A DNA stretch of 57,263 bases from Desulfuromonadales bacterium (lineage in GTDB: Bacteria; Desulfobacterota; Desulfuromonadia; Desulfuromonadales; JACZKF01). The notes under the pieces were generated by a model. That model made no database searches. It was given only the letters and a program-made list of their open reading frames with translations, and was not told the DNA's origin. Below are positions 1-57,263 of the stretch, piece by piece. Position 1 is the stretch's first letter. Every line of letters begins with the position of its first letter. The stretch spans positions 5,828 through 63,090 of the forward strand of contig JARFUG010000013.1 of NCBI GenBank assembly GCA_029289095.1, read 5' to 3'. The position numbers and the translations under genes were made by a program.

Positions 1-115
1 CGAGCGGGCAAAGCAGGAAGCCTCCGCCTCTTCGGACGAGCCCGGTTCGGACGAGTCCGGGGAGGTCGCGACATCTGACGAAGATCTCCAGACTGTCGAG
101 CAGGGCAAGGAGTAG
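1..115 (+). CDS. nusA: C-terminal tail of transcription factor NusA (partial, 5' end outside window)
   Basis: Only the last 37 codons are visible, ending at the TAG at 113-115. The peptide is an acidic Ser/Glu/Asp-rich tail that ends in EQGKE. The tail alone does not identify the protein. The call rests on position: a ylxR-type gene and infB follow directly, which is the conserved nusA-ylxR-infB order in bacteria. The ribosome-binding site of the next gene (AAGGAG at 107-112) lies inside these last codons, so the two genes are tightly coupled. NusA is an RNA polymerase-binding pausing, termination and antitermination factor. Confidence 0.7.
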   Translation, partial: ERAKQEASASSDEPGSDESGEVATSDEDLQTVEQGKE

Positions 116-121
116 GGCGCA

Positions 122-715
122 TTGCCGCAGGGGCAAAACAAACCGCAGCGGACCTGCCTGGGGTGCCGCGAAGTCGTCCTCCAGGGCGAACTCGTCCGTT
201 ATGTCCTCTCTCCGGGAGGAGACGTTCTGGTCGACTACAGGCAGCGCCTGCCTGGCAGGGGGGCTTATACCCATATCGATCCTGAATGCGTTCGCGCCGC
301 AGTCAAACGACAGCAGTTCGATCGCACATTCAAAGGGAAAAACAATAAAACCGAGGGCAAAAAGCTCCTTGACGAGCTTGCCGGAGAGATTCGCGATCGA
401 GTGATCGGGCTTCTCGGCATGGCTCGCAAGTCGGGACAGGCCATTTCGGGCAGCAGTATCGTTCTCGATTCTCTCGACCCCGCAGAAACCGCGCTCGTTC
501 TGGTCGCCGAAGATGTTTCTGCAGGAATCGGAAACAAAGTCCAGGCGAAGGCCGAACGCGCCGGAGTTCCTTGCGAGCGGATCTTCGACAAGGGACTTCT
601 GGGGCAGGTTCTGGGGAAGGGGGAGCGCAGTGTCGTCGCGCTCAGGAAAGGGGCTCTGGCCGAATCGATGAAGAAGGAAATTTTTCGATACAAGCAAATC
701 GCAGGGGAGAGTTGA
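122..715 (+). CDS. ylxR: YlxR (DUF448) fused to an L7Ae-like RNA-binding domain
   Basis: This 197-residue protein has two parts. Residues about 8-75 match the YlxR/DUF448 family, with RTCLGCREV near residue 10 and GRGAY near residue 46. Residues about 90-190 look like a ribosomal L7Ae/YlxQ fold ([13 protein letters not shown], then LVAEDVSAG). In Bacillus these are two adjacent genes; here they form one reading frame, as I recall for relatives of this group. The likely start is TTG at 122, nine bases after AAGGAG. The stop TGA at 713-715 overlaps the infB start. Both parts are RNA-binding families; the exact cellular role is unsettled. Confidence 0.88.
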
Positions 716-3555
716 TGGGAAAGACACGGGTGTACGAATTGGCGCAGAAACTTGGACTGGAAAACAAGGAAATGCTCGAGAAGCTCCAAGGCGCTGGAGT
801 GAGTGCGAAATCTCACATGAGCTTCCTGGAGGATGAGGACCTGCGCAAATTCGAGGCCTCCTCCACTCCGACGGTGGAGAAGGTCGAAGAGGAGCGCATC
901 ACCCCCGGGATCATCCGTCGCCGCCGCAAGGAGGTTTCTCCTCCCGTTGCCCAGGCCGACGAACCAACTCCCGCCGAGGTGGCCTCAGAGCCTGCCGTCA
1001 AGGAGGAAGCGCCCGCTGTCGAAGCGGCTGCTCCCCCGATCTCGGCCCCCGCTCCGGCCCCTGTCGTTAAGGAGGCCCCTGCCGCTCCTCCCGAGCCCGT
1101 TGAGCCTCCTGTCGCCGCGACAAAGGTTGAAGAGCCGGCTCCCGTCGAGAAGCCCCTTCAGGAGAAACCGTCCGTCAAGGCCGAGAAGACGGAAAAGATC
1201 GCGGAGCAAAGACAGGAGGAGCTCGAGAGGCCTGCCAAGGCCGCCGCAGCGCCGCCGGCCAAGCCCGTCGCTCCCCGTCCTGAAAAAGCGACCGCGTCTC
1301 GGGCCCGTATTTTGGGCCGGGTCGAGCTCCCTCAGGCTGCGCCGCAGCGGCGCGAAGAGGGAAGACCTTCTGCGCCGCGAAGAGAAGAAGGCAGACCTTC
1401 CGCACCGCGGCGTGAAGAGGGCAGACCTTCTGCGCCGCGAAGAGAAGAGCGTCCGGCAGGGGCACGTCCGGCAGGGGGGCGCCCTCCGGCGCGTCCCGAA
1501 GGCGAAAGTTCCGCTTCCCGACCCGCAGCCCCGTCTGGCGCCAGGCCGCCGCGTCATGTCCCGCCGGCGGCTCCTTCAGAGGAGTTCCCCGCCAAGGAAG
1601 CGCGCGGAGGGAAAAAGAACAAGAAAGGCAAGGGCGCCGATTACGCTGCCACGGGTGACGAATCGAGACGACGCCGCGACCGTCGCGTCGAAATATTCGA
1701 GCCCGAGCGCAACGACAAGCTGCGTAAAGGCCGTCGTGCGCCCAAGCCCGTCAAAAAAACCGAGATCACCGTCTCCAAGGCCATCAAGCGCATCATCCGC
1801 ATCAGCGACGCCATCACCGTGGGAGAACTCGCCAAGCGCATGGGGATCAAGGCCAATGATCTGATCAAGGAACTGATGCGCCAGGGGACGATGGTGACGA
1901 TCAATCATCCTCTTGACTTCGAGACCGCCTCCATTCTGGCCTCCGACTTCAATTACGAGGTCGAGAACGTCGCTTTCGACGAAGAGGCGATCCTGGATCA
2001 TGTCACCCATAAGCCCGGTGAGGAAGAAAAGCCGGAGGATCTGAAAGTCCGTCCTCCCGTTGTGACGATCATGGGTCACGTCGACCATGGCAAGACGAGC
2101 CTCCTCGATGCCATCCGCGCCAGCGACGTCACCGCCGGAGAAGCGGGCGGCATTACTCAACATATCGGCGCGTACGACGTCGAGCTCGACGACGGGCGCA
2201 AGGTCACCTTCGTCGACACCCCGGGCCACGAGGCTTTCACCGCCATGCGCGCCCGCGGCGCCAAGGTCACCGACATCGTCGTCCTGGTTGTCGCCGCAGA
2301 CGACGGCGTGATGCCTCAGACCCGTGAGGCGATCAACCACTCCAAGGCGGCCGGCGTACCGATCGTCGTCGCCATCAACAAGATCGACAAGCACGAGGCG
2401 AATCCAGAAAAAGTCAAGCAGGAGCTCACCGAATTCGCCCTCGTTCCCGAGGACTGGGGGGGAGACACCATTTTCGTCGAGGTCTCCGCCAAAGCTCGCA
2501 TCAATATCGACCAGCTTCTCGAAATGCTTCTGCTTCAGGCTGAGGTCATGGATCTCAAAGCCAACCCGGACAAGCGCGCGAAAGGGACGATCGTCGAAGC
2601 GCGCCTCGACAAGGGACGCGGGCCGGTTGCCACCGTTCTGGTTCAGGAAGGGACGTTGCGTCCGGGCGATCCCATCGTCGCAGGGCTCCATTTCGGCCGC
2701 GTGCGCACCATGAACGACGATCGCGGAAACCGAGTTGAAGAGGCCGGACCGTCCATTCCCGTCGAGGTCACCGGTCTGTCGGGAGTCCCTGAAGCCGGCG
2801 ACAACATCTACGCCGTCGAGGACGAGAAAACGGCCAAGGACGTCGCCCACCACCGCCAGCAGAAACAACGTGAAGCCGAGCTTGCCAAGACAAGCAAAAT
2901 CTCCCTGGATCAGCTTTACGCCCGCATCCAGCAGGGGGACGTCAAGGAGCTCAAGGTCATCATCAAGGGGGATGTTCAGGGTTCGGTCGAGGCCGTCAAG
3001 GACTCGCTCCTCAAACTCTCCACCGATGCCTGCCGACTCATTGTCATTCATACGGCCGTCGGCGCCATCACCGAGAGCGACGTTACCCTCGCATCGGCTT
3101 CGGACGCCATCGTGCTGGGCTTCAATATCCGTCCCGAGTCCAAGGCCGCCTCACTGGCCGAGAACGAAGGGGTCGACATCCGTCTCTACAACATCATCTA
3201 CGACGCGGTGGCCGATATCCGCGACGCCATGGAGGGGCTCCTCGCTCCGACCCTGCGTGAAAAAGCCCTCGGCCGTGCCGAGGTCCGCGACACCTTCTCT
3301 GTCAGCAAGGTCGGGACGATCGCCGGATGTTACGTCCTCGAGGGGAAAGTGCAGCGCAACGCCCAGGTCCGGCTTGTCAGGGACAATGTCGTGATCTGGC
3401 AAGGGAAGATGAATTCGCTCAAGCGTTTCAAGGACGACGCGCGCGAGGTCGCAACGGGGTACGAGTGCGGCATCGGTCTGGAAAATTACAACGACATCAA
3501 GGTCGGCGACATTATCGAGGCCTTCGAAATGGAAGAGGTGAAGACCACCCTCTAG
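715..3555 (+). CDS. infB: Translation initiation factor IF-2
   Basis: A 946-residue IF-2, the GTPase that places initiator tRNA on the 30S subunit and promotes subunit joining. The start is the ATG at 715, overlapping the previous stop, because [14 protein letters not shown] is a typical IF-2 N-terminus. A long Ala/Pro/Glu-rich linker (about residues 60-370) contains a 30-bp tandem repeat coding for [10 protein letters not shown]. The G domain shows GHVDHGKT near residue 453, DTPGHE near 501, NKID near 555 and SAK after it. The C-terminal domains that bind fMet-tRNA follow. Length fits large proteobacterial IF-2 forms. Confidence 0.97.
1348..1455 (+). repeat. 30-bp tandem repeat inside infB
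   Basis: Three full copies and one partial copy of a 30-bp unit, beginning at 1348, 1378, 1408 and 1438, encode [10 protein letters not shown]-type decapeptides in the flexible linker of IF-2. Copies differ mainly at third codon positions (cgg/cga, gag/gaa, tct/tcc). The array is therefore probably kept at the protein level, although it could still vary in copy number by slippage. Confidence 0.85.
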
Positions 3556-3564
3556 GCTCTTCCC

Positions 3565-3855
3565 ATGGTTATCGGCGTGCTCAGACTCGAACTGCTCCTC
3601 TACTCTCCGGGGAGCCTGAAGGAGAAGAGGGGGATCGTACGCAAGATTCTCGATCGCTGCAGGGTACGATTCCCCGTCTCCTGCGCCGAAACCGGCCTTC
3701 AGGATGTCTGGCAGCGCTCTGAACTCGGATTCGCGCTCGTGGGGCACAAGGAAGATTCCATTCGCGCCACCTTCGAGCGCCTCGAGGAGGAAGTCGAAAG
3801 CTCCGGTTCTGCGATTATTGCCGAACGGCACGTCGAAATTCTCCATTATTCATAA
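3565..3855 (+). CDS. DUF503 (YlxP-like) small protein
   Basis: A 96-residue protein beginning MVIGVLRLELLLYSPGSLKEKR. The SLKEKRGIVRKI segment and the later FERLEEEVE region are characteristic of DUF503, the Bacillus YlxP family. The gene sits between infB and rbfA, nine bases after the infB stop, which is the usual place for this family. Some YlxP homologues have been linked to ribosome biogenesis, which suits the neighbourhood, but the biochemical activity is unknown. Confidence 0.88.
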   Translation: MVIGVLRLELLLYSPGSLKEKRGIVRKILDRCRVRFPVSCAETGLQDVWQRSELGFALVGHKEDSIRATFERLEEEVESSGSAIIAERHVEILHYS

Positions 3856-3867
3856 AAGGCAGGATTC

Positions 3868-4245
3868 ATGGATACACCTCGCGCGTCCAGAGTGGGCGAG
3901 CAGATACACAAGGAAATTTCTGCTCTTCTCGTCAAGGGGATCAAGGACCCGCGCATCGGTTTCGTCACCATTACAGCCGTCGAGGTGACGAGGGACCTGA
4001 GCATCGCCAAGATTTTCTTCACCGTCGTCGGTGACGAGACCGTCCGCCGGGAGTCGGAAAAGGGGCTCAGGAGTTCGATCCCCTTCATACGCAGGGAGAT
4101 CGGACGCCGCATCCGGATGCGTCATGTGCCCGAGATCCGGTTCGAATACGACAAATCGATCGAATACGGCAACCGGATCGAAAGCCTCATTCAGGAAATC
4201 CACGAGCAGAAGGCCGATGATTCCAGCGATACTGAAGACAATTAA
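3868..4245 (+). CDS. rbfA: Ribosome-binding factor A
   Basis: A 125-residue protein with the RbfA pattern: [15 protein letters not shown] at the N-terminus, [19 protein letters not shown], and [21 protein letters not shown] towards the end. RbfA is a KH-fold factor that binds immature 30S subunits and helps finish the 5' end of 16S rRNA. The ATG at 3868 follows AAGGCAGG. The last 29 bases overlap the start of the next gene, so translation is probably coupled. Confidence 0.96.
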
Positions 4246-5164
4246 GGAGGGGAAGCGCTTCCTCGTCGCGTCCCATGAAAGCCCCGATGGAGACGCTCTT
4301 GCGTCGACTCTCGCCCTGACCCTGGCCCTGAGGGATGCCGGCAAGGATGTGGTCGCCTACAACTGCGACGGCATCCCTGAAAGTCTCGACTTTCTCCCTG
4401 GATCTGACACCGTCGTGAGCACTCTCGACGGATACGGTCTTTTCGACGCCGGTTTCATTCTCGATTCAGGTGAACTGCGCAGGGCTGGCAAGCATCTGCG
4501 GGGGTTGTGCCGAATCCTCGTCAATATCGACCATCACCCCTACTCGGAAAACTTCGGGGAAATCTATTACGTCGACACCGAAGCCTGCGCAACGGGAGCG
4601 CTCGTCTACAGGATCCTGTGCGAGGGCGCCATGCCGATATCGAAAGATGTGGCGGTCTGCATATATTCTGCAATCCTCTCCGACACCGGCTCGTTTCGCT
4701 ACTCCAACTCGAATCCCGAAGCGTTTCGCATTGCATCCGAGATGGTCTCCCTCGGCGTAATACCGTGGGACGTCGCGACCGGTCTGTACGAGAACCAGGC
4801 CGAATCGCGCCTCAGACTCTTGTCGCTGGTTCTACCGACCCTCGCCCTTTCGCCCTGTCGGCGTCTGGCTTCGGTCTCCGCGACGCTTCAGATGATGCGC
4901 GATACCGGAACCGGACCCGAGCATACCGACAGTTTTATCAATTACCCGCGCTCCATACGCGGGGTGGAAGTGGCCATCTTCTTCCGCCAGGTCGAAGACT
5001 CCGCCTTCAAGGTGGGGTTCCGTTCCAAGGGGCGGGTCGACGTCGGCGCGCTGGCGAGAGAACTCGGCGGCGGCGGCCACCACAACGCTGCCGGGGCGCT
5101 TGTGCGCGGTCCCCTCGACGAGGTCCGCGACTCGGTCTTCTCCAGCTTGTCCGCCCTTCTGTAA
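4217..5164 (+). CDS. nrnA: DHH-family phosphoesterase, NrnA-type oligoribonuclease/pAp phosphatase
   Basis: A 315-residue DHH/DHHA1 protein. The DHH domain shows [12 protein letters not shown] near the N-terminus, [12 protein letters not shown] for the metal site, and [10 protein letters not shown]. The C-terminal DHHA1 domain carries [10 protein letters not shown]. The family hydrolyses short oligoribonucleotides and 3'-phosphoadenosine 5'-phosphate, finishing the RNA decay that PNPase starts. The start at ATG 4217 (AGAAGG upstream) gives a normal N-terminus and overlaps rbfA by 29 bases. The same gene lies between rbfA and truB in many bacteria. Confidence 0.9.
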
Positions 5165-5185
5165 ACAATCCGCCAGCCTTTTTTC

Positions 5186-6094
5186 GTGACCGGTCTTCTC
5201 GTCATCGACAAGCCTTCAGGGCTCTCTTCCCATGACGTCGTACAGCGCGTTCGCAGGATCATGCGCACGCGCCGCGTCGGACATGCCGGAACCCTCGACC
5301 CGATGGCGACGGGGGTTCTCCTGGTCGCGATAGGAGACGGGACCCGACTCGTCGAATTTCTGATGGAAGGACGCAAGAGCTACCGCGCCGTTCTCAAGCT
5401 CGGCGAATCGACCGACACGCAGGACAGCGAGGGGGAGGTTCTGGTTCGAAAAGATCCCGGTGGTGTCTCGCAAGAGGCGCTCTGCGCGGCCGCTGAACAA
5501 CTTGCCGGTGAAATCCTGCAGCTTCCGCCGATGTATTCGGCCCTCAAACGAGACGGCATTCCTCTGTACCGCCTTGCGCGCCAAGGGGTGGAGGTTGAGC
5601 GCGAGGCGCGGCGAATCATTGTTCACCGCCTCGACATTCTCGAGTTCCGGCCGCCCTTTGTCACCATCGACGTCGTCTGTTCGAAAGGGACCTACATACG
5701 CACTCTGTGCCACGATCTCGGCGAGATTCTTGGCACTGGAGCCCACATGACGGCTCTTCGACGAACCGCCTGCAGCGGGTTCACCGTCGAAGACGCTCAT
5801 TCTCTCGATCAGCTTGCCTCAGATGCACAGCAGGAATGCTGCAGGCTCCTTCTGCCGCTGCGCGAGGCCATGCGCGCCTTTCCCGCCCTGGCCCTCGATG
5901 AAATCGGCGTCGGGCGGCTCCGCAACGGAGTTCCGCCGGAAATTTCATCGGTTTCAGGTCCCCTGCCGGCTGACGGATCTCTTGTCGTGCTGACCTGTGA
6001 AGAAGAACTGCGGGCAGTGGCACGGTTCGAGCCGCAGCGCTCCCACGAAAAGCGTGGCGATTTTCGCCTGCTGAGGGTCTTCCATCCGCGTTAA
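5186..6094 (+). CDS. truB: tRNA pseudouridine(55) synthase
   Basis: A 302-residue TruB. The N-terminus reads TGLLVIDKPSGLSSHDVV, and the catalytic aspartate is D38 in GHAGTLDPMATGVL. Further family segments are LPPMYSALKRDG and SKGTYIRTLCHDLG. It makes pseudouridine 55 in the T-loop of tRNAs. The best start is GTG at 5186; no strong Shine-Dalgarno sequence precedes it, which suggests coupling to nrnA, whose stop is 21 bases upstream. Confidence 0.95.
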   Translation: MTGLLVIDKPSGLSSHDVVQRVRRIMRTRRVGHAGTLDPMATGVLLVAIGDGTRLVEFLMEGRKSYRAVLKLGESTDTQDSEGEVLVRKDPGGVSQEALCAAAEQLAGEILQLPPMYSALKRDGIPLYRLARQGVEVEREARRIIVHRLDILEFRPPFVTIDVVCSKGTYIRTLCHDLGEILGTGAHMTALRRTACSGFTVEDAHSLDQLASDAQQECCRLLLPLREAMRAFPALALDEIGVGRLRNGVPPEISSVSGPLPADGSLVVLTCEEELRAVARFEPQRSHEKRGDFRLLRVFHPR

Positions 6095-6111
6095 AGTAGG
6101 GAGATAATAAC

Positions 6112-6140
6112 TTTACAGGCTTTCACTTTTATGTTAGAAA
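6112..6140 (+). promoter_or_regulatory. Predicted sigma-70 promoter for rpsO
   Basis: TTTACA at 6112-6117 and TAGAAA at 6135-6140 are 17 bases apart, and a TG at 6132-6133 gives an extended -10. The site lies in the truB-rpsO gap, where rpsO commonly has its own promoter. Prediction only. Confidence 0.5.
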
Positions 6141-6161
6141 GCAATGTTCTTAACAAGCAGA

Positions 6162-6178
6162 GCCGGGGGCAGCCCGGC
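6162..6178 (+). promoter_or_regulatory. Hairpin in rpsO leader, possible S15 autoregulatory site
   Basis: The sequence folds as GCCGGG-loop-CCCGGC just upstream of the rpsO ribosome-binding site (6191-6198). S15 represses its own translation by binding leader RNA in several bacteria, using unrelated structures. The hairpin is visible; a regulatory role is inferred. Confidence 0.3.
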
Positions 6179-6206
6179 CTAATTTGCACGAAGGGAGGTG
6201 CCAGCA

Positions 6207-6473
6207 GTGACGGCAACGGAACGCAAGCAGGAGATCATCGACAAATTCAAGACCCACGAAGGAGATACGGGGTCGCCGGAAGTACAGGTTGCTCTTCTTT
6301 CAGAGAGAATCACCTATCTGACCGAACACTTCCGCACTCACAAGAAAGACCATCACTCCCGCCGGGGTCTTCTTAAAATCGTCGGGCAGAGAAGAAGGCT
6401 TCTCGACTACCTGAAGAACAAGAACGTCGAGCGCTATCGAGCTCTGATCAAGGAACTCGGCATTCGTAGATAG
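6207..6473 (+). CDS. rpsO: 30S ribosomal protein S15
   Basis: The S15 signature is complete, including [34 protein letters not shown] and the C-terminal ELGIRR. Two GTG codons are possible starts. The one at 6198 is part of the strong AAGGGAGG ribosome-binding site, while the one at 6207 lies eight bases after it and gives 88 residues, the usual S15 length. The second is therefore chosen. S15 binds 16S rRNA early and organises the platform of the 30S subunit. Confidence 0.97.
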
Positions 6474-6478
6474 TACGG

Positions 6479-6516
6479 GGCAGCACGCTTCCTCGGGAGG
6501 CTGCTGCCTTTTGCTT
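6479..6516 (+). terminator. Intrinsic terminator after rpsO
   Basis: GGCAGCA at 6479-6485 pairs with TGCTGCC at 6502-6508. An inner CCTC/GAGG stem lies between them and TTTTGCTTTT follows. It separates rpsO from pnp, as in the E. coli rpsO-pnp region. Confidence 0.75.
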
Positions 6517-6682
6517 TTGACGCGATGGCTGGGGGAGGTTGTCCGGAGAGAGGGCCTGGTCTGCCGAAAGGGCGGCCGGGCAGGCCCTGTTTCAGGCCAT
6601 CCTCCTTATGCCATTTTTTGTTAATCAGGGTACAATTCAAAATGGGATGGCTGCGCAGGTTGCAGCCGAAAGGAGAGTAGTT

Positions 6683-8782
6683 ATGGCTTATCACAAGGTT
6701 GAGGTCGAATTCAACGGTCAACCCCTCACCATCGAAACAGGTAAAATGGCCCGTCAAGCCGACGGCGCCACGGTTGTGACCTATGGTGAGACAAAAGTTC
6801 TTTGTACGGTCGTCTCGGCCAAGCAGATGCGCGAAGGACAGGGGTTTTTTCCTCTTACGGTCAATTACGCGGAGAAATTCTATGCCGGCGGGAAAATTCC
6901 CGGTTCTTTTTTCCGCAGGGAGAGGGGAGCCACGGAGCGAGAGACTCTCATCTGTCGCCTCATCGATCGTCCTATGCGCCCCTTGTTCCCCAAGGGGTAC
7001 CTTTACGAAACACAGATCATGCCGACTGCCATCTCGATCGACAAGGTGAACGATCCCGACACCCTGTCGATCGTCGCTGCATCGGCGGCAGTCGAGGTCT
7101 CCGACATCCCCTTTGACGGACCGATTGCCGGAGTTCGCGTCGGTCGCGTCGACGGGCAGTTCATCGCCAATCCCACTCTACAGCAGATGGAGCAGAGCGA
7201 TCTCGACATCATCGTTGCCGGCTCCAAAGACGCCGTCATCATGGTGGAGGGCGAGGCGAAGTTCCTCTCGGAGCAGGAGATGCTCGAAGCGATCTTCTTC
7301 GGGCATGAGGCGATGCAGCCTCTCATCGAGGTGCAGATCAGATTGCGCGAGATGGTCGGCATCGCCAAGCGGGAGTTTACGCCGAAGACGACCGACCTCG
7401 AACTCGAAGCAAAGGTCAATGCGCTGCTGGAGGAGAAAATCCTCAGCGCCGTGCGCATTCGCACCAAGCAGGAGCGCTCCGCCGCCGTCAAGCAGGCAAA
7501 GGCCGAGGCTCAGGAGGCTCTCGCCGATGAATTCCCCGATCGCGCCGATGAGATCGCGTCTCTTGCCGACAAGGTTGAAAAGCGCGTCGTTCGCCAAATG
7601 ATCATCAAGGACAAAGTCCGCATCGACGGCCGCGGCATGAGCGACATTCGCGCCATTTCCTGCGAGGTCGGCCTTCTCCCCCGTGCTCACGGCAGTGCGC
7701 TTTTCACCCGTGGCGAGACCCAGGCTCTGGTCGGGTTGGCTCTCGGGACGTCCGTTGACGAGCAGCGCATGGACAACGTGCAGGGGATGGAGTTCAAGAA
7801 GTATCTTCTTCACTACAACTTTCCCCCCTTCTGCGTGGGGGAGACGAGCATGCGACTTTTCCCGGGGCGTCGCGAAATCGGCCACGGATATCTCGCCGAG
7901 CGGGCCACCGCCAAGATTCTCCCCCATCACGACCAGTTTCCCTACACCATCCGTGTCGTTTCCGAGGTGCTGGAGTCCAACGGCTCATCGTCCATGGCAT
8001 CGGTTTGCGCTACGTCCATGGCTCTGATGGACGGCGGAGTTCCCGTTAAGGAAGCTGTCTCCGGCATTGCCATGGGTTTGATCAAGGAGGGGAACGACGT
8101 CGCTGTCCTCAGCGACATCCTGGGAGATGAAGACCACCTCGGGGATATGGACTTCAAGGTGACCGGCACCAGGGACGGGGTTACCGCCCTGCAGATGGAC
8201 ATCAAGATCACCGGCGTGAACCGCGAGATCATGAAGCAGGCTCTCGAGCAGGCCCGAGACGGCCGCATCCATATCCTGGAGAAGATGGCCGAGGCGATCA
8301 GCGCACCCCGTGAAGATCTCTCGATCTACGCCCCGCGTATCACCACCATTTACGTCAAATCGGACCAGGTTCGCACCGTTATCGGCTCAGGGGGCAAGAA
8401 CATCCGCGGAATCATCGAGGCGACCGGATGCTCCATCGACATCGAGGACGACGGACGCATCAACATCGCCTCGGCCGACGGCGACGCATGCCGTAAGGCG
8501 ATCAAGATGATCCGCGATCTGACCCAGGAGGCCGAAGTCGGAAAGCTGTACATGGGGACGGTTCGCAAGGTGATGGAATTCGGCGCCTTCGTCGAGATTT
8601 TCCCTGGCACCGACGGCCTCGTGCACGTATCGGAGCTTGATAAGGAACGTGTGCGCAACGTCACCGATATCCTCAAAGAGGGGGATCAGGTTCTCGTCAA
8701 GTGCATCGGCATCGACAAGCAGGGCAAGATCAAGCTCTCTCGCAAAGAAGCGCTTGGGCAGTCTTTGCCGGATCAGGACTGA
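6683..8782 (+). CDS. pnp: Polyribonucleotide nucleotidyltransferase (PNPase)
   Basis: A 699-residue PNPase, the phosphorolytic 3'-5' exoribonuclease. Two RNase PH-like domains (about 10-145 and 320-540) flank the helical middle domain. The first contains [17 protein letters not shown] and [15 protein letters not shown] domain follows ([17 protein letters not shown]), then an S1 domain ([18 protein letters not shown] to the end). The reading frame is open further upstream, but ATG 6683 with AGGAGAG at 6671-6677 yields the standard N-terminus [12 protein letters not shown]. About 165 bases of leader separate it from the rpsO terminator. Confidence 0.97.
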
Positions 8783-8802
8783 TAGACATAGAGGAAGGTT
8801 CA

Positions 8803-10059
8803 GTGCAGAAAACCGTCCTCCCAAACGGAATCCGGGTCGTCACCGAACACATTTCCGAGGCTCACTCGGTGACGATCGGCTTCTGGGTTGAAAATGGATC
8901 CCGCCATGAGACGCCCTCTCAGGGCGGGATTTCCCACTTTGTCGAACATATGCTTTTCAAGGGAACCGAAACGAGATCGGCCCTTCGGATCGCCAAAGAG
9001 ATCGATTCGGTCGGCGGGGTCCTCAACGGCTTCACCAGCCGGGAGTTCAGTTGCTACTACGCCAAGGTTCTCGCCCGCAGGCTGCCGATGGCGGTCGATC
9101 TTCTCTCGGACATCGTCCTGCACTCGGTCTTCGCCGCCGACGACATCGAGAAAGAACGCAAGGTGATCCTCCATGAAATCAACATGATGGAGGACACTCC
9201 CGACGATCACATCCACGATCTGTTCAGTCAGAACTTCTGGCGCGGCCACTCTTTGGGGCAGTCGGTTCTCGGCACCCCTTCCAGCGTGAACGCTATTTGC
9301 AGGGGCGATCTGCTACACTTCATGGGCGAGCGCTATTGCGGTCGTCAGATTCTCATCTGCGCCGCGGGCGATCTTGATCATGACGATATCGTCGAGCAGA
9401 TCGCCGCCGCCTTCACCGCCGTTCCACAGGGAGAGTCCCATCCCGTGCTCGGCAATGTTCGCTACACCTCCGGAATTTCCGTCGTGGAAAAGGATTTCGA
9501 ACAGGTGCATCTGTGCCTCGGAACCCAGGCTCTGGCGCAGAACCACTCCGATCGATTCGTCTCCTACCTGCTCAATTCCATTCTCGGAGGGAGCATGAGT
9601 TCCAGACTCTTTCAGAGCATCCGGGAGGAGCGGGGTCTGGCCTATTCGGTCTACAGCTATCTCAACTGCCATTCCGATTCGGGAGCGCTGGTGACCTACG
9701 CCGGGACATCCCCTGCCGATGCCGGCGAAGTCCTTTCGCTCATGCTTGCGGAGATGAGGCGTTTCTGTGAGGAACGCGTCTGTGAGGACGAACTCCATGC
9801 GGCCAAGGAACAACTCAAGGGAAACCTTCTGATCTCGATGGAGAGCACCGACAATCGTATGACCCGAATCGCCAAGAACGAGATTTACCTCCATCGGCAT
9901 CTTTCCCTCACGGAGGTGCTCTCCGAGATACAGAAAGTCACCCGGGACGATATTCTGCGCCTGGCGCGATCGATCTTTCGGAACGATGTCCTTCACCTTC
10001 AGGTTCTCGGCCGATACTCGGAAACCGATCTGAAATCGAGGGATCTCACTCTCTCCTGA
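8803..10059 (+). CDS. M16 family zinc metallopeptidase (mitochondrial processing peptidase-like)
   Basis: A 418-residue M16 peptidase. The inverted zinc motif HFVEH covers residues 45-49 (ISHFVEHMLFKGT), and the third ligand region follows in ERKVILHEINMMEDTPDD. The C-terminal half carries the inactive M16C-type domain, including SSRLFQSIREERGLAYSVYS. The GTG at 8803 is preferred because GAGGAAGG precedes it and the protein then starts QKTVLPNGIRVVTE. M16 enzymes lie next to pnp and dut in many bacteria. The natural substrate of these bacterial members is not established. Confidence 0.93.
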   Translation: MQKTVLPNGIRVVTEHISEAHSVTIGFWVENGSRHETPSQGGISHFVEHMLFKGTETRSALRIAKEIDSVGGVLNGFTSREFSCYYAKVLARRLPMAVDLLSDIVLHSVFAADDIEKERKVILHEINMMEDTPDDHIHDLFSQNFWRGHSLGQSVLGTPSSVNAICRGDLLHFMGERYCGRQILICAAGDLDHDDIVEQIAAAFTAVPQGESHPVLGNVRYTSGISVVEKDFEQVHLCLGTQALAQNHSDRFVSYLLNSILGGSMSSRLFQSIREERGLAYSVYSYLNCHSDSGALVTYAGTSPADAGEVLSLMLAEMRRFCEERVCEDELHAAKEQLKGNLLISMESTDNRMTRIAKNEIYLHRHLSLTEVLSEIQKVTRDDILRLARSIFRNDVLHLQVLGRYSETDLKSRDLTLS

Positions 10060-10075
10060 TCTTTGTTGAAATACG

Positions 10076-10525
10076 ATGCAACGTGTCACGGTACGGATAA
10101 AATATCTCAGCGAAAGAGCGGTTGCGCCCCGTTACATGACAGATCTCGCAGCGGGGATGGACCTGTTCGCCTCTCCCGATGAGCCGATCACGCTGGCGCC
10201 CGGCGAGCGCGCCCTGGTCCCTACCGGCATCGCACTGGCGATACCATCGGGTTTTGAGGGTCAGGTGCGCCCCCGATCGGGTCTGGCGCTGAGAAAAGGT
10301 GTGGCCTTGGTCAATTCTCCTGGCACCATCGATGCCGACTACCGCGGCGAAATCGGCATCATTGTGATCAATCACGGCTGTGACCCGGTCGTCATCAACC
10401 CCGGCGAGCGCATCGCGCAGCTTGTGATCGCCCCTGTGAGCAGGGCCGAACTCCTTCTGGTCGACGATCTCGACGCGACGCCGCGCGGGGCCGGAGGTTT
10501 CGGACACACCGGAACCAAAGGCTGA
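10076..10525 (+). CDS. dut: dUTP diphosphatase
   Basis: A 149-residue trimeric-type dUTPase. All five conserved motifs are recognisable: [42 protein letters not shown] and the C-terminal [11 protein letters not shown] arm that closes the active site. It hydrolyses dUTP to dUMP and pyrophosphate, keeping uracil out of DNA. It follows the M16 gene by 16 bases, probably in the same transcript. Confidence 0.97.
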
Positions 10526-10537
10526 GGAGCCGTTCGT

Positions 10538-10813
10538 ATGGACGACACCGGAAAAACTCCTGAGGATCTGCTCACTTACCCCTGCGACTTCATCTTCAAG
10601 GCGTTCGGCCCCGATGAAGAGACCTTCGTCTCCGCAGTCAGAGACGCGGTTTCGACGGTTCTTCCCGTTCCGCTCGATGCGATGAAACGGCGCGCCAGCG
10701 CCAAGGGGACTTATGTCTGCGTTTCAGTCGTGGTTCACCTTCACAACGCCGACCAGCTTCGCAGGATTTATGCTGAGCTTCGGAAGATCGAGTCACTGAA
10801 ATACCTGCTTTAG
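10538..10813 (+). CDS. DUF493 / YbeD family protein
   Basis: A 91-residue protein with YPCDFIFKAFGPDEETF near the N-terminus and the later KGTYVCVSVVVHLHNADQL segment, matching DUF493 (E. coli YbeD). The family has a small ferredoxin-like (ACT-like) alpha-beta fold and a suspected regulatory role; function is not proven. It lies 12 bases after dut and 17 bases before the next gene, so it is probably cotranscribed. Confidence 0.85.
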   Translation: MDDTGKTPEDLLTYPCDFIFKAFGPDEETFVSAVRDAVSTVLPVPLDAMKRRASAKGTYVCVSVVVHLHNADQLRRIYAELRKIESLKYLL

Positions 10814-10830
10814 CCACAAGGACTGAGAGC

Positions 10831-11445
10831 ATGCTCATCTCCATCAATCCAGACAACCCCCAGGCCAGACTTGTCAAACAGGCTTCGGAGATCCTCAGGG
10901 ACGGAGGGGTGATCGCCTATCCCACCGACACGATCTACGGCATCGGGTGCGATATCTTCAACAAAAAAGGTGTCCGCAAGATCTATCAGATCAAACAACG
11001 CGATCCACGTAAACCCTTCTCCTTCATCTGCTCCGATCTGTCGGATATCTCGACCTATGCCCAGGTGAGCAACTTCGCATTCAAGATCATGAAGCGCCAT
11101 CTCCCCGGCCCGTACACCTTCGTCCTTGAAGCGACCCGACTCGTGCCGGATCTTCTGACGACAAAGCAGCGCACGGTCGGCATCAGGATACCCGACAACC
11201 GCATCGCCTTGGCGATCGTTCGCGAACTTGGGCATCCGATCGTGACGACAAGCGCCAATTTGAGCGGCGAATCGCCCATTTCCGATCCGAGCCTCATCGA
11301 GGACGAACTCGGGCATACCCTCGATTTGATCGTCGATGGCGGAAACCTCATGGGCGATCCGTCGACCATCATCAGTCTCATCGACGACCAGGTTGAGATC
11401 CTCCGCCAGGGGTGCGGCGATACGTCATGGATTCATCAACTTTAA
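10831..11445 (+). CDS. YrdC/Sua5/YciO-family threonylcarbamoyl-AMP synthase-like protein
   Basis: A 204-residue YrdC-domain protein. Diagnostic segments are GGVIAYPTDTIYGIGCD, KRDPRKPF-like QRDPRKPFSFIC, LPGPYTFVLEAT and VTTSANLSGE. Sua5/YrdC proteins make the threonylcarbamoyl-adenylate used for t6A37 of tRNAs; YciO proteins are close relatives with weaker evidence for that role. The single-domain length and the QRDPRKPFS segment resemble the YciO branch. Whether this is the cell's main t6A enzyme cannot be read from the window. Confidence 0.85.
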   Translation: MLISINPDNPQARLVKQASEILRDGGVIAYPTDTIYGIGCDIFNKKGVRKIYQIKQRDPRKPFSFICSDLSDISTYAQVSNFAFKIMKRHLPGPYTFVLEATRLVPDLLTTKQRTVGIRIPDNRIALAIVRELGHPIVTTSANLSGESPISDPSLIEDELGHTLDLIVDGGNLMGDPSTIISLIDDQVEILRQGCGDTSWIHQL

Positions 11446-11834
11446 AAAGATGTGCCGGGGCGGTCTGCATCGTCCTTGCACTGTGCGTCGGGGTTACTCT
11501 GACCCATGCCGGGAATTTCGCCGGTGTCGGTCTTCAGGTCGTCCCCATCGCTACGGGAGAACTCGTCGTTCTGCGCGTCGTCGAAGGTGGACCTGCGTCG
11601 GCAGCCGATATCCGTCCCGGCGATCTGATCCTCAGGGTAGGGGATTTCTCCCTCGCCGGGAGCGATTTCACCGAAGTCGTCACAGAACACCTCTGGGGTG
11701 CTCCCGACACCTCCATTGTCCTGGACTACATGCGCCCGGGAGAATCTGGCGCCCGCTCGGCAACGGTACGGAGGGTTTTGATGGAGCCGAAGACCATAGA
11801 AACCCCCGGTGTCAGGACCCTCACCCCGCCATGA
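11427..11834 (+). CDS. Exported PDZ-domain protein
   Basis: A 135-residue protein with an N-terminal signal sequence (hydrophobic AGAVCIVLALCVGVTLTHA) followed by a single PDZ domain. The domain carries GVGLQVVPI, VVEGGPASAADIRPGDLILRVGD and a later FTEVV helix. It has no protease domain, so it probably serves as a periplasmic binding module. The ATG at 11427 lies inside the end of the YrdC gene (19-base overlap). A GTG at 11412 would add five residues. The partner is unknown. Confidence 0.7.
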   Translation: MDSSTLKRCAGAVCIVLALCVGVTLTHAGNFAGVGLQVVPIATGELVVLRVVEGGPASAADIRPGDLILRVGDFSLAGSDFTEVVTEHLWGAPDTSIVLDYMRPGESGARSATVRRVLMEPKTIETPGVRTLTPP

Positions 11835-11845
11835 ACGGAGGTAGT

Positions 11846-12238
11846 ATGCAGGAACGAGAAATCGCCGTCGTCTTCTATCGACGCTCCTACCCGCGCGCCG
11901 ACTGGCGCTATGATCTCGACGAGAGCACTCTGGAGAGGTTTTTCTCCGACCTCAACGAAGAATTCACCCGCTTCGGAATCCGCATCGGCTACAGCAGCGA
12001 CGACGCTGTCACCATCGAGATCAAGGGATACGGCGATCTGCTCAATTCCGTGCGTCTGCGCAGCGCGCACGACAATATCGCCAACCTCTGCCTCGGGCAC
12101 ATTCTCGGTCCGAGCCCCAACCGCAACATCTTCGAGGATATCCGCCGGGGCGTGAATCGGATCGCCTTCGCCCCCGAGACCGTGGAGCCTGAAGGCAGCA
12201 GCAAGGTCGTCTGCCACAATTGCGGCTGCGGCTGTTGA
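11846..12238 (+). CDS. Unknown protein with a C-terminal CHxCxCxC tail
   Basis: A 130-residue protein that I do not recognise. The start at ATG 11846 has CGGAGG at 11836-11841. The N-terminal 110 residues look like a mixed alpha-beta cytoplasmic domain ([43 protein letters not shown]) with no signal peptide or membrane segment. The last eight residues, 123-130, contain four cysteines and a histidine (CHNCGCGC), which could bind a metal or form a thiol switch. It follows the PDZ gene by 11 bases. No function is proposed. Confidence 0.75.
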
Positions 12239-12329
12239 ATCCCCTCTTCGTCCGGACCGAACCGGCTCGCCCGTTCCTATATTCACCGAAGTCTCATCCC
12301 CAAAATCGTCCAAAAACATCCGATCTCTG

Positions 12330-12359
12330 TTGCTTCAAGCTCTGATTTTTGTTTATAAA
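12330..12359 (+). promoter_or_regulatory. Predicted promoter for htpX
   Basis: TTGCTT at 12330-12335 and TATAAA at 12354-12359 are separated by 18 bases in the 190-base gap before htpX. The site looks like sigma-70. I found no clear heat-shock sigma-32 consensus, although htpX is heat-induced in E. coli. Confidence 0.45.
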
Positions 12360-12428
12360 TATAGAGATACCCAATGCCGTCTTGCGCGGCATCATACCTT
12401 TCAGATTGAAAAGGGAGGCCCATCGTCA

Positions 12429-13310
12429 ATGAAAAGAGTCGTTCTGTTCATCATCACCAACCTCGCCATTGTCCTGGTGCTCGGCATCGTGCTGAGCCTT
12501 CTCGGGGTGGGCACTGTTCTGGACGAACAGGGGGTCGGTCTCGACATGTACAACCTGCTGGTCTTTGCTGCAGTCTTCGGTTTCGGCGGCGCATTCATCT
12601 CGCTGGCCATGTCGAAGTGGACTGCCAAACGGCTGACCGGCGCCAGGGTCATCACCTCGCCCTCAAACTCCACCGAGGCTTGGCTGGTGACGATGGTCCA
12701 GCGCCAGTCCGAAAGGGCCGGCATCCGCATGCCGGAAGTGGCCATCTATGACTCCCCTGACGTCAACGCTTTCGCCACAGGCATGATGCGCAACAGCGCC
12801 CTCGTCGCGGTCAGTACAGGTCTTCTGCGTTCGATGAATCAGGATGAAGCCGAGGCGGTTCTGGCGCACGAGGTCAGCCACGTCGCCAACGGCGACATGG
12901 TGACGCTGGCGCTCGTTCAGGGGGTAGTGAACACCTTCGTCATCTTTCTCTCGCGGGTCGTCGGGCATTTCGTCGACCGGGTCATTTTCAAGAACGAGCG
13001 CGGACATGGGCCAGGCTTCTTCATCACCTCCATCATCGCGCAGATCGTCTTCGGCATCCTCGCCAGCACCATCGTCATGTGGTTCAGCCGTCAGCGTGAA
13101 TTCCGCGCAGACGCGGGCGGAGCCGCCCTGGCTGGGCGCGAGAAGATGATCGCGGCGCTCGAGCGTCTGCGACGGGCGCCGACCGAACCGCTCCCTGACC
13201 AGATGGCGGCATTCGGCATTTACGGCAGCATGGGGCAAGGATTCCGTCGGCTCTTCATGTCGCATCCGCCGCTCGAAGAGCGCATCGCCGCTCTCAAGGA
13301 AGGGCGCTGA
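12429..13310 (+). CDS. htpX: Membrane zinc protease HtpX
   Basis: A 293-residue HtpX. Two N-terminal transmembrane segments (about 5-27 and 40-62) precede the protease domain. The HEVSH zinc motif is at 147-151 ([14 protein letters not shown]), and the third ligand is the glutamate in [10 protein letters not shown]. Two further membrane segments lie between these. The start at ATG 12429 follows AGGGAGG. HtpX degrades damaged membrane proteins at the inner membrane. The gene ends 25 bases before a strong bidirectional terminator. Confidence 0.95.
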
Positions 13311-13335
13311 TCTTCCGGCGCAGAACCTCACAAAA

Positions 13336-13375
13336 CAGAACGCCCCCTGCAAAGCGCTTTGCAGGGGGCGTTCTG
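13336..13375. terminator. Perfect 40-bp palindrome, bidirectional terminator
   Basis: The 20 bases at 13336-13355 are exactly repeated in reverse complement at 13356-13375 (CAGAACGCCCCCTGCAAAGC and its complement). It sits between the convergent htpX and small lipoprotein genes, so it can end transcription from both sides. The flanking T-runs are weak. Confidence 0.75.
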
Positions 13376-13396
13376 CTGAAAGGGGGTTGGCCGGAC

Positions 13397-13567
13397 TCAT
13401 TTCTTCCGGGCAAGCATCACGATCCCCATGACGATCAGAACCACCAGAAGAACGATGATCGCTCCGACCCAGAACCCGGCCCTGAAGATATCGGCAATTG
13501 CCTGGCATCCCGTCAGCATGAGTGTGGACAGGATCAGCAACCCGACCAGATGTAATGAGTGCTTCAT
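13397..13567 (-). CDS. 56-residue small lipoprotein with one membrane segment
   Basis: A short minus-strand gene with an excellent ribosome-binding site (GGGAGGTG before the ATG at 13565-13567). It encodes a lipoprotein signal ending in the lipobox LTGC (C19), a short QAIADIFRAGFW linker, and a hydrophobic stretch of about 22 residues (GAIIVLLVVLIVMGIVMLA) before a basic ARKK end. From memory, similar tiny DIFKAGxWVG lipoproteins occur in Bacteroidetes, where they carry unreliable names. It would be both lipid-anchored and membrane-spanning. Function unknown. Confidence 0.8.
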   Translation of the reverse strand: MKHSLHLVGLLILSTLMLTGCQAIADIFRAGFWVGAIIVLLVVLIVMGIVMLARKK

Positions 13568-13598
13568 GCGCACCTCCCATGCTGGTGATTATGTGAGG

Positions 13599-13626
13599 AT
13601 CTTAACAGTAATTATGGGCGGGGCAA
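13599..13626 (-). promoter_or_regulatory. Predicted promoter of the small lipoprotein gene
   Basis: Read on the minus strand, TTGCCC (13621-13626) and TAAGAT (13599-13604) are 16 bases apart, just upstream of the ribosome-binding site of the 56-residue lipoprotein gene. Confidence 0.45.
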
Positions 13627-13671
13627 GTAGGGGCCGGTGAGAACTCACAGAACTGCAGGAGCAAGCAATAT

Positions 13672-14823
13672 ATGAAGATCGTCATCGCTCCCGACTCCTA
13701 TAAGGAGAGTTTGTCGGCCCTTCAGGCGGGAAAGGAGATCGAAAGCGGTTTCCTCGAAATCTTCCCCCATGCGAAAACCCTCATCATCCCCATCGCGGAC
13801 GGCGGCGAAGGGACGGTCGAAGCGCTCGTGGGCGCTACGAACGGTCGACTGTACAAGGTATCCGTGACGGGTCCGTTGGGAAACAGGGTCGACGCGTTCT
13901 TCGGCATGGACGATAGCGGGGAAATCGCCTTCATCGAGATGGCGGCCGCAAGCGGACTCCCCCTGGTCCCTCCCGGTCTTCGAAACCCTCTTAATACGAC
14001 GAGCCGCGGAACGGGCGAACTCATAGCGGAGGCACTGGAAAAAGGGGTTTCACGACTCATCCTCGGCATCGGCGGCAGTGCGACAAACGACGGTGGGGCC
14101 GGGATGCTCCAAGCCCTTGGAGTGAAGCTGCTCGACAGGCAGGGGAGGGAAGTTGCCCCGGGTGGAGGGGCGCTGCTCGATCTGCACGCCATCGATATGA
14201 GCAATCTCGATCCGCGCCTGAGAGACGTACAGATCGACGTGGCGTGCGATGTCGACAACCCCCTGACCGGCCCGAGGGGAGCCTCCGCCGTTTTCGGGCC
14301 GCAGAAAGGGGCGACGCCCGAGATGGTTGAAGAACTCGATCGCGCGCTGTCCCACTTCGCCGCCGTGATCCGCCGTCAGCTCGGTATCGAGGTAGCAAGC
14401 GTGCCGGGGGGCGGAGCCGCGGGCGGGATGGGGGCGGCCATGATCGCCTTTCTGGGAGCTCGCTTGCGGCCGGGGATCGATATCGTCATGGAAGCCTCCG
14501 GCCTTGAATCCGTGATTCGAGATGCGGACCTGGTGATCACCGGAGAGGGGCGGATCGACTCCCAGACCCTCTCCGGCAAAGTTCCCCTCGGCGTAGCCCG
14601 CCTGGCCAAGCGTCACGGCAAACCCGTCATCGCCATTGCGGGCAGTCTTGCTCCCGATGCCGACATGCTGCGCTCCCACGGCATCGATGCTCTCTTCGGC
14701 AGCGTCGGCCGCGTCTGCACCCTTGAGGAGGCGATCGAAAACGCCGCCGAAAACGTGCGCACCATCGCCCGCAACGTGGCGGCTGCGATCAAGCTTGGGG
14801 AGGCATTTAGCAAGATTTCTTGA
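13672..14823 (+). CDS. garK: Glycerate 2-kinase (GarK/GlxK type)
   Basis: A 383-residue type I glycerate kinase. Recognisable segments are IAPDSYKESLSA at the N-terminus, PIADGGEGT, GTGELIAEAL, GIGGSATNDGGAGMLQALG, GPRGASAVFGPQKGA and ITGEGRIDSQTLSGK. The enzyme phosphorylates D-glycerate to 2-phosphoglycerate, feeding lower glycolysis. No glyoxylate or glucarate genes lie nearby, so the source of glycerate is not shown. It appears monocistronic, with the truncated hydrolase convergent to it. Confidence 0.92.
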   Translation: MKIVIAPDSYKESLSALQAGKEIESGFLEIFPHAKTLIIPIADGGEGTVEALVGATNGRLYKVSVTGPLGNRVDAFFGMDDSGEIAFIEMAAASGLPLVPPGLRNPLNTTSRGTGELIAEALEKGVSRLILGIGGSATNDGGAGMLQALGVKLLDRQGREVAPGGGALLDLHAIDMSNLDPRLRDVQIDVACDVDNPLTGPRGASAVFGPQKGATPEMVEELDRALSHFAAVIRRQLGIEVASVPGGGAAGGMGAAMIAFLGARLRPGIDIVMEASGLESVIRDADLVITGEGRIDSQTLSGKVPLGVARLAKRHGKPVIAIAGSLAPDADMLRSHGIDALFGSVGRVCTLEEAIENAAENVRTIARNVAAAIKLGEAFSKIS

Positions 14824-14869
14824 GAATTTACGGGAGACACACTCCCTGTCAGAATTTTGCCCTCACTCC

Positions 14870-15220
14870 TCAACAGTTCAATTCCTCAAGAAACTCCCCA
14901 AACAGCCGCTCCACCATCGGAAGGCGCTCCATCAACGCATGCCCGGCCCTGAGCAGGTGCAACTCGGCCTGGTGACGGCGGGCGAAGCGGATCGCATGGT
15001 CAGGGGGAACGATGTCGTCATCCCATCCGTGGACAACGAGCGTTTTCCCGGCATATGGATTCGGCTCCTGTTGCAGGTATCCCGGCAGATAGAATGCCGG
15101 CGCCATCAGGAAGAGACCGGCAGGGCGGAGGTTCTGCGAGGCGACGGTGAGGACGTATCCGCCCATGCTCGATCCAACAAGAACAAGCCTGTCGGAAGTC
15201 TTTCCTCCGATCTCCGCCAA
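14870..15220 (-). pseudogene. 5'-truncated duplicate of the alpha/beta hydrolase at 16387
   Basis: This frame encodes about 116 residues matching the C-terminal two thirds of the intact hydrolase at 16387-16890. It has the nucleophile elbow GSSMGGY, the acid region HGWDDDIVPP and the histidine region RAGHAL. The first strands with the HGKESGPWG start are missing, because homology stops near 15220 at a TTG with no good ribosome-binding site. Bases 14910-15039 are identical to 16430-16559, whereas the rest has clearly diverged. It is probably a remnant, although a short protein could still be made. Confidence 0.8.
14910..15039. repeat. 130-bp exact direct repeat, left copy
   Basis: Identical to 16430-16559, at a distance of 1520 bases. 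It lies in the hydrolase remnant and brackets the toxin-antitoxin pair together with the right copy. Confidence 0.95.
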
Positions 15221-15290
15221 GACCCTTGAACACGTCGGCCGATGGCCTTAAATTATTCAAAGATACCCGGTGTACTACCATGATTTTCTT

Positions 15291-15318
15291 TTGTCGGCCT
15301 GCAGCAGCATGCTATAAA
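15291..15318 (+). promoter_or_regulatory. Predicted promoter for the MNT-HEPN operon
   Basis: TTGTCG at 15291-15296 and TATAAA at 15313-15318 are 16 bases apart, about 65 bases before the antitoxin start. The surrounding DNA is AT-richer than its neighbours. Confidence 0.45.
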
Positions 15319-15384
15319 TGAAATCAACTATTTCACACACAATGAACCAGAACCTCTGCAATTTTCCCCGAAAAGGTGAGCACT

Positions 15385-15759
15385 ATGCCTGGGAAAACAG
15401 CTCTTGAAATGAGCCCCGCCGAGTGGCGGCAGTATCGGCCTTTTCGCTCTGGGAAGAAGGCGCCTCCCCTTGCCGCTCAGGCGGAGGAGGCCCGGCGGGT
15501 TGCGGGAGCTTTGGCGCAGGAGCTTCGAAGCCGGTTCGAGGCCGAAAGGATCATCTTGTTCGGCTCCTTGGCAAGAGGCGAGTTTTCCGGCCGTTCAGAT
15601 ATCGATCTGGCTGTCTGGGGCGTCCCGCCCACTGAGTTTTATAGAGCCGTCGCCTTCGCCAGCGGCTACAGCAATGTTTGGGAGGTCGATCTGGTGGACG
15701 CCGAGGACTGTTCGGAAGCACTGAGGCGAAACATTGAGCAGGAGGGAGTTGCACTGTGA
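15385..15759 (+). CDS. MNT-type nucleotidyltransferase antitoxin (MntA-like)
   Basis: A 124-residue minimal nucleotidyltransferase. The motif GSx10DxD is complete: G60-S61, then LARGEFSGRS, then D72-I73-D74. Members of this family paired with HEPN proteins act as antitoxins, in known cases by AMPylating the toxin. The start at ATG 15385 follows AAAAGGTG; a GTG at 15376 would add three residues. The first 30 residues form a basic extension before the catalytic core. The stop TGA overlaps the HEPN start, as expected of a coupled pair. Confidence 0.85.
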   Translation: MPGKTALEMSPAEWRQYRPFRSGKKAPPLAAQAEEARRVAGALAQELRSRFEAERIILFGSLARGEFSGRSDIDLAVWGVPPTEFYRAVAFASGYSNVWEVDLVDAEDCSEALRRNIEQEGVAL

Positions 15760-16229
15760 CCAGCAGAGGAGCTGTGCTGGCAGGAAGAATACTGGCCGAG
15801 TTGCAGGAGTTATCCACACTTGTCGAGCGGGCTGAGCAGGGCTGGACCAAGGCAAGGGAAAGCCAGGATGATTTTTTCATCGACGGCGTCGCCCTCAACC
15901 TGCACGGCTTCTACTCAGGACTGGAGCGCATACTCGAGAGGATCGCCTCCGCCGTAGACGAAACCGTGCCGGGGGGCGCCAACTGGCACCAGGAACTGCT
16001 CAGCCAGATGGCGATCGAGATACCCGGCGTCCGGCCGGCGGTTATATCGACCAGTCTGAAAGAGGAGTTGGAAGTTTATCGCGGCTTTCGCCATATCGTT
16101 CGCAATGTTTACACCTACCACCTGAGGCAGGAGAAAATCGCGCCGCTGGTGGAAAGACTTCCGGAAGTATTCGCCTCTGCCGAAAGGGAAATCACGGCCT
16201 TCGCCGGGTTCTTGCAAAACGTTCGGTGA
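15756..16229 (+). CDS. HEPN-family (HepT-like) toxin
   Basis: A 157-residue all-helical protein with the HEPN signature Rx5H at R116-H122 inside YRGFRHIVRNVYTYHL. This FRHxxRNxY arrangement resembles the HepT-like branch that accompanies MNT proteins, rather than the classical HepT, whose motif is Rx4HxY. HEPN toxins of this kind are RNases or tRNA-damaging enzymes. The GTG start at 15756 overlaps the antitoxin stop (GTGA). The gene orientation is opposite to both hydrolase copies that flank the pair. Confidence 0.8.
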   Translation: MTSRGAVLAGRILAELQELSTLVERAEQGWTKARESQDDFFIDGVALNLHGFYSGLERILERIASAVDETVPGGANWHQELLSQMAIEIPGVRPAVISTSLKEELEVYRGFRHIVRNVYTYHLRQEKIAPLVERLPEVFASAEREITAFAGFLQNVR

Positions 16230-16386
16230 AAACTCTTCGGGAAGCAACACCATCGTGCCATGGGCGAAGATCAATATCCAGGGGGAATCGAGATTCGATC
16301 CCACTCTTGACAATTCCTTACGTTACGGGTGGGACTCCGGTCATCCCTGGCGCTGCCCAAGCGAAAACTAATGGGTGTGCGCCTTA

Positions 16387-16890
16387 CTACTCACCGATCA
16401 TCTCATCCAGAAACTCCCCGAACAACCGTTCCACCATCGGAAGGCGCTCCATCAACGCATGCCCGGCCCTGAGCAGGTGCAACTCGGCCTGGTGACGGCG
16501 GGCGAAGCGGATCGCATGGTCAGGGGGAACGATGTCGTCATCCCATCCGTGGACAACGACCGTCTTGTCTGCCTGGGGACGAGGATCCTGTTGCAGGTAT
16601 CCGGGAAGGTAGAAGGCGGGAGCCATCAGAAACAGGCCGGTCGGCCGGAGTGCCTGCGAGGCGACGGTGACGACGTACCCGCCCATGCTCGACCCGACGA
16701 GGACAAGCCTGTCGGAGGCCTCTTCTTCGATCTCCGCCAAAAGAATCCGGACCCGCTCGTCGGGGTCCATGACCCCCGTGAAATCCGGACTCATCACCTC
16801 CAGGCCGCGCTCCTGCGCCACCCGGGCGAGAAGGCGAATCTTCGTCCCCCAGGGGCCGCTCTCTTTGCCGTGTACGAAGACGACTTTCAT
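16387..16890 (-). CDS. Small alpha/beta-hydrolase
   Basis: A 167-residue single-domain alpha/beta hydrolase without a lid. The N-terminus is MKVVFVHGKESGPWGTK. The nucleophile elbow is GSSMGGY, the acid is in HGWDDDIVP and the catalytic histidine in RAGHAL. Size and layout resemble YqiA/RBBP9-type serine esterases; the substrate is unknown. The ATG at 16888-16890 follows AAGGA. This is the intact copy of the truncated gene at 14870-15220. Its leader holds a GTAGGGG-type palindrome at 16918-16943. Confidence 0.85.
   Translation of the reverse strand: MKVVFVHGKESGPWGTKIRLLARVAQERGLEVMSPDFTGVMDPDERVRILLAEIEEEASDRLVLVGSSMGGYVVTVASQALRPTGLFLMAPAFYLPGYLQQDPRPQADKTVVVHGWDDDIVPPDHAIRFARRHQAELHLLRAGHALMERLPMVERLFGEFLDEMIGE
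16430..16559. repeat. 130-bp exact direct repeat, right copy
   Basis: Identical to 14910-15039 and lies in the 3' half of the intact hydrolase gene. Outside this tract the two copies differ at roughly one base in five, by eye. Confidence 0.95.
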
Positions 16891-16917
16891 CTGGATTTCC
16901 TTACGAATGCAAGCGAT

Positions 16918-16943
16918 GTAGGGGGCAATCATGTTGCCCCTAC
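16918..16943. repeat. GTAGGGGCAA-type small palindrome
   Basis: GTAGGGGGCAA at 16918-16928 pairs with TTGCCCCTAC at 16934-16943 around a five-base loop. From memory, this motif is a common dispersed palindrome in several bacterial phyla. Here it is in the leader of the hydrolase gene. Confidence 0.6.
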
Positions 16944-16989
16944 AGTGAAGGAACAGAGGACGCCTCTGGGCGCGAGAGACTGGAAAGGG

Positions 16990-17156
16990 GCTAGCGTCCC
17001 GTGCGGTTAGTCCTTTCAAGAAATTCTGAGCAATTTTTGCCGCTGGCAAGGCGCATCGACGCAGGCCTAGCCAAAGCTAAACCGAGGAGACGCAACGTAG
17101 CCAGCGGGCAAAAGGACCAGAATTAATGGATGGAATTAACCGCACGGGACACTAGC
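16990..17156. mobile_element. 167-bp palindromic MITE-like element
   Basis: The ends are inverted repeats matching at 19 of 20 bases (GCTAGCGTCCCGTGCGGTTA at 16990-17009 and its near-complement at 17137-17156). Smaller inverted segments continue inwards, such as TTTTGCC-GCTGG at about 17035-17045 against CCAGC-GGGCAAAA at 17101-17113. The whole could fold into one long imperfect hairpin. CTAG occurs at both edges and may be a 4-bp target duplication. It has no coding capacity. It occupies the more than 300-base gap between the hydrolase and tRNA-Leu. Confidence 0.65.
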
Positions 17157-17165
17157 TCCTAACGC

Positions 17166-17198
17166 AAAAAACCCGCGATCTTGGATCGCGGGTTTTTA
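17166..17198 (-). terminator. Intrinsic terminator after tRNA-Leu
   Basis: ACCCGCGATC (17171-17180) and GATCGCGGGT (17184-17193) form a 10-bp stem with a 3-base loop. It has A-runs on one side and T-runs on the other, so it can work in both directions. It follows the minus-strand secG/tRNA-Leu unit. Confidence 0.9.
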
Positions 17199-17204
17199 TT
17201 CACT

Positions 17205-17291
17205 TGGTGCCGAAGGCGAGACTCGAACTCGCACGACCAATTGGTCACCACCCCCTCAAGATGGCGTGTCTACCAGTTCCACCACTTCGGC
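17205..17291 (-). tRNA. tRNA-Leu (GAG)
   Basis: An 87-base class II tRNA read on the minus strand, with encoded CCA at 17205-17207. The acceptor stem is GCCGAAG/CTTCGGC, the anticodon stem is CCATC/GGTGG and the loop is TTGAGGG, so the anticodon is GAG, reading CUC and CUU. It has a long variable arm (GTGGTGACCAATTGGTC region) as expected for leucine tRNAs. It is downstream of secG and upstream of the terminator. Confidence 0.95.
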
Positions 17292-17361
17292 AAGCGGCTG
17301 TATATATACTGATTTAGCTCCCGGGTGTCAACACGAAAATCGGAGATATTTTCGATTTTCT

Positions 17362-17724
17362 CTACTCGGCCGGAACCTGGGGCGGCGGCGTAACAGTGCC
17401 GGGCGGCAGATCAAGCTCCTGCTCGACCGGGACCTGGATCGTGCCGGGGAAAACGCTTTCGGTCGGTGCGAACGTCGGGGGCATGATGGTCGTCGGCTCG
17501 CTCCAGAAGTAGGCCAGAACCAGGCTCGTCAGCATGAAGATTGTGGCGACGCCCGTGGTCAGGCGCGTCATGAAGTTCTTGCCGCCCCCTGCACCGAAGA
17601 CGGTCTGGCTCGCACCTGCACCGAAGGACGCGCCGATATCGGCGCCTTTGCCCGACTGGAGCAGGACGATAATGATCAGGGAGATGCAGATGACCACGTG
17701 CAGGGTGAGAAGAAGGTACGTCAT
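17362..17724 (-). CDS. secG: Preprotein translocase subunit SecG
   Basis: A 120-residue SecG. Two transmembrane segments (about 3-23 and 53-72) flank the conserved loop SGKGADIGASFGAGASQTVFG. SecG assists the SecYE channel. The C-terminal 45 residues form a Pro/Thr-rich tail (PPGTVTPPPQVPAE) that is longer than in E. coli SecG and would be exposed. It lies 80 bases downstream of tpiA on the same strand and before tRNA-Leu, an arrangement common in bacteria. Confidence 0.95.
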   Translation of the reverse strand: MTYLLLTLHVVICISLIIIVLLQSGKGADIGASFGAGASQTVFGAGGGKNFMTRLTTGVATIFMLTSLVLAYFWSEPTTIMPPTFAPTESVFPGTIQVPVEQELDLPPGTVTPPPQVPAE

Positions 17725-17804
17725 CGGAACAAACGGCTCCTTGCTGTGTGTTATTAAAAAACTAAATTTAGCACAGTCGGGCCGGCATGAAAAGAGAAAT
17801 TAAC

Positions 17805-18563
17805 TTAGGGGCGCCTGAACGAAATGATTCGCCCGAAATCTTCCGCTTTGAGACTGGCTCCGCCTACGAGAGCTCCATCGACATCGGGCTGGGCCATGAG
17901 GCCGTCGACGTTATCCGGTTTGACGCTCCCGCCGTAAAGAATGCGCACCTTTTCGGAGATATCTGCGCCGAAGGTTTCTCGGAGCAGGCCGCGGATGAAG
18001 GCGTGAGCCTCCTGGGCCTGCTCGTTGGTCGCGGTCTTGCCGGTGCCGATGGCCCATACGGGCTCATAGGCGATGACGACTTTCTCCATATCGGATGCTG
18101 CAATCTCATCGAGTCCGATCTTTGTCTGGACGGAGAGGACTTCGAACATCCGTCCCGCTTCCCGCTCCTCGAGGGTTTCCCCGATGCAGAGTATCGGCGA
18201 GAGTCCTTCCGCGAGGACGGCCTTTAACTTTCGATTTATGAAGGCATCTTCTTCCTTGAAGATCTGGCGTCGCTCGGAGTGTCCGATGATGACGTGGCTG
18301 CAGCCGATATCTTTGAGAAGAAACGGCGAGACCTCACCGGTAAAGGCCCCCGTCTTCTCCGGATAGCAGTTCTGGGCGGCGAGACGGATGGAGCTCCCTT
18401 CAAGCGCTGCGGCAACGGTTGCCAGGGCGGTGAAGACCGGAGCGACGATGATTTCGGCATCGTCGACCGGACCCGCTTGCCTCTGAAGCGCTTTGACCAG
18501 TTCGACCGCTTCGGAGGCGGTCTTGTGAAGTTTCCAGTTGCCGGCGATGATCGGTTTGCGCAT
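17805..18563 (-). CDS. tpiA: Triosephosphate isomerase
   Basis: A 252-residue TIM with K11 in AGNWKLHKT, H95 in IIGHSERR and the catalytic E167 in AYEPVWAIGTG. The phosphate loop IRILYGGSVK-type segment is also present (VRILYGGSVKPDN). The start at ATG 18561-18563 follows GGAGGG; the frame is open further upstream, but the conserved MRKPIIAGNWK start fixes it. It interconverts DHAP and glyceraldehyde 3-phosphate and is third in the gap-pgk-tpiA unit. Confidence 0.98.
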   Translation of the reverse strand: MRKPIIAGNWKLHKTASEAVELVKALQRQAGPVDDAEIIVAPVFTALATVAAALEGSSIRLAAQNCYPEKTGAFTGEVSPFLLKDIGCSHVIIGHSERRQIFKEEDAFINRKLKAVLAEGLSPILCIGETLEEREAGRMFEVLSVQTKIGLDEIAASDMEKVVIAYEPVWAIGTGKTATNEQAQEAHAFIRGLLRETFGADISEKVRILYGGSVKPDNVDGLMAQPDVDGALVGGASLKAEDFGRIISFRRP

Positions 18564-18610
18564 GGCGCCCTCCTGGATATTAAATTGATGTCGTTCGCGG
18601 ATGCCGGCGG

Positions 18611-19804
18611 TCAACTCCGGTCGGTAAGGGCCGTCACGCCGGGGAGTTCCTTGCCTTCAAGAAACTCCAGGGAGGCGCCGCCGCCCGTAGAGATGTGAGT
18701 CATTCTATCGTCGAGGCCGGCCTTGTTGACCGCGGCTACCGAGTCCCCCCCGCCGATGATGGAGACGGCCTTCGAGGCGGCCAGCGCCCTGGCCACGGCG
18801 AAGGTCCCCTGTGAAAATGCATCGAACTCGAAAACGCCCATCGGCCCGTTCCACACCACCGTTCCAGCGTTTTTTACCGCCTCCGCATAACGGTCGGCGC
18901 TTTGCGGTCCAATATCCAGACCCATCCAGTCAGCCGGGAAATCATCGTTGCCGCAGATCTTGTGGTCGGCGTCGGCCTTGAATTCCTTCGCCACCACATG
19001 GTCGAAGGGGAGAAGGAGTTCGACCCCTTTTTCTCTGGCTCTCTCCATGAGCTCGCGCGACAGCTCGATGCGATCATGCTCGACCAGAGACTTGCCGATC
19101 TCGATCCCCTGCGCGCGCAGGAAGGTGTAGGCCATTCCCCCGCCGATCATGAGGGTGTCGACTTTGCTCAGCAGATTTTCGATGACCGGGATCTTGTCAC
19201 TGACCTTGGCGCCTCCGAGGATCGCCACGAAGGGGCGGGGCGGATCGCTCAAAGCCTGCCCGAGGTACTGAAGCTCTTTTTCCATCAGCAGACCGGCTAC
19301 CGAGGGGCGCAGGATATGGGCGATCCCTTCGGTGGAGGCGTGGGCGCGGTGGGCGCTTCCGAAGGCGTCGTTCACATAGAGATCGGCGAGGCTGGCGAGT
19401 TCCCGAGCAAAGGCGGGATCGTTCTTTTCTTCCCCGGGATGGAATCGTACGTTTTCAAGCAGAAGGACTTCGCCGTCCCGAAGCCGGTCCGAAAGTTCAC
19501 GCACCTCCGCCCCGATGCAGTCCGGCGCCATGGTGACCGATCTGCCCAAAAGCTCGCTCAGGTAGGGAGCGACAGGGGACAGGCTGTATTTGGGATTGGG
19601 TTGTCCCTTGGGTCGCCCCAGGTGGGAGGCGAGGATGAGGCGTCCACCCTGTTCGAGAATGCGGCGGATGGTGGGGAGCGCCGCGACGATGCGGGTGTCG
19701 TCGGTGATCTGGCCGTGTTCGTCGAACGGGACGTTGAAATCGACGCGGCAGAACACGCGCTTTCCCTTGAAGTCGACATCGTTGATGGTCATCTTGCTCT
19801 TCAT
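18611..19804 (-). CDS. pgk: Phosphoglycerate kinase
   Basis: A 397-residue PGK. Typical segments are [73 protein letters not shown] and the nucleotide loop GGGDSVAAV. The start at 19804 has GGAG six bases upstream. It converts 1,3-bisphosphoglycerate and ADP to 3-phosphoglycerate and ATP. A strong hairpin with a T-run lies immediately upstream, between gap and pgk. Confidence 0.98.
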
Positions 19805-19819
19805 TGAAGTCTCCGGGCG

Positions 19820-19855
19820 AAAAAATGAAGGGGCAGGGCCTGTCGGCCCTGCCCC
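19820..19855 (-). terminator. Intercistronic terminator/attenuator between gap and pgk
   Basis: GGGGCAGGGCC at 19830-19840 pairs perfectly with GGCCCTGCCCC at 19845-19855 around a 4-base loop. On the minus strand it is followed by TTCATTTTTT. It lies in the 72-base gap after gap and ends just upstream of the pgk ribosome-binding site. It looks like a partial terminator that would make gap mRNA more abundant than pgk-tpiA mRNA. Confidence 0.8.
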
Positions 19856-19876
19856 GAGCCGTATCGCGGCGGGGTT

Positions 19877-21013
<1,137 letters not shown>

Positions 21014-21030
21014 TTAATCCAAAAGCAAGG

Positions 21031-21059
21031 TTGCCCTTTTCAAGGTGTTGTGCTATGAA
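21031..21059 (+). promoter_or_regulatory. Predicted promoter of the sensor kinase gene
   Basis: TTGCCC at 21031-21036 and TATGAA at 21054-21059, with a 17-base spacer, point towards the kinase gene. The leader would be about 160 bases; I see no other clear element in the rest of this gap. Confidence 0.4.
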
Positions 21060-21225
21060 TGGAAACCTTCGCGGGCGGGGGAAATGCAAAATCTAATCAG
21101 GGCCCTGTTCCGGCAAGCAACACGAAAAAGCTTATCGGATCTTCGATATTCGGCAAGCACGGGGTAAGTTTTTTTTCATTTCAGCTCCGCACCCACCTCT
21201 GAAGCTCCGATCGATTTTTCCGCCC

Positions 21226-23166
21226 ATGAAGACGTCCCTCGAAATCCGCATCCTGGCCTTCGCCTCATTACTCCTCCTCGTTGTCATTGCAGGCAATACT
21301 CTTCTGAACATCAGCGCTTTTGAGCGCTCGTATCGCGACTCTCTACTGCTGCGCAGCCGTATTCTTGGAGGCGAGATCATTTCCCGGCTCGATGCCCCCA
21401 TCCCTTCGCCGCTTCCGCGTGAATCGTTGCTGGGGGTGCTCGCAGCCGATCCCGACATCAGTCTTTTTTTTATAGAAGACGTCTCCGGCGAACCGCTTTT
21501 GGCCAATGTCGCCGAGTTGTTGTCTTTTGAGGAGCGAGTGCTGGCGAGATTCGCCTCCGACGCCGCTCTGTATCACCACCCGGTTCTCGAGGAGATCTAC
21601 CTGGTCTCTCTGCCCATTCGATCCGATGAGGGGGAGACTCTCGGTACGGTGCGCCTCGGCTTCTCTCGTGATGCGCTCAAGGCGATGGCAAAACCTGCAC
21701 TCAACGAGTCGCTTCTTTTCGTCGGCATCGGATTGCCGCTTCTTGCTGTTCTGACCGCTTTTTTCCTGAGACGCCACCTGATCTCTCCCTTGTGTCGTCT
21801 TTCGGCGGTGGCCCGTGATATCTCACAGGGCCAGTTTCCCCTGAGTTCGCCGGCACTGCCGGGGCGTGAGTTCTCCGACCTGGGCACCGGTCTTCAGGAA
21901 ATGGCGACATCTCTGAAAAAGCGTGATGAGGCGATTCTCGAGGGGTACAGGCAACTGGAGAAAACCCACCTTCTTCTTCAGCGTTCCTATGAAGAACAGG
22001 AGAGGACCAGCGCCGAACTCAAGCACAGCCAGACGATGTTTCTTACCCTCTTCGAGAACGCTACGGACGCCATCGTCATCTCCGATCATGACGATCGCAT
22101 CGTCCTCTTCAACCGTCAGGCTGAAAAATTCTTCGGCATCGCTCGCGAGAGGGTCATCGGTCGAAACCTTCTCAAGGCGCTCGACATGCTCCGGGGAGGT
22201 GTCGGTGGGCAGGAGGCGATCTATCGCGACTTGTTGAAGAGCGGCAGCTACGAGTCGGAGCTTGAGTACTTCCGGCCCGGCCAGTGCCGGGCGACCATCG
22301 GGTGGGTGCGCGCCACGGTCGCCTGGGACGCCGAGGGGCGCCATTGGGTGCAGGCGATTATCCGGGATATCACCCATGAACGCCAGGTGAAGGAAAACCT
22401 CGAAGGGAGCACGAGAGAACTCGAGCGGCTAAACGCGATGAAGGACTCTTTTCTTGGACTGGCCTCCCACGAGCTCAAGACCCCCCTCACGGTCATTGTC
22501 GGATACTCCGATCTACTTCTGACGGAAAAGGCTTCCTCTCTCGATGAGACAGCCGTCCTGATGGTGCGAAACATCGTCGACGCCGCCGACCGGCTCACCA
22601 GGATCGTTCGCGACATGGTTGATGTTTCCAGGCTGGATGCAAAGCGTCTCACGCTCGAGCTTCGCCTTACCGATTTGAACGATTTCATACGAATGCTCGC
22701 TTCCGACCACCAGACCTTCCTTGAACTGCGCCGTCAGAAGCTCACTCTGCGCCTCGCCCCGGAGATCCCCCCGATTCTCTGCGATCCGACGCGGCTGGGC
22801 CAGGCATTGGGCAATCTCATCGGCAATGCCATCAAGTTCACCCCGGACGACGGTGAGATCGCCATCGAGACGCGTCTTGCGCAATGTGAAGGAGAAGTCG
22901 AAATCGTCGTAAGCGACACCGGCATCGGGATCGCTGAAAAAGATCAACTCCATATTTTCGACAAATTCTTTGAGGCTGGACTGATCGAGGAGCATTTCAC
23001 TGGGAAATACGCCTTCAAGGGGAAGGGGGCCGGTCTCGGCCTGACTATTGCCAAAGGGATCATCGAAATGCACGGAGGGGAGATTCGGGTGGAAAGTTCG
23101 GGCTGCGACCCCGAGAAATGTCCCGGGAGCTCCTTTCTCATTCGACTTCCCATTACTGTTTCCTAG
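21226..23166 (+). CDS. Membrane sensor histidine kinase (HAMP-PAS-HisKA-HATPase, WalK-like layout)
   Basis: A 646-residue sensor kinase. The first membrane segment (about 9-27) and the second (about 162-180) enclose a periplasmic domain of about 130 residues. A HAMP region (about 182-235), a coiled coil (about 232-270) and a PAS domain (about 270-385) follow. The HisKA box is SHELKTPL with phosphorylatable H415, and the ATPase has the N box GNLIGNAIKFTPDDG, DTGIGI and GKGAGLGLTIAKGI. No response regulator is adjacent, so the partner is elsewhere. A YycJ-like gene follows 122 bases later. The stimulus is unknown. Confidence 0.93.
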   Translation: MKTSLEIRILAFASLLLLVVIAGNTLLNISAFERSYRDSLLLRSRILGGEIISRLDAPIPSPLPRESLLGVLAADPDISLFFIEDVSGEPLLANVAELLSFEERVLARFASDAALYHHPVLEEIYLVSLPIRSDEGETLGTVRLGFSRDALKAMAKPALNESLLFVGIGLPLLAVLTAFFLRRHLISPLCRLSAVARDISQGQFPLSSPALPGREFSDLGTGLQEMATSLKKRDEAILEGYRQLEKTHLLLQRSYEEQERTSAELKHSQTMFLTLFENATDAIVISDHDDRIVLFNRQAEKFFGIARERVIGRNLLKALDMLRGGVGGQEAIYRDLLKSGSYESELEYFRPGQCRATIGWVRATVAWDAEGRHWVQAIIRDITHERQVKENLEGSTRELERLNAMKDSFLGLASHELKTPLTVIVGYSDLLLTEKASSLDETAVLMVRNIVDAADRLTRIVRDMVDVSRLDAKRLTLELRLTDLNDFIRMLASDHQTFLELRRQKLTLRLAPEIPPILCDPTRLGQALGNLIGNAIKFTPDDGEIAIETRLAQCEGEVEIVVSDTGIGIAEKDQLHIFDKFFEAGLIEEHFTGKYAFKGKGAGLGLTIAKGIIEMHGGEIRVESSGCDPEKCPGSSFLIRLPITVS

Positions 23167-23288
23167 TACTACACTGAAGTATGGGGGTTGCACAGGGAAA
23201 TCGCTGTCTTTTCCCTTGCATCGACCGGATGAATTCCGGTATAAGAACGACGCCTGCGGCCCCCTTGCCGACGGGCTGGAGGCGTGTT

Positions 23289-24059
23289 GTGCAGGTCTGT
23301 TTGCTGGCGAGCGGGAGTAAAGGGAATGCCGTTTTCATCCAGAGCGGTGAAAGCCGACTTCTGGTCGATGCGGGGCTGTCGGCACGGGAACTGACGGCAC
23401 GTCTTCAGGGCATCGGACAGACGCCGGAGAGTCTGCACGCCATTGTCGTCACTCATGAGCATGGTGATCACTGCCGGGGCGTCGGCCCCATGGCCCGGCG
23501 GTATCGCGTTCCCGTCTACATGCATCACGAAACCCGCAAGGCTCTCCCCCTGCTTGGGAGACTCGACGAACTGCACGAGTTCGAAACGGGCGATGTCTTT
23601 TCTCTGAGGGATATGCGGATAGAGACATTTCCCACGACCCACGATGCCGTCGCCCCCGTCGGGTTTGCCATTGAGACTTCCGAGGGGAAAATCGGCTTCG
23701 CAACCGATCTCGGAATCGCGACGCGTCTGGTCAGGGAGCGACTCAAGGGAAGCCGCATGCTCGTCCTGGAATTCAATCATGATGAGGAGATGCTTCGCGA
23801 CGGCCCCTACCCGTGGCCTCTGAAACAGCGGATTCGCAGCCAGCACGGACACCTCTCCAACAACGCCGCCGCAGAGCTTCTCGATGGGCTCCTCTGGAAG
23901 GGGCTGGAAGGGGTATTTTTGGCCCACCTGAGTGAAACCAACAATACCCCGGATCTGGCTCTCCAGTGCGCCGGTTCCGTTCTAGAGCATCAGAACGTTT
24001 GCGGCCCCAGGCTCATCCTCGGATATCAGGATAGGGCAGGGGTCTGCCTGTCTTTATAA
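23289..24059 (+). CDS. MBL-fold hydrolase of the YycJ/WalJ family
   Basis: A 256-residue metallo-beta-lactamase-fold protein. It starts QVCLLASGSKGNAVFIQSG, and the metal motif HxHxDH is THEHGDHCRG. Later ligands are in PTTHDAVAPVG, FATDLG and HGHLSNNAAAELL, with HLSETNNTPDLA near the end. These segments match YycJ (WalJ), proposed 5'-exonuclease-like proteins linked to DNA replication or cell-wall control in Firmicutes. The GTG at 23289 is chosen because GGAGG (23278-23282) precedes it by six bases. It probably shares a transcript with the upstream kinase gene. Confidence 0.88.
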   Translation: MQVCLLASGSKGNAVFIQSGESRLLVDAGLSARELTARLQGIGQTPESLHAIVVTHEHGDHCRGVGPMARRYRVPVYMHHETRKALPLLGRLDELHEFETGDVFSLRDMRIETFPTTHDAVAPVGFAIETSEGKIGFATDLGIATRLVRERLKGSRMLVLEFNHDEEMLRDGPYPWPLKQRIRSQHGHLSNNAAAELLDGLLWKGLEGVFLAHLSETNNTPDLALQCAGSVLEHQNVCGPRLILGYQDRAGVCLSL

Positions 24060-24061
24060 CC

Positions 24062-24149
24062 GTGAGGAGTAAGGTAGTGAGGAGAAAAAAGCGAAAACCC
24101 TGGTGTTTCACTAGATTCACACCTCACTCTTTACCCCCCTTCTCACCTA
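24062..24149. repeat. Degenerate inverted repeat, GTGAGGA-type (hydrolase-purB gap)
   Basis: The left arm at 24062-24084 starts GTGAGGAGTAAGG. The right arm at 24120-24149 is made of the complement (CACCTCACTCTTTACC and following). The match is imperfect. It lies three bases after the YycJ-like gene. Confidence 0.6.
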
Positions 24150-24202
24150 TTTCAAGAGCCGGCATTGACATGAATCGCCCCGCGGCAGGAGAATAAGACA
24201 AC

Positions 24203-25504
24203 ATGATCGAACGCTATACCCGCAAAGAGATGGCGCGCATCTGGGAACCCGAGAACCGGTTCCGTATCTGGCTCGAAATCGAGACCCTCGCCTGCGAACG
24301 CCAGGCCGAACTCGGGGTGATCCCCAGTGAGGCGATCCCCGTCATCCGCGAGAAGGGCAACTTCGATATTGCGCGCATCGACGCCATCGAGGCAGAAGTC
24401 AAGCACGACGTCATCGCCTTTCTGACCTCGGTGGCCGAATACGTCGGGCCGGAGGCCCGCTTCATCCACCAGGGGATGACGTCCTCGGACGTCCTGGACA
24501 CCTGTTTCTCCGTGCAACTCGTGCAGGCGGCCGACGAACTGATCTCCGATCTTGAGATGGTTCTCGACTCCATTCGCATCCGGGCCTTCGAGCACAAGGA
24601 CACGGTGTGCATGGGGCGCTCCCACGGCATTCATGCCGAGCCGGTCACTTTCGGCCTGAAGCTCGCCACCTGGTATGCCGAGATGGACCGCAATCTTGCT
24701 CGCCTGCGGACAGCGCGCGAAAACATCGCCACTGGGGCCATCAGCGGCGCCGTCGGCACCTTCGCCAACATCGACCCGAGCGTCGAGGAATACGTCTGCG
24801 AGAAGATGGGGCTCAAGCCCGAGCCCGTTTCCACCCAGGTTATTCCCCGCGACCGGCACGCCGAATATTTCTGCACTCTGGCGGTGATCGCCTCCTCCAT
24901 CGAACGCATTTCGGTGGAGATCCGGCACCTGCAGCGCACCGAAGTCCTTGAGGCTGAAGAGTTCTTCTCCAAGGGGCAGAAGGGCTCCAGCGCGATGCCC
25001 CATAAGCGCAATCCGATACTTTCGGAGAACCTCACCGGCCTTGCACGCCTGGTGCGCTCTTACGCCATTCCGGCTCTGGAGAATGTGGCGCTGTGGCACG
25101 AGCGCGATATCAGTCATTCGTCCGTCGAGCGCAATATCGGTCCCGACGCCACCGTCACCCTTGATTTCGCCCTGAGGCGCCTTAACGGTCTCATCAAGAA
25201 TCTGGTTGTCTATCCCCAGAATATGCTCAAAAATCTCAACCAGATGAAGGGCCTCGTCTTCTCGCAGAAAATCCTCCTCGACCTGACCCAGGCCGGGGTC
25301 TCCCGCGAGGACGCCTACCGACTGGTGCAGAAAAACGCCATGAAAGTCTGGGAAGAGGGGAAGGACTTCCAGGAAGAACTTCTCGCCGACTCCGAAGTGG
25401 TCAAGGCCCTCGGAGTAGAGAAGATCCGCGAGTCCTTCGACCTGAACTATCACCTGAAGCACGTCGACACCATTTTCAAGCGGGTGTTTGGAACAATTTC
25501 GTGA
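24203..25504 (+). CDS. purB: Adenylosuccinate lyase
   Basis: A 433-residue PurB of the fumarase/aspartase superfamily. It shows HQGMTSSDVLDT, GRSHGIHAEPVTFG, the flexible signature loop GSSAMPHKRNP and ISHSSVERNIGPDA. It cleaves SAICAR and adenylosuccinate, releasing fumarate. The ATG at 24203 follows AGGAG by about 11 bases. Its stop TGA is the first part of the GTGAGGAG repeat that fills the gap to purL. Confidence 0.97.
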   Translation: MIERYTRKEMARIWEPENRFRIWLEIETLACERQAELGVIPSEAIPVIREKGNFDIARIDAIEAEVKHDVIAFLTSVAEYVGPEARFIHQGMTSSDVLDTCFSVQLVQAADELISDLEMVLDSIRIRAFEHKDTVCMGRSHGIHAEPVTFGLKLATWYAEMDRNLARLRTARENIATGAISGAVGTFANIDPSVEEYVCEKMGLKPEPVSTQVIPRDRHAEYFCTLAVIASSIERISVEIRHLQRTEVLEAEEFFSKGQKGSSAMPHKRNPILSENLTGLARLVRSYAIPALENVALWHERDISHSSVERNIGPDATVTLDFALRRLNGLIKNLVVYPQNMLKNLNQMKGLVFSQKILLDLTQAGVSREDAYRLVQKNAMKVWEEGKDFQEELLADSEVVKALGVEKIRESFDLNYHLKHVDTIFKRVFGTIS

Positions 25505-25569
25505 GGAGTGAGGAGTGAGGGGTGAGGCGAAAGGCCTTTACTCTTTACTCCTCACTCCTCACTCCTCAC
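25501..25569. repeat. Inverted repeat with tandem GTGAGGA-type arms (purB-purL gap)
   Basis: The left arm is 25501-25534 and the right arm 25535-25569. The first 20 bases, GTGAGGAGTGAGGAGTGAGG, are matched exactly by the end of the right arm; the inner part is degenerate. Each arm repeats a seven-base unit. It fills the whole purB-purL gap and touches the purL ribosome-binding site (AAGGAG at 25570-25575). Confidence 0.9.
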
Positions 25570-25580
25570 AAGGAGTGGTC

Positions 25581-28568
25581 ATGCCCTGGAGAATCGAAGT
25601 CGGTCTGAAAGATGGCGTACGCGACGCCCGCGGGGAGCGGGTGCGCAGGGAGATCCACGAGCACCTCGGAATCGCCCTGGAGTCGGTGCGCACCATCGAC
25701 GTCTATACCGTCGATGCCGACCTGAGCGCCGAAGAGGTGACCGCCGCCGCCAATGGTCCTTTTTCCGATCCGGTGATCCAGAAGACGGCGATTGACCGGC
25801 CTCTGGCCGAGCGGTTCGACATTCTCATCGAGGTCGGTTACCGTCCCGGCGTCACCGACAACGTCGGACGAACCGCCCGGGAGGCGATTCAGTACCTGAC
25901 CGGACGCCCCTTCGCGCAAGGAGAAGGGGTCTACACCTCAGTGCAATATCTGCTCACCGGCGCCGTCGATGAAGCTGCGGCCGAGCGCATCGTATCAGGT
26001 TTTCTCGCCAACGGCCTCATTCAGCGCTGGGTCATCGTTCCCCACGCGCGGTTCGATTCGCGAAAAGGGCTTCCCGCAGCCGTTCCGAAGGTCGATGTCG
26101 GGGCGCAACTCACCGTGGGCGCCAGGGAGATCGATCTGGACGTCTCCGATGAGGAACTCCTTCGCATCAGCCGTGAGGGTATGCTCGCGCTCAATCTTGA
26201 GGAGATGCAGACGATCCGCGACTACGTCGCCGATCCGGAGGTGCGCAGGCGCCGTGCAGAGGTGGGGCTCGGCGACAGGCTCACCGACGCCGAACTCGAG
26301 GCTCTTGCCCAGACGTGGAGCGAGCACTGCAAGCACAAAATCTTCGCCGCGCGCATCGAGTACGACGACGGGGAAGGGAGTCGCGAAACGATCGATTCGC
26401 TCTTCAAGAGCTGCATTGTCAAAGCGACGAGCGACATCCGCAGGAAGATGGGGGAGAAAGACATCTGTCTCTCGGTCTTCAAGGACAACGCCGGCGTCAT
26501 CCGATTCAACGACGAGTGGAGCCTCGTCTTCAAGGCCGAGACCCACAACTCCCCCAGCGCCCTCGATCCCTACGGCGGAGCGCTCACCGGCATCGTCGGC
26601 GTCAACCGTGACTCCTTCGGCACCGGCCAGGGGGCGCGATTGATGTTCAACACCGACGTTTTCTGCTTCGCCTCCCCCTTCTATGACAAGCCCTTGCCGC
26701 CGCGCCTTCTGCACCCGCGGCGCATCTTCGAAGGAGTCGTCGAAGGGGTCGAACATGGCGGCAACAAGAGCGGCATACCCACGGTGAACGGCTCTATCGT
26801 CTTCGACGACCGCTTCGCGGGAAAGCCCCTCGTCTATTGCGGCACCGGCGCCATCATGCCGGCGATGATCAACGGTCGTCCCGGCCACGACAAGAAGGCG
26901 TTCGTCGGCGACCGCATCGTTATGGTCGGCGGGCGCATCGGCAAGGACGGCATCCACGGCGCGACCTTCTCCTCCGAAGAGCTTCACGAGGGTTCTCCCG
27001 TCACCGCCGTGCAGATCGGCGACCCTATCACCCAGAAGAGGATGTTCGATTTCCTGACGGTTGCGCGCGACCGTCATCTCTACAATTCCATCACCGACAA
27101 CGGGGCGGGGGGGCTCTCCTCCTCGGTTGGAGAAATGGCCGAGGACACCGGCGGTTTCGAGATGCACCTTGACCGGGCGCCTCTCAAGTATCCGGGGCTT
27201 GCGCCATGGGAGATCCTCATTTCCGAGGCGCAGGAGCGCATGACCCTCGCCGTCCCGCCTGAGAAGATCGACGCCTTCCTCGCCCTGGCCCGTGAGATGG
27301 AGGTCGAGGCGACCGATCTGGGGCATTTTACCGACTCGGGTTACTATCACTGTCTTTACGACGGAAAGACAGTCACTTACCTCGAGATGGAGTTCATTCA
27401 CAAAGGCGTTCCCCAGATGGTGATCCCCGCCCGCTGGGAGGACCGGGGGCACACCGAACCCGAGTTCGTGCAGCCCGTCGATCTCGCCGAGACCCTCAAG
27501 GGACTCCTCGGTCGTCTCAACATCTGCTCCAAGGAGAGCGTGGTTCGCCGCTACGATCATGAGGTGCAGGCCGGAACGGTCGTTAAGCCCCTCGTCGGCG
27601 TCGCCGACGAGGGACCGTCGGATGCTGCGGTGCTGCGTCCCCTTTTCGACTCCTTCGAAGGTGTTGTCGTCGCCCACGGGATCTGCCCCCGCTACAGCGA
27701 CATCGACACCTACCACATGATGGCATGCGCCATCGATGAGGGGCTGCGCAACTACGTTTCGACTGGAGGTCGCATCGACCATGTCGCCGGCCTCGACAAC
27801 TTCTGCTGGTGCGATCCGGTCAAGAGCGAAAAGACCCCGGACGGAGAATATAAGGCCGCCCAGCTCGTACGCGCCAACAAGGCGCTATACGACTACTGCG
27901 TCGCCTTTGGCGTTCCCCTGATCTCGGGAAAAGACTCGATGAAGAACGATTACCAGATCGCCGATACCAAGATCTCCATCCCGCCGACTGTCCTCTTCTC
28001 GGTCATCGGCAAGATCGACGACGTCCGCAAGGCGGTCACCATGGACGTGAAACGCCCAGGCGACCTCCTCTACCTGCTCGGGATCACCCGGGACGAACTC
28101 GGCGCCTCCGAGTACTACGCCATGCTTGGCGAACTCGGCGCCAACGTCCCCAAGGTCGACGCTCCTTCGGCCCTGGAGCGCTTCCGAACGGTGAACCGTG
28201 CGCAGGAAGAGGGACTCCTCGCCTCCTGCCACGATCTTTCCGAAGGAGGGATCGGCGTCGCTCTGGCCGAGAAGGCCTTCGCGGGCGGATGCGGCATCCG
28301 GGCCGACCTGGGCCTGGTCAGAACCGATGCCCCGATCCGCGATGACAAACTCCTTTTCTCCGAAACGCCAAGCCGTTTTCTCGTCACGGTTCGCCCCGGC
28401 AACCGGGAAGCTTTTGAAGCGCTCTTCGCAGCTCAGGACTGCGCGCTCATCGGAGAGGTGACCGACAACAGCGAACTTCACATCACGGGTGCGAATGGCT
28501 CGACCCTCATCCGTGCCGATATCAGCGACCTCAAAGAGGCGTGGCAAGCGCCTCTCAGGGAGATGTAA
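25581..28568 (+). CDS. purL: Phosphoribosylformylglycinamidine synthase, PurS-PurL fusion
   Basis: A 995-residue FGAM synthase synthetase subunit. Residues 1-160 contain two PurS-like segments in tandem (WRIEVGLKDGVRDARGE and FDILIEVGYRPGVTDNVGR), as in the N-terminal domain of large PurL. The catalytic core starts near TWSEHCKHKIFAA, with KAETHNSPSALDPYGGA and GIVGVNRD, then the second half with SGKDSMKNDY and SCHDLSEGG. The glutaminase domain is absent and is supplied by PurQ. Small PurL is about 730 residues and large PurL about 1290, so this is intermediate. The start at ATG 25581 follows AAGGAG; the upstream frame is repeat DNA. Confidence 0.95.
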   Translation: MPWRIEVGLKDGVRDARGERVRREIHEHLGIALESVRTIDVYTVDADLSAEEVTAAANGPFSDPVIQKTAIDRPLAERFDILIEVGYRPGVTDNVGRTAREAIQYLTGRPFAQGEGVYTSVQYLLTGAVDEAAAERIVSGFLANGLIQRWVIVPHARFDSRKGLPAAVPKVDVGAQLTVGAREIDLDVSDEELLRISREGMLALNLEEMQTIRDYVADPEVRRRRAEVGLGDRLTDAELEALAQTWSEHCKHKIFAARIEYDDGEGSRETIDSLFKSCIVKATSDIRRKMGEKDICLSVFKDNAGVIRFNDEWSLVFKAETHNSPSALDPYGGALTGIVGVNRDSFGTGQGARLMFNTDVFCFASPFYDKPLPPRLLHPRRIFEGVVEGVEHGGNKSGIPTVNGSIVFDDRFAGKPLVYCGTGAIMPAMINGRPGHDKKAFVGDRIVMVGGRIGKDGIHGATFSSEELHEGSPVTAVQIGDPITQKRMFDFLTVARDRHLYNSITDNGAGGLSSSVGEMAEDTGGFEMHLDRAPLKYPGLAPWEILISEAQERMTLAVPPEKIDAFLALAREMEVEATDLGHFTDSGYYHCLYDGKTVTYLEMEFIHKGVPQMVIPARWEDRGHTEPEFVQPVDLAETLKGLLGRLNICSKESVVRRYDHEVQAGTVVKPLVGVADEGPSDAAVLRPLFDSFEGVVVAHGICPRYSDIDTYHMMACAIDEGLRNYVSTGGRIDHVAGLDNFCWCDPVKSEKTPDGEYKAAQLVRANKALYDYCVAFGVPLISGKDSMKNDYQIADTKISIPPTVLFSVIGKIDDVRKAVTMDVKRPGDLLYLLGITRDELGASEYYAMLGELGANVPKVDAPSALERFRTVNRAQEEGLLASCHDLSEGGIGVALAEKAFAGGCGIRADLGLVRTDAPIRDDKLLFSETPSRFLVTVRPGNREAFEALFAAQDCALIGEVTDNSELHITGANGSTLIRADISDLKEAWQAPLREM

Positions 28569-28570
28569 AT

Positions 28571-29392
28571 ATGGCCAAAGAAGTACGCGCCGTCGTCATT
28601 GCCGGCAACGGAACCAACTGCGAACGGGAAGTCGCCAACGCCTGCCTGTTGGCAGGAGCCGAAACGGCCGACATCGTCCATATCGGTGAACTTCTCGCAG
28701 GCCGGGTGCGCCTTGCCGGCTATCACCTTCTCAACCTTGCCGGCGGCTTTCTCGACGGTGACGATCTCGGAAGCGCCAAGGCAGGCGCCAACCGTCTTCT
28801 GCACGCCCCCGTGCGGGGCACTCGCGAACACCTTATCGATCAGCTTCGCCCCTTCATTGCCGACGGCAAGCTGGTCATGGGGGTGTGCAACGGCTTTCAG
28901 CTCATGGTCAAGATGGGGCTTTTGCCTGGTCTCGGCGATGAGCGTCGCCAGACCACCACGCTCACCCACAACGACGGTGGCCGCTTCATCGACCGATGGG
29001 TCTACCTCAAAGCCGATCCGGCCTCCCCCTGCGTCTACACCCGGGGTCTCGACGGCATCTATCTGCCTGTGCGCCACGGTGAAGGGAAGTTCGTGACCGA
29101 ATCGGCAGAAGTCCTCGCGGAGATCGATCGCAAACACCTCGGCGCCCTCAAGTACGCTGACGCCGATTACCGCGTCGCAATGGAGGAGCCTTGGAACCCC
29201 AACGGTTCGATGGGCGCCATTGCGGGGCTGTGCGACGAAACCGGCCGACTCTTCGGGCTCATGCCTCATCCTGAGGCATACGTGCACCGCACGCATCATC
29301 CCCGATGGACCCGGGAAGAAGATCTTGCCGAAGACGGCATGGGGCTGCTTCTGTATCGCAACGCGGTGCGTTTCATCAGGGATGAACTCTGA
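28571..29392 (+). CDS. purQ: Phosphoribosylformylglycinamidine synthase glutaminase subunit
   Basis: A 273-residue class I glutamine amidotransferase. It has the nucleophile in GVCNGFQLM, HGEGKF, and the His-Glu pair in LMPHPEAYVHR. It passes ammonia to the PurSL synthetase, whose stop is two bases upstream. It is longer than Bacillus PurQ (about 227 residues) and resembles the glutaminase part of large PurL, which suits the PurS-PurL fusion next door. The start is ATG 28571, preceded by AGGGAG. Its stop codon lies inside the 11-base sequence duplicated by the element that follows. Confidence 0.93.
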   Translation: MAKEVRAVVIAGNGTNCEREVANACLLAGAETADIVHIGELLAGRVRLAGYHLLNLAGGFLDGDDLGSAKAGANRLLHAPVRGTREHLIDQLRPFIADGKLVMGVCNGFQLMVKMGLLPGLGDERRQTTTLTHNDGGRFIDRWVYLKADPASPCVYTRGLDGIYLPVRHGEGKFVTESAEVLAEIDRKHLGALKYADADYRVAMEEPWNPNGSMGAIAGLCDETGRLFGLMPHPEAYVHRTHHPRWTREEDLAEDGMGLLLYRNAVRFIRDEL

Positions 29393-29395
29393 CCT

Positions 29396-29590
29396 GAATG
29401 GCGCTAGTTTAAGGAAACGGATGTCAGCAAAACCGGGACTGTCCCCGCAGGGGGCTGTCCCTGGCTTTTGCGGCGCGAACCACCACAGTTGCATAGCCCG
29501 TAAACATCTGGGACAGCCCCCGATGGGGCCGGGGACAGTCCCGAGTTTACTCCATAGCAGTAGCAAGAAGGGCTTAAACTAGCGCCATTC
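29396..29590. mobile_element. 195-bp MITE with 18-bp terminal inverted repeats and 11-bp target duplication
   Basis: Perfect terminal inverted repeats: GAATGGCGCTAGTTTAAG at 29396-29413 and its complement at 29573-29590. The 11 bases AACTCTGACCT occur exactly at both edges (29385-29395 and 29591-29601), a classic target-site duplication; the left copy contains the purQ stop. There is no transposase. Inside lie paired GGGACTGTCCC-type palindromes (29434-29461 and 29510-29543) that can form a second nested hairpin resembling a REP doublet. IS4-type transposases make duplications of about this length, but the parent element is unknown. Confidence 0.9.
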
Positions 29591-29745
29591 AACTCTGACC
29601 TGTTCACTCCGAAAAGATTGCGCTGCGAGGCTATCTTTTTGAAGCAGTGTCGTGTTAATCTGACCGCTGCAGTCGGGAATACGTTTGAAAAAACGCGGGT
29701 TGCCTGCGACCCACGGAATCCAACATAGAGGAGTCGGTCCACTCC

Positions 29746-31146
29746 ATGTTCGACAAATTCAAGGAAGAATGCGGCGTCTTCGGCATTTTCGGCCACCAGG
29801 AGGCCGCCAATCTGACCTATCTCGGTCTCTACGCTCTTCAGCATCGCGGACAGGAAAGCTGCGGTATCGTCGCCTCAGACGGCTACCGGCTCAGAGCCCA
29901 CAAGGGGATGGGCCTCGTTGCGGACGTCTTCAAGAAAGACGAGATTTTCGCCGACCTCCCCGGCAAAAGCGCCATCGGACACGTCCGGTATTCGACAGCC
30001 GGAGGCAACGACTTCAAGAACTGCCAGCCGATCATGGTCGATTACGCCAGGGGGTCGATTGCCGTCGCCCACAACGGCAACCTTGTCAACGCCCAGGAAA
30101 TCCGGAATGATCTGGAGCAGCGCGGATCGATTTTTTCGACCACCGCCGACACTGAAGTCATTATCCACATGTTGGCGCACGCCAGAAGCGACTCCCTGGT
30201 CGAGCGTCTCACCGAATCGCTGCAGACCGTAAAGGGCGCCTACAGCATCGTCATTCTCACCGAAACGCGCATGGTGGCCGTTCGCGACCCCCACGGTTTT
30301 CGACCGCTGATTCTCGGAAAGCTGGACGGAGCTTACATCGTCGCATCCGAGACGTGCGCCCTCGATCTGATCGAAGCCGAATTCATCCGCGAAATCGAAC
30401 CGGGCGAGATGATCGTCATCGACAAGGCGGGGCTCAAGTCCTACACCCCCTTTGGAAAGGCGACTCCGGCGCCGTGCATCTTCGAATTCATCTACTTTGC
30501 CCGCCCCGACAGCACCATCTTCGGCAGCCAGGTCTATCGGGTGCGCAAGGAGTTCGGACGTCAGCTTGCCCGGGAGTACCCCGTCGACGCGGATGTCGTG
30601 ATCTCCATCCCCGATTCAGGGACTCCGGCGGCCATCGGCTATGCCGAGGAGTCTGGGATTCCCTTTCAACTCGGCCTTATCCGCAACCACTATGTTGGAC
30701 GCACCTTCATCGAACCGCAGCAATCAATTCGCCATTTCGGCGTGAAAATCAAGCTCAATCCGGTGCGCGAAGTCATCGAAGGAAAGCGCGTCGTCGTCAT
30801 TGACGATTCCATCGTGCGCGGCACCACCGCCCGCAAGATCATCAAGATGATTCGCAACGCAGGGGCCAAAGAGATTCATATGCGCATCTCCAGCCCCCCG
30901 ACCAGTTTCCCCTGTTATTACGGGATCGACACCCCCACGCGCAAGGAACTGATCTCTTCGTCTCACTCGGTAGAGGAGATCAACCGCTACATCACCTCAG
31001 ACACCCTGGGATACCTTTCCCTCGAAGGGCTGCTCGCCGCCGCCGGCAACGGCAAGGTCCCCAGCTTCTGCCATGCCTGCTTCAGCGGCCAGTATCCGAT
31101 CAAGTTTCCCCGTCTGAAGGACGACAGTCAGTTGGGGTTGTTCTGA
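29746..31146 (+). CDS. purF: Amidophosphoribosyltransferase (Fe-S type)
   Basis: A 466-residue PurF. The glutaminase nucleophile is the cysteine in [13 protein letters not shown], exposed after removal of a short propeptide. [18 protein letters not shown] and [11 protein letters not shown] follow. The PRPP loop is [16 protein letters not shown]. Cysteines at [17 protein letters not shown] and FCHACFSGQ match the four ligands of the 4Fe-4S cluster in Bacillus PurF, suggesting oxygen-sensitive turnover. It is the first committed step of purine synthesis. The gap from the mobile element (29602-29745) shows no clear purine riboswitch. Confidence 0.96.
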
Positions 31147-31150
31147 AGAG

Positions 31151-31226
31151 CAGGAGCCAGAATCCAGGAGCCGGGAGCCAGAAGAAAAACGAATCTGGAC
31201 TTCACTCCTGGCGCCTGGCTCCTGGA
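31151..31226. repeat. Inverted repeat with AGGAGCCAG-type arms (purF-pyrE gap)
   Basis: The left arm (31151-31184) repeats AGGAGCCAG/CGGGAGCCAG units. The right arm (31195-31226) contains the complement, with CTCCTGGCGCCTGGCTCCTG. They can fold with a loop of about ten bases. No T-run follows, so it is not a standard terminator. Confidence 0.8.
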
Positions 31227-31249
31227 TACTTGCTTATAGGAGATTTTCA

Positions 31250-31813
31250 ATGACTCAGCAGGAGAGAGAGGAGCTCACCCGGATCATCCGTGAGCTCTCG
31301 TACGAAGAGCGGGAAGTGACGCTCGCTTCCGGGCGCAAGAGCAACTTCTATTTCGATGGCAAGCAGACGGCTCTGCACGCCACGGGTGGGCTTCTTGTCG
31401 GCAAGGCGTTCTGGGAGGAAGTCAAGAAGTTCGAAGGGCCGATTCATGGCGTAGGCGGTCTGACCCTCGGGGCCGACCCCATCGCCACTGCCACTTCCAT
31501 TGCCGCCGCCCTCGAAGGGACCCCCGTCCATGCCTTTATTATCCGCAAGGAACCAAAAGGACACGGCACGGGACAGTGGCTCGAAGGGCGCAAGAACCTC
31601 CCCCCCGGCTCACGCGTTGTCATCGTCGAAGACGTCACCACCACCGGTGGCTCCTCGATGAAAGCGGTCGAACGCGCCCGTGAGGAAGGGCTCGAAGTCG
31701 TCGGCATCGTCACCCTGGTCGACCGGGAAGAAGGGGCTCGCGAGAACATCGAAGGGCAGGGGGTCGCCCTGCGCTCCGTCTTCACCCGGACGCAGGTGGT
31801 GGGGCAAGGATAA
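31250..31813 (+). CDS. pyrE: Orotate phosphoribosyltransferase
   Basis: A 187-residue OPRTase. It has LASGRKSNFYFDGKQ near residue 26, the mobile loop RKEPKGHGTGQWLEG and the PRPP-binding motif VIVEDVTTTGGSS. It joins orotate to PRPP to give OMP. The other pyrimidine genes here sit 12 kb away behind PyrR, so pyrE is expressed separately. It ends before a bidirectional terminator facing the minus-strand chorismate mutase group. Confidence 0.95.
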   Translation: MTQQEREELTRIIRELSYEEREVTLASGRKSNFYFDGKQTALHATGGLLVGKAFWEEVKKFEGPIHGVGGLTLGADPIATATSIAAALEGTPVHAFIIRKEPKGHGTGQWLEGRKNLPPGSRVVIVEDVTTTGGSSMKAVERAREEGLEVVGIVTLVDREEGARENIEGQGVALRSVFTRTQVVGQG

Positions 31814-31832
31814 TAGGTAAAAGGATAAAGAA

Positions 31833-31864
31833 AAGGGCGCTTCTCAGCGCCCTTCTGCTTTTAC
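31833..31864. terminator. Bidirectional terminator between pyrE and the aroQ group
   Basis: AAGGGCGC (31833-31840) pairs with GCGCCCTT (31847-31854). CTGCTTTT follows on the plus side, and on the minus side the stem is followed by TTCTTTATCC. It serves the two convergent units. Confidence 0.8.
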
Positions 31865-31900
31865 TTGAACCTTGATTCTTGAATCTTGATCCTTGAAACC
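31865..31900. repeat. Tandem degenerate CTTGAAN repeats
   Basis: Short units of the type CTTGAA/CTTGAT recur about five times (TTGAACCTTGATTCTTGAAT and onwards). They belong to the TTCAAGG-like class also seen at 43749 and 48096. The opposite arm, on the other side of the terminator, is weak. Confidence 0.55.
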
Positions 31901-31905
31901 TGCCC

Positions 31906-32115
31906 CTATTTCTCCTCCGGTATCTTGAAGACCTCGAGCACTCCGGGGAGGACGCGCAACTCATCCTTATCGATGGCGTGGGTGTCTCCGATGACGCCCA
32001 GAATTATCCGATTGGCGCCGGTCGACTGGTGGAAGTCGAAGTCACGCTCGATCAGATATTGTTTCACCTGCTGCAGATCTTCGTCTGTCGCCCTGCGGCT
32101 CATCACCACCAGCAT
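31906..32115 (-). CDS. Stand-alone ferredoxin-like domain of DAHP-synthase type
   Basis: A 69-residue protein, MLVVMSRRATDEDLQQVKQY and onwards, that matches the N-terminal ferredoxin-like (FXD) regulatory domain found in some type I DAHP synthases. It stops naturally just where the catalytic barrel would begin. The ATG at 32113-32115 is preceded by AAAGGA. It starts one base beyond the chorismate mutase stop, so the two are translationally coupled. It may bind aromatic amino acids or an enzyme of the shikimate route; this is inferred. It could also be a remnant of a lost fusion. Confidence 0.75.
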   Translation of the reverse strand: MLVVMSRRATDEDLQQVKQYLIERDFDFHQSTGANRIILGVIGDTHAIDKDELRVLPGVLEVFKIPEEK

Positions 32116-32116
32116 G

Positions 32117-32389
32117 TCAGAGTCCTTTCGTACGGATGCGTTCCAGACGCCGCGATTCGTCAATAACACGTTCAAAGAGCCTTATGATGGCGCCGTTTTC
32201 GAGGGGACCCGGGTTGGCCGCCTGCATGCGCTCGAAAATCCGCTTTTCTCTGCCCGGATCGTAGACGGGCATGCCGCGCTCCTTCTTGATCTCTCCGATC
32301 TTCAGCGCCAGCGCCGCCCGGTCATTGAAGATGCGAAGCAGCTCATCGTCCAGTCGATCGATTTCCACCCGTATTTCGTCGATATCCAA
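32117..32389 (-). CDS. aroQ: Chorismate mutase (AroQ class)
   Basis: A 90-residue helical chorismate mutase domain: IRVEIDRLDDELLRIFNDRAALALKIGEIKKE, then PVYDPGREKRIFERM and an ENGAIIRLFERVIDESRRLE helix. Residues equivalent to the active-site R and K of the AroQ fold are visible. It converts chorismate to prephenate for Phe and Tyr. The likely start is TTG at 32387-32389, nine bases after AAAGGAG. It lies downstream of nadB and directly upstream of the FXD-domain gene. Confidence 0.9.
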   Translation of the reverse strand: MDIDEIRVEIDRLDDELLRIFNDRAALALKIGEIKKERGMPVYDPGREKRIFERMQAANPGPLENGAIIRLFERVIDESRRLERIRTKGL

Positions 32390-32457
32390 ATCGCAAACTC
32401 CTTTAAAAAACCAGGCGCGCGGCTAAGGGCAAGAGGCGATGGGGAATAGCCCATCCT

Positions 32458-34059
32458 CTAGAGCCAGCCTTTCCTGATAACCGTATCGCGCTTCCACACG
32501 TTGTCGTCGGTGTCGGGGTAGTCGATAGTGTAGTGCAGGCCACGACTCTCGGTGCGCTCCAGGGCGCAGCGAACGATGAGTTCAGCCACGGTGGTGATGT
32601 TGCGCAGTTCTATGAGATCCGAGGTGATGTAGAAATCCCAGTAGTAATCAGTGATTTCTTCCTGGATCATCTGAATGCGCCGCAGTGCCCGCACGAGGCG
32701 TTTGCTTGAGCGCACGATGCCGACATAATTCCACATGCAGCGGCGCACTTCGTCCCAGTTGTGTGCAACGACCACTTCTTCGTCGCTGTCGCGGGCGGAC
32801 CCCGGGTCCCAGGGGGGAATGGGAGGAAGAGGGGTGGGGGTTTCCACCAGCCGCTCTATGGAACGGCCGGCGGCGCGCTGGGCGTAGACGACCCCTTCGA
32901 GAAGACTGTTGCTTGCCAGGCGATTGGCGCCGTGCAGTCCGGTGCAGGCGACCTCCCCGATGGCGAAGAGCCCCCGGATGTCGGATTCGCCCCAGAGATC
33001 GACCTGAACACCGCCACACAGGTAATGAGCGGCCGGCACGACGGGAAGCGGCTCGCGTGTCATGTCGATGCCGAAGGAGAGACATGTTTCGTAGATGTTG
33101 GGAAATCGCTCCCTGATGTACGCGGCGTCGCGGTGGGTGATATCTAGAAAGACGCAGTCGTCGCCATGGATCTTCATCTCGCTGTCGATAGCCCGCGCCA
33201 CGATGTCGCGCGGGGCGAGATCCTTGAGGGGATGATACTGCTCCATGAAGGCTGTGCCGTCGCGACGGCGCAGAATCGCCCCCTCTCCGCGCACCGCCTC
33301 GGAGATGAGAAAGCGTTTTGCATGGGGGTGGTAGAGCGTGGTAGGGTGAAACTGCATGAATTCCATGTTGGCGATGGTCGCGCCGGCACGGTAGGCCATC
33401 GCGACGCCGTCGCCGGTGGCGATGTCGGGATTGCAGGTGTAGAGATAGACCTTGCCGGCGCCTCCGGTTGCCAGTACGGTGATGCGCGCTCCGAAGGTGA
33501 GAACCTCATTGGACCGTATGTCGAGGATATAGGCCCCGAGGCAGCGGTCGGGTTTCTTGCGCGACTGGGAGAGCTTCGATTCGGTGATCAGGTCGACGGC
33601 GATATGATGCTCATAGACGGTGATCTGCGGATGGTTGCACACAGCCTCCACCAGGGCGCGTTCGATTTCGCGACCGGTCACATCCTTTGCGTGGAGAATT
33701 CGACGGGCGCTGTGTCCTCCTTCGCGCGTAAGATCGTATGTTCCGTCTTCGCGCCGGCTGAACTGAACACCCCAGGCGATGAGATCTTCGATAGCGCCCG
33801 GTCCGCTTTCGACCACCATCCGCACGACGTCTTCGTGGGAGAGATGCGCTCCGGCGACCATGGTGTCCTGCAGGTGCGCTTCGAAGGAGTCTTCGATAGA
33901 GAGAACCGCTGCGATCCCCCCTTGTGCAAGATTGGTAGCGGTTTCCGCAATGTCCCGCTTCGTGACGAGGGCGACGCTGCCCTGCTCGGCCACTTTGAGG
34001 GCATAGGAAAGGCCGGCGATTCCGCTGCCGATGACCAGGAAATCGGTTCTAATTTTCAT
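32458..34059 (-). CDS. nadB: L-aspartate oxidase
   Basis: A 533-residue flavoprotein of the succinate dehydrogenase/fumarate reductase flavoprotein superfamily. The FAD site is DFLVIGSGIAGLSYAL. TNLAQGGIAAV, REGGHSARRILHAKDVTG, ATGGAGKVYLYTCNPDIATGDG, EFMQFHPTTLY, and GEVACTGLHGANRLASNSLLEG follow. The combination and C-terminal helical domain indicate NadB, which oxidises aspartate to iminoaspartate for NAD synthesis. The chosen start is ATG 34057-34059 with AGAGG upstream. It heads the minus-strand unit with aroQ; the intergenic gap has only a weak hairpin. Confidence 0.95.
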   Translation of the reverse strand: MKIRTDFLVIGSGIAGLSYALKVAEQGSVALVTKRDIAETATNLAQGGIAAVLSIEDSFEAHLQDTMVAGAHLSHEDVVRMVVESGPGAIEDLIAWGVQFSRREDGTYDLTREGGHSARRILHAKDVTGREIERALVEAVCNHPQITVYEHHIAVDLITESKLSQSRKKPDRCLGAYILDIRSNEVLTFGARITVLATGGAGKVYLYTCNPDIATGDGVAMAYRAGATIANMEFMQFHPTTLYHPHAKRFLISEAVRGEGAILRRRDGTAFMEQYHPLKDLAPRDIVARAIDSEMKIHGDDCVFLDITHRDAAYIRERFPNIYETCLSFGIDMTREPLPVVPAAHYLCGGVQVDLWGESDIRGLFAIGEVACTGLHGANRLASNSLLEGVVYAQRAAGRSIERLVETPTPLPPIPPWDPGSARDSDEEVVVAHNWDEVRRCMWNYVGIVRSSKRLVRALRRIQMIQEEITDYYWDFYITSDLIELRNITTVAELIVRCALERTESRGLHYTIDYPDTDDNVWKRDTVIRKGWL

Positions 34060-34211
34060 ATTGGTGGCCTCTGGGCTGCAGCAGTACAGTATTTGCAATA
34101 GACATGGTATTGTTATCGCTTCCAGTTTGCAAGAGGGCGATCCTTTTTTGAAAGGGCCAATTATCATTCCCGCCTTAAACCTTGTCAAGGATTTTGCCTT
34201 CTGCAGGAAAA

Positions 34212-34239
34212 TTGAAACATCGGAATATTCTATTATATT
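34212..34239 (+). promoter_or_regulatory. Predicted promoter of the lytic transglycosylase gene
   Basis: TTGAAA at 34212-34217 and TATATT at 34234-34239 are 16 bases apart in an AT-rich stretch just before the gene. The leader would be about 20 bases. Confidence 0.45.
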
Positions 34240-34264
34240 TCAGCCGTTGAACCGTGGAGTGCAT

Positions 34265-34855
34265 GTGAAAGAGCAATGGAGAAAATGGACTGTGACTTTT
34301 CTTCTGGCGGCGTCGATCGTCTTTGCAGATGAATCCCGGGCGGATATTTACCGTTATGTCGATGAAAACGGGGTGACTCACTTTACCAATGCGCCGACAC
34401 ACGGTCGATTCTCCCTCTACAGAAAGGGAAACTCGCCCACCTCCGGGCAGATCTCCGATCTGGGCGAGATCATCTCGCGCTATGCTTCACTCTTTAATCT
34501 CGAGGAGGCCCTCCTGCGGGCGGTGATCCGAGCCGAGAGCAACTACAACTCTCAGGCCGTTTCCACAAAAGGGGCCATCGGTTTCATGCAGCTTATCCCC
34601 GAGACCGCCCGTTATCTCGGCGTTTCCGACCCCTTTAATCCGGAGGAGAATATTCGCGGGGGGAGCCGCTATCTGCGCATGATGCTCGATGAGTTCGATG
34701 GTGATCTCGATCTGGCGCTCGCCGCCTACAACGCCGGACCCAATACGGTCAAGCGCTACGGCGGCGTTCCCCCCTTCCGGGAGACCCAGACCTATATCGA
34801 GCGCGTGAAGGGATTTCTGCTCAACTATCGCCAGGGGAGCGGCTCGCGACTATGA
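34265..34855 (+). CDS. Exported lytic transglycosylase (DUF4124-SLT)
   Basis: A 196-residue protein. A signal peptide (VTFLLAASIVFADESRA) precedes a short DUF4124 segment (DIYRYVDENGVTHFTNAP). The SLT domain contains the catalytic E91 in IRAESNYNSQAVSTKGAIGFMQLIPETA, plus NIRGGSRYL and ALAAYNAGPN. It cleaves peptidoglycan to anhydro-muropeptides in the periplasm. The GTG at 34265 is preferred, with GGAG seven bases upstream; GTG 34259 is an alternative. The stop overlaps the pgsA start (ATGA). Confidence 0.9.
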   Translation: MKEQWRKWTVTFLLAASIVFADESRADIYRYVDENGVTHFTNAPTHGRFSLYRKGNSPTSGQISDLGEIISRYASLFNLEEALLRAVIRAESNYNSQAVSTKGAIGFMQLIPETARYLGVSDPFNPEENIRGGSRYLRMMLDEFDGDLDLALAAYNAGPNTVKRYGGVPPFRETQTYIERVKGFLLNYRQGSGSRL

Positions 34856-35439
34856 ATGTGCGCACCGGACTGCTCAATCTTCCGAACATTCTCACTCTCT
34901 GCCGTATTGCAGCGATTCCCCTTCTCGTCGTCCTGATGCATTTCGAGGGGAGAACTCCCGCTCTGTGGGCCGCCGTCGTCTTCAGCGCTGCGGCGATGAC
35001 CGATTGGATCGACGGATGGCTCGCCCGAAAATGGCAGGTGGTGACGGTTCTGGGCAAGTTTCTCGATCCGCTTGCGGACAAGCTCATCGTCATGGCGGCG
35101 CTGATCATGCTTATCCCCCTGGGGCGGATTCCGGCCTGGGCTGTTTTTCTCATTCTGGCAAGAGAGATGATCGTCACCGGACTGCGCTCGATCGCATCGG
35201 CGGAGGGGATCGTCATCGCGGCGAGCGAGCTCGGCAAATACAAGACAATCTTTCAGATGGTCGCACTCGTCGGCCTTATCCTTCACTACGATTACTACTG
35301 GTTCTTCGGCCTGCGCCACGAGTTCCTCCACGCCTCGATGCATACCGCCGGACTCTTTTTCTTCTGGATCTCCTTTGCCCTGACAATGTGGTCGGGAATC
35401 GACTATCTTGCCAAATTTTTCAGGGTTTTCGCCCGCTGA
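34852..35439 (+). CDS. pgsA: CDP-diacylglycerol-glycerol-3-phosphate 3-phosphatidyltransferase
   Basis: A 195-residue integral membrane enzyme with the CDP-alcohol phosphotransferase signature D-x2-DG-x2-AR-x8-G-x3-D-x3-D in DWIDGWLARKWQVVTVLGKF and the DPLADK that follows. About five to six transmembrane segments are predicted. It makes phosphatidylglycerol phosphate, the precursor of PG and cardiolipin. It starts NLPNILTLCRI after a short N-terminus, and overlaps the transglycosylase gene by four bases. Confidence 0.94.
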   Translation: MNVRTGLLNLPNILTLCRIAAIPLLVVLMHFEGRTPALWAAVVFSAAAMTDWIDGWLARKWQVVTVLGKFLDPLADKLIVMAALIMLIPLGRIPAWAVFLILAREMIVTGLRSIASAEGIVIAASELGKYKTIFQMVALVGLILHYDYYWFFGLRHEFLHASMHTAGLFFFWISFALTMWSGIDYLAKFFRVFAR

Positions 35440-35481
35440 GCGACTGGGTCCGGGTGGATGGATTTTTTCAGAATTTTCGTG

Positions 35482-35510
35482 TTGACTTGCCTGGGGCCTT
35501 TTGTTATTAA
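35482..35510 (+). promoter_or_regulatory. Predicted strong promoter of tRNA-Gly
   Basis: TTGACT at 35482-35487 and TATTAA at 35505-35510, with a 17-base spacer, lie about 33 bases before the tRNA. Near-consensus. Confidence 0.7.
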
Positions 35511-35542
35511 TAACCCCGCTCGCGACAGCGGGACCCCAACAT

Positions 35543-35617
<75 letters not shown>

Positions 35618-35626
35618 GACATTCTA

Positions 35627-35659
35627 AAGGATCAGGCCGAAATGCCTGGTCCTTTTTTC
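35627..35659 (+). terminator. Intrinsic terminator after tRNA-Gly
   Basis: AAGGATCAGGC (35627-35637) pairs with GCCTGGTCCTT (35644-35654) with one G-T pair and is followed by a run of Ts. Confidence 0.9.
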
Positions 35660-35712
35660 ATTTCATCGCTGCCCGATCATTACGTTTCCCCACCTCTGCT
35701 TCGCGAGATCGA

Positions 35713-35741
35713 TTGACCTTAAGGTTGCAAATCGGTACTTT
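35713..35741 (+). promoter_or_regulatory. Predicted promoter of the thioesterase-ggt-amidoligase cluster
   Basis: TTGACC at 35713-35718 and TACTTT at 35736-35741 are 17 bases apart, about 50 bases before the first gene of the five-gene cluster. Confidence 0.5.
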
Positions 35742-35791
35742 TGAGTCTCAAGGGATCGCAATCCGGGAATCCTTTCGAGGGAGGCCTGTCC

Positions 35792-36178
35792 ATGGACAAC
35801 TACACTATCGTTCGCCAGGAACATCTGAATCACTACGGCTTTCTATTCGGCGGGGCGATGCTGAAGTGGGTCGATGAATTCGCCTGGCTCGTCGCCTCAC
35901 GCGACTTTCCCGGATGCCCCCTGGTGACGGTGGCGATGGATCGCATCAGCTTCTCGCAGCCCGTCGCCAACGGCGCCATCCTGCGCTTTCGCATCCTGCC
36001 CGTCAAACAGGGCGACACCTCGATCCAGTACAGTGTAAACGTTTTTGCCGACGAGCCTGGAGCAAGTCAGGAAAAGGAAGTATTTTCCACGACGATCACT
36101 TTCGTCCATATCGATCGCAGCGGCAGGAAGCATTCCCTGCCGCGTCAGAGCGTTCTGAGATCCCAGCAGACTGTGTAA
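35792..36178 (+). CDS. Hotdog-fold acyl-CoA thioesterase (YciA-like)
   Basis: A 128-residue hotdog protein with the segment HYGFLFGGAMLKWVDEFAWL, which is the N-x-x-G-x-x-FGG-x-LM-x-x-D motif of YciA/ACOT hexameric thioesterases. VTVAMDRISFSQPV and the RGxx-type loop region follow. These enzymes hydrolyse acyl-CoAs; specificity cannot be read here. The start at ATG 35792 follows GAGGGAGG. Its stop TAA shares a base with the ggt start, and it heads the cluster. Confidence 0.88.
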   Translation: MDNYTIVRQEHLNHYGFLFGGAMLKWVDEFAWLVASRDFPGCPLVTVAMDRISFSQPVANGAILRFRILPVKQGDTSIQYSVNVFADEPGASQEKEVFSTTITFVHIDRSGRKHSLPRQSVLRSQQTV

Positions 36179-37917
36179 TGCAACATTTTTTTTCGATAAC
36201 GGTTTCAATTCTCTTTTTGCCGGTCATTCTGTTCGTTATCGCCGGGTGCAACGGCGCCTCCGTCCGGGACGGCGTCCCCCCGAGCAGGCAGACGCCGCAG
36301 GAGCAGCTTGCACAGCGCTACATGGTTTCGGCGGCCAATCCCCATGCCGTCGAAATCGGGCTTGAGATTCTCCGGGCCGGCGGGCACGCCGTCGATGCCG
36401 CGGTGGCCGTGCAAATGGCTCTGAGCTTTGTCGAGGCGCCCGAGACAGGGCTTGGCGGCGGCGGATTTCTCCTCTACCGGGACGCCCATACGGGAGCGGT
36501 GAGCGTTTACGACGGTCGCGAAACGGCGCCCCGGAGCGCGACCCCGGACCGGTTTCTCGTGTGGGGGACGCCGATGCCCTTGTGGGCCGCGGTCGTCAGC
36601 GGACGATCCGTCGGGACGCCGGGTCTCGTCGCGATGCTGCAGATGGCTCATCGCGAGCATGGACGCCTGCCCTGGAGTTCGCTGATCGCGCCGGCCGTCG
36701 AACTGTCCGAGGGCGGAATTGCCATGCCGGCCCGCCTTCAGGAACAGATCGCCCGCGACTACTCTCTGCGACTCTTCCCTGCAACACGCCGCACCTTCGT
36801 GACCCCCTGGCGGCAGAACGAGCCCGTGCTGATCAATCCTCGACTGGCTCGGACGCTGCGTCTGGTCGCGGACGAGGGCGAGGAGGCTTTTTATCATGGG
36901 GCTATCGCCGATGAGATCGTCACTGCCGCCAGGACCCGCCCCCTGTTGCCGAGTGATATGACGGCGGAAGATCTGCGTGCTTACAGGGTGGAGAAACGCC
37001 CTGCAGTTTGCGGCCATTATCGTCGATGGACCGTGTGCGGACCACCGCCGCCTTCGTCTGGTGGGATCGCGGTGTTGCAGATTCTCGGCATGCTGGAGCA
37101 TTTCGATATGGCGGCGCTGGAGCCGGTCTCCGAACAGGCGGTTCATCTCGTTGCCGAAGCGAGCCGGCTCGCCTTTGCCGATCGCGCCGCCTACATTGGT
37201 GATCCGGACTTCGTCGAGGTGCCTACCCAGGCGCTTCTCGATCGCTCCTATCTCGCCGAACGCGCCGGGCTCATCCGTACCGATCGCATATTGGACGCGA
37301 TCCATCCCGGTGGAAACGCCGATCTTGGATCTTCTGAGCCAGTGCGATATGCTGAGAAAGGGAATTTCAACACCTCGCACTTCAGTGTGATCGATGCCGA
37401 AGGTAACGTCGTATCGCTTACGAGTTCGATCGAGGCTCCTTTCGGCAGCCGCATCATGGCCGCCGGGTTTCTTCTGAACAATCAACTGACCGATTTCGAT
37501 TTCCGGCCTCGCGTAAACGGTCGCGACCACCCCAATGCCGTCGGACCAGGGAAGCGCCCGCGCAGCTCCATGTCGCCCGTGATCGCCTTCGACGAGCATG
37601 GAGAGGTGCGGCTCGTCGTCGGTTCGCGCGGCGGAAGTCGGATCATCGGTTATGTCGTCAAAACTCTCATCGGCGTACTCGATTGGGAGTTAACCGTTCA
37701 GGAGGCCATTGCACTTCCGAATTTCGTTCACCGAGGCGAGGATCTGGAAATCGAGAGGGGAACGGTGCTGGAAGGGCAGGCGGAGGCGCTTCGCGCCCTC
37801 GGACATCGGGTCCGCTCCCTGGAGCTCACGAGCGGACTTCACGGGATAGAACGCTTCGGGGATATGTGGCGCGGAGGCGCCGATCCCCGACTTGACGGAG
37901 TGGCTTTAGGAGACTGA
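36178..37917 (+). CDS. ggt: Gamma-glutamyltransferase lipoprotein
   Basis: A 579-residue GGT. The N-terminal signal ends in a lipobox-like VIAGC, so it is probably a periplasmic lipoprotein. AANPHAVEIGLEILRAGGHAVDAAVAV, ETGLGGGGFLLY and YDGRETAP are typical of the large subunit. Self-cleavage would occur before T399 in FNTSHFSVID, with the second Thr of the usual TTHxS replaced by Ser. PRSSMSPVI and GSRGGSRI are in the small subunit. It hydrolyses or transfers gamma-glutamyl groups of glutathione or related peptides. It begins in the stop codon of the thioesterase gene. Confidence 0.93.
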   Translation: MQHFFSITVSILFLPVILFVIAGCNGASVRDGVPPSRQTPQEQLAQRYMVSAANPHAVEIGLEILRAGGHAVDAAVAVQMALSFVEAPETGLGGGGFLLYRDAHTGAVSVYDGRETAPRSATPDRFLVWGTPMPLWAAVVSGRSVGTPGLVAMLQMAHREHGRLPWSSLIAPAVELSEGGIAMPARLQEQIARDYSLRLFPATRRTFVTPWRQNEPVLINPRLARTLRLVADEGEEAFYHGAIADEIVTAARTRPLLPSDMTAEDLRAYRVEKRPAVCGHYRRWTVCGPPPPSSGGIAVLQILGMLEHFDMAALEPVSEQAVHLVAEASRLAFADRAAYIGDPDFVEVPTQALLDRSYLAERAGLIRTDRILDAIHPGGNADLGSSEPVRYAEKGNFNTSHFSVIDAEGNVVSLTSSIEAPFGSRIMAAGFLLNNQLTDFDFRPRVNGRDHPNAVGPGKRPRSSMSPVIAFDEHGEVRLVVGSRGGSRIIGYVVKTLIGVLDWELTVQEAIALPNFVHRGEDLEIERGTVLEGQAEALRALGHRVRSLELTSGLHGIERFGDMWRGGADPRLDGVALGD

Positions 37918-37923
37918 GTCGGC

Positions 37924-38907
37924 ATGTCATTTCGTATGCCCCCCATCATGCACAACGCACACGGCGCTATTCGCCGGGTCGGACTCGAGCTGGAGTTCGC
38001 CGGGCTCGAACCCGATATCGCCTCGAGAATCGTGCAGGGCGTCTTTGGCGGAGAGGTCCGCAAGGAAAACGAGTTCACCTCCCGCGTGAAGGGGACGGAA
38101 TTCGGAGATTTTTCCATCACTCTGGACGCGGCCCTTTTCAAGGAGAAACGCTACGAGATCTACCTGGCCAAAGCCGGAATCGCCCTGCAGCCCGAATCGT
38201 CTCACGCTCTGGCCCAGCATCTTCTCAAAATGGCGTCCATCCTCGTCCCCTATGAAGTCGTCACCCCTCCAATCCCTCTCGATCGACTCGAAGCGATGGA
38301 AGAGCTCCGTGAAGAGCTGCGCTTTCATGGAGCGAGGGGGACGCGTTCCGCGATCCGCTTCGCCTTCGGGCTCCATCTCAATCCCGAGATTCCCTCTCTC
38401 GAATTGCCGCAGGTCCTTGCCTATCTGCAGGCTTTTCTCGTCCTCTATCCGTGGCTGCTCCATCGGGCCAATGTCGATTTCACCCGAAAGCTCACGCCGT
38501 ATATCGATGAATTTCCGCACCATTACGTCCAAAAAGTTCTGAAAGAGGATTACCCTCCCGCGCATCTGATCGACGATTATCTTCTTTACAACCCGACGCG
38601 AAACAGGCCCCTTGATCTTCTCCCCCTGCTGGCGCAGATCGATTCGCGGACCGTCATGGCCGCCGAGGTCGAAAGAGAACTCATCAGACCGCGTCCCGCA
38701 TTTCACTACCGACTGCCCAACTGCCTCATCGACGAGCCTGACTGGACGTTGTCGGAGGAGTGGAACAACTGGGTCGAAGTGGAAAGGCTCGCTGCCGATC
38801 CGTCCCGTCTGAGACGTTTCTGCAGAAGGCGCCTCGCTCGTCCAAGGGGAGCCGACATGGATCAACTCGCCGAAGAGCTTGAAGAATGCCTCCAAAAAGA
38901 CCTCTGA
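37924..38907 (+). CDS. Putative amidoligase (COOH-NH2 ligase family)
   Basis: A 327-residue protein resembling the glutamine-synthetase/GCS-fold amidoligase family (Pfam Amidoligase_2). Supporting segments are RRVGLELEFAGLEPD near residue 17, the acidic FGDFSITLDAAL, SIRFAFGLHLNPEIPSLE-like SAIRFAFGLHLNPE, and the later LIDDYLLYNPTRNRPLDLLPLL. GLELEF and the HLN motif correspond to metal-nucleotide ligands. Such enzymes form amide or peptide bonds outside ribosomal synthesis. It overlaps the next gene by 22 bases and starts six bases after ggt. The substrate is unknown. Confidence 0.82.
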   Translation: MSFRMPPIMHNAHGAIRRVGLELEFAGLEPDIASRIVQGVFGGEVRKENEFTSRVKGTEFGDFSITLDAALFKEKRYEIYLAKAGIALQPESSHALAQHLLKMASILVPYEVVTPPIPLDRLEAMEELREELRFHGARGTRSAIRFAFGLHLNPEIPSLELPQVLAYLQAFLVLYPWLLHRANVDFTRKLTPYIDEFPHHYVQKVLKEDYPPAHLIDDYLLYNPTRNRPLDLLPLLAQIDSRTVMAAEVERELIRPRPAFHYRLPNCLIDEPDWTLSEEWNNWVEVERLAADPSRLRRFCRRRLARPRGADMDQLAEELEECLQKDL

Positions 38908-39707
38908 TCGGCGTCACGGGACCTGAGCGCGGCGGTGAGGCTGCCTGGCTGTTCACGAAGATAGCGGTTCGAAGGGCAGGAGGACGCCCTCGGAGAATCA
39001 CTCCGAAGAGGCCGCTGAGCGCTGACCTCCTCGATGGATTGATCATCGGCGGCGGCGCCGACGTCGATCCCGAACTTTATGGAGAAGAGCGGCAGGAGGT
39101 TCTTCCCGTCCTGCGCGAGGAGTCGAAAAAAAAGATTCCCGCCCGCTTGAAAAACCTTGTGACCTACCCGATCGTCCTTCTCATGCGCAGGCTCTTCAGC
39201 GCAACCACCCTCGTGCGCAAGGACGAGGAGCGGGACCGTCTGGAAAACGATCTCATCGCGGCCGCCATCGAGAAAGGGATTCCGATACTTGGCATCTGCA
39301 GGGGCGCTCAACTCCTCAACGTCTACTTCGGGGGCTCGCTGCATCAGGATCTCGTCGACTTCTACACCGAGACTCCCCAGATCCGCACAATTCTGCCGAA
39401 GAAGAAGATCCTCATTGAAGAGAACAGTTGCCTGGCTCGGATTCTCGAGACCCGGGAATCCCATGTCAACGCCATGCACCGCCAGGCCGTGAAGGATCTG
39501 GGCGACGAAATCGTCGTCGCGGCGCGGGAACCCAACGGCGTCATTCAGGCCATCGAACATGCCTCCAGACCTTTTGTACTCGGCCTGCAATGGCATCCCG
39601 AATACCTGCCTCAGCAAGAGAAGCAGCGCAGAATTTTTGAAGCCCTCGTGGCGCAGTCCCGCACAGATGCCGGACTGAGGAGGGGAGGGAAACGATGTAT
39701 GCCCTAG
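38886..39707 (+). CDS. Class I glutamine amidotransferase-like gamma-glutamyl hydrolase (peptidase C26)
   Basis: A 273-residue C26/PuuD-like hydrolase. IGVTGPERGG at the N-terminus, IIGGGADVDPELYG, the nucleophile C138 in GICRGAQLLN, HVNAMHRQAV and the histidine in LQWHPEYL are all present. A basic insertion of about 45 residues (residues 75-120, KKKIPARLKNLVTYPIVLLMR) follows the DVDPELYG loop and could touch the membrane. The family removes gamma-linked glutamate from amines or folates. Adjacent amidoligase and this hydrolase suggest opposing steps on the same bond. Confidence 0.88.
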   Translation: MPPKRPLIGVTGPERGGEAAWLFTKIAVRRAGGRPRRITPKRPLSADLLDGLIIGGGADVDPELYGEERQEVLPVLREESKKKIPARLKNLVTYPIVLLMRRLFSATTLVRKDEERDRLENDLIAAAIEKGIPILGICRGAQLLNVYFGGSLHQDLVDFYTETPQIRTILPKKKILIEENSCLARILETRESHVNAMHRQAVKDLGDEIVVAAREPNGVIQAIEHASRPFVLGLQWHPEYLPQQEKQRRIFEALVAQSRTDAGLRRGGKRCMP

Positions 39708-39718
39708 CAGGAGAGAAA

Positions 39719-40210
39719 ATGAAACGAAACGCTTCCGATGCACTGCGCAAGGACAGGCGGTGTTTCGTCTGCGGTCCCGACAATGACCGCGGCTTTCGAG
39801 CGGTCTTTCGGATCGATGAGCAGGGGCATCGCGCTGAGAGCAGGCTGCGCATTCCCGGATGGGCGCAGGGATGGCAGGACGTGACCCATGGCGGAGTGCT
39901 TGCGACGCTGCTCGATGAAGCCTGCGTTCATGCCGCACGCACCCTTGGACCACTCCCCGTTACGGCGGAGTTGACTGTCCGGTATCGAAAGCCGGTGCCT
40001 GTCGACTCTGAAATCGACGTATTCGCCGAAGTGACGGGACTCAGAAGGCGCATCGTCGAGGTGCGGGCGAGGATAGAAAGCGCCCAGGGGGTCTGCGCCG
40101 AGGCGGAGGCGAAGATTTTCATCAGGGAAATGACCGGAAAAGAAGAAGGCTCCCGGCAGGGGAGCCGGGAGCCTTCTTCCATCGATACGGGCGATCGGAT
40201 CAGTTCCTGA
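39719..40210 (+). CDS. PaaI-like hotdog thioesterase with CxxC N-terminus
   Basis: A 163-residue hotdog protein of the PaaI type. The N-terminal CFVCGPDNDRGF precedes GWAQGWQDVTHGGVLATLLDEACVHAA, which holds the HGG motif of the active site. The ATG at 39719 has AGGAG five bases upstream; ATG 39695 also has a good site (GGGAGGG) and would overlap the previous gene. The last 23 codons contain a 16-bp terminator stem, and the end overlaps the convergent cytochrome gene by 11 bases. It closes the five-gene cluster. Confidence 0.82.
   Translation: MKRNASDALRKDRRCFVCGPDNDRGFRAVFRIDEQGHRAESRLRIPGWAQGWQDVTHGGVLATLLDEACVHAARTLGPLPVTAELTVRYRKPVPVDSEIDVFAEVTGLRRRIVEVRARIESAQGVCAEAEAKIFIREMTGKEEGSRQGSREPSSIDTGDRISS
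40142..40179. terminator. 16-bp terminator stem inside the 3' end of the thioesterase gene
   Basis: GAAGAAGGCTCCCGGC at 40142-40157 pairs perfectly with its complement at 40164-40179 around AGGGGA. It can end both the plus-strand cluster and the minus-strand cytochrome unit. It is translated as part of the thioesterase C-terminus (EEGSRQGSREPSS). Confidence 0.85.
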
Positions 40211-40628
40211 TGTGACACTCGTTGCAGGCCACGGGACCCGCACCCTCAGCCTTGTGGCAATCGATGCAAAGCGCATGCGCCACCTCTCTGCCCCAATCGG
40301 GAATCGCGGCAGGCGGATCCTGCGCATGGCAGGCGCTGCATTCGAACATGGCGGCATGTGCCTGGTGGGGGAAGGGGACGTTGCCGTTTCTCGCCTCGAA
40401 AGTCATGAGGTCGGGGACATCGGCTGCGGCTTCCGGAGGGGCCGCAGGCTCCTCCACGGCAGGCGCCTCTCCGATTTCATCCTCGGGCTGGGTCGGCTCC
40501 ACAGCGGTTCCAGGGGCAGGTTCCGTCGCCGGGGGCGGCGCGGTCGGGGTCTCGACCGGACGGGGCTCCTCGCGCTCACATGCTGTCAGAATCAGTCCAA
40601 GAATAGCCAAAATAGCGATTTTTTTCAT
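40200..40628 (-). CDS. Triheme c7-type cytochrome lipoprotein
   Basis: A 142-residue protein. The lipobox LTAC places the lipidated cysteine at C17. A Pro/Glu/Ala-rich spacer (about 18-72) leads to a small heme domain with three CxxCH sites at 97-101, 121-125 and 135-139. Additional histidines H88, H91 (FPHQAH) and H118 give exactly three distal ligands, as in bis-His c7 cytochromes such as PpcA. It probably carries electrons in the periplasm while anchored to a membrane. The second of two tandem ATGs is chosen, seven bases after AGGAGG. Confidence 0.9.
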   Translation of the reverse strand: MKKIAILAILGLILTACEREEPRPVETPTAPPPATEPAPGTAVEPTQPEDEIGEAPAVEEPAAPPEAAADVPDLMTFEARNGNVPFPHQAHAAMFECSACHAQDPPAAIPDWGREVAHALCIDCHKAEGAGPVACNECHIRN

Positions 40629-40742
40629 CATTTCACCTCCTGCCTGAGAAAACAGAGCGATTCTTGAAAAACAGCTACATTAATAACTCAAAAATCACAA
40701 TTTGCAAGGAAGAGGCCGTGATTAAATTGAAATGATCGAAGG

Positions 40743-40781
40743 GGGGCGGACTCGGCGATTCGGTCCGGCCGAATCCGCCCC
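40743..40781 (-). terminator. Hairpin downstream of the Pro/Gln lipoprotein gene
   Basis: GGGGCGGACTCGG (40743-40755) pairs with CCGAATCCGCCCC (40769-40781) with one G-T pair. The T-run beyond it on the minus strand is weak, so termination may be partial. Confidence 0.6.
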
Positions 40782-40787
40782 GCTGAC

Positions 40788-40991
40788 TTACTGCTGGCCC
40801 GGTTGCCCTGGTTGTCCAGGCTGTCCAGGCTGTCCAGGCTGGCCCGGCTGCTGCGGTGGCTGGTCCGCAGGACGTGCCGGTTCCTGCATCGGACGATCCT
40901 GAGCCGGCTGCGCCGGCTGGGTCGGTTCTCTTTCGCAGCCCGCTGCAACCAGAACGGCTAGCAGTCCGAGTACTGCCAAGTAGCGATTCAT
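40788..40991 (-). CDS. Small Pro/Gln-rich lipoprotein with GQP repeats
   Basis: A 67-residue lipoprotein. The signal RYLAVLGLLAVLVAAGC gives a lipidated cysteine near residue 19. The mature part is only a Pro/Gln-rich chain that ends in repeated GQP units. Those are coded by a 9-bp tandem repeat (TGTCCAGGC) around 40806-40850. The mature N-terminus CEREPTQPA resembles CEREEPRPV of the cytochrome lipoprotein just downstream, suggesting a common origin of the two leaders. The start at 40989-40991 has GAGGAGGT upstream. Function unknown. Confidence 0.75.
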   Translation of the reverse strand: MNRYLAVLGLLAVLVAAGCEREPTQPAQPAQDRPMQEPARPADQPPQQPGQPGQPGQPGQPGQPGQQ

Positions 40992-41203
40992 AATGTACCT
41001 CCTCAAACGAGTTGGACGATGGCCTTTAACGAAGGCCTCCCTGTTCGCGCCCGGTGGGGGCGACCAAGATTTAAGTTCTCTCATATCGAAATTTCACTCA
41101 AATGCAAGAGGTTGGGTTGATTTGGAAGAGATCCCCAAGTGTTTCCGAGTCTTTTGAAAACCTTGAGGATACCCCCAATTACCCCGCCCTGCAGCCTTTT
41201 CCC

Positions 41204-41233
41204 TTTACATTGAACTCGGCATTCTGCTATATC
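41204..41233 (+). promoter_or_regulatory. Predicted promoter of lepA-lepB
   Basis: TTTACA at 41204-41209 and TATATC at 41228-41233 are 18 bases apart, about 45 bases before lepA. Confidence 0.45.
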
Positions 41234-41279
41234 TGAATGTCTTTGTTCGGCAAAAAAGTTCCGGAGATCACACCTGTTT

Positions 41280-43081
<1,802 letters not shown>

Positions 43082-43085
<4 letters not shown>

Positions 43086-43738
43086 CGGAACGAAAGAGCT
43101 TGAAAGATCCCCTCGTCAAAAAGCCGTGGTACCGCGAGTACGCTGAGGCTCTGATCGTTGCGGCAATTCTGGCGCTCATCATCCGCACCTTCGTTGTTCA
43201 GGCCTTCAAAATTCCCTCGGGCTCGATGGAAGACACCCTTCTGATCGGCGATCATCTCCTGGTCAATAAATTTGCCTACGGACTTCAGGTGCCTTTCAGC
43301 GACAGCCGCTTCTTCTCGTTTCGGGAGCCTGGGCGTGGAGACATCATCGTTTTCGAATTTCCGGAAGACCGCGACAAACCCTTTTTCCAGAGGCGGGACT
43401 TCATAAAGCGCGTTGTCGGCGTACCCGGCGATGTCGTCGAAATGCGCAACAAAGACCTTTACGTCAACGGCCAGCACTATCGCATCCCTCAGGAGATCCA
43501 CAAGGACGGCGACGTCATCCCCGGAAATGTCGCCCCGCGCGACTTCATGCCCCCGACGACCGTGCCCGAAGGGAAGTATTTTGTGATGGGTGACAACCGC
43601 GACCGCTCCTACGATTCCCGATTCTGGGGATTCGTCGATGACACCGATATCAAGGGGCGCGCCTTCATCAAATACTGGTCCTGGGATCGCGAGGAGACGC
43701 GTCCCCGCTGGAACCGCATCGGCAGGACGATCAATTGA
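43082..43738 (+). CDS. lepB: Signal peptidase I
   Basis: A 218-residue type I signal peptidase. One N-terminal transmembrane segment (about 22-40) precedes the periplasmic catalytic domain. The nucleophile is S48 in PSGSMEDTL and the general base is K109 in [14 protein letters not shown]. The later [14 protein letters not shown] box is also present. It releases Sec and Tat substrates from the membrane. It is translationally coupled to lepA. Confidence 0.97.
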
Positions 43739-43748
43739 CTGGATACAG

Positions 43749-43858
43749 GGTTCAAGGTCCAAGGTTAAAGGCCAAAGGCCTAGGGGGAAAGGTTCCAGGC
43801 CAAACGGAGAATATTTGACTGGGCCGGCTGCCCGGATCAACCTGGCTCCTGGCTCCTA
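43749..43858. repeat. Degenerate TTCAAGG / CTGGCTCCT repeats (lepB-pyrR gap)
   Basis: The 5' part (43749-43800) repeats CAAGGTCCAAGGTTAAAGG-like units; the 3' part (43840-43858) repeats CTGGCTCCT. It looks like a composite or decayed member of the inverted-repeat classes seen between purF-pyrE and carA-carB. Confidence 0.5.
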
Positions 43859-43866
43859 TTTTTACA

Positions 43867-43896
43867 TTGACTTTCTTCCATCCGCATTGCTATAGT
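43867..43896 (+). promoter_or_regulatory. Predicted promoter of the pyrR-pyrB-pyrC-carA-carB operon
   Basis: TTGACT at 43867-43872 and TATAGT at 43891-43896 are 18 bases apart. Transcription would start near 43903, giving a leader of about 177 bases that contains the PyrR site and a terminator. Confidence 0.7.
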
Positions 43897-43924
43897 CCGC
43901 TGAATTAACCCAAAGCCCTTTTAA

Positions 43925-44616
<692 letters not shown>

Positions 44617-44681
44617 GACGGGGGCGGATTTCCTCGCACTGACTCCCACCCCTTTATTACCTACGCATTCGGAGGTCTGTC

Positions 44682-45611
44682 ATGGTGTTCCGGCACAAAC
44701 ACATCCTTGGAATCGAGCATCTGTCGAGGGACGATATCCAGACCATTCTGGATACCGCCGAGAATTTCCGGGAAATCAACTCCCGTGAAATCAAGAAGGT
44801 GCCGACGTTGCGGGGAAAAACGATCATCAACCTCTTTTACGAAGCGAGCACCCGGACCCGAACCTCTTTCGAAATCGCAGGAAAGCGCCTCTCTGCCGAC
44901 ACTATCAATATCAGCGCCTCGGGCTCTTCGGTATCCAAGGGGGAGACGCTCGAAGACACCGCCAGAAATCTCGAAGCGATGCACCCCGACATCATCGTCA
45001 TGCGGCATGCCGCCTCGGGCGCTCCGCATTATCTTGCCGAGCGCATCGGTTGCTCCGTTATCAATGCCGGCGATGGCGCCCACGAACACCCCAGCCAGGC
45101 TCTTCTCGATCTTCTTACCATCCGCCAGCACAAGAAAACCTTCGAAGGCCTGACGGTCGCGATCGTCGGCGACATCGCCCACAGCAGGGTCGCCCGCTCC
45201 AACCTCTACGCCCTGACCCGAATGGGAGCCAAAGTGCGCCTTGCCGGGCCCGGCACCATGATCCCGCCGGGGATCGAGCGGCTCGGGGCCGAGGTTTACA
45301 CCGACATCCGGGAGGCGATCCGCGACGCCGACGTGGTGATGATGCTGCGCATTCAGCTCGAGCGCCAGGGAAAGACGCTGCTGCCGACGCTGCGCGAGTA
45401 TGCGCGTTTCTACGGGCTCAACCAGGAGAACCTCAAGCTCGCCAAGGGGGACGCCATCGTCATGCATCCTGGGCCGATGAATCGAGGTGTCGAGATTTCC
45501 TCCTACGTCGCCGATGGAAACCAGAACGTCATCCTCGAGCAGGTCGAAAACGGCGTCGCCGTCCGCATGGCTCTGCTCTACCTGGTCGCCGGCGGAGAAA
45601 GCAAAGAGTAG
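44682..45611 (+). CDS. pyrB: Aspartate carbamoyltransferase catalytic subunit
   Basis: A 309-residue ATCase. The carbamoyl-phosphate motif is [12 protein letters not shown], with the 80s loop [13 protein letters not shown], and [12 protein letters not shown] and [11 protein letters not shown] further on. It condenses carbamoyl phosphate with aspartate. No pyrI is next to it; the following gene is pyrC, an arrangement seen in bacteria with catalytic subunits regulated only at transcription. Confidence 0.98.
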
Positions 45612-45655
45612 CAATTTTGGGTTCTGAATAATTCAAAATTTCACCAGAGGTGACT

Positions 45656-46930
45656 ATGAGCATTCTTATAAAAGGCGGTAGGGTGATTGATCCGGCGCAG
45701 GGAATCGATGAGGTTCTCGATGTGCTGATCGAGGATGGGAAAATTGCCAAGATCGACAAGGGACTCAAAGGGAAGGGGGAGGCGATCGATGCTGCAGGGA
45801 TGATCGTCACCCCCGGTCTCATCGACATCCATGTCCATCTTCGCGACCCCGGCTACGAGTACAAGGAAGACATCGTCAGCGGAACCCGCTCCGCTGCAGC
45901 CGGCGGCTTTACCTCGGTCGCCTGCATGCCCAACACCAATCCCGTTACCGACAGCAAGTCGGTTGTCGATTACATCGTCGGAAAGGCTGCAAGAGAGGGG
46001 TTCGTCAACGTCTTCCCCGTCGGCAGCATCACCAAGGGACTCAAAGGGGAAACGCTTTCGGAAATCGGTGAGCTGAAGGAGTCCGGATGTCCGGCCGTGA
46101 CCGATGACGGCCGCCCCGTGGTCAGCGGCGAACTGATGCGTCGTGCCCTCGAATACGCCCGTCCCTTCGGCGTGACGGTCATTTCCCACGCTGAAGAGCT
46201 CTCGCTCGTCGGTGAAGGGGTGATGAACGACGGCTTCGTCGCCACGGAGCTCGGGCTGAAAGGGATTCCCTGGGTGGCGGAAGACGCCTGCGTCGCCCGC
46301 GACGTGATGCTCGCCGAATATACAGGAGCCCGCCTGCACATCGCCCACGTCTCCACCAGGGGAGCCGTTGAGATCGTGCGCCAGGCCAAGGCACGCGGCG
46401 TCAGGGTCACCTGCGAGGCGACCCCACATCACTTCACCCTCACCGATGAGGCGGTGCGGGGATACAACACCAATGCCAAGATGAACCCCCCGCTGCGCGG
46501 CGCCGACGATGTTGCCGCGGTTCGCGCCGGTCTTGCCGACGGCACCATCGACGCCATCGCTACCGATCATGCGCCGCATCATATCGACGAAAAGAACGTC
46601 GAGTTCAACATCGCTCTGAACGGCATCGTCGGCCTTGAAACGGCGCTCCCCCTGGCGCTGCGCCTGGTGGAAGACGGCGTCCTCTCCCTGAACGATCTCG
46701 TTGCCCGCTTCACTGTCGGCCCCGCCCGAGCCATCGACATCCCCCGCGGAACTCTCAAAGACGGTGTTCCCGCCGATGTGACCGTCATCAATCCGAACCT
46801 CGAGTGGACGGTGGAGCCGCAGAAGCTGCAGTCCAAAAGCAAGAACACCCCCTTCGGCGGCTGGAAAATGAAAGGGGCGGCAATCTATACGATCGTCGGC
46901 GGGAAAGTCGTCTGGCGGCGGGAATCATAG
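45656..46930 (+). CDS. pyrC: Dihydroorotase (type I, PyrC)
   Basis: A 424-residue amidohydrolase. The metal motif is [48 protein letters not shown] (with the bridging Asp in place of the carboxylated Lys of type II), [12 protein letters not shown] and [14 protein letters not shown] follow. It cyclises carbamoyl-aspartate to dihydroorotate. The ATG at 45656 with AGAGGTG upstream is better placed than GTG 45650. It is 44 bases downstream of pyrB. Confidence 0.96.
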
Positions 46931-46982
46931 AGGTCTCATTAGTCAACCCAGGTTCAACCAGTTTCCAAGGAGCATCCACGCA

Positions 46983-48116
46983 GTGAAAGCCATTCTCGCC
47001 CTTGCCGACGGCAAGGTTTTTCAAGGCAAGGCGCTCGGCGCTTCCGGCGAAGTCGCTGGCGAAGTCGTCTTCAACACCAGCATGACCGGGTACCAGGAGA
47101 TCCTGACCGATCCCTCCTATGCGGGGGAGATCGTCACGATGACCTATCCCCTCATCGGCAATTACGGGATCAACCTGGAAGACGTCGAGTCGTCACGTCC
47201 CCACCTGTGCGGATTCGTCGTCAAGGAGGCGAGCGACTATCCCAGCAACTGGCGCTCCAAGATGAGCCTCGACGCCTATTTGAAGGAGAACGGCATCGTC
47301 GGCATCCAGGGGATCGACACCCGCGCTCTGGTTCGCCACATCCGCGACAAGGGCGCCCAGACCGGCATCATCTCCACCATCGATCTCGACGTCGACTCCC
47401 TGGTGGAAAAGGCGCGCAAGGCGCCCTCCATCGTCGGTCGGGACCTCGTTCGGGAAGTCACCTGCAAGGAACCCTATCACTGGACCGAAGGACCGTGGGA
47501 TCTCGCTGAGGGGTACCGGCCCAACGGCGCGACGCCGCGATTCAAGGTGGTGGCGTACGACTTCGGCATCAAGCGCAACATCCTGCGCAATCTGGTCTCG
47601 TCCGGCTGCGACGTCACCGTCGTTCCTGCTGATATGCCTGCGGAAAAAGTCCTGGCGATGAATCCGGACGGGGTTTTCCTGAGCAACGGACCCGGCGATC
47701 CCGAGCCGATCGTCTACGCCCAGGAAAACATCCGCAAGATCCTCGGCAAGAAACCTCTTTTCGGCATCTGCCTCGGGCATCAACTCCTCTCCATCGCTCT
47801 GGGGGGCAGGACGTACAAGCTCAAATTCGGCCACCGCGGCGGCAATCAGCCGGTGCAGCGCGGAGACGATCGACGGGTGGAGATCACCGCCCAGAATCAC
47901 GGTTTCGCCGTGGACGGCGCCTCCATCGACAAAGAGGCGGTCCTCACCCATATGAACCTCAACGACAACACCGTCGAAGGGCTCGTCCACAAGACGCTGC
48001 CCGCCTTCTCGGTGCAGTATCACCCCGAAGCGTCTCCGGGACCTCACGATGCACGGTATCTGTTCGACCGTTTCATCGAGATGATGGAAAGAGAAAAGGC
48101 TCAAGGTGAAAGGTAA
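46983..48116 (+). CDS. carA: Carbamoyl-phosphate synthase small subunit
   Basis: A 377-residue CarA. The N-terminal domain has [16 protein letters not shown] and [16 protein letters not shown]. The glutaminase domain has [20 protein letters not shown], the nucleophile in [15 protein letters not shown], the QNHGFAVD box and [13 protein letters not shown]. The start is GTG 46983 with AAGGAG upstream. Its last codons (KAQGER) are already part of the TTCAAGG-type inverted repeat that follows. It feeds ammonia to CarB. Confidence 0.97.
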
Positions 48117-48189
48117 AAGGTTCAAGGTTTTTTTCTTGGAGTCCGGTCTTTCGATTTACCTTCAACCTTGAGCCTTTGGCCTTGAACCT
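48096..48189. repeat. Inverted repeat with TTCAAGG-type arms (carA-carB gap)
   Basis: The left arm from 48096 (AAGGCTCAAGGTGAAAGGTA) pairs with the complement ending at 48176 (AAGGCTCAAGGTTGAAGGTA), with 18 of about 20 bases matching; both flanks add more TTCAAGG units. A T7 run (48127-48134) lies inside the loop. The repeat begins in the carA reading frame and ends 13 bases before carB. Confidence 0.88.
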
Positions 48190-48201
48190 GAAGGAACTAA
48201 A

Positions 48202-51200
48202 ATGCCTAAACGTACAGACATCCAGAAAATCCTCATCATCGGCGCCGGTCCCATCGTCATCGGCCAGGCCTGTGAGTTCGACTACTCCGGCACGCAGGCC
48301 TGCAAGGCGCTGAAGGAGGAGGGGTACACGGTCATCCTGCTGAACTCCAATCCCGCCACCATCATGACCGATCCCGGCTTCGCCGACCGCACCTACGTCG
48401 AGCCCGTGACGCCGGAAGTCCTGGCGCGCATTATTGAAAAAGAGCGCCCCGACGCCCTGCTGCCGACCCTCGGGGGGCAGACCGCTCTGAACACGGCCGT
48501 GGCCGTCGCCAAGAACGGAACGCTCGAGAAATTCGGGGTCGAGCTCATCGGCGCCAAGCTTCCGGCCATTGAAATGGCCGAAGATCGCACCCTGTTCAAA
48601 GAGGCGATGGGGAGAATAGGCCTGGAGGTTCCCCGCTGCGGCCTGGCGCACAATCACCAGGAGGCGATGGAGATCATCGACTACGTCGGTTTCCCGGCCA
48701 TCATCCGTCCCTCCTTCACCCTTGGCGGAACCGGCGGCGGGATCGCGTACAACCGTGAGGAATACGAGCAAATGGCCCTTGCAGGCCTCGACGCATCCCC
48801 CACCAATGAGATTCAGGTCGATGAATCCATCATCGGATGGAAGGAGTTCGAGCTGGAGGTCATGCGCGACACGGCCGACAACGTCGTCATCATCTGCTCC
48901 ATCGAGAACTTCGACCCGATGGGAGTGCATACCGGCGACTCCATCACCGTTGCACCGGCCCAGACGTTGACGGACAAGGAGTACCAGCTCCTTCGCGATG
49001 CTTCGCTGAAGATCATCCGTGAGATCGGGGTCGAGACCGGCGGTTCCAACGTGCAGTTCGGCGTCAATCCAAAAGACGGTCGCATGGTCGTCATCGAAAT
49101 GAATCCGCGCGTCTCACGCTCCTCGGCGCTGGCCTCCAAAGCGACGGGCTTTCCCATCGCCAAGATCGCCGCCAAGCTTTCCGTCGGATACACCCTGGAC
49201 GAGATTCCCAACGATATCACCCGGGAGACTTTCGCCTCTTTCGAGCCGACCATCGACTATGTCGTCACCAAGATCCCTCGGTTCACTTTCGAGAAATTTC
49301 CGCAGGCCGATGCGACGCTGACGACCCAGATGAAGTCGGTTGGGGAAGTGATGGCCATTGGGCGCACCTTCAAGGAAAGCCTTCAGAAGGCCATGCGAGG
49401 CCTCGAAATCGGTTCCCACGGGTTTGAAAGCCGTCTCTTCCAGGGACCTGAGGACGAGCGAAGGGCGCTTGGCACGGCGGAAATCGACCTGCTCAAGGAA
49501 AAACTGAGGGTTCCCAACTGGGAGCGTCTCTGGTATCTGGCCGATGCGATGCGGGCCGGATTCTCTCTGGAGGAGATTCACCAGCTCACGCACATCGATC
49601 CCTGGTTCCTGCACAATATCGAGCAGATTCTGCAGATGGAGGAAACTCTCAAAGGGTTCACTCCCACAGCAGGCAACCCCGCTATTTTGCAGATCCTGCT
49701 CGAAGCCAAGCGTATGGGTTTTTCCGACCGGCGCCTCGCCGCCTTGTGGGGAACGAACGAAGACCGTGTCCGGGCATTGCGTCACGAGAACCGGATCCGC
49801 CCCGTCTTCAAGCGGGTGGACACCTGCGGCGCCGAATTCGAGGCCTATACGCCGTATCTTTACTCCAGCTACGAAACCGAGTGCGAAGCCCAGCCTACGG
49901 ACCGCAAGAAGATCATGATCCTGGGGGGCGGCCCCAACCGAATCGGCCAAGGGATCGAGTTCGACTACTGCTGCGTCCATGGCGCTTTCGCTCTTACCGC
50001 GGACGGGTTCGAAACAATCATGGTCAACTGCAACCCGGAGACCGTCTCGACCGATTACGACACCTCGGACCGCCTCTATTTCGAACCTTTGACCCTCGAA
50101 GACGTTCTGGAGATCGTTCATGTCGAGAAGCCGGTCGGAGTCATCGTCCAGTTCGGCGGACAGACTCCTTTAAAGCTCGCTGTCGCTCTTGAGAAAGCCG
50201 GAGTTCCCATCATCGGAACCTCTCCCGATGCCATCGACCGTGCTGAAGACCGCGAACGCTTTCAAGTTCTCTTGAACAAACTCGGGCTGAAGCAGCCTGA
50301 AAACGGTCTCGCACGCTCCTTCGAAGAGGCCGAAGTTGTGGCCGAGCGCATCGGCTATCCCGTCGTCGTTCGCCCTTCCTACGTTCTGGGCGGACGGGCC
50401 ATGGAAATCGTGTATGAAGTGGACCGGTTGCGGGCATATATGAAACATGCCGTGGAAGCATCACCGGAACACCCGATCCTCATCGACAAGTTCCTCGAAG
50501 ACGCCATCGAAGTCGATGTCGACGCTCTCGCCGACGGAACCGATGTCGTCGTCGGCGGCATCATGCAACACATCGAGGAAGCCGGAATCCATTCCGGAGA
50601 CTCGGCCTGCGCCCTGCCGCCTTTTTCCCTCAAGCCCGAGACCATCGAAGAAGTCAGACGACAGACCGTCGCCCTGGCGCTGGAACTCCAGGTCGTTGGG
50701 CTGATGAACATCCAGTTCGCCGTCAAGAACGATGTGATCTACCTGTTGGAAGTCAACCCCCGCGCCAGCCGCACCTCGCCCTTCGTCTCCAAGGCGACGG
50801 GGCGCCCCCTGGCCAAAATCGCCGCCCAGGTGATGGGTGGAAAAACCCTTCGCCAACTCGGCATCTCCGGCGACATCGTCCCCAGGCATGTGGCGGTGAA
50901 GGAGTCCGTCTTCCCCTTCGTCAAGTTCCCGGGTGTCGACACGCTCCTGGGGCCGGAGATGAAGTCGACCGGAGAAGTCATGGGGATCGACTTCGACTTC
51001 GGCAAAGCCTTCGCAAAGGCGCAGCTCGGGGCTGGCGTCAAGCTCCCCGTTTCCGGGAAGGTCTTTGTTTCGGTGAAGGACTCGGACAAGAGATTCATTG
51101 TCGAGCCTCTGAAAAAGCTGGTCGAAGCCGGGTTCGAGATCGTCGCCACCTCCGGAACGGCTTCATTCCTTGCCGAAAAGGGGATCCGGGTCGAAAAGAT

Positions 51201-51456
51201 CAACAAAGTCAAGGAAGGGCGGCCCCACTGCGTTGACGCCATAAAAAGCCACGAGATCGCCATGGTGTTCAACACCACCTTCGGCGCAGAGTCGGTCGCC
51301 GACTCCTATTCGATCCGCCGATCGGCCCTCATGAACAGCGTCGCCTATTACACCACCGTCTCCGGAATGGTGGCCGCGGTCGACGGGATTCTCGCCATGA
51401 GGCGAGAAAGGCTTGACGTTACGCCGCTCCAGGAGTATTATCCTTCGAAACCCTGA
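48202..51456 (+). CDS. carB: Carbamoyl-phosphate synthase large subunit
   Basis: A 1084-residue CarB with the usual two-fold internal repeat. The first ATP-grasp half starts [22 protein letters not shown] and contains [16 protein letters not shown]; the second half has [20 protein letters not shown] and [15 protein letters not shown]. The MGS-like C-terminal allosteric domain (about 945-1084) has [13 protein letters not shown] and [14 protein letters not shown], where effectors such as UMP and ornithine bind. It ends inside a terminator stem. Confidence 0.98.
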
Positions 51457-51476
51457 TCGGGACGGCAGGGTTTTTT
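51448..51476 (+). terminator. Intrinsic terminator at the carB stop codon
   Basis: AAACCCTG (51448-51455) pairs with CAGGGTTT (51466-51473) around a 10-base loop and is followed by TTTTTT. The stem includes the carB stop codon (51454-51456). It marks the end of the pyr operon. Confidence 0.8.
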
Positions 51477-51514
51477 CCTTTATCAGCGCCGACAATCTTA
51501 AGAGACAAAAATGT

Positions 51515-51538
51515 CCGGGCGGGTATTTTCCCGCCCGG
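51515..51538 (+). terminator. Second hairpin before greA
   Basis: CCGGGCGGG (51515-51523) pairs with CCCGCCCGG (51530-51538) around TATTTT. The T-run after it is short (GATTTTC), so it is either a back-up terminator of the pyr operon or a greA leader structure. Confidence 0.6.
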
Positions 51539-51566
51539 CTGATTTTCATGACGAGGTAATGAAGAA

Positions 51567-52040
51567 ATGTCCAGCATCCCCATGACTCGGGAAGGGTATC
51601 AGCGCCTTCAGGAGGAACTCAAGCGACTCATCCGCGTCGATCGTCCGAAAGTCGTTCAGGATATTGCTGAAGCCCGAAGCCACGGTGATCTTTCGGAAAA
51701 CGCGGAATACGATGCCGCAAAGGAGCGGCAGGCCTTCATTGAAGGGCGCATCAAGGAGCTCAACGACAAGATCGCCCGCGCACAGGTCATCGATCCTGCC
51801 CAACTCGATATGGAAAAGATCGTCTTCGGTGCTACCGTCACTCTTTTCGACGTTGATTCTAACAGCGAAGTCACCTACCAGATCGTCGGGGAGGACGAGG
51901 CCGACATCAAGGCCGGAAAGATCTCCATCAACTCTCCGGTCGGCAAGGCGCTTATCGGCCATCGTCTGGACGACGAAGTTCGCGTCAATGTCCCTTCAGG
52001 GACGCGGGTCTACGAAGTAACGGACATAAGATACGAATAA
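51567..52040 (+). CDS. greA: Transcription elongation factor GreA
   Basis: A 157-residue GreA. The N-terminal coiled coil contains MTREGYQRLQEELKRL, and the acidic tip DLSENAEYDAAKERQ that enters the RNA polymerase secondary channel. The C-terminal domain has SINSPVGKALIGHRLDDEV. It stimulates RNA cleavage by backtracked polymerase. The ATG at 51567 follows GAGGTAATGAAGAA. The gap behind it (52041-52145) begins with GGAGTAAGGAG-like repeats. Confidence 0.97.
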   Translation: MSSIPMTREGYQRLQEELKRLIRVDRPKVVQDIAEARSHGDLSENAEYDAAKERQAFIEGRIKELNDKIARAQVIDPAQLDMEKIVFGATVTLFDVDSNSEVTYQIVGEDEADIKAGKISINSPVGKALIGHRLDDEVRVNVPSGTRVYEVTDIRYE

Positions 52041-52075
52041 AGGAGTAAGGAGTTGGGAGGAGGAGTAAATCCTCA
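52041..52075. repeat. GGAGTAAGGAG-type repeat (greA-DUF1858 gap)
   Basis: The left part (AGGAGTAAGGAGTTGGGAGG) belongs to the GTGAGGA-like class; the right part is a short complementary CCTCACTCTCTGC. The pairing is weaker than at 25501. An AAGTTAAAACTTAAAAA stretch follows. Confidence 0.5.
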
Positions 52076-52145
52076 CTCTCTGCTGTCGACTTCAAGTTAA
52101 AACTTAAAAACTGTAACTTAAACCCCAGATTTTGTGAGAATTTCA

Positions 52146-52352
52146 ATGAGCCAGAAGATTACAAAAGATATGACCTTTCACCAAGTCCTGCAGATGAGCC
52201 CAGAAGTCGCCAAAGTGCTTGGGAGCTACAACCTGGGGTGCGTCGGCTGCATGGGCGCGATGAATGAGAGCATCGAAGGGGGCGCCATCGCCCATGGTCT
52301 CGATGTCAACAAACTTCTCCGTGACCTGAACGCCATTTTTGAAAATCAGTAA
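52146..52352 (+). CDS. DUF1858 domain protein
   Basis: A 68-residue protein with the DUF1858 pattern: ITKDMTFHQVLQMSPEVAKVLGSYNLGCVGC followed by SIEGGAIAHGLDVNKLLRDL. The CVGC pair may bind a metal or sense redox, as the fold resembles that of hybrid-cluster-related and ScdA-type domains. ATG 52146 is preferred over GTG 52134 because it gives the family's usual start. The stop TAA lies at the beginning of the repeat that leads into recG. Confidence 0.88.
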   Translation: MSQKITKDMTFHQVLQMSPEVAKVLGSYNLGCVGCMGAMNESIEGGAIAHGLDVNKLLRDLNAIFENQ

Positions 52353-52422
52353 GGAGAGAGGGGTGAGGGGTGAGGAGAAAAAGCGGTAAAAACGAATCGT
52401 TTTCTTCTCATCCCTCTCCCTT
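52351..52422. repeat. GGGGTGAGG-type inverted repeat overlapping the recG start
   Basis: The left arm (52351-52390) has GAGGGGTGAGGGGTGAGGAG; the right arm (52397-52422) is TCGTTTTCTTCTCATCCCTC and following. The centre is AACGAATCGTT. The GTG start of recG lies in the left arm. Confidence 0.7.
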
Positions 52423-54580
52423 CGCGCCAACCTCCACTCCCTCTTCGTTCCATCTTTCTTCCCCCCTTCAAACCCCGCTTTCAGTTGTCCGAGGCGTCGG
52501 TCCCCGCATTTCCGAGACGCTTGCCCGCATCGGTCTTCGCACCGTCGAAGACGCTCTCTACACGCTCCCTTTCCGGTATGAAGACCGTCGCAGGCTCCTT
52601 CGCATCGCTGAGCTGCGTGAAGGGGAGGGGGCCGTATTCTGCGGAGAAATACTCGCCTCAGGTGAATCGTTCACTTCGCGCTCACGCAAGCGTCTGTACG
52701 AAGTCGTGGTGGGAGACGGAACGGGGCAGGTCTCTCTGAAATGGTTTCATTTTCGCGCAGACTGGATGAAAAAACGTTTTCTCGTCGGGCGCAAGGCTTT
52801 TTTCATCGGCGAGGTGAAGCGCTTCGGCGCACTGCGGGAAATCCATCATCCGGAAGTAGAGTTCGTCCAGCAGGGGCGCTCTGCCGAGGAGCAACTGCGC
52901 AGCGATCCCCTGGCTTTCGGACGCATTCTTCCCGTCTACCCCCTCACGGAGGGATTCACCCAGAAAACCGCTCGCAAGATCTGGAAGGAGTTGATCGATC
53001 GCTTCGCCTCAGGGGCTACATCTTCAGTTCCCGAAGAGATCCGGCGCCGTCGGGACCTGATGGCTCTCGATGAAGCCCTGCGCCGGGCCCACTGGCCCGA
53101 GAATACAGCATCGCTGACCGATCTCGAGAAGGGGCGCGACCCCGCGCGGCGCACCCTTGTCTACGACGAGTTTTTCTTCCTCGAACTCGGCCTGGCTTTG
53201 CGCAGGCGTGGCGTCGTGCTCGAGGAGGGCATCCCCTTCCAGGTGGCCCATCGCTACACAAAACCTCTTGCGCAGATGCTCCCCTATCGCCTCACCGATG
53301 CTCAGCGCCGCGTCCTGGGAGAGATCAAGCATGACCTGATGCAGCCCCACCCGATGAACCGCCTCATCCAGGGAGACGTCGGGAGCGGCAAGACGGTCGT
53401 CGCCCTGATGGCGGCTCTCGTCGCCATCGAAAACGAGACGCAGGTCGCGGTTGTCGCGCCGACGGAGATCCTTGCCGAACAGCACTTTCTGCAGTTTCGT
53501 CGCTGGCTCGATGCACTCGGTCTGCGCACCGTTCTTCTGACCGGCTCGACCGCAGCGCGGGAGAAGCGCGAAGCCTTGGAGGCGATCCGCGAAGGAGCGA
53601 TTCATCTTGTCGTGGGCACCCACGCCGTGCTGCAGGAGGGGGTCGAGTTCCGTCGCCTCGGACTCGGGATCATCGACGAGCAGCATCGCTTCGGCGTTCG
53701 CCAAAGGGGCGTCCTGCGCCGCAAGGGGGAGAATCCGCATATCCTCGTCATGACCGCGACGCCGATCCCCCGCACCCTCTCGCTGACCCTTTACGGCGAT
53801 CTCGCCCTGTCCATCATCGACGAAATGCCTCCTGGGCGCACCCCGGTTCGGACCCGAGTCCTCCACGAACGACAGCGCGGAAAGGCCTACGAACTCGTCG
53901 CCCATGAACTCTCTGCAGGGCATCAGGCCTATATCGTTTACCCGCTGGTCGAAGAGTCGGAAAAGAGCGACCTTGGCGCAGCTTCGGAAGGGGCGCAAAA
54001 GCTCGAGGCCGAAATTTTCCCCGATCGCAGGACCGGACTTCTGCATGGAAGGATGAAGCCCGAAGAGAAGGAGGCGGTCATGGCGGCCTTCAAAAATCGC
54101 GAGATCGACATCCTTGTCTCCACCACGGTTATCGAAGTCGGTATCGACGTCCCCAACGCTACAATCATGGTGGTGGAGCATGCCGAGCGCTTCGGTCTTG
54201 CCCAGCTTCATCAACTGCGCGGAAGGGTGGGGCGAGGCGAGGCTCGCAGCACCTGTCTGCTCCTGCGTTCCGATCGGTGCAGTGAAGACGGAATGCGTCG
54301 CCTCCAGGTCATGGAAGAGACGACGGACGGGTTCCGCATTGCCGAAGCGGATCTGCAGATCCGAGGTCCCGGCGAATTCCTCGGTACCCGCCAGGCCGGA
54401 CTCCCCGATTTTCGGGTCGCCGATCTGCTGCGCGACGGCCGCATTCTAGAAGAAGCAAAGCAGGATGCTTTTGAACTCGCTGAGAATCCGGCTTTGCTGG
54501 TCGACGACACATACCGTGAGGTGCGCCGAACTCTCATGGAGCGATGGGGGAACCGGTTGGAGCTGGCCAGCGTCGGCTGA
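52370..54580 (+). CDS. recG: ATP-dependent DNA helicase RecG
   Basis: A 736-residue RecG. The wedge domain begins near LSVVRGVGPRISETLARIG and has an OB fold (EVVVGDGTGQVSLKWFHF). The helicase core shows GDVGSGKTVVALMA (motif I), VVAPTEILAEQH, IDEQHRFGVRQR with a DEQH box, MTATPIPRTLSLT, STTVIEVGIDVPNAT and QLRGRVGRGE. It remodels stalled replication forks. The only usable start I see is GTG 52370, so the first about 20 residues (RRKSGKNESFSSHPSPFAP) come from the inverted repeat. Confidence 0.95.
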   Translation: MRRKSGKNESFSSHPSPFAPTSTPSSFHLSSPLQTPLSVVRGVGPRISETLARIGLRTVEDALYTLPFRYEDRRRLLRIAELREGEGAVFCGEILASGESFTSRSRKRLYEVVVGDGTGQVSLKWFHFRADWMKKRFLVGRKAFFIGEVKRFGALREIHHPEVEFVQQGRSAEEQLRSDPLAFGRILPVYPLTEGFTQKTARKIWKELIDRFASGATSSVPEEIRRRRDLMALDEALRRAHWPENTASLTDLEKGRDPARRTLVYDEFFFLELGLALRRRGVVLEEGIPFQVAHRYTKPLAQMLPYRLTDAQRRVLGEIKHDLMQPHPMNRLIQGDVGSGKTVVALMAALVAIENETQVAVVAPTEILAEQHFLQFRRWLDALGLRTVLLTGSTAAREKREALEAIREGAIHLVVGTHAVLQEGVEFRRLGLGIIDEQHRFGVRQRGVLRRKGENPHILVMTATPIPRTLSLTLYGDLALSIIDEMPPGRTPVRTRVLHERQRGKAYELVAHELSAGHQAYIVYPLVEESEKSDLGAASEGAQKLEAEIFPDRRTGLLHGRMKPEEKEAVMAAFKNREIDILVSTTVIEVGIDVPNATIMVVEHAERFGLAQLHQLRGRVGRGEARSTCLLLRSDRCSEDGMRRLQVMEETTDGFRIAEADLQIRGPGEFLGTRQAGLPDFRVADLLRDGRILEEAKQDAFELAENPALLVDDTYREVRRTLMERWGNRLELASVG

Positions 54581-54673
54581 AATATTTGTTTGCTGTGGCG
54601 TCGCGGAAATGGCGTGTTACAATAATGAAAATCATCCTCAACTCAGTAGCCGATTCGCGAGAGGAGAGCCGAT

Positions 54674-54898
54674 ATGAGAGACCTCTATGAGTGCGGAACC
54701 TGCGGTGTGGTGACCGAGAGCAAGGACCACCTGTGCAGTCCGAGAGAAGTGAGCGGAAAGGAAGATTATTGCGGGAGCGCCCTGGAAACCTCTGATATGT
54801 GTTCGACAATGGTTCAGACCCTCGAATACGAGTGCGGAACCTGCGGACGCCCGGCGGAACAGGCAGAACTCGTCTGCAACCCGGCAAAAGCTCGATAA
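54674..54898 (+). CDS. Cys-rich mini-protein with duplicated CxxCx10C motif
   Basis: A 74-residue protein with eight cysteines. The motif C-G-T-C-G followed by ten residues and another Cys occurs twice, at C7-C10-C21 and C54-C57-C68, each preceded by YE. C33 and C43 lie between. This looks like two half-sites for zinc or an iron-sulfur centre. GAGAGGAG precedes ATG 54674, and an extended -10 (TGTTACAAT at 54615-54623) may drive it. I do not recognise a named family. No signal peptide is present. Confidence 0.78.
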   Translation: MRDLYECGTCGVVTESKDHLCSPREVSGKEDYCGSALETSDMCSTMVQTLEYECGTCGRPAEQAELVCNPAKAR

Positions 54899-54929
54899 AA
54901 CATTTCACGCCCGTTCGCTTCAATCTCTA

Positions 54930-55170
54930 GAGGCGCAGAGCACGCAAGGGGTCAAAGACGTAAAATAAAACCTGAGTAGAACCATTCTTCTGCAGAGGGG
55001 GTCCTCTCTCCTCCTATTTTAGGAGGGGCTGGGGGTGGTAAAAGCTTTCTCAACCTCTACCACCCCCCAACCCCCTCCTGATCCAGGAGGGGGAGAAGAG
55101 CTTTGCGGAAGATTGGTACAAATCGGCAAATGAAATGCGCCTTTGGATTTCTCTGCGAACTCTGCGCCTC
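54930..55170. repeat. Nested inverted repeats in the 345-base gap before def
   Basis: The outermost arms GAGGCGCAGAG (54930-54940) and CTCTGCGCCTC (55160-55170) are exact complements. Inside, AGGAGGGGCTGGGGGTGGTA (55021-55040) pairs with TACCACCCCCCAACCCCCTC and onwards (55058-55079). CCCCTCCTG-ATC-CAGGAGGGG (55072-55092) overlaps it as an alternative hairpin, and CCTCCT-ATTTT-AGGAGG lies at about 55009-55026. The G-rich arm could also form a G-quadruplex. The gap holds no gene that I can support. Confidence 0.8.
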
Positions 55171-55243
55171 GAACGACTGCAAGGAGTTGGGCGAGAGATG
55201 CTTTTACGGTTCTTTGAATGGCCCGGGGAGAAAAGGAATAAAC

Positions 55244-55798
55244 ATGCCTGTTTTGCGCCAGATCGCCCAGTTGGGCCATCCGGTCCTTCGAGAGAACGTC
55301 CGCCCCGTCGAGGACCCCTCAGATCCGGCCGTTCAGGCCCTCATCGATGACATGATCGCCACCGCCGCCGACGCCTCCGGCGTTGGGATCGCCGCCCCGC
55401 AGGTCTACCTGTCCCTGTCCCTTTTCATTGTCGCCTCACGCCCAAACCCCCGCTACCCGGAAGCTCCAGCGATGTCACCGTCAGCGGTGATCAACCCGGA
55501 GATCCTTTGGCGCTCGGACGACCTCGTAAAAGGATGGGAGGGGTGCCTGAGCATCCCCGGGCTGCGAGGCCCCGTTTCACGTCACCGTAGAATCGGCGTG
55601 CGATACCTCGACCGGGAGGGCCGCTTGCGCGAAGAAGAGCACGCCGATTTCATTGCCCGCATATTCCAGCACGAGTTCGATCATATCCAGGGCGTTCTCT
55701 TCATCGACCGGGTGGAAGACACCCGTGAACTGGCCACGGAGAAGGAGTATGTGAGGATCGTGATGGGGGATCAGGAGTTGGGAGTCAGGAGTAAGTAG
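55244..55798 (+). CDS. def: Peptide deformylase
   Basis: A 184-residue deformylase. Motif 1 GVGIAAPQV is at 47-53, motif 2 EGCLSIPG with metal ligand C101, and motif 3 HEFDH at 143-147 in QHEFDHIQG. It removes the formyl group from nascent chains. ATG 55244 follows AAAAGGA; the upstream open frame is repeat DNA. The last residues (DQELGVRSK) are coded by a GGAGTTGGGAGTCAGGAGT-like stretch of the repeat class seen elsewhere in the window. Confidence 0.96.
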   Translation: MPVLRQIAQLGHPVLRENVRPVEDPSDPAVQALIDDMIATAADASGVGIAAPQVYLSLSLFIVASRPNPRYPEAPAMSPSAVINPEILWRSDDLVKGWEGCLSIPGLRGPVSRHRRIGVRYLDREGRLREEEHADFIARIFQHEFDHIQGVLFIDRVEDTRELATEKEYVRIVMGDQELGVRSK

Positions 55799-55824
55799 CT
55801 GGTAGAATTTCCCAACTTCTGCTC

Positions 55825-56472
55825 TCAAAAATCAATACGCGCTCCGAGCAGTACCGTGTGATTGTCGTACCTCGATTTGAACCGCTCGCCGTCTGCACCG
55901 GTGAAGCGCAAATCAACGGTGGAGAAGTAGCGATATCCGAGGTCCAAGGCGAGAAAGCGCCCCAACTGCCAGCCGAATCCGCCGCCGACCTGCCAGGCGA
56001 AGACAGTATTCGAGTCGTCGAACAAAAGAACCTCTCCGAAGCGGACCTGATCGATCTCAACGCGAGCCAGGCCGATACCGCCCCCCACGTAGGGGATCAG
56101 AGGGAGGACTTCGCGGTATTCGCCGAAGGTGTTGAGCATGAGACTGGCTACCCGCATATCCCCTTGCGTCGGTAGCGCAGTTTGAGTGAACTCGACCTCG
56201 TCAAGTCTGTTGCTGCGATATGCGGCTTCGATTTCGACACGACCGATACCGATGTTTGGGTAGTTTTCTCTCAAATCATAGCCAAGTGTGACTGCAGCCG
56301 CATAGCCTGTCTTGAAGTCGAAATTGAAAGATCCGGTTGCACCGTCGTTTTTTGCTCCGTCTACCAGAGACAACCCTCCATAAAGGCCGAGATACGCTCC
56401 ACCCTCAGCGGCATGGAGATCGGGGGCGGCGAGAGCGAGAAGCAAACAGGTGCAGATGACAATTCGTTTCAT
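55825..56472 (-). CDS. Outer-membrane beta-barrel protein (OmpW/OmpA-like porin fold)
   Basis: A 215-residue exported protein. The signal peptide is RIVICTCLLLALAAPDLHA, cut before AEGGAY. Alternating hydrophobic strands (YLGLYGGLSLVDG, YAAAVTLGYDL, IPYVGGGIGLARV, FAWQVGGGFGWQLG, LALDLGYRYF) and a C-terminal HTVLLGARIDF ending in Phe are typical of an eight-stranded outer-membrane barrel. The precise ligand or role is unknown. It lies 21 bases downstream of the Ig-like protein gene and may share its transcript. Confidence 0.88.
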   Translation of the reverse strand: MKRIVICTCLLLALAAPDLHAAEGGAYLGLYGGLSLVDGAKNDGATGSFNFDFKTGYAAAVTLGYDLRENYPNIGIGRVEIEAAYRSNRLDEVEFTQTALPTQGDMRVASLMLNTFGEYREVLPLIPYVGGGIGLARVEIDQVRFGEVLLFDDSNTVFAWQVGGGFGWQLGRFLALDLGYRYFSTVDLRFTGADGERFKSRYDNHTVLLGARIDF

Positions 56473-56493
56473 TTCATTGCGCTCCTAAGCGGT

Positions 56494-57263
56494 TTATTCA
56501 ACAAATACTTGAAAGTCTGCAAAGATTCCGCTCCGAACCGCTCGCACAGTAGCGAAGCCGGGAAATTCTCCAGTGACGACACCTTTTTCTCCCTCTTGGT
56601 TGCTAACTGAGGCGACTGCGGGATTGACCTGGACAGACCACTCAGCTTGCTGGGTAATGACCATAGTGAGATTATCTGAAAAGTTCCCGGTAGCGATCAA
56701 TCGAATAGTCTGGCCAACACCAACCACAGGAGCACCCTCCTCGGCGACAGAAATCGTAATCGATTCGAGAGTTGCGACTGTGACGGGAATCGAGGATGTG
56801 TGGCTGTTTCGAGTGGCGGTAATGGTTGTTTCGCCGGAAGCTAAAGCAGTAACTACGCCAGTTTCTGAAATTGTTGCGATTTGATTTCCTGAGGACGACC
56901 ATTGGACCTGATTGGTGATATTCATGACGGTATCGTCCGAGAAAAATCCGTTTGCCCTCAACTGAAAAGTGTCGGTCGGGGCGAGGACCACCTCTTCAGG
57001 CTCAATAGCAATGCTTTCAAGAACGGCACCTTTCACAGTCAGGAGAGCTTCTCCAACAGTCTCCTGAAACGTAGCCAGGATACTGGTGATGCCGGGCGTG
57101 ACCCCTCTTGCGATACCATCAGCATCAATTGTGGCAATATTCGTATCATTGGAACTCCACACCACAGTCCGACTCAGTTCCTGGACGGTTTGGTCGCTGA
57201 AGGTTCCAATGGCCCTGAACGCCAGGGTCATTCCAAGGGGCAACTCGGCGGCAGCCGGATCGA
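56494..57263 (-). CDS. Bacterial Ig-like (Big_2) repeat protein, 5' end beyond window
   Basis: At least 255 residues read from the right edge without a stop. Three Ig-like domains of about 80 residues recur. They share the pattern LPLGMTLAFRAIGTFSDQTV, VVWSSNDTNIATIDADGIARG and ITSILATF; the second (LAPTDTFQLRANGFFSDDTV) and third (VGVGQTIRLIATGNFSDN) copies are increasingly diverged. Big_2 domains occur in surface and secreted adhesin-like proteins. The N-terminus and any signal or anchor are outside the window. The third domain ends in the terminal VFVE. Confidence 0.88.
   Translation of the reverse strand, partial: DPAAAELPLGMTLAFRAIGTFSDQTVQELSRTVVWSSNDTNIATIDADGIARGVTPGITSILATFQETVGEALLTVKGAVLESIAIEPEEVVLAPTDTFQLRANGFFSDDTVMNITNQVQWSSSGNQIATISETGVVTALASGETTITATRNSHTSSIPVTVATLESITISVAEEGAPVVGVGQTIRLIATGNFSDNLTMVITQQAEWSVQVNPAVASVSNQEGEKGVVTGEFPGFATVRAVRSGIFADFQVFVE

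Follow-up and report, generated by a model that had tools for sequence, protein, structure and literature searches.

A probable IS4-subgroup MITE behind purQ that carries copies of the target palindrome of its own insertion system

The closest described systems are the IS4 subgroup, the element ISRm22 and the REPINs. Members of subgroup IS4 have the end -AATR--------WTW, a length of 1400-1650 bp and duplications of 10-13 bp, and the IS4 family as a whole is marked by the motif Y(2)R(3)E(6)K and the spacing D(60-110)D(100-150)E (PMC2266710). ISRm22, an IS4-family element of Sinorhizobium meliloti, inserts at the axis of palindromy of REP sequences and is bordered by 6-bp repeats (PMC1525189). 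The element described here lies between purQ and purF in a 57,263-nucleotide stretch of a Desulfuromonadales draft genome (the window) and resembles each of these in part. The ends, the length of 1.4-1.65 kb, the 10-13-bp duplications, YREK and the DDE spacing of subgroup IS4 (PMC2266710) all recur in the present system, which differs in that the MITE is transposase-less with a mostly non-IS interior and in that no named IS was assigned to its full-length partner. Insertion into REP palindromes is common to ISRm22 and to this system, both assigned to the IS4 family, whereas ISRm22 is a full IS with 6-bp repeats and the system here has 11-bp duplications, the defined target GGGACWGTCCC and a MITE carrying that target. 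With REPINs and RAYT-associated REPs, as these are outlined in PMC3116915 and PMC2817692, the element shares two inverted hairpin palindromes and the character of a short dispersed repeat; compared with the same outline, its core was found without a RAYT that it flanks and, in its own genome, only inside the IS4 MITE.

The MITE spans 29396-29590 (195 bp) and has no transposase gene, and the open frames that cross it were considered incidental. Direct reading of the window confirmed the original prediction of perfect 18-bp terminal repeats within an exact 11-bp duplication and of paired palindromes inside the element (Table 1). The proposed duplication of the purQ stop region without damage to the gene was likewise found, as purQ is intact and its stop TGA at 29390-29392 falls within the left duplication. 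With up to four mismatches allowed, no further copy of the 18-bp end was present in the window, and the chance expectation for the end-plus-duplication arrangement in the window was approximately 1e-9. At gathering score, the Rfam search of the whole window returned a tRNA only, and over the MITE locus a sub-threshold match only; an Rfam family was rejected as a candidate for the locus.

Table 1. Features of the element and of the purF upstream region, in window coordinates
Feature	Position	Strand	Remark
Left target-site duplication AACTCTGACCT	29385..29395		Holds purQ stop TGA; read from sequence
Left terminal inverted repeat GAATGGCGCTAGTTTAAG	29396..29413	+	IS4-subgroup end
Two-hairpin core AGCAAAACCGGGACTGTCCCC...GGGGACAGTCCCGAGTTTACT	29425..29552	+	Borders from free copies in relatives; approximate to a base or two
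First REP-like hairpin	29434..29461	+	
Internal palindrome GGGACTGTCCC	29435..29445		Identical to top-scoring IS4 target
Internal palindrome GGGCTGTCCC	29452-29461		
Internal palindrome GGGACAGCCC	29510-29519		
Second REP-like hairpin	29510..29543	+	Inverted relative to first hairpin
Internal palindrome GGGACAGTCCC	29532..29542		Reverse complement of GGGACTGTCCC
Right terminal inverted repeat CTTAAACTAGCGCCATTC	29573..29590	-	
Right target-site duplication AACTCTGACCT	29591..29601		Read from sequence
Promoter-like motif TATCTTTT-N-TGTGTTAAT	29632..29659	+	Before purF; conserved across nine relatives

Other copies in the genome, which had been anticipated, were recovered by a whole-genome search as nine full-length MITEs of 96-100% identity together with several partials at contig ends. 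The eight copies of 195 bp show 1-5 pairwise differences (mean 3.5), and since these are few and mostly private, a recent expansion was deduced. Most copies are flanked by 11-bp duplications, exact or with one mismatch; the duplication of one more insertion, split over contigs C62 and C90, was reconstructed across both as GGATGTGGCCC, and copy L004 is without one. The flanks of L004 and L009 (G000:C18 and C120) share AAGAGGGGG-type sequence, which suggests another repeat family as insertion site. The gap between purQ and purF is MITE-free in more than 20 relatives, namely those in which it was readable, including the only same-family genome (G001). These relatives are from outside the genus, and the comparison shows the MITE-free gap, not the empty AACTCTGACCT site itself. 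Of the empty sites that had been expected, the MITE-free gap was obtained; the single-copy AACTCTGACCT allele was not seen in these relatives. At L254 and L256 (genomes G002 and G022) the distance from purQ to purF is 1.26 kb, so that something else occupies the gap.

The insertion behind purQ is recent, and the original prediction to this effect is borne out by the near-identical multicopy elements and by the insertion-free orthologous loci. The same two observations, together with the precise duplications, refute the view that the locus is a chance palindrome or an immobile terminator-like sequence; strong hairpins are frequent in intergenic DNA, and this explanation was nonetheless deemed extremely improbable. 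Among the features expected of a MITE, short length, no transposase gene, terminal inverted repeats, direct duplications, multiple copies and ends shared with an autonomous element were found.

At least 116 stretches of other genomes contain the exact 18-bp end; most are of Desulfobacterota type, and the rest include Nitrospirae, Chloroflexi and others. The search for a full-length transposon with these ends was successful in other genomes only (L086, L100, L119, L126, L135 and L147), where the elements measure 1.55-1.59 kb (1555-1588 bp) and each encode one transposase, of 489-497 aa in most. The L100 transposase scored 206 bits with NF033592 (IS4 family; cut-off 115), has PF01609 and contains the YREK motif as YFKRWDVELFFRDIK, with DDE spacers of 75/116. 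Judged from its sequence, the partner is a member of the IS4 family, subgroup IS4, as the end sequence GAATGGCGCTAGTTTAAG, the YREK motif, the DDE spacing, the 11-bp duplication and the length of 1555-1588 bp all correspond to that subgroup. MITE and IS resemble each other mostly in the 18-bp ends alone. A transposase of this kind is present in 16 of 195 relatives. In the MITE's own assembly, searches for an IS4 transposase, PF01609 or a homologous protein found none, an absence that in a 154-contig draft is not proof; a resident IS4 transposase was rejected as a candidate on this basis. A search of the accessible literature for a name for the 18-bp ends or the core found no paper printing the ends, the single match to the palindrome was an unrelated diatom paper, and at the level of titles and abstracts nothing specific was found on MITEs in Geobacter.

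From 33 copies outside the MITE's own genome, some of which share one genome and are hence non-independent, the 11-bp target was GGGACWGTCCC, symmetric and centred on W. When the duplications of the own genome were scored with this matrix, which was trained on other genomes, 6/9 ranked within the best-scoring 0.63% of window 11-mers (binomial p = 5e-12). The purQ duplication AACTCTGACCT resembles half of the target palindrome and lies in the top 2.2% of window 11-mers, and two own duplications, ACATGTAATGT and GGGGCAGGGGA, match the target poorly. The target of the IS4 system is thus the same palindrome that is found inside the MITE. For IS231A, another element of the IS4 family, the target is reportedly GGG(N)5CCC, a result attributed to Hallet et al. 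in 1994. IS231A has in common with the present system a GC-ended symmetric target and a duplication of about 11 bp, and it differs in belonging to another subgroup with other ends; here the target centre is also specified (WCWGW).

In a relative, G073, sister elements were found inserted exactly at internal palindromes of a MITE, with two clear cases. The duplication at L296 (G073:C1:2187000-2188800) is GGGACTGTCCC and corresponds to the MITE palindrome at 29435..29445, while that at L301 (G073:C2:204900-205776) is GGGACAGTCCC, a palindrome of the relative's MITE. Because the sister elements sit exactly in these internal palindromes, it was concluded that elements do land there. The composites L327 and L231 appear nested and have one unclean boundary, and they were excluded from the count. 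The nested element at L296 and L301 is a second MITE type, with 18-bp ends as in the first type and a different interior.

In relatives the core AGCAAAACCGGGACTGTCCCC...GGGGACAGTCCCGAGTTTACT forms two inverted hairpins and is usually 125-129 bp long. The number of core ends per genome was 149 in G095, 71 in G073 and 59 in G067, against 0 for the reversed-pattern control, so that two inverted hairpins in many dispersed copies, as in REPINs, were found in three relatives (59-149 core ends). Among 39 core copies inspected in relatives, both IS4 ends were present in 14 and one end in 13, and neither was recognisable in 12. Several copies in G067 (L311, L314, L316, L317 and L318) have crisp core borders and nothing like an IS4 end at the expected distance. 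Since relatives have the core with no IS4 ends, the element looks chimeric, as if IS4 ends had come to enclose another repeat, and the core may be separable. Alternatively, the palindromes could be original to the MITE and the end-free copies could be old MITEs with decayed ends. The graded series of both, one and no ends (14/13/12 of 39) is consistent with this, but simple decay should erode borders and ends alike, whereas the G067 copies keep the former and lose the latter; decay was regarded as a serious, though somewhat unlikely, rival. The original prediction that one type of mobile DNA had captured another is therefore upheld as far as the core without IS4 ends and its sharp borders in relatives are concerned; a RAYT link for the core is not.

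The original prediction had likened the hairpins to REPs moved by RAYTs and had proposed a search for a RAYT gene. This search identified four Y1 transposase genes in the own genome, one of which is a proper RAYT (NF047646, 90.3 bits versus 80). It is flanked by GGGACACTCCC and GGGAGTGTCCC, a palindrome related to that of the core but different. The GGGACACTCCC motif has 11 sites in the own genome, 7/11 of them on the RAYT contig (G000:C112 27858-37064, locus L044). That the hairpins are genuine REPs which a RAYT moved and the MITE captured would agree with the presence of RAYT genes, with the two inverted, sharp-bordered hairpins without IS4 ends in G067 and others and with the abundance of core ends in G067, G073 and G095 (59-149 per genome, reversed pattern 0). 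This reading was nevertheless considered unlikely, since 22/22 exact GGGACTGTCCCC sites of the own genome are inside MITE copies and the RAYT subfamily examined is flanked by GGGACACTCCC/GGGAGTGTCCC and not by the core. Furthermore, the cores near these RAYT genes in G095 and G051 came as IS4-bounded insertions into the flanks, and among the G067 core sites listed, none has a Y1 transposase gene close by. The loci inspected included no RAYT gene with bare core in its flanks, and the cognate RAYT flanked by the same REP that characterises REPINs was not found, the flanking palindrome of the examined subfamily being GGGACACTCCC. A local RAYT-driven REP population of the palindrome in the own genome was rejected, as exact GGGACTGTCCCC sites are found there in MITEs only. 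The REP resemblance has a better-supported reason than a link to RAYTs, in that the IS4 element itself has the palindrome as its target.

What was shown is that the IS4 system uses RAYT-flanking palindromes as targets, rather than that a RAYT moved the core. Of nine genes of the RAYT subfamily obtained by family search, 4/9 have an IS4-type insertion within approximately 65 bp. Five insertions were observed near these genes versus 0.015 expected, the expectation being based on approximate copy densities for each genome in order to correct for a sample of genomes chosen as MITE-rich. Near the RAYT in G095 and G051, the insertion lies in the GGGACACTCCC palindrome, and the GGGACACTCCC flanks of this one RAYT subfamily have received full-length IS and MITE alike. 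A further IS4-type insertion beside a RAYT, L120, was found through the end sequence. One RAYT, at L224 (G051:C1:116000-120000), has IS4-type elements in both flanks, of which one is a MITE and the other a full IS, and GGGAGTGTCCCGAATGGCCC beside the full IS looks like the leftover of an end. Two full-length IS4 copies, L328 and L335, have inverted rather than direct target copies (GGGACACTCCC / GGGAGTGTCCC), which copies recombining with each other may have produced.

We therefore favour, with a probability of about 0.85, a non-autonomous cut-and-paste MITE of subgroup IS4 that carries a REP-like doublet of its own targets. A full-length relative (~1.56 kb, 489-497 aa transposase) would supply in trans the enzyme that binds the 18-bp ends and excises the MITE, and this transposase presumably was once present in the own genome or sits in an assembly gap. 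The excised MITE would enter the 11-bp palindromic target GGGACWGTCCC or half of it, with duplication of 11 bp, and at purQ the insertion would have taken the half-site CTCTGACC, which overlaps the stop codon. As the REP-like doublet, which would at some stage have come to lie between the IS4 ends, contains copies of the target, each MITE copy would spread fresh target sites, and sister elements have used such internal targets in a relative. More tentatively, and at somewhat less than even odds, the MITE could be a self-seeding landing pad; its cargo would be another two-hairpin repeat, one that moves independently and has the palindrome that the IS4 transposase prefers as target. On this view the IS4 elements, the core and the RAYT genes, the last with targets in their flanks as well, would make up a community of three in which insertion sites for one system are supplied by another and elements stack inside each other and not in genes.

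With these data, a widespread IS4-subgroup element gains a defined 11-bp target, and RAYT-flanking palindromes are recognised as real insertion sites for such an element. The MITE is a natural case of an element carrying its own target, and whether palindromic repeats shelter genes by absorbing transposons becomes a testable question. The result also guards against a likely misreading, in which GGGACTGTCCC hairpins in such elements are taken as a mark of RAYT activity.

With regard to purF, the MITE folded as single-stranded RNA at -104 kcal/mol (z = -8.9 versus shuffles), and this very stable hairpin may, as a predicted effect, reduce read-through from purQ into purF. An effect of the MITE on purF expression is possible. 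The motif TATCTTT-N-TGTGnTA is located 99-124 nt before purF in the own genome and in nine relatives, and the MITE was inserted upstream of this promoter-like motif, which is intact.
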